NCBI GenBank assembly: GCA_020860745.1
Contig: JAJBTR010000387.1
Coordinates: 1 to 12,469, forward strand
Length of the DNA stretch: 12,469 bases
Direction: 5' to 3'
From: Lachnospiraceae bacterium
Lineage (GTDB): Bacteria; Bacillota; Clostridia; Lachnospirales; Lachnospiraceae
The notes under the pieces were generated by a model. It was not told where the DNA came from and did no database searches. It was given only the letters and a program-made list of their open reading frames with translations. Both the position numbers and the translations under genes were made by a program. Positions 1 to 12,469 of the stretch are shown one piece after another. The first letter of the stretch is position 1. The number at the start of each line of letters is the position of its first letter.

Positions 1-10
1 CTATGAATAA

Positions 11-271
11 TTATGGGAAAATTTCCTGCATAAATCCTGATATTTTACCCCCACATCTTTTAAGCAAGATCGGGCAATTAATCAAATCATATTGCTGTCT
101 ATCTAACTTCACCCAAAAACGCGCTCCTTTGTTTTGTACTCCTGGCGCTGAGTTAAATACATATAGTTTGCTGTCTCCACTTATTGAATCCATTGTGAAT
201 CCCAATCCGTCCAAAAACGGCAATATACCGTTAGCCAATGAAGAATTTAAATTGCAACACCAACGGAACAT
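11..271 (-). CDS. doubtful 86-residue protein, no family recognised
   Basis: An open frame of 86 codons runs from ATG (269-271) to TAA (11-13). The second half looks like a real globular protein (KLYVFNSAPG, GARFWVKLDRQQYDLI) with mixed charged and hydrophobic residues. There is no ribosome binding site: the bases before the ATG are an A/T run, and an in-frame TGA lies just upstream (275-277). It could therefore be the 3' remnant of a larger decayed gene. An overlapping plus-strand frame (3-296) is rich in Pro, Ser and Leu and reads like its shadow. The surroundings are AT-rich compared with the recombination module. I recognise no family and propose no function. Confidence 0.35.
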   Translation of the reverse strand: MFRWCCNLNSSLANGILPFLDGLGFTMDSISGDSKLYVFNSAPGVQNKGARFWVKLDRQQYDLINCPILLKRCGGKISGFMQEIFP

Positions 272-368
272 TTTTCAATATATATTAAAAAAATGATTTA
301 GCCTGTTCCTTGCAGCACTCCATCTCTCCCACATGGATTAAGGCTTATTAAATCAACCATAAGCTCTA

Positions 369-414
369 CCTTTTGCCAGAGCCATGAAAATACCTATAGC
401 TCTGGCTCAAAAGG
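369..414. repeat. 46-bp hairpin downstream of the recombinase gene
   Basis: The arms GCCAGAGC (375-382) and GCTCTGGC (399-406) pair perfectly over 8 bp. The outer arms CCTTTT (369-374) and AAAAGG (409-414) add six pairs, with a two-base bulge at 407-408. The loop is 16 bases. It sits 34 bases past the stop of the serine recombinase gene. A T-run is missing after the stem on the minus strand, so it is a weak fit to an intrinsic terminator. It could instead be a transcript-end stabiliser or a recombinase binding palindrome. Confidence 0.5.
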
Positions 415-447
415 TCTTTCTACCTATTTAAAAGCATCCTTCAAAAA

Positions 448-1068
448 TCAGTGACCTTTTAATGCACTCTCATACTGCCGCACCATGCGGTAATAGGTGC
501 TACTGGATAATCCTAATTCATTCATTGCTGCAACGGCTGTGATTTCTCCCCGTTGCCATCTTTCATATACTTCTGCGAATTCCGCCGGGCGCTCCAATCT
601 CGGCCTCCCCAGATGCTTCCCTTTCTTCTTGGCGGCATCAATCCCCTCCTGCTGTCGTTTGCGGATGGTGATCCTCTCCTGTTCCGCGATACTGGCCAGC
701 ACCTCAATCAGAATATTTTGAATCATCTCTATAATCCACTGTTGGCCTTCCGGCACTTCTATTAATGATGTCGGCAGGTCCAATATCTTCAACCGCACTT
801 TATGATCCCGGAACCACTGCAATTCATTTTTGATATCCTCTTTACTTCGTGACAGACGATCCAACGATGTTATAATCAGTGTGTCACCGCCTCTCAACCC
901 CAGCGGGCCTTTTAATGCCTGATACGAAGGTCGCTCTAAATTCTTGCCGCTGGCTTTATCAATCAGGATATTCTCCTCCGGCACATACTCTTTTAACGCG
1001 AGGATCTGCCTGTCCAGATTCTGTTCCTTGCTGCTGACTCTGGCATATCCCATAACTTTGTTCTGCAT
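448..1068 (-). CDS. small serine recombinase (resolvase/invertase type)
   Basis: This 206-residue protein has the full layout of a small serine recombinase, which cuts DNA through a serine-phosphate link to resolve or invert segments. The N-terminal motif GYARVSSKEQ (residues 7-16) gives the nucleophile Ser12 and Arg10. SLDRLSRS (68-75) gives the catalytic arginines Arg71 and Arg74. The long E-helix follows (about 115-145, with AEQERITIRKRQQEG), then GRPRL and a C-terminal helix-turn-helix (about 163-200, GEITAVAAMNELGLSSSTYYR). Length matches the Hin/Tn3-resolvase group, not the large transposon recombinases. The ribosome site GGAGGAAGG lies in the end of the upstream LPD28-like gene, three bases away, so the two are probably translated together. 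No intact paired crossover site is obvious, so resolvase versus invertase cannot be decided. Confidence 0.93.
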   Translation of the reverse strand: MQNKVMGYARVSSKEQNLDRQILALKEYVPEENILIDKASGKNLERPSYQALKGPLGLRGGDTLIITSLDRLSRSKEDIKNELQWFRDHKVRLKILDLPTSLIEVPEGQQWIIEMIQNILIEVLASIAEQERITIRKRQQEGIDAAKKKGKHLGRPRLERPAEFAEVYERWQRGEITAVAAMNELGLSSSTYYRMVRQYESALKGH

Positions 1069-1071
1069 AAT

Positions 1072-1449
1072 CTACCTTCCTCCATCGCCCTGATACATTG
1101 AAGAAACATGCTTCTCACGCATTCTTCTACACCTCTTGTCCATGATATACGTAAGCGTCAAATATCGGTCTCCGATAAAGCACCAGTCATTTTCCGAATC
1201 AATATAACCTGCCTGGCATTCTTCATCATCCACCGGCAAATTTTCCATCGAAATAAAAGTTCCAAAAAAGTTGACCACTATGAACGGCCTGTAGCGGCAC
1301 GGTATTCCGTCACTTTCTCCATCTGCCAATTCCCATAAATGAAAGCCATCCGGAATACTGCCTCTGTCAATCCTTACATCCGTAAAATATCCGTCAATCC
1401 CCCTGATCCTCATTGGCATCCATTTCTCTGATTTTGCATCAAAACGCAT
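1072..1449 (-). CDS. LPD28-like domain protein
   Basis: This 125-residue soluble protein has the pattern I associate with LPD28 (large polyvalent protein-associated domain 28), a domain of unknown function found on plasmids and integrative elements. The visible elements, in order, are GYFTDVRIDRGSIPDGFHLW (about residues 20-39), an Asp/Gly-rich turn, then FIVVNFFGTFIS and DWCFIGDRYLTL. I start it at ATG 1449-1447 because GGAGGTGATCAGG places a strong ribosome site eight bases before it. The earlier in-frame ATG at 1464 has no such site and lies before that Shine-Dalgarno. It ends three bases before the serine recombinase start, suggesting a two-gene unit. The family call is from memory of the motif pattern. 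Confidence 0.65.
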   Translation of the reverse strand: MRFDAKSEKWMPMRIRGIDGYFTDVRIDRGSIPDGFHLWELADGESDGIPCRYRPFIVVNFFGTFISMENLPVDDEECQAGYIDSENDWCFIGDRYLTLTYIMDKRCRRMREKHVSSMYQGDGGR

Positions 1450-1469
1450 CCTGATCACCTCCATTCGTA

Positions 1470-1495
1470 TGCCGGCGCAGAGCCCCGCACCGGCA
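1470..1495. promoter_or_regulatory. GC-rich hairpin just upstream of an RBS
   Basis: TGCCGGCGC (1470-1478) pairs with GCACCGGCA (1487-1495), with one G-U pair in RNA and an 8-base loop. In the minus-strand transcript it lies directly before the GGAGGTGATC ribosome site of the LPD28-like gene and after the stop of the 35-residue peptide gene. It could slow ribosome entry or protect a processed transcript end. There is no T-run after it, so it is not a convincing terminator. Confidence 0.5.
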
Positions 1496-1531
1496 CACCA
1501 TTACGTAAAACCGCAGTCAGCGTAACACAGG

Positions 1532-1639
1532 TCATTCATCTTTTCCATTACGCCATGTCTGTACCAAAAACCAGAGGGACATTCCAACAAGGACTGCGAT
1601 CATCACTCTCAGCGCAATAACCAATATATGTATCATCAT
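1532..1639 (-). CDS. 35-residue single-helix membrane peptide
   Basis: The reading frame ATG ATG ATA CAT (from 1639) to TGA (1532-1534) encodes 35 residues. A hydrophobic stretch runs over about residues 3-27 (IHILVIALRVMIAVLVGMSL, then WFLV), with a charged tail QTWRNGKDE. It looks like one membrane helix. Support for translation is a clean GGAGG ten bases before the first ATG, which overlaps the last codons and stop (GTGTAG) of the DUF5688 gene. No family is recognised. Small hydrophobic peptides with good ribosome sites are often missed in annotation; a second one occurs at 7174-7251. Confidence 0.6.
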   Translation of the reverse strand: MMIHILVIALRVMIAVLVGMSLWFLVQTWRNGKDE

Positions 1640-1641
1640 CT

Positions 1642-2540
1642 CTACACAGCCTCCAGAACGCCATTTTCTTTATCATAGAAATATGCATGATCCGACAGGA
1701 TTTCCTTCTCTTCCACCACAGCTTCATTAACTTCGCAGACCATATCGCTGTATTTCTTTTCACACTTCCTGTCCCCATCCATTACCAGTATAGTTTCATG
1801 GATGCTGGAAGGAAGGACATAAAAACTCCTGCCCTGCAGCGTCTCCTGAAAACAGTCCGCGCCCAGAAGGATAGCAGACGCACCATATACCGCCTGCCTA
1901 TTGGTGAGAACATACATTTCAGGCCCGCCATCTGCATCAAACAGAGGACACTCTCCGCTTTCCATCACCACTTTAAATATGTCATCCATTTTCCTTAAAC
2001 GGCAGCCGTCACCTTTCAGGTTACACATTGCCTGCTGATAGACCTCCTCCTCTGTCACGCCCCACTGCATCAGCTGATGCTTTGAGATACGCAGGAAAGA
2101 AGTTCCGTTGTCCTCGGTTTCCAAACGCACCATGTAAAATATGCTCAGATCTAACCACGGCCTGCTGGCAAACTTTTCCTGCAGCTTTGTATTGCGCTTC
2201 CCGGAAAGCAGGACGGGATAGACATTATCCTTTGCATTCTCCCATGTCGCCATTAAAGAAACAGCCTGTCCCAGCATCCCTGTCACTCCCGTCTCCTGCC
2301 GGATAAAATCATAAATAATCCCGGCGATCTCATCCATATCTTTCCCATCTTCATACAACCGGTAATACTCATCCAGAAATACAATCGGGGCAGCAGACGT
2401 CTCCCCGCCTTTGCGATAAAGAGACTTCTTTTCCCCGTCCCGTTCTCGACGATTCCATCATCTATATGAGCAAGATAACCGTCGCCGTATAATTCAAGCA
2501 CTTTCTCTGTGATCTGCTTTTCAAATTCTGCATAATCCAT
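1642..2540 (-). pseudogene. DUF5688 family protein, split by a one-base frameshift
   Basis: Two overlapping frames together make one DUF5688-like protein of about 299 residues, a family of unknown function common on clostridial mobile elements. The N-part starts at ATG 2540 (MDYAEFEKQITEKVLELYGD) behind AAGGGAG and is sensible up to Lys44 (2409-2411). From there the right protein continues in the -1 frame: GGETSAAPIVFLDEYYRLYE, then DGKDMDEIAGIIYDF and on to EKENGVLEAV-type ends at 1642. One extra A in the CAAAGG run (plus-strand TTT at 2410-2412) would restore GCA AAA GGC GGG GAG and one continuous frame. The literal N-frame runs on 41 codons beyond the break and stops at 2283. A base lost by mutation or sequencing error is likeliest. 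A programmed -1 slip at A-AAG is possible, but there is no classic slippery heptamer. Confidence 0.75.
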
Positions 2541-2557
2541 CTTCTGTCTCCCTTCTA

Positions 2558-2788
2558 CTAAATCATTGCTTCTGTAATTAGTACCATAGCAAAACGTGTC
2601 CCCAGTATAAAACCCTGTTCCATCCCCACCTCACCTGCGGCGGTCAACGCATCCTCAAGCCTGCGCATGTCAGCACTATCTCCTCCATACTGGTGCATCA
2701 AAACGTTCACGCGTGCGTCTATTTCGCGCCATGCCTGTTTACTCCGTTCGGATTCCGAATACAGCTGGCTGTAAATTTCTTTCAGCAT
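2558..2788 (-). CDS. DUF6809-like small helical protein
   Basis: This 76-residue, mostly helical protein begins MLKEIYSQLYSESERSKQAW and ends with GFILGTRFAMVLITEAM. That ending matches the pattern I associate with DUF6809, a family of short element-borne proteins of unknown role. A heptad-like middle (about residues 20-55) suggests helical packing or oligomer formation. The start at 2788 is supported by GGAAAGGAAAG a few bases upstream. It lies between the Rad52-type gene (129 bases away) and the DUF5688 gene (17 bases away), on the same strand, so it is probably in the same transcript. The family name is from motif memory; the coding call is firm. Confidence 0.7.
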   Translation of the reverse strand: MLKEIYSQLYSESERSKQAWREIDARVNVLMHQYGGDSADMRRLEDALTAAGEVGMEQGFILGTRFAMVLITEAMI

Positions 2789-2917
2789 TTTTACTTTCCT
2801 TTCCTGATTATTGTTTATAAGCGTTTTTTACACCCTGCCACGTACTGATTATTGCCACCACACAGCAAAGAAACACATGGTATACAACTACCCTTCGCTG
2901 TATAATAACTGTCTGAA

Positions 2918-3745
2918 TTATGCGGCTCTCCCCTTTGTCCGTTTCAGGCTGCTCAGTGCCCTGCGGTATGTGTCATCATCCATGCTTTCTATACTGCTGA
3001 CGCCGTATCGGCTGAGGACCATGTCAAGAGCGATACCTGTTCTTTCCAGTTCCCTGTTGATCGTCCGGACTTTATCTGGAGCCTGCCTTTCCTCCGCAAT
3101 GATAGATTTCTTCTTTTGGGAATTTGCATAGGAAGCATTTGAAGATTCTGCTCTCTGTGGCTTCGTGTGTAAATCACTTACTATCTCTGAACCGGTATCT
3201 GCCTGCCGGACTGTGGAAATCTGGGTTCCGGATTTGTTCCATAGACGGTAAACCTCCCTGCCATCCTGATTTATGATCGTCAGGCCAATGATCTCACGGT
3301 TTTCATTATAAACAATCTCCGTCACCGTAAATTTGTCATGGCATACCCACTTGTTCCCTTTCTGTTCCATCCGCGTTTTTGACGCCCCGACCCAGATGAA
3401 CGGGGCGGTATACAGCTCCCTGCCGATACCAAGGCTGACACAGGCCCGTTTAAATGAATCCGATGCCTGTCCTTTCTCTTTCTCCGTATAACTCTCCGTG
3501 CCGACATCCTGCTTCTCTATCCACTGATTCTTTTCATCATCCCAAATACTGACCGTGCAGTAGAGGTTACCGCCGATCACTTCATGGCGGCGCTGCCAGC
3601 CTGCAGTACCGTAAACTTCATCCAGTATCTTCATATCCGCACGGGCATCCTTATACAGCAACAGCGACAGCCCTTTTTCGCTGATCATACCTATCCGACA
3701 TTCGATTTCATCTGCACGGAGCAGGCGTATTTCTTTTTTGGCCAT
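2918..3745 (-). CDS. Rad52/Rad22-family single-strand annealing protein
   Basis: This 275-residue protein should bind single-stranded DNA and anneal complementary strands, the partner role to a phage-type exonuclease. The N-terminal two thirds (about residues 10-175) fits the Rad52/22 domain: AGWQRRHEVIGGNLYCTVSI (residues 48-67), then the family hallmark DVGTES (80-85) with EKEKGQASDSFKRACVSLGI (88-107) and GRELY. A charged linker follows (about 175-222), then a C-terminal helical unit (DKVRTINRELERTGIALDMV and YGVSS) that may form a separate contact. The start at 3745 is set by AGGAGG nine bases upstream, inside the 3' end of the DUF3848-like gene; the two frames overlap by 38 bases, which implies coupled translation. 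With the YqaJ-type nuclease and SSB it completes a recombination set. Confidence 0.85.
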   Translation of the reverse strand: MAKKEIRLLRADEIECRIGMISEKGLSLLLYKDARADMKILDEVYGTAGWQRRHEVIGGNLYCTVSIWDDEKNQWIEKQDVGTESYTEKEKGQASDSFKRACVSLGIGRELYTAPFIWVGASKTRMEQKGNKWVCHDKFTVTEIVYNENREIIGLTIINQDGREVYRLWNKSGTQISTVRQADTGSEIVSDLHTKPQRAESSNASYANSQKKKSIIAEERQAPDKVRTINRELERTGIALDMVLSRYGVSSIESMDDDTYRRALSSLKRTKGRAA

Positions 3746-4121
3746 ATTCCTGTTCCTCCTTTCCCATCAGAAAATATGCCGTCATGTTTTTGTTTTCTGA
3801 CGGCACACTTCCTCTCTTCCAATTTTCAGCTGACAGATTTTCAATTTCAGCTTCGACATGTGCTTTCATCTCACTGTAATTGCTGTCCTCTTTTTTCAGC
3901 CACCGGTTATAGCATCCCATCAGGATATTCTTCTGCTGTAACAGTTCCGCAAGAATCTGATCGGACAGCAGCTCCGCTTTCTCCACAAGGATTTCGTAAA
4001 AATTCACGACCGCGTCTATCTCATAACTTCTGGCAAAAATCTCTGCATTCGTTTCGCCCAGAACCGACGCCCTGTATTCCTGATACTCGCCGTAGATACG
4101 GTCTAAAAAATGTTCCTTCAA
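3708..4121 (-). CDS. DUF3848-like protein
   Basis: This 137-residue protein has the pattern of DUF3848, short helical proteins of unknown function on clostridial elements. The visible features are LDRIYGEYQEYRASVLGET, then EIFARSYEIDAVVNFYEIL, LLSDQILAELLQQKNILMGC and YNRWLKKEDSNYSEMKAHVE. I start it at TTG (4121-4119) because AGGAGGGAATCAGA puts a strong ribosome site eight bases before it and no ATG is suitably placed. Its last 12 codons overlap the start of the Rad52-type gene. A segment of about 300 bases with no gene lies upstream and may hold its promoter and control sites. The C-terminal tail after about residue 100 looks variable. Confidence 0.7.
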   Translation of the reverse strand: MKEHFLDRIYGEYQEYRASVLGETNAEIFARSYEIDAVVNFYEILVEKAELLSDQILAELLQQKNILMGCYNRWLKKEDSNYSEMKAHVEAEIENLSAENWKRGSVPSENKNMTAYFLMGKEEQEYGQKRNTPAPCR

Positions 4122-4425
4122 TCTGATTCCCTCCTGTCCTCCACCATGAAAACGTCTTATAACTCAGACATATCAAGCGATCAGCACAGTAAGTCTGCAC
4201 ACTTCCTGTAAAGTATCCTTTTCGCCTTACTTGCATTTCCACTTTTCCACCATTTCCATCAATCAGAAAACACATATATACCCTTATAATCTACCCTCTG
4301 AAAAGGATGGAATTGATGGAATGATGGAAAATCATGATTTCATCCCGTATTATCCTCTGTATACACCGTCATGATCTAAGCAGCGATACCATTTCCCATA
4401 ATGAACTATCTATCCTAATCTGTTA
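4122..4425. other. 304-base non-coding block with symmetric repeats
   Basis: No convincing gene is present between the DUF3848-like start and the ssb stop. An 84-codon minus-strand frame (4275-4021) lacks a ribosome site and overlaps the DUF3848-like gene, so I treat it as chance. The block holds the TTCCA/TGGAA repeat structure described separately, and an AT-rich centre (4267-4290, with TATATA and TTATAA) that could serve as a minus-strand -10 region or a melting site. It divides the exonuclease/SSB genes from the annealing-protein genes, so it may be a promoter-operator region or a replication/transfer site. Confidence 0.6.
4236..4331. repeat. symmetric array: three TTTCCA left, three TGGAA right
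   Basis: On the plus strand TTTCCA occurs at 4236, 4244 and 4253 (steps 8 and 9). After a 49-base AT-rich gap, TGGAA occurs in the opposite sense at 4308, 4317 and 4325 (steps 9 and 8). The inner copies form part of an imperfect inverted repeat of about 20 bp: 4243-4263 pairs with 4312-4331 apart from a one-base gap and one mismatch. The mirror order of spacings suggests a protein-binding array rather than a terminator. Operator, origin-like iterons or a transfer/recombination site are all possible. Confidence 0.6.
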
Positions 4426-4914
4426 CTAATCAAAAGGAAGTTCTTCATCAAAGTTACCCGAAGAATACAGAAAACCATCTGCATCTTCATGTATGCCGCT
4501 CCGCATATGGCTACCTGAACTGTCTTGCAAGCCATGGGAACTTCTACTGCAAATGTCTGCCACGCCATCATTTGCTTCGCCTGACTTCACTGCATTCTTA
4601 CTCTCTGCAAACTCCTGTTCCTCCACCACAACTTCAAAGAACGGCACCTTAATACCATCTTTATTATCGTAGTACCCGGTCTGCACACGCCCCGCGACGA
4701 GCATCTTCATCCCTTTTCGGAGATACTTCTCCGAGAAATCTGCACGGTTCCCGAAAGCGACGATATGAAAAAAGTCTGTGGTGATACCGCCGTCATGCTT
4801 AAACTTCCGGTCAACTGCAAGTGAGTACCGGGCGACAGCCGTTGGGTTCGCCCCCTGTGTATACCTCACTTCCGGATCCCGGGTCAGCCGCCCCATTAAA
4901 ATGATCTTATTCAT
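4426..4914 (-). CDS. ssb: single-stranded DNA-binding protein
   Basis: This 162-residue protein coats single-stranded DNA during replication and recombination. The OB-fold spans about residues 1-103: MNKIILMGRLTRDPEVRYTQ, then ARYSLAVDRKF, DFFHIVAFGNRADF, KYLRKGMKMLVAGRVQTGYY and PFFEVVVEEQEF. A flexible Ser/Gly-rich linker follows (about 104-152), then the acidic tip DEELPFD, which recruits partner proteins in this family; here one Asp follows the usual final PF. The site usually written as W in VVWG/VAWG-type motifs is Phe54. The start at 4914 has AGGAGG eleven bases upstream, over the stop of the exonuclease gene 15 bases away. The pairing fits an element-encoded SSB serving its own recombination system and not the chromosomal replication copy. 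Confidence 0.95.
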   Translation of the reverse strand: MNKIILMGRLTRDPEVRYTQGANPTAVARYSLAVDRKFKHDGGITTDFFHIVAFGNRADFSEKYLRKGMKMLVAGRVQTGYYDNKDGIKVPFFEVVVEEQEFAESKNAVKSGEANDGVADICSRSSHGLQDSSGSHMRSGIHEDADGFLYSSGNFDEELPFD

Positions 4915-4929
4915 AGCAGGCTGTCCCTC

Positions 4930-5862
4930 CTATGCGACCATCAGGCGGCGGTAGCTGCTCTGTGCGAGGAAGCTCTTGTAGATTTCAGGCTCCTCTGCTT
5001 TCAGCCGCTTCGTATCCACGCCGCTCCTGCTGACCTGTTTCCATGTGACAGTCTTATCCCCGACGATGCCTGTCTCTGCCTCTTTCAGATAAAATTTCAG
5101 CTGGTTCGTCGCGGCCGCTTTTGCTGTCTCCAGCTTCTTTAATTCTTCTGAGAGGCGCTCGTACTCCGTACAGACCGGCAGCACCTCATCCGGGAGATGG
5201 ACTGTCGTCCCATCCGACTTGGCAAACCTGCGGTTAAAATAATCTGTCGTTGCTTCGGAACCATCCGGCACCGGCTCCATCCCACCAACAACATATGTCT
5301 CCCAGAAATACTTTTCCATCGCAATGATCTTCCCGATCAGTTCCTCATCACGTTCCACCACATGATGGCAAAAATGGTTGCCGCCGACCAGTGCCGCGAC
5401 ATATGTCCTCTTTGCACCTGTCACTGCCATATAATGCTGCACCTGCAGGATGTAAGGTACGGGTACGCCATCCTCCCAGACATCCTGTTTGTAAGCGGAT
5501 GCTGTCTTTGCCTCAAACACAGCCATTTCACTATCCGGTTCACGGATGACGCCATCCAGATCAGCAAGCATGAACGGGTATTCTTCACTCTGCAGGAGCA
5601 TATGTTTCTGACGTACCTTTATACCAGTACGCTCCGTGAACTCTTTCCTCACGATCGGTTCCAGCAGTGTCCCGAAATGCGCATACTCGCTGTCTGTTTC
5701 CTCCGGTTCCATCTGCCCCGTCTTTTCCAGCCACAGCTGATGGGCGGATTTGAACGGGTTGATTCCCGCGAGAGCCGAGACATCCGAACCTCCGATGCCG
5801 CATGTACGGTACTGCAGCCACTCCTCCCTGTTCAGGTTATTTGTCTTTACAACTACTCTCAT
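4930..5862 (-). CDS. YqaJ-type viral recombinase / exonuclease
   Basis: This 310-residue protein belongs to the lambda-exonuclease-like YqaJ group, which digests double-stranded ends to expose single strands for annealing. The nuclease core is complete: RTCGIGGSDVSALAGINPFK (residues 19-38), GTLLEPIVRKEF with Glu68, LADLDG with Asp103, FEAKT with Glu117 and Lys119, and QVQHYM with Gln142 and Tyr144. A coiled-coil-like segment (about 232-260, ERLSEELKKLETAKAAATNQ) and a short C-terminal domain follow; these are common in element-borne versions. The start at 5862 has GGAGGTGA nine bases upstream. A hairpin with a T-rich tail lies just before it and may attenuate readthrough from the upstream genes. 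It is followed closely by ssb. Confidence 0.92.
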   Translation of the reverse strand: MRVVVKTNNLNREEWLQYRTCGIGGSDVSALAGINPFKSAHQLWLEKTGQMEPEETDSEYAHFGTLLEPIVRKEFTERTGIKVRQKHMLLQSEEYPFMLADLDGVIREPDSEMAVFEAKTASAYKQDVWEDGVPVPYILQVQHYMAVTGAKRTYVAALVGGNHFCHHVVERDEELIGKIIAMEKYFWETYVVGGMEPVPDGSEATTDYFNRRFAKSDGTTVHLPDEVLPVCTEYERLSEELKKLETAKAAATNQLKFYLKEAETGIVGDKTVTWKQVSRSGVDTKRLKAEEPEIYKSFLAQSSYRRLMVA

Positions 5863-5888
5863 TATGAATTGTCACCTCCATGAAAATA

Positions 5889-5915
5889 AGGGCAGACACA
5901 TCATGCATCTGCCCT
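5889..5915 (-). terminator. hairpin with T-rich tail before the exonuclease gene
   Basis: AGGGCAGA (5889-5896) and TCTGCCCT (5908-5915) form a perfect 8-bp stem with an 11-base loop. In the minus-strand transcript the stem is followed by TATTTTC, and then by the GGAGGTGA ribosome site of the YqaJ-type gene. The tail is short for a strong terminator. I read it as a partial terminator or attenuator that lowers expression of the nuclease and SSB relative to the DUF932 genes. Confidence 0.5.
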
Positions 5916-5938
5916 GTCACTCATCCTGTTCCATCTGA

Positions 5939-6163
5939 TTAAATCTGCTCGATCACGGAATTCGCGTCATCGAGATAATTGTATGCTTCTTCCAGCATCT
6001 CTATGTAGCCCTGCATCTCCTCCCCGCGCTCACCATCCCTGAACTGTTCAGGAAGATTATCATATGATTCGGATTCTTCCGCTTTCACATCCTCAAGGAT
6101 TTCCTTCGCTTTGGCGACCATGTCAAAAGCAGAGCCTAACCGCTTTCTCCTGTCTTTATTCAT
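5939..6163 (-). CDS. small acidic helical protein, no family recognised
   Basis: This 74-residue protein starts MNKDRRKRLGSAFDMVAKAK, continues with an acidic segment (EILEDVKAEESESYDNLPEQ), and ends with two helices (GYIEMLEEAYNYLDDANSVI). It looks like a helical hairpin with a basic N-end and acidic body. I choose ATG 6163-6161 because GGAGG lies eleven bases before it. An in-frame ATG at 6181 would begin upstream of that site and has only a weak GGA-type sequence. I have an impression of similar small proteins next to DUF932 genes on clostridial elements but cannot name a family. It is 44 bases after the DUF932 gene, on the same strand. Confidence 0.72.
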   Translation of the reverse strand: MNKDRRKRLGSAFDMVAKAKEILEDVKAEESESYDNLPEQFRDGERGEEMQGYIEMLEEAYNYLDDANSVIEQI

Positions 6164-6207
6164 TCTGTTCCATTCCTCCATCCGTCATCCACACTCGGCT
6201 GTAAACT

Positions 6208-7137
6208 TTACGCCGCTTTTACCAGACGGTACGCCTTGTCGATCAGCGGGTTGCCGTCCACCGTGCGGGAGAAGAGATTTTCCTTATAATTCTTCGTCCT
6301 GCGGATGGGGTCTGCATGGGTGGCAAAGTCTGACACCGCATTGACAAAACGGTAAGCGTTCTTTCCCACATCCATCAGGTCAGGCGCATCAAAATACCGG
6401 CTGGCAAGGTCTTCCCGCATGCGGCGGGTATTCTTTTTCTGCTGCGGCGTCCAGCTGTCCTCATAGGGGAGCAGCACTTCAATGTATTCCTTCACTTTCC
6501 TGTCATCCAGTTTCTTTTTCCGAAGCTCCTCAAACTCCATGCCGAGGTTCTCCATATAATAATCTGCCATGAAAAGCGTATCACGCGCTTCCTCCATCTT
6601 ACTCTTTATGTCCCCGGTGTGTATCATAGACCATGACCGCTTTGCCGTATCAAGCGCCAGGTTCAGCGTGTTGTTGCACACAACCCGGATCGGCGTCACC
6701 GCCACACGGATGGCGCCGCTCCCGTCATGGCTGTTGGAAAACACCAGATACGGGCTGATGCGGTCCCCCATGATCACAAACTCCTGCGGCATCCGTGCCA
6801 GCATCCAGACCTTGCGCCCTTCCTGCAAAGAACCTGCGGTTTCGTAACGGACACCCTCGCCCAGTAATTCATCCGTAAAGGCAAACGCCTCCTCATTCTG
6901 GACTACCTTGTAACGGTCCGTCACGACACCGAGGACTTTCCGGTCACTGCTGCGGATGTTGGCTTTGTAACCTTCAATATATTCACCATCCGTATAAATC
7001 GGCTCCTGCTCCACCATCCAGTCGAGCCCGGCCATTTTTAAAGCGTTCTTAGAATCCGGTGCCTGCATCACCTTCGTACCTAACCCGTGCCACGGGGTTT
7101 CTCTCACATAAAACATGCTTTCCACATTTGCTGCCAT
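6208..7137 (-). CDS. DUF932 (phage/plasmid-like protein)
   Basis: This 309-residue protein matches the DUF932 / phage-plasmid-like family (TIGR03299 type), whose biochemical role is not established. The characteristic start is present: YVRETPWHGLGTKVMQAPDS (residues 10-29). It continues with VLGVVTDRYKVVQNEEAFAF, EGRKVWMLARMP, PYLVFSNSHDGSGAIRVAVT, PIRVVCNNTLNLAL and a helical C-terminal half ending near NPLIDKAYRLVKAA. It appears full length. The start at 7137 is preceded by AAGGAGAT at a good distance. Homologues are common on phages, plasmids and integrative elements next to recombination genes, as here. It is probably soluble. Confidence 0.92.
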   Translation of the reverse strand: MAANVESMFYVRETPWHGLGTKVMQAPDSKNALKMAGLDWMVEQEPIYTDGEYIEGYKANIRSSDRKVLGVVTDRYKVVQNEEAFAFTDELLGEGVRYETAGSLQEGRKVWMLARMPQEFVIMGDRISPYLVFSNSHDGSGAIRVAVTPIRVVCNNTLNLALDTAKRSWSMIHTGDIKSKMEEARDTLFMADYYMENLGMEFEELRKKKLDDRKVKEYIEVLLPYEDSWTPQQKKNTRRMREDLASRYFDAPDLMDVGKNAYRFVNAVSDFATHADPIRRTKNYKENLFSRTVDGNPLIDKAYRLVKAA

Positions 7138-7173
7138 TGTTCAATCTCCTTTCCGATACTTGCTTCTCTTTCA

Positions 7174-7251
7174 TCAATCGTCCATATTTCTTACTACTTC
7201 CGCTGCGATCAGAGCTGCGCAGTTCAGCGCAACAACCAAAAGTTCGCCCAT
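7174..7251 (-). CDS. 25-residue hydrophobic peptide
   Basis: A frame from ATG (7249-7251) to TGA (7174-7176) encodes MGELLVVALNCAALIAAEVV followed by RNMDD. The ribosome site is excellent: AGGAGG with seven bases before the ATG. Residues 4-20 are hydrophobic with Ala and Val, giving one short membrane-type helix and a charged end. It is the first gene after the leader hairpin and lies 36 bases before the DUF932 gene. It may be a real microprotein, or a leader peptide whose translation affects the genes after it. I recognise no family. Confidence 0.55.
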   Translation of the reverse strand: MGELLVVALNCAALIAAEVVRNMDD

Positions 7252-7288
7252 GTAATAGCCTCCTTTCCGCCAGACGGGCATAAAATTA

Positions 7289-7313
7289 GCGGAGCCCGAT
7301 ATAAAGGCTCCGC
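7289..7313 (-). terminator. hairpin ending the zinc-ribbon cassette
   Basis: GCGGAGCC (7289-7296) and GGCTCCGC (7306-7313) pair perfectly, with a 9-base loop. In the minus-strand transcript the stem is followed by TAATTTTATG, a modest T-tract. It is 137 bases past the stop of the last zinc-ribbon gene. A plausible promoter for the next operon lies upstream of it, so the hairpin would also sit in that operon's leader. Its stem nearly matches the terminator at 11761-11798. Confidence 0.6.
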
Positions 7314-7334
7314 CATCCATCTGTTGATTACACT

Positions 7335-7385
7335 ATTATAATATATGCCTGTAATGTTATATTTTTACAGTACCTGCCATGACAA
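7335..7385 (-). promoter_or_regulatory. candidate promoter for the DUF932/recombination genes
   Basis: On the minus strand TTGTCA (7380-7385) is followed after 18 bases by TATAAC (7356-7361), a fair sigma-A-type pair. A perfect TATAAT (7335-7340) lies further on but lacks a good -35 box. Transcripts from either would run through the hairpin at 7289-7313 before reaching the 25-residue peptide. The surroundings repeat GGCAGGTA twice (minus strand, about 7369-7376 and 7422-7429), a possible control site. Confidence 0.4.
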
Positions 7386-7449
7386 GATTGTGAAAATAAT
7401 GTGTGGACTGTATACTATACCTGCCCCATATCAAACCGGCAGATCAGTA

Positions 7450-8613
7450 TCAGTTAAATTCCAGAGAATACTGGTAACTGCACTGCAGGATATCCAACAA
7501 CGCAGCTGAATCCATCCATGTAAATTTATCTTCATCATCCGTAGAAGCTGTCATATAGGAATCATCCTGTTCGGACCATGTCAGTGTAAAAGAAACATCC
7601 TCCCTTTCAGGCATGTCAACATACAAAGTATACGCATCCACAACGGTACATTCATATGTACCAAAATATCCCGCATCATAATAGGTATCCATGCTCCCCA
7701 CAGACACATAGATCGTACCGTCTTCATCCTGCGTCAGGTCCAACCTCCCCGGGACAAGTTCATCATCGTAATAGGAAGGTTCGTAAGTTCCTATTTTCCC
7801 AAGAAACGTCTGCGTCTCTGTTTCTTCTACAGCCTCAGTCTCTACTTCCTCAGAAGTATCCTCTGTGCTGGTATCCTCAGATTCATTTACATCTTCATCA
7901 CCCGCCATGTCCTCTTCCAGAGATGCATTCTCAGATTCCTCCACCGACTTGACCGGCCCGAAATGGCCTTCCAACACAGTCTGGTCCGCCTTATTATCAT
8001 CAGAAACAGCTGTTAGTCCACACTCCGGATGAGAACCGATATAACTCCCATATATGCTGTTTAAAAATGCTGCCAGACCACTTGCAGAATACGAATCGGT
8101 ATCATCTGTAAAGGAGTCAATGCCACTCGCTTCAAAAGTTTCCGAATCATCATCATAAACCGAGAACTGAAGCTCCACATAGTCTTCATTGCAATAATCC
8201 ACGATGTAGTATGTGCCGTCTTCCGATGTGCCATACGTCCATTCACCGCCCGCATACAGATACTCGATCACTTCTTTCACTGTCACGGTATCATAGTCTC
8301 CCAGGTATCCGTTCTGTACCTCCTCACAAAGCTCTGCAGCCCTCGCCGCAGTTTCATCCTCCCCGCCGCTGCCGCTATTCATAAATATCAGAATTGCTGC
8401 AATCACAATGACAACAACAACTACCAATGCAATGATTTTTCCTTTCCCTTTTTTCTTTTTCTTCTCAGGACCCTTCTTTGACGTAGCTTCCGTTTCCTTT
8501 ACAGAACCTACTGTCTCTGCTTTTTTCTCTGCGTTGCTGCCAATCCGGCTTCCGCAGTTCGGGCAGAAAGCTGTCCCTTCCTTTACTTCATTGCCGCAAT
8601 TTGGACAAAACAT
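7450..8613 (-). CDS. zinc-ribbon, single-pass membrane protein with acidic outer domain
   Basis: This 387-residue protein starts with a zinc ribbon (CPNCG at 3-7, CPNCG at 17-21, so Cys3, Cys6, Cys17 and Cys20). A lysine-rich stretch follows (about 46-59), then one membrane helix (60-78, IALVVVVVIVIAAILIFMNS). By the positive-inside rule the ribbon is cytoplasmic and the rest outside. The outer part has one domain (about 85-215), an acidic Glu/Ser/Thr linker (about 220-268) and a second beta-looking domain (about 270-387, with Tyr/Asp repeats such as TYEPSYYDDE). I start it at 8613 because GAGGAGGAAAAGAGT stands directly before ATG TTT TGT, as in its neighbours; the in-frame ATG at 8652 lacks this. 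It is the last gene of the cassette. Function unknown; a sensor or wall-facing partner is a guess. Confidence 0.8.
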   Translation of the reverse strand: MFCPNCGNEVKEGTAFCPNCGSRIGSNAEKKAETVGSVKETEATSKKGPEKKKKKGKGKIIALVVVVVIVIAAILIFMNSGSGGEDETAARAAELCEEVQNGYLGDYDTVTVKEVIEYLYAGGEWTYGTSEDGTYYIVDYCNEDYVELQFSVYDDDSETFEASGIDSFTDDTDSYSASGLAAFLNSIYGSYIGSHPECGLTAVSDDNKADQTVLEGHFGPVKSVEESENASLEEDMAGDEDVNESEDTSTEDTSEEVETEAVEETETQTFLGKIGTYEPSYYDDELVPGRLDLTQDEDGTIYVSVGSMDTYYDAGYFGTYECTVVDAYTLYVDMPEREDVSFTLTWSEQDDSYMTASTDDEDKFTWMDSAALLDILQCSYQYSLEFN

Positions 8614-8653
8614 ACTCTTTTCCTCCTCACACATGGTTTTTATGCAGGCCATC

Positions 8654-9133
8654 CTATATCACAATAATTACAACCACTATAACAATCACGATGAGCGCGA
8701 TTACCATATTCCGTTTTTTCTTCTTAATCTCTTCTCTTGTAAATTCATCCTTTTTTATCCGGGAAAACAGGGATATGAATCCGCCGAGTATACCTAACAC
8801 AGCAGCCACAGTGAAAATCACTCCCATAACAGCACTTCCCTCTGAAAACAAAAGCAGTGCCAGTATAGCAAAAACAATCCCGAGAATAATCTCCAGAATA
8901 TTGCCGGTTTTGATCGCAACCCTGTCAAACGCCGAATACTCCATGCCGCCATCCGGCATATCATCTTCGCGTATGCGATTCTCATCCGGAGTCTCTGCCC
9001 TGGTCTCAGCTTCCCGGACCGGGGAAGCATACATACCCGGTGTTTCATTTACAGGCCATGATACTTTATTCCCGCAGCTCGTGCAGAAGTTCTGGCCTTC
9101 CTGCAGCTCTTTTCCGCATTTCCCACAAAACAT
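8654..9133 (-). CDS. zinc-ribbon protein with three membrane helices
   Basis: This 159-residue protein has a zinc ribbon (CGKCG at 3-7 and CTSCG at 17-21) and a charged linker of about 50 residues. Two adjacent membrane helices follow (about 79-96, ILEIILGIVFAILALLLF, and 101-123, AVMGVIFTVAAVLGILGGFI), then a lysine-rich loop (RIKKDEFTREEIKKKKRN) and a final helix (about 143-159) made almost only of Ile and Val, ending at the C-terminus. TAGGAGATAACAG provides the ribosome site, overlapping the stop of the TM2 gene. It lies 40 bases before the next zinc-ribbon gene. The ribbon is probably cytoplasmic. No named family beyond the ribbon is recognised. Confidence 0.8.
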   Translation of the reverse strand: MFCGKCGKELQEGQNFCTSCGNKVSWPVNETPGMYASPVREAETRAETPDENRIREDDMPDGGMEYSAFDRVAIKTGNILEIILGIVFAILALLLFSEGSAVMGVIFTVAAVLGILGGFISLFSRIKKDEFTREEIKKKKRNMVIALIVIVIVVVIIVI

Positions 9134-9143
9134 CTGTTATCTC

Positions 9144-9749
9144 CTACGCTAAAATATTTCCGTTTTCATCTGCCGGCTGAGCCAGTGCTATGAAAAATTC
9201 GATCAGGGCAATCACAGACGGTATGCATGTCCAGCAAAAGCACAGATATAAAATACCCATACCGATCTTCCCGGAATAGAATTTATGTGCCCCTATCCCG
9301 CCAAGGAAGATAGCCAGCAGACAATAGACAACCTTGCTCACCACTTTTTTGTTGCCAACCATCGTACCGGGCGCCATGGCGGAACCTTTCCCTGACTGGT
9401 TATCATTTGTAATATGGATATTGATCCCGCCGGGCGGCACCTGATTCTGAGCAGACTCTTTCTGTGCCGCTTTGACGACCATGACCTGTGTCTCCGTTTT
9501 AAATATTTCAACGGGGTCGCCGACCTGCGGGACAAAATTCAGGTCACATGCCCGCACCTGCTCAATCCTGCCGCCCGCAGTCCCTATACTGATGATATCA
9601 CCCTGAATTTTGATGATCTTCGCAGCTCCTGCTTTTGCATCCGCACCCGTGTTTGCAGAACGATCACTTACCCTTGCACCGCAATTAGCGCAAAACATCT
9701 CATCCCCCCGGATCTGCTTACCGCAGGAAGCACAATATCGCATAGCCAT
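9144..9749 (-). CDS. zinc-ribbon protein with TM2 domain
   Basis: This 201-residue protein combines a zinc ribbon (CASCG at 6-10 and CANCG at 20-24), a small beta-rich region (about 42-95, KIIKIQGDIISIGTAGGRIE and GDPVEIFKTETQVMVV) and a C-terminal TM2 domain (about 134-191). The TM2 hallmark LGGIGAHKFYSGKIGMGILY is visible, with two membrane helices around a short turn. TM2 proteins occur widely, but their activity is not well defined. The start ATG GCT ATG at 9749 follows AAGGAGATAAGAGT. It lies 36 bases after the previous gene's stop, on the same strand, and its stop overlaps the next ribosome site. Both ends of the protein should be on the same membrane side. Confidence 0.87.
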   Translation of the reverse strand: MAMRYCASCGKQIRGDEMFCANCGARVSDRSANTGADAKAGAAKIIKIQGDIISIGTAGGRIEQVRACDLNFVPQVGDPVEIFKTETQVMVVKAAQKESAQNQVPPGGINIHITNDNQSGKGSAMAPGTMVGNKKVVSKVVYCLLAIFLGGIGAHKFYSGKIGMGILYLCFCWTCIPSVIALIEFFIALAQPADENGNILA

Positions 9750-9785
9750 ACTCTTATCTCCTTAAAAATTAATATCCTATGTTCT

Positions 9786-10412
9786 TTACTTAAACAGACC
9801 TTTCGCCGCTTTCTTGAATTTAGTCATCGTAAGCGCGCCATACTGGTACCGGATATTTTTCTCATGGTCTGTCAGATAGATATACGCACTGTTTGTGACA
9901 TCCAGGCTCATCTTGCTTCCGGCTTTACCCATGTAATATGTCACAATCGTCCAGCGGCCATCCTTACTCTCGATTCTCCGGTTACCGGCCACGACCCCCT
10001 TACCCATGACAACTGCCTCCAGTTTTTTCAGTCCCTTCGGGTCATCCGCATACTGCGGGATAATGTACTTGCCGATCAGTTTCGCAATATCCTCCGGCTC
10101 TACCTGATAGCTCTGCAAATCCTCATTGCCTAAGACTTTCCGGCTAAAACCCGTCCTTGCCTTATTGCCGATCTTTTCTTTTTTGATCGTCATACCGGCC
10201 AGATCGTCGTCCTCCGTTTCCGGAATATCATTCAATCCGATTTCCGGCTCTTCCGTAACCGACTCTGACTCCTGCCGGCGTTTTTCCGCCGCCTGATTAT
10301 CCTGGTCTTCAGAAAACTCTGCCTGATTAACCGGCACGACCACTCTGGCTCCGCAGTTCATACAGAATTTAGCGTTATCTGACAATTCACTTCCACAATT
10401 CATACAAAACAT
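9786..10412 (-). CDS. zinc-ribbon protein with soluble C-terminal domain
   Basis: This 208-residue protein begins with a zinc ribbon (CMNCG at 3-7 and CMNCG at 17-21). A long acidic, probably disordered linker follows (about 30-72), then a compact domain (about 75-208) without membrane helices: VEPEDIAKLIGKYIIPQYAD, then AVVMGKGVVAGNRRIESKDG, RWTIVTYYMG, KMSLDVTNSAYIYLTDHEKN and a basic end TKFKKAAKGLFK. The domain looks alpha/beta, but I do not recognise it. AAGGAGAAGAGCT supplies the ribosome site. It follows the GTPase gene by 35 bases and is the only clearly soluble member of the four ribbon proteins, so it may link the GTPase to the membrane members (inference). Confidence 0.82.
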   Translation of the reverse strand: MFCMNCGSELSDNAKFCMNCGARVVVPVNQAEFSEDQDNQAAEKRRQESESVTEEPEIGLNDIPETEDDDLAGMTIKKEKIGNKARTGFSRKVLGNEDLQSYQVEPEDIAKLIGKYIIPQYADDPKGLKKLEAVVMGKGVVAGNRRIESKDGRWTIVTYYMGKAGSKMSLDVTNSAYIYLTDHEKNIRYQYGALTMTKFKKAAKGLFK

Positions 10413-10447
10413 AGCTCTTCTCCTTTCATTTTTCCACTATGATTCTG

Positions 10448-11590
10448 TTATCCAAAGATATTTTCTATAAAACCTTTAACAGCTCCGCATAGGCCACCAA
10501 CCACAAAACCCACAGCCAAACCGGGTATTCCTATTATGACTCCTCCAATCACGCCGCCAGTCTCTGCGCCATCCTCCATACAGCATCCGATGGATTCCCA
10601 AAAACCAAGCCGGGTTTTTTCTTTGTAATCAGCTTCTTCATCATCATGAAGCCACTTGTCCTCATCGACATTAATATTATCTGCTATAGCCAGCCTCTTA
10701 TCTTTCGGTATCGACCGGATAATGTAATAAAGAAGCTTCGTCAGGTTATATGGCTTACACTGTTCTTCTCCGTCCTCTTTATAACCGGCACAATAATATA
10801 TAGGGCGCACAGAAATTCCTGTTCCTTCTTTAATTCTGGTTTCGACCGACTTTGCCTTTTGTTTTAAATATTTCAGCAGGACTTCATCAGGGACATTATT
10901 TTCTACATCCCAATGTTTTCCTTTCATTGCCACGTCAGCCTGATTGATTCCGATGAGAATCCGGCCTTCCCTGTCATCTCCAAGGCAAGGGATGATGACG
11001 TTATTAATCAGGTCATATGATGTGCCAAGATCCTTTGACGAGGCATCTAAAACGACTAATACCAGATCAATCAATGGATCGCCATTTTCATCCAGCTCAC
11101 TTAACTTCCTGATGATCATATTATTATATTTTTCATCAGAGTGAACTCCATCACCAAGACCCGGCGTGTCCCAGATTGTCAGGTTATCCAGCACATAGCT
11201 TGTAATATAATCCGTCTCCGGCTCTACGCGAACTCCCACCGTTGCCCCTTCCATATTAAATTAGGCATGAAGCGTGGAACTCTTACCGCTTCCCGTGGCT
11301 CCAACTAATATGATATTTACTTTCTTTTCCCGCATCCTGATCAGTCTGGAAAGCTGATTATTTTTTTCATGTACAGGCAAATCTGAAGACATAATATCTT
11401 CTTCCAGAAGTTCAAAAATGCTCTTTCTCGGTTCTGCATTCTGGTCTGTTTCTGCCTCAGTTTCAGGAGAATCAGCATCTTCTATCTTTACATCACTTAC
11501 CGATTCCGGTGTGGTCATCTCAGGAATAACATTATCGCCACCTGATATCTCATTTGTGTTTTCAAAAACTGTTCCATTCGTTTCTTTCAT
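10448..11590 (-). pseudogene. YfjP/dynamin-like GTPase, interrupted by an in-frame TAA
   Basis: The intact protein would be about 380 residues. It has an acidic disordered N-part (about 1-70), a P-loop GATGSGKS (97-104), the G3 motif WDTPGLGD (about 140-147), NQAD in the place of NKxD (about 215-218), and a C-terminal glycine zipper (about 336-380, with GGVIGGVIIGIPGLAVGFVV and GGLCGAVKG) of a kind that can insert in membranes. After STLHA a TAA (11261-11263) ends the first 109-codon part; the same frame continues FNMEGATVGV for 270 codons. Relatives have ALFN/AVFN-like sequence there, so TAA most simply replaces a TTA Leu codon by one base change. The second part has an ATG at 11254 but no ribosome site and would lack the P-loop. 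The gene starts at ATG 11590 behind GGAGGAGA. It is the first gene of the cassette. Confidence 0.82.
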
Positions 11591-11676
11591 TGTCTTCTCC
11601 TCCGCATGATAAAAAATTTGTTTTTAATTGCACAATGATTTACATTGATGTCTCTTCTTCTTTGTTTCACAATCCG

Positions 11677-11685
11677 AGTATAGCA
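11677..11685 (-). promoter_or_regulatory. candidate extended -10 element for the GTPase cassette
   Basis: On the minus strand TGCTATACT (11677-11685) fits an extended -10 element (TGnTATAAT type), about 87 bases before the GTPase start. No good -35 box is present at 16-18 bases. The imperfect palindrome GACAATATATGTC (11694-11706) directly upstream could be an operator. The call rests on sequence resemblance only. Confidence 0.35.
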
Positions 11686-11727
11686 GGGAGGATAGACATA
11701 TATTGTCGCTGTGAATGGTTTTCTGTA

Positions 11728-11761
11728 GAAAATCCAGATAAATTTGTATTTTTGGATTTTC
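11728..11761. repeat. 9-bp perfect inverted repeat
   Basis: GAAAATCCA (11728-11736) and TGGATTTTC (11753-11761) are perfect inverted arms around a 16-base AT-rich loop. It directly follows, in the minus-strand sense, the T-run of the terminator at 11761-11798 and precedes the candidate promoter. It may be an operator or a second, weaker transcript-end structure. Confidence 0.45.
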
Positions 11762-11798
11762 GAGCAAAAAATCAGCGGAGCAGTAATCATGCTCCGCT
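11761..11798 (-). terminator. strong intrinsic terminator
   Basis: AGCGGAGC (11774-11781) and GCTCCGCT (11791-11798) form a perfect 8-bp GC-rich stem with a 9-base loop. On the minus strand the stem is followed by GATTTTTTGC, a run of six T. It would end transcripts of the membrane gene that stops at 11943 and separate it from the GTPase cassette. Confidence 0.85.
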
Positions 11799-11942
11799 TA
11801 AATATTCCGAGGCTTTTTTACCCCAACTTATTCCATCACTCTTTCTTCCCAATTTTACACTTCAGTATATACATGACATATATTTTATTATTTCCCGATG
11901 GCAATTTCCTTTTTCTACTGATTGTCAATTCTTATTGGTTGT

Positions 11943-12469
11943 TTAATTAACACACATATTTTTTTCAGTTGTATATAAACCACTGTGCTGATAGCCATAT
12001 CTCATTAGTTCCTCCTCTATTTTGTTTAGCTTCTCTATCTCGCCGCTTATTTTTTCATATATTCTATTTTCACCAAATTCCTTCTTCACATTAAGCAAGA
12101 ACCTCATATCCCTGAACAAATGAGCAATCGTCACTAATAAACCGCCGATATCGACACCTTTTGCATTCTGCGTAAGATACGCGGCAATCAAATTACTGCT
12201 TGTACCAATTGTATTGGCAATTAATAATATTTTTCTTGTCCTGACCTCAAACAAATCCCTGCTGCCATCTTTCTGCGAATCATAATACAACCCATGAACT
12301 AATCCAATTATAGTAACTATTAAAATAGAAATAGCCGCAGATTTTCCTATGATTTTAACATCTCTGGCAAAACACAGAGCATCATAATGTTCTTTGTATA
12401 GATTGCTCGCAAAATCTGGCGCAAATGTCTCGACAACAGGAACCGGAAAACCCCTTTTTGTAGTTATAT
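11943..12469 (-). CDS. membrane protein, 5' end beyond the window
   Basis: The frame is open from the right window edge (first whole codons ITTKRGFPVPVVETF) to TAA at 11943, giving about 175 residues of C-terminal part; a TTG at 12290 is inside the gene and is not its start. Hydrophobic segments are SAAISILIVTIIGLVHGLYY, ILLIANTIGTSSNLIAAYLT and VDIGGLLVTIAHL, suggesting two or three membrane helices. An amphipathic charged tail follows (RFLLNVKKEFGENRIYEKIS, then EIEKLNKIEEELMRYG). A strong terminator lies about 145 bases after the stop, so it belongs to a separate transcript from the GTPase cassette, though it could be functionally linked. I do not recognise the family. Confidence 0.75.
   Translation of the reverse strand, partial: ITTKRGFPVPVVETFAPDFASNLYKEHYDALCFARDVKIIGKSAAISILIVTIIGLVHGLYYDSQKDGSRDLFEVRTRKILLIANTIGTSSNLIAAYLTQNAKGVDIGGLLVTIAHLFRDMRFLLNVKKEFGENRIYEKISGEIEKLNKIEEELMRYGYQHSGLYTTEKNMCVN

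Follow-up and report, generated by a model that had tools for sequence, protein, structure and literature searches.

A cassette of four zinc-ribbon genes and a GTPase gene lies in the 12,469-nucleotide stretch of DNA analyzed here (the window). It is tentatively best explained as a mosaic slot for the cargo of a clostridial element, probably a mobile one, and the products of the slot may act as envelope proteins of the exclusion type; this explanation falls slightly short of an even chance. According to a comparison of three loci (the window and two loci of the same genus, denoted L057 and L149), the slot is framed by a leader and a downstream hairpin, with a DUF932 gene and a phage-type recombination module next to it. 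In the copy described here, it holds the four ribbon genes (R1 to R4), of which three encode membrane proteins, and a GTPase gene whose reading frame was probably lost recently.

Gene content and transcription unit

The features of the window are, in the direction of transcription:
11774..11798 (minus strand): terminator-like hairpin of 9 pairs with a T-rich tail, upstream of the unit and downstream of a gene leaving the contig end
11658..11731 (minus strand): conserved leader of the slot, similar to L149, probable promoter region
10448..11590 (minus strand): gene of a YfjP/AIG1-like GTPase, interrupted at codon 110 by an in-frame stop (TAA)
9786..10412 (minus strand): R1, ribbon and alpha/beta soluble domain, family almost unknown
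9144..9749 (minus strand): R2, ribbon, small beta domain, and TM2 membrane hairpin
8654..9133 (minus strand): R3, ribbon and three hydrophobic helices
7450..8613 (minus strand): R4, ribbon, Lys-rich linker, one TM helix, 'NGYLG' outer domain, acidic stretch, and C-terminal beta barrel; probable start at Met 14
7287..7315 (minus strand): terminator-like hairpin 3' of R4, kept in L057 and L149
7174..7251 (minus strand): conserved mini-ORF of 25 codons before the DUF932 gene (76% in L057 and L149)
6208..7137 (minus strand): DUF932 protein, first larger backbone gene
4930..5862 (minus strand): YqaJ/RecE-like exonuclease, backbone
4426..4914 (minus strand): SSB, backbone
2918..3745 (minus strand): Rad52/ERF-like annealing protein, backbone
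448..1068 (minus strand): serine resolvase/invertase-type recombinase

The GTPase gene and R1 to R4 are five minus-strand units spanning positions 11590 to 7450, with intergenic gaps (from ORF coordinates) of 35 nt (GTPase-R1), 36 nt (R1-R2), 10 nt (R2-R3), and 40 nt (R3-R4), the last assuming that R4 starts at Met 14 (coordinate 8613), which has a ribosome site; the start set by the ORF caller (8652) lies just 1 nt from R3. The coordinates and the GGAG-type ribosome sites found at all five genes bear out the original prediction of adjacent same-strand genes 10 to 40 nt apart, and the five probably form one transcription unit. The differing bodies of the ribbon proteins are likewise confirmed: R1 has no hydrophobic helix, R2 carries TM2, R3 three helices, and R4 one helix and an acidic outer part. 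The two hairpins have a common stem (GCGGAGC..GCTCCGC). Terminator-like sites are not above chance by number (5 vs. 3.8 in shuffles), and 11 promoter-like sites compare with 13.2 in shuffles. Since these counts are near shuffle level, the scans alone are uninformative, and only the conservation of one hairpin is telling. No account of this layout was found in the searched literature (titles and abstract openings, with subscription journals mostly outside the coverage).

A variable slot beside a recombination backbone

Genes for the DUF932 protein, YqaJ, SSB, and the annealase follow each other in the order of a phage-type recombination module, and the same order is found in L057 and L149. The three loci share DUF932 (94-96% identical), p5939, YqaJ, SSB, the annealase, and DUF5688, the latter seemingly divided between two reading frames of the window (1642-2358 and 2283-2540), as well as the hairpin after the slot. 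No counterpart of the hairpin at 11774-11798 was found at the matching place of L057 or L149. The leader matches positions 10630-10701 of L149 (82% over 74 nt, E 7e-14), where it lies 46 nt upstream of a lipoprotein gene; no match to it was found in L057.

The slot of L057 consists of R1, what is left of a tail of the P0130/P0131 type, an R3 remnant comprising the two ends of the gene without the middle (1832-1930), and R4. This succession of R1, R3 remnant, and R4 indicates that R1-R3-R4 is an old order. The slot of L149 is occupied by a single lipoprotein-like gene, the last ~140 aa of which are 87% identical to R4. Between R4 and L149, the C-terminal domain shows a dN of 0.085 and a dS of 0.78 (dN/dS about 0.11) and is under purifying selection. 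About 1.4 kb upstream of the L149 slot, a CAP12/Pycsar-type TIR protein and BrxL are encoded, a neighborhood in keeping with defence or exclusion. Among 12 DUF932 loci examined, N-terminal ribbon genes are present only in L057. These sequence comparisons support well a variable slot beside a recombination backbone. The slot probably belongs to a clostridial mobile element that would be able to move; it is the recombinase gene and the variable slot, and only these, that point that way.

Two groups of relatives agree in the size of their longest contig: a GTPase (P0003), an R1 relative (P0124), and a lipoprotein-like protein with the R4 middle domain (P0131) at 6240, and an R1 (P0127) and an R4 relative (P0130) at 4257. 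Judged from these equal sizes only, the members of each group may be joined on shared public contigs. The five families were not found together elsewhere: L057 and L149 differ in the slot, and a four-ribbon array occurs at none of 29 GTPase loci, many of which end at contig edges. A conserved five-gene system was thus not recovered in the GTPase loci, L057, or L149; largely, the homologues are scattered, each without the others, a pattern that the original prediction had itself named as speaking against it.

The ribbons as exchangeable modules

In their translations, all four ribbons show the exact pattern CxxC-x10-CxxC, and all exceed the cut-off of PF13240 (Zn_Ribbon_1; 25 bits), with 39.8 (R1), 27.8 (R2), 30.6 (R3), and 34.3 bits (R4). 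The genome (3.1 Mb) contains 19 PF13240 matches on 9 contigs; the location of four ribbon genes within 1.9 kb here is more than chance. The ribbons had been regarded as nearly the same, which holds for the cysteine pattern but not beyond it: outside the four Cys, their identity is 25-45%, which does not exceed that of randomly drawn ribbon sets from the genome. The mean non-Cys identity is 0.35 within R1-R4, compared with 0.30 between R1-R4 and ten further N-terminal ribbons from this genome; these ten were chosen by eye and include one found by pattern only (contig C97, 760-aa protein). Outside the window, the genome has 15 PF13240 matches, six of which were omitted (four within one multi-ribbon protein, one internal ribbon, and one in a stop-containing frame). 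Of all 1001 four-ribbon subsets of the 14 ribbons, 25% reach 0.35. In five relatives of R1 and R4 elsewhere, the ribbon matches that of its own family at 0.70-0.90. Recent duplication with decay of the bodies was rejected as the origin of the ribbons, R1 and R4 each being closest to the ribbon of their own family.

Both outer domains of R4 are found on ribbon-less lipoprotein-like proteins (a visual judgment, both for the lipoprotein signals and for the anchor swap), and the R2 body occurs ribbon-less in phages. Because of these versions, and because R1-R4 do not stand out from the other ribbons of the genome in similarity, the proposed common docking tag is unsupported; the ribbons are exchangeable small N-terminal modules, not a set-specific tag. 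Even if the slot has no exclusion function, the four-in-a-row motif is a mosaic, and N-terminal ribbons are not to be taken as complex-specific tags.

Firmicutes commonly have TM2 proteins and membrane proteins with zinc ribbons, most of them without a known role. The R1 family comprises six proteins found, the window's own cluster among them, and the relatives of R1 and R3 are uninformative. The TM2 domain of R2 (PF05154) reaches 62.2 bits at a cut-off of 27.9. PADLOC yielded no convincing match for R1-R4, only one of R3 to LeoBC (E 0.005), probably due to the hydrophobic helices of R3. The Ltp domain (PF07553) is absent from the full lists for R1 and R2, from the best 25 of 27 families for R3, and from the best 25 of 35 for R4. 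With zinc-ribbon/YARHG and TcaA-like Firmicutes membrane proteins, R4, which in L057 ends in YARHG, shares the N-terminal ribbon, the Lys-rich linker, one helix, and an outer domain. Its C-terminal barrel, for which a lipocalin-like fold is a candidate, differs, however, and an assignment to TcaA (NF053815) was rejected at 30.6 bits vs. a cut-off of 550.

Relatives in phages and plasmids

Slots between repressor and integrase commonly carry exclusion genes. In 7/7 streptococcal temperate or satellite records inspected (out of 14 Streptococcus and 42 phage records with a match), the TM2 gene is flanked by a repressor-type regulator and the integrase. A protein of Javan383 consists of TM2 fused to Lipoprotein_Ltp (PF07553, E 4.8e-43), and in the gut phage MT835973, a gene for a TM2 protein with a double ribbon has an HTH regulator and an integrase as neighbors on its two sides. 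Both non-streptococcal annotated phage records inspected have TM2 genes outside such a slot. Among the TM2-domain phage proteins (PF05154; Javan227, Javan355, MT835973), the ribbon-less one of Javan227 aligns with the beta domain and TM2 hairpin of R2 (37% identity over 157 aa), and that of MT835973 also has ribbons; the streptococcal versions compared are without ribbon, unlike R2. In TP-J34, ltp likewise lies between repressor and integrase, as indicated by table rows (ltp before metalloproteinase and repressor) and by a gene order starting at the integrase in the source (PMC3952083).

TM2 genes are also widespread in chromosomes, the R2 body being present in 24/150 family genomes, mostly via the TM2 part alone. 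No relative was confirmed by viral-contig scans with the GTPase, R1, R2, R3, and the R4 alignment (the last with a single pattern), so that these scans did not reveal the cassette itself in viruses; the phage relatives of R2 come from an annotated phage collection. The GTPase had no match in annotated phages and matched seven plasmid records, all from Proteobacteria, and R3 had no match in plasmids. A phage or plasmid origin of the cassette was rejected on the empty viral-contig scans and the lack of a GTPase match in phages and of an R3 match in plasmids. DUF932 is encoded at 77 viral loci, of which L072 and L073 were examined.

An alternative is a housekeeping role as envelope sensors, in which a TcaA-like R4 would sense the state of the wall or a ligand, R1-R3 would relay or scaffold inside, and the element would carry a fitness trait. 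Such a role appears unlikely, as R4 is no TcaA by the 550-bit cut-off, the sister versions without ribbon imply that signaling through it is not essential, and R2 relatives sit in phage lysogeny modules.

The GTPase gene

The first gene had been described as a YfjP/dynamin-like GTPase ending in a glycine zipper. Its YfjP-like kind and glycine-rich C-terminus stand, but the TAA directly after the P-loop splits the protein into 109 and 268 aa, so that P-loop and switch regions are not found in one frame. Intact relatives exist (P0002, P0003, and others); P0003 passes MMR_HSR1 (39.6 bits), AIG1 (36.9 bits), and IIGP (30.1 bits). In PADLOC, P0003 matches chiefly LeoA/LeoBC, in the region of the P-loop, and a LeoA-type dynamin-like GTPase was rejected (34.4 bits vs. 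the NF041922 cut-off of 325). Two residues near the stop deviate from columns conserved in 120/120 and 117/120 relatives. The stop after the P-loop and the change at the invariant column suggest that the GTPase is probably dead, and any loss would be recent, judging from a dN of 0.088 and a dS of 1.63 between the C-terminal part and L008. A plain sequencing or assembly error is a possible cause of the stop: relatives also deviate, in as many as five of the conserved columns, the draft genome that includes this contig is in 430 contigs, and DUF5688 seems split too. The two odd residues, in contrast, point to decay.

An N-terminal-ribbon gene lies within 6 kb at 1/28 GTPase loci (many ending at contig edges). 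In L010, ribbon genes directly precede a GTPase 59% identical, and GTPase relatives recur with WYL-, dynamin-, and HerA-type genes. The YfjP-YfjQ pair of E. coli CP4-57 is a similar arrangement, with the same broad GTPase kind beside a DUF932 protein on an island with anti-phage genes. It differs in that identity to the window proteins is only 29% (167 aa) and 28% (72 aa), and in that ribbon genes are absent between the GTPase and DUF932 genes.

The broken GTPase, the L057 R3 gene reduced to its ends, the seemingly split DUF5688, and N-terminal ribbon genes at only 1/12 DUF932 loci would all suit a slot prone to recombination in which ribbon genes of no mutual relation and a dead GTPase have piled up and are decaying, without joint function. 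This is nevertheless rather improbable given the purifying selection on the R4 C-terminal domain, the joint presence of R1 and R4 in L057 and presumably on two public contigs, and the four clean ribosome sites and intact frames of R1-R4. Still less probable is the model first proposed, in which the ribbons dock the proteins into a membrane complex controlled by the GTPase. The probable operon, the possible linkage of GTPase and R1 on the public 6240-base contig, and the L010 arrangement agree with it, but it is weakened by the broken GTPase with its other recurrent partners, by ribbons that are not specially alike, by ribbon-less versions of R2 and R4, by the single ribbon neighbor among 28 loci, and by L057 with R1 and R4 but no GTPase. 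A conjugation or competence envelope module is very improbable: the recombination genes lie close by and R3 weakly resembles the pilin-like conjugal family NF045849, but this match is far below the cut-off (21.4 vs. 40 bits) and probably due to hydrophobic helices, and no relaxase, coupling protein, or VirB-type gene is present in the scanned ORFs (the short ORFs 2283-2540 and 3708-4121 being outside the scan).

A putative exclusion function

In the favored explanation of a mosaic cargo slot with exclusion-type proteins, R2 would be held in the membrane by its TM2 hairpin, and R4 would display two outer domains on a stalk, an outward location suggested by the lipoprotein-like versions. According to the sequences, the anchor of R4 would be ribbon plus helix here and a lipid in sister copies. 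Like Ltp lipoproteins, these membrane and surface proteins may block the DNA delivery of a rival phage or element; recombination would swap the outer domains, and the GTPase would be an extra, separable module. An element-borne defence, stress, or membrane-remodelling role had been suggested before. A placement beside phage-type recombination genes and in the envelope is supported, and the TIR and BrxL proteins of L149 fit the idea of defence or exclusion.

Ltp-type exclusion proteins (TP-J34 Ltp, PF07553) are similar in being phage-borne and membrane- or lipid-anchored with a spacer and an outer domain; moreover, the TM2 relatives of R2 occupy the same phage slot, one fused to an Ltp domain. 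The window ribbon proteins differ in that they have no Ltp domain, carry additional ribbons, and are encoded by several genes instead of one; their slot precedes DUF932, whereas the phage slot is flanked by repressor and integrase.

A more specific version, on the doubtful side, is a new element-borne exclusion locus of gut clostridia, whose framed, recombining slot would swap outer recognition domains among three anchors (zinc ribbon plus helix, TM2, and lipid), with the cytoplasmic ribbons as generic adaptors to a shared host partner and not to one another. If true, resident elements would keep changing which phages and elements they shut out. If the slot is an exclusion locus at all, the swap of ribbon, TM2, and lipid anchors would yield a rule, open to testing, by which further exclusion proteins could be recognized, and the role of TM2 proteins in phages would become directly accessible through the TM2-Ltp fusion.

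Layout of the gene unit

The window is the entire contig G000:C295 (12469 bases), and its minus strand holds every gene treated here. In transcription order, the features are:

11798-11774, minus strand: terminator-like hairpin, its stem identical to that of the hairpin at 7315-7287
11590-10448, minus strand: GTPase gene (YfjP/AIG1-like), first
10412-9786, minus strand: R1, second
9749-9144, minus strand: R2 (TM2 body), third
9133-8654, minus strand: R3, fourth
8613-7450, minus strand: R4, fifth
7315-7287, minus strand: terminator-like hairpin preceding the mini-ORF, conserved in two sister loci of the same genus (L057 and L149)
7251-7174, minus strand: mini-ORF of 25 codons ahead of DUF932, with its own ribosome site; its counterparts in L057 and L149 show 76% identity
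Downstream of R4, minus strand, in order: hairpin, mini-ORF, DUF932, small gene, YqaJ, SSB
Downstream of SSB, minus strand, in order: small gene, Rad52/ERF-like annealase, DUF5688, serine recombinase; short ORFs besides

The original prediction was mostly right about the layout, the gaps of 10-40 nt (35, 36, 10, and 40 nt) and the ribosome sites, which are of the GGAG type at all five starts from the GTPase to R4, but it overlooked a stop codon in the GTPase gene. The number of terminator-like sites in the window is not raised (5 versus 3.8 in shuffles). Since the hairpin at 7315-7287 is kept in both sister loci, the five-gene unit and DUF932 are probably transcribed separately. The mini-ORF falls below the 50-aa minimum of the window's ORF list. 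Scans for tRNAs and Rfam families gave no match in the window. The DUF5688 gene appears split over two frames (1642-2358 and 2283-2540), both ORFs matching a single longer gene in L154; this apparent split may be either real decay or an assembly error. At 11943-12467 (36% G+C), the C-terminal part of a membrane protein runs off the contig, with no match in Pfam or PADLOC.

Distribution of the five families

The five families do not travel as a set. The four-ribbon array, proposed as part of a conserved set, was seen in none of the 29 further GTPase loci (27 genomic and 2 plasmid, many cut by contig ends). An N-terminal ribbon gene lay within 6 kb of the GTPase in one of the 28 loci with a usable GTPase ORF (L010), and the gene next to it carries several C-terminal ribbons. 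Intact GTPase relatives are abundant (at least 2287 proteins, E up to 0.001); counting the own genome, the GTPase is present in 6/150 family, 10/295 order (several of these weak or partial matches), and 2/20 genus genomes. R1 was found in 1/150 family and 1/392 order genomes (the own genome both times) and in 2/20 genus genomes, and has six relatives in the large protein database, the window's own cluster among them. The R4 body occurs in 2/150 family genomes, one match being weak, and the R2 body in 24/150, chiefly through TM2 alone. R3 had no match in plasmids and viral contigs.

Neither are the ribbons of R1-R4 specially alike, being no more similar than random ribbon sets. The own genome harbors 19 PF13240 matches over 9 contigs, fused to bodies named by eye as sigma-factor-like, peptidase-like, FHA-like, TPR-like, and others, and phages carry the R2 body without a ribbon. 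A ribbon-docked complex controlled by the GTPase is not supported. In one own-genome gene (L178, 295-2715), an N-terminal ribbon is joined to an apparent ECF-type sigma factor (named by eye), a helix, and an extended outer region; another copy (L176, 3910-4167) is apparently truncated.

The GTPase gene and its usual neighbors

As read from its frame, the window GTPase is broken: a stop at codon 110 directly follows the P-loop, with a fresh ATG within a few codons. Among 103 columns conserved to at least 97% in an alignment of 120 relatives, the window copy deviates at three, two of them near the stop. The relatives themselves deviate at 0-5 (median 0), so that the three are not extreme alone and their closeness to the stop is the telling part. 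The C-terminal part, compared with L008 (same genus, 84%), gives a dN of 0.088 and a dS of 1.63, which argues that selection acted on the GTPase until recently.

In the stretches examined, the family's recurrent neighbors are a WYL-type gene (7 loci; identity demonstrated on the L010 member), a HerA-like ATPase (5), dynamin-like GTPases (3), and a nuclease (2). In Clostridia (L008, L044, L049, L039, and L040), the GTPase stands with a WYL-type gene, dynamin-like GTPases, a HerA/DUF87 ATPase, and a DNA/RNA non-specific endonuclease, a set incomplete in some loci; this is a candidate defence locus. A second family GTPase directly adjoins the first in 16/29 loci (L012, L014-L023, L042, L046, L047, L051, and L052), where two or three stand abreast. 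One plasmid-borne pair adjoins csm6, cas1, and cas2.

On E. coli CP4-57, an island also holding anti-phage genes, yfjP (a distant GTPase relative) adjoins yfjQ (DUF932); identity is 29% across 167 aa and 28% across 72 aa. The genes for DUF932, GTPase, and YqaJ stand side by side in L045. These few loci suggest that GTPase and DUF932 may be old neighbors which the ribbon genes joined later.

TM2 genes in phages

R2-type TM2 genes occur in 42 of 50,697 phage records (14 from Streptococcus), ten of which were inspected. In all seven inspected streptococcal temperate or satellite records, LF1 and Javan7 showing the same layout, the TM2 gene has a repressor-type regulator on one side and the integrase on the other, in some cases with extra genes intervening (up to four in satellite Javan43). 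In Bacillus phage PM1 and in KEN20, an Enterococcus phage, the gene lies elsewhere. A two-ribbon TM2 protein is encoded by the unannotated gut phage MT835973 (L220, 4001-4447), flanked by an HTH regulator and a phage integrase; the phage's ORF 478-996 resembles the window annealase at the start by eye and has no match in Pfam.

In Streptococcus phage Javan383 (L218, 2489-3256), TM2 is fused to two Lipoprotein_Ltp repeats in a protein whose annotation reads "putative superinfection immunity protein", a fusion that by its domain make-up ties TM2 to superinfection exclusion. In phage TP-J34, Ltp is described as a lipid-anchored protein, with a spacer and a repeat domain, that keeps phage DNA from being injected, and ltp belongs to the lysogeny module (PMC3952083). 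By analogy to Ltp, the simplest reading of the cassette is as exclusion cargo, a function inferred from TM2 position in phages and the TM2-Ltp fusion.

A variable slot before DUF932

Interest now centers on the framed slot, whose envelope proteins are exchangeable, and on the chain of evidence that leads to exclusion genes of phages. DUF932 occurs in 3/20 genus and 11/150 family genomes (with three weak matches among the 11). Relative to the window, the backbone is 94% (DUF932), 83% (YqaJ), 66% (SSB), and 70% (annealase) identical in L057, and 96%, 85%, 74%, and 70% in L149. Among 12 DUF932 loci examined, including two from 77 viral ones, L057 alone has N-terminal ribbon genes: ahead of DUF932 it carries R1 (36-40% identity) and an R4 composed of ribbon, helix, NGYLG domain, acidic stretch, and YARHG. 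Two relics lie between them, namely roughly the final 34 codons of a P0130/P0131-like tail (62-67%) and both ends of R3 with the middle missing (60 nt at 82%; about 29 nt within a 148-nt match extending into R4). R1, the R3 remnant ends, and R4 together indicate an inherited R1-R3-R4 order under erosion.

The L149 slot holds a single gene for a lipoprotein-like protein (P0132), whose final ~140 residues are 87% identical to those of R4 and whose N-terminal part is unrelated to R4 and ribbonless, its lipid-attachment signal judged by eye. The ribbonless, lipoprotein-like P0131 has the NGYLG domain of R4 at 63% identity; the longest contig is 6240 for P0131, GTPase P0003, and R1 P0124 alike. R4-type outer domains appear to swap between anchors, and because lipoproteins face outwards, both outer domains of R4 are very likely outside. 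The C-terminal domain of R4 (dN 0.085, dS 0.78 between window and L149) is under purifying selection, and a low-confidence model predicts a beta barrel of lipocalin-like build. The window leader at 11658-11731 was not found in L057 and recurs 46 nt 5' of the L149 lipoprotein-like gene (82% over 74 nt). Positions 12143-15315 of L149, some 1.4 kb upstream of its slot, encode a CAP12/Pycsar-type TIR protein and BrxL.
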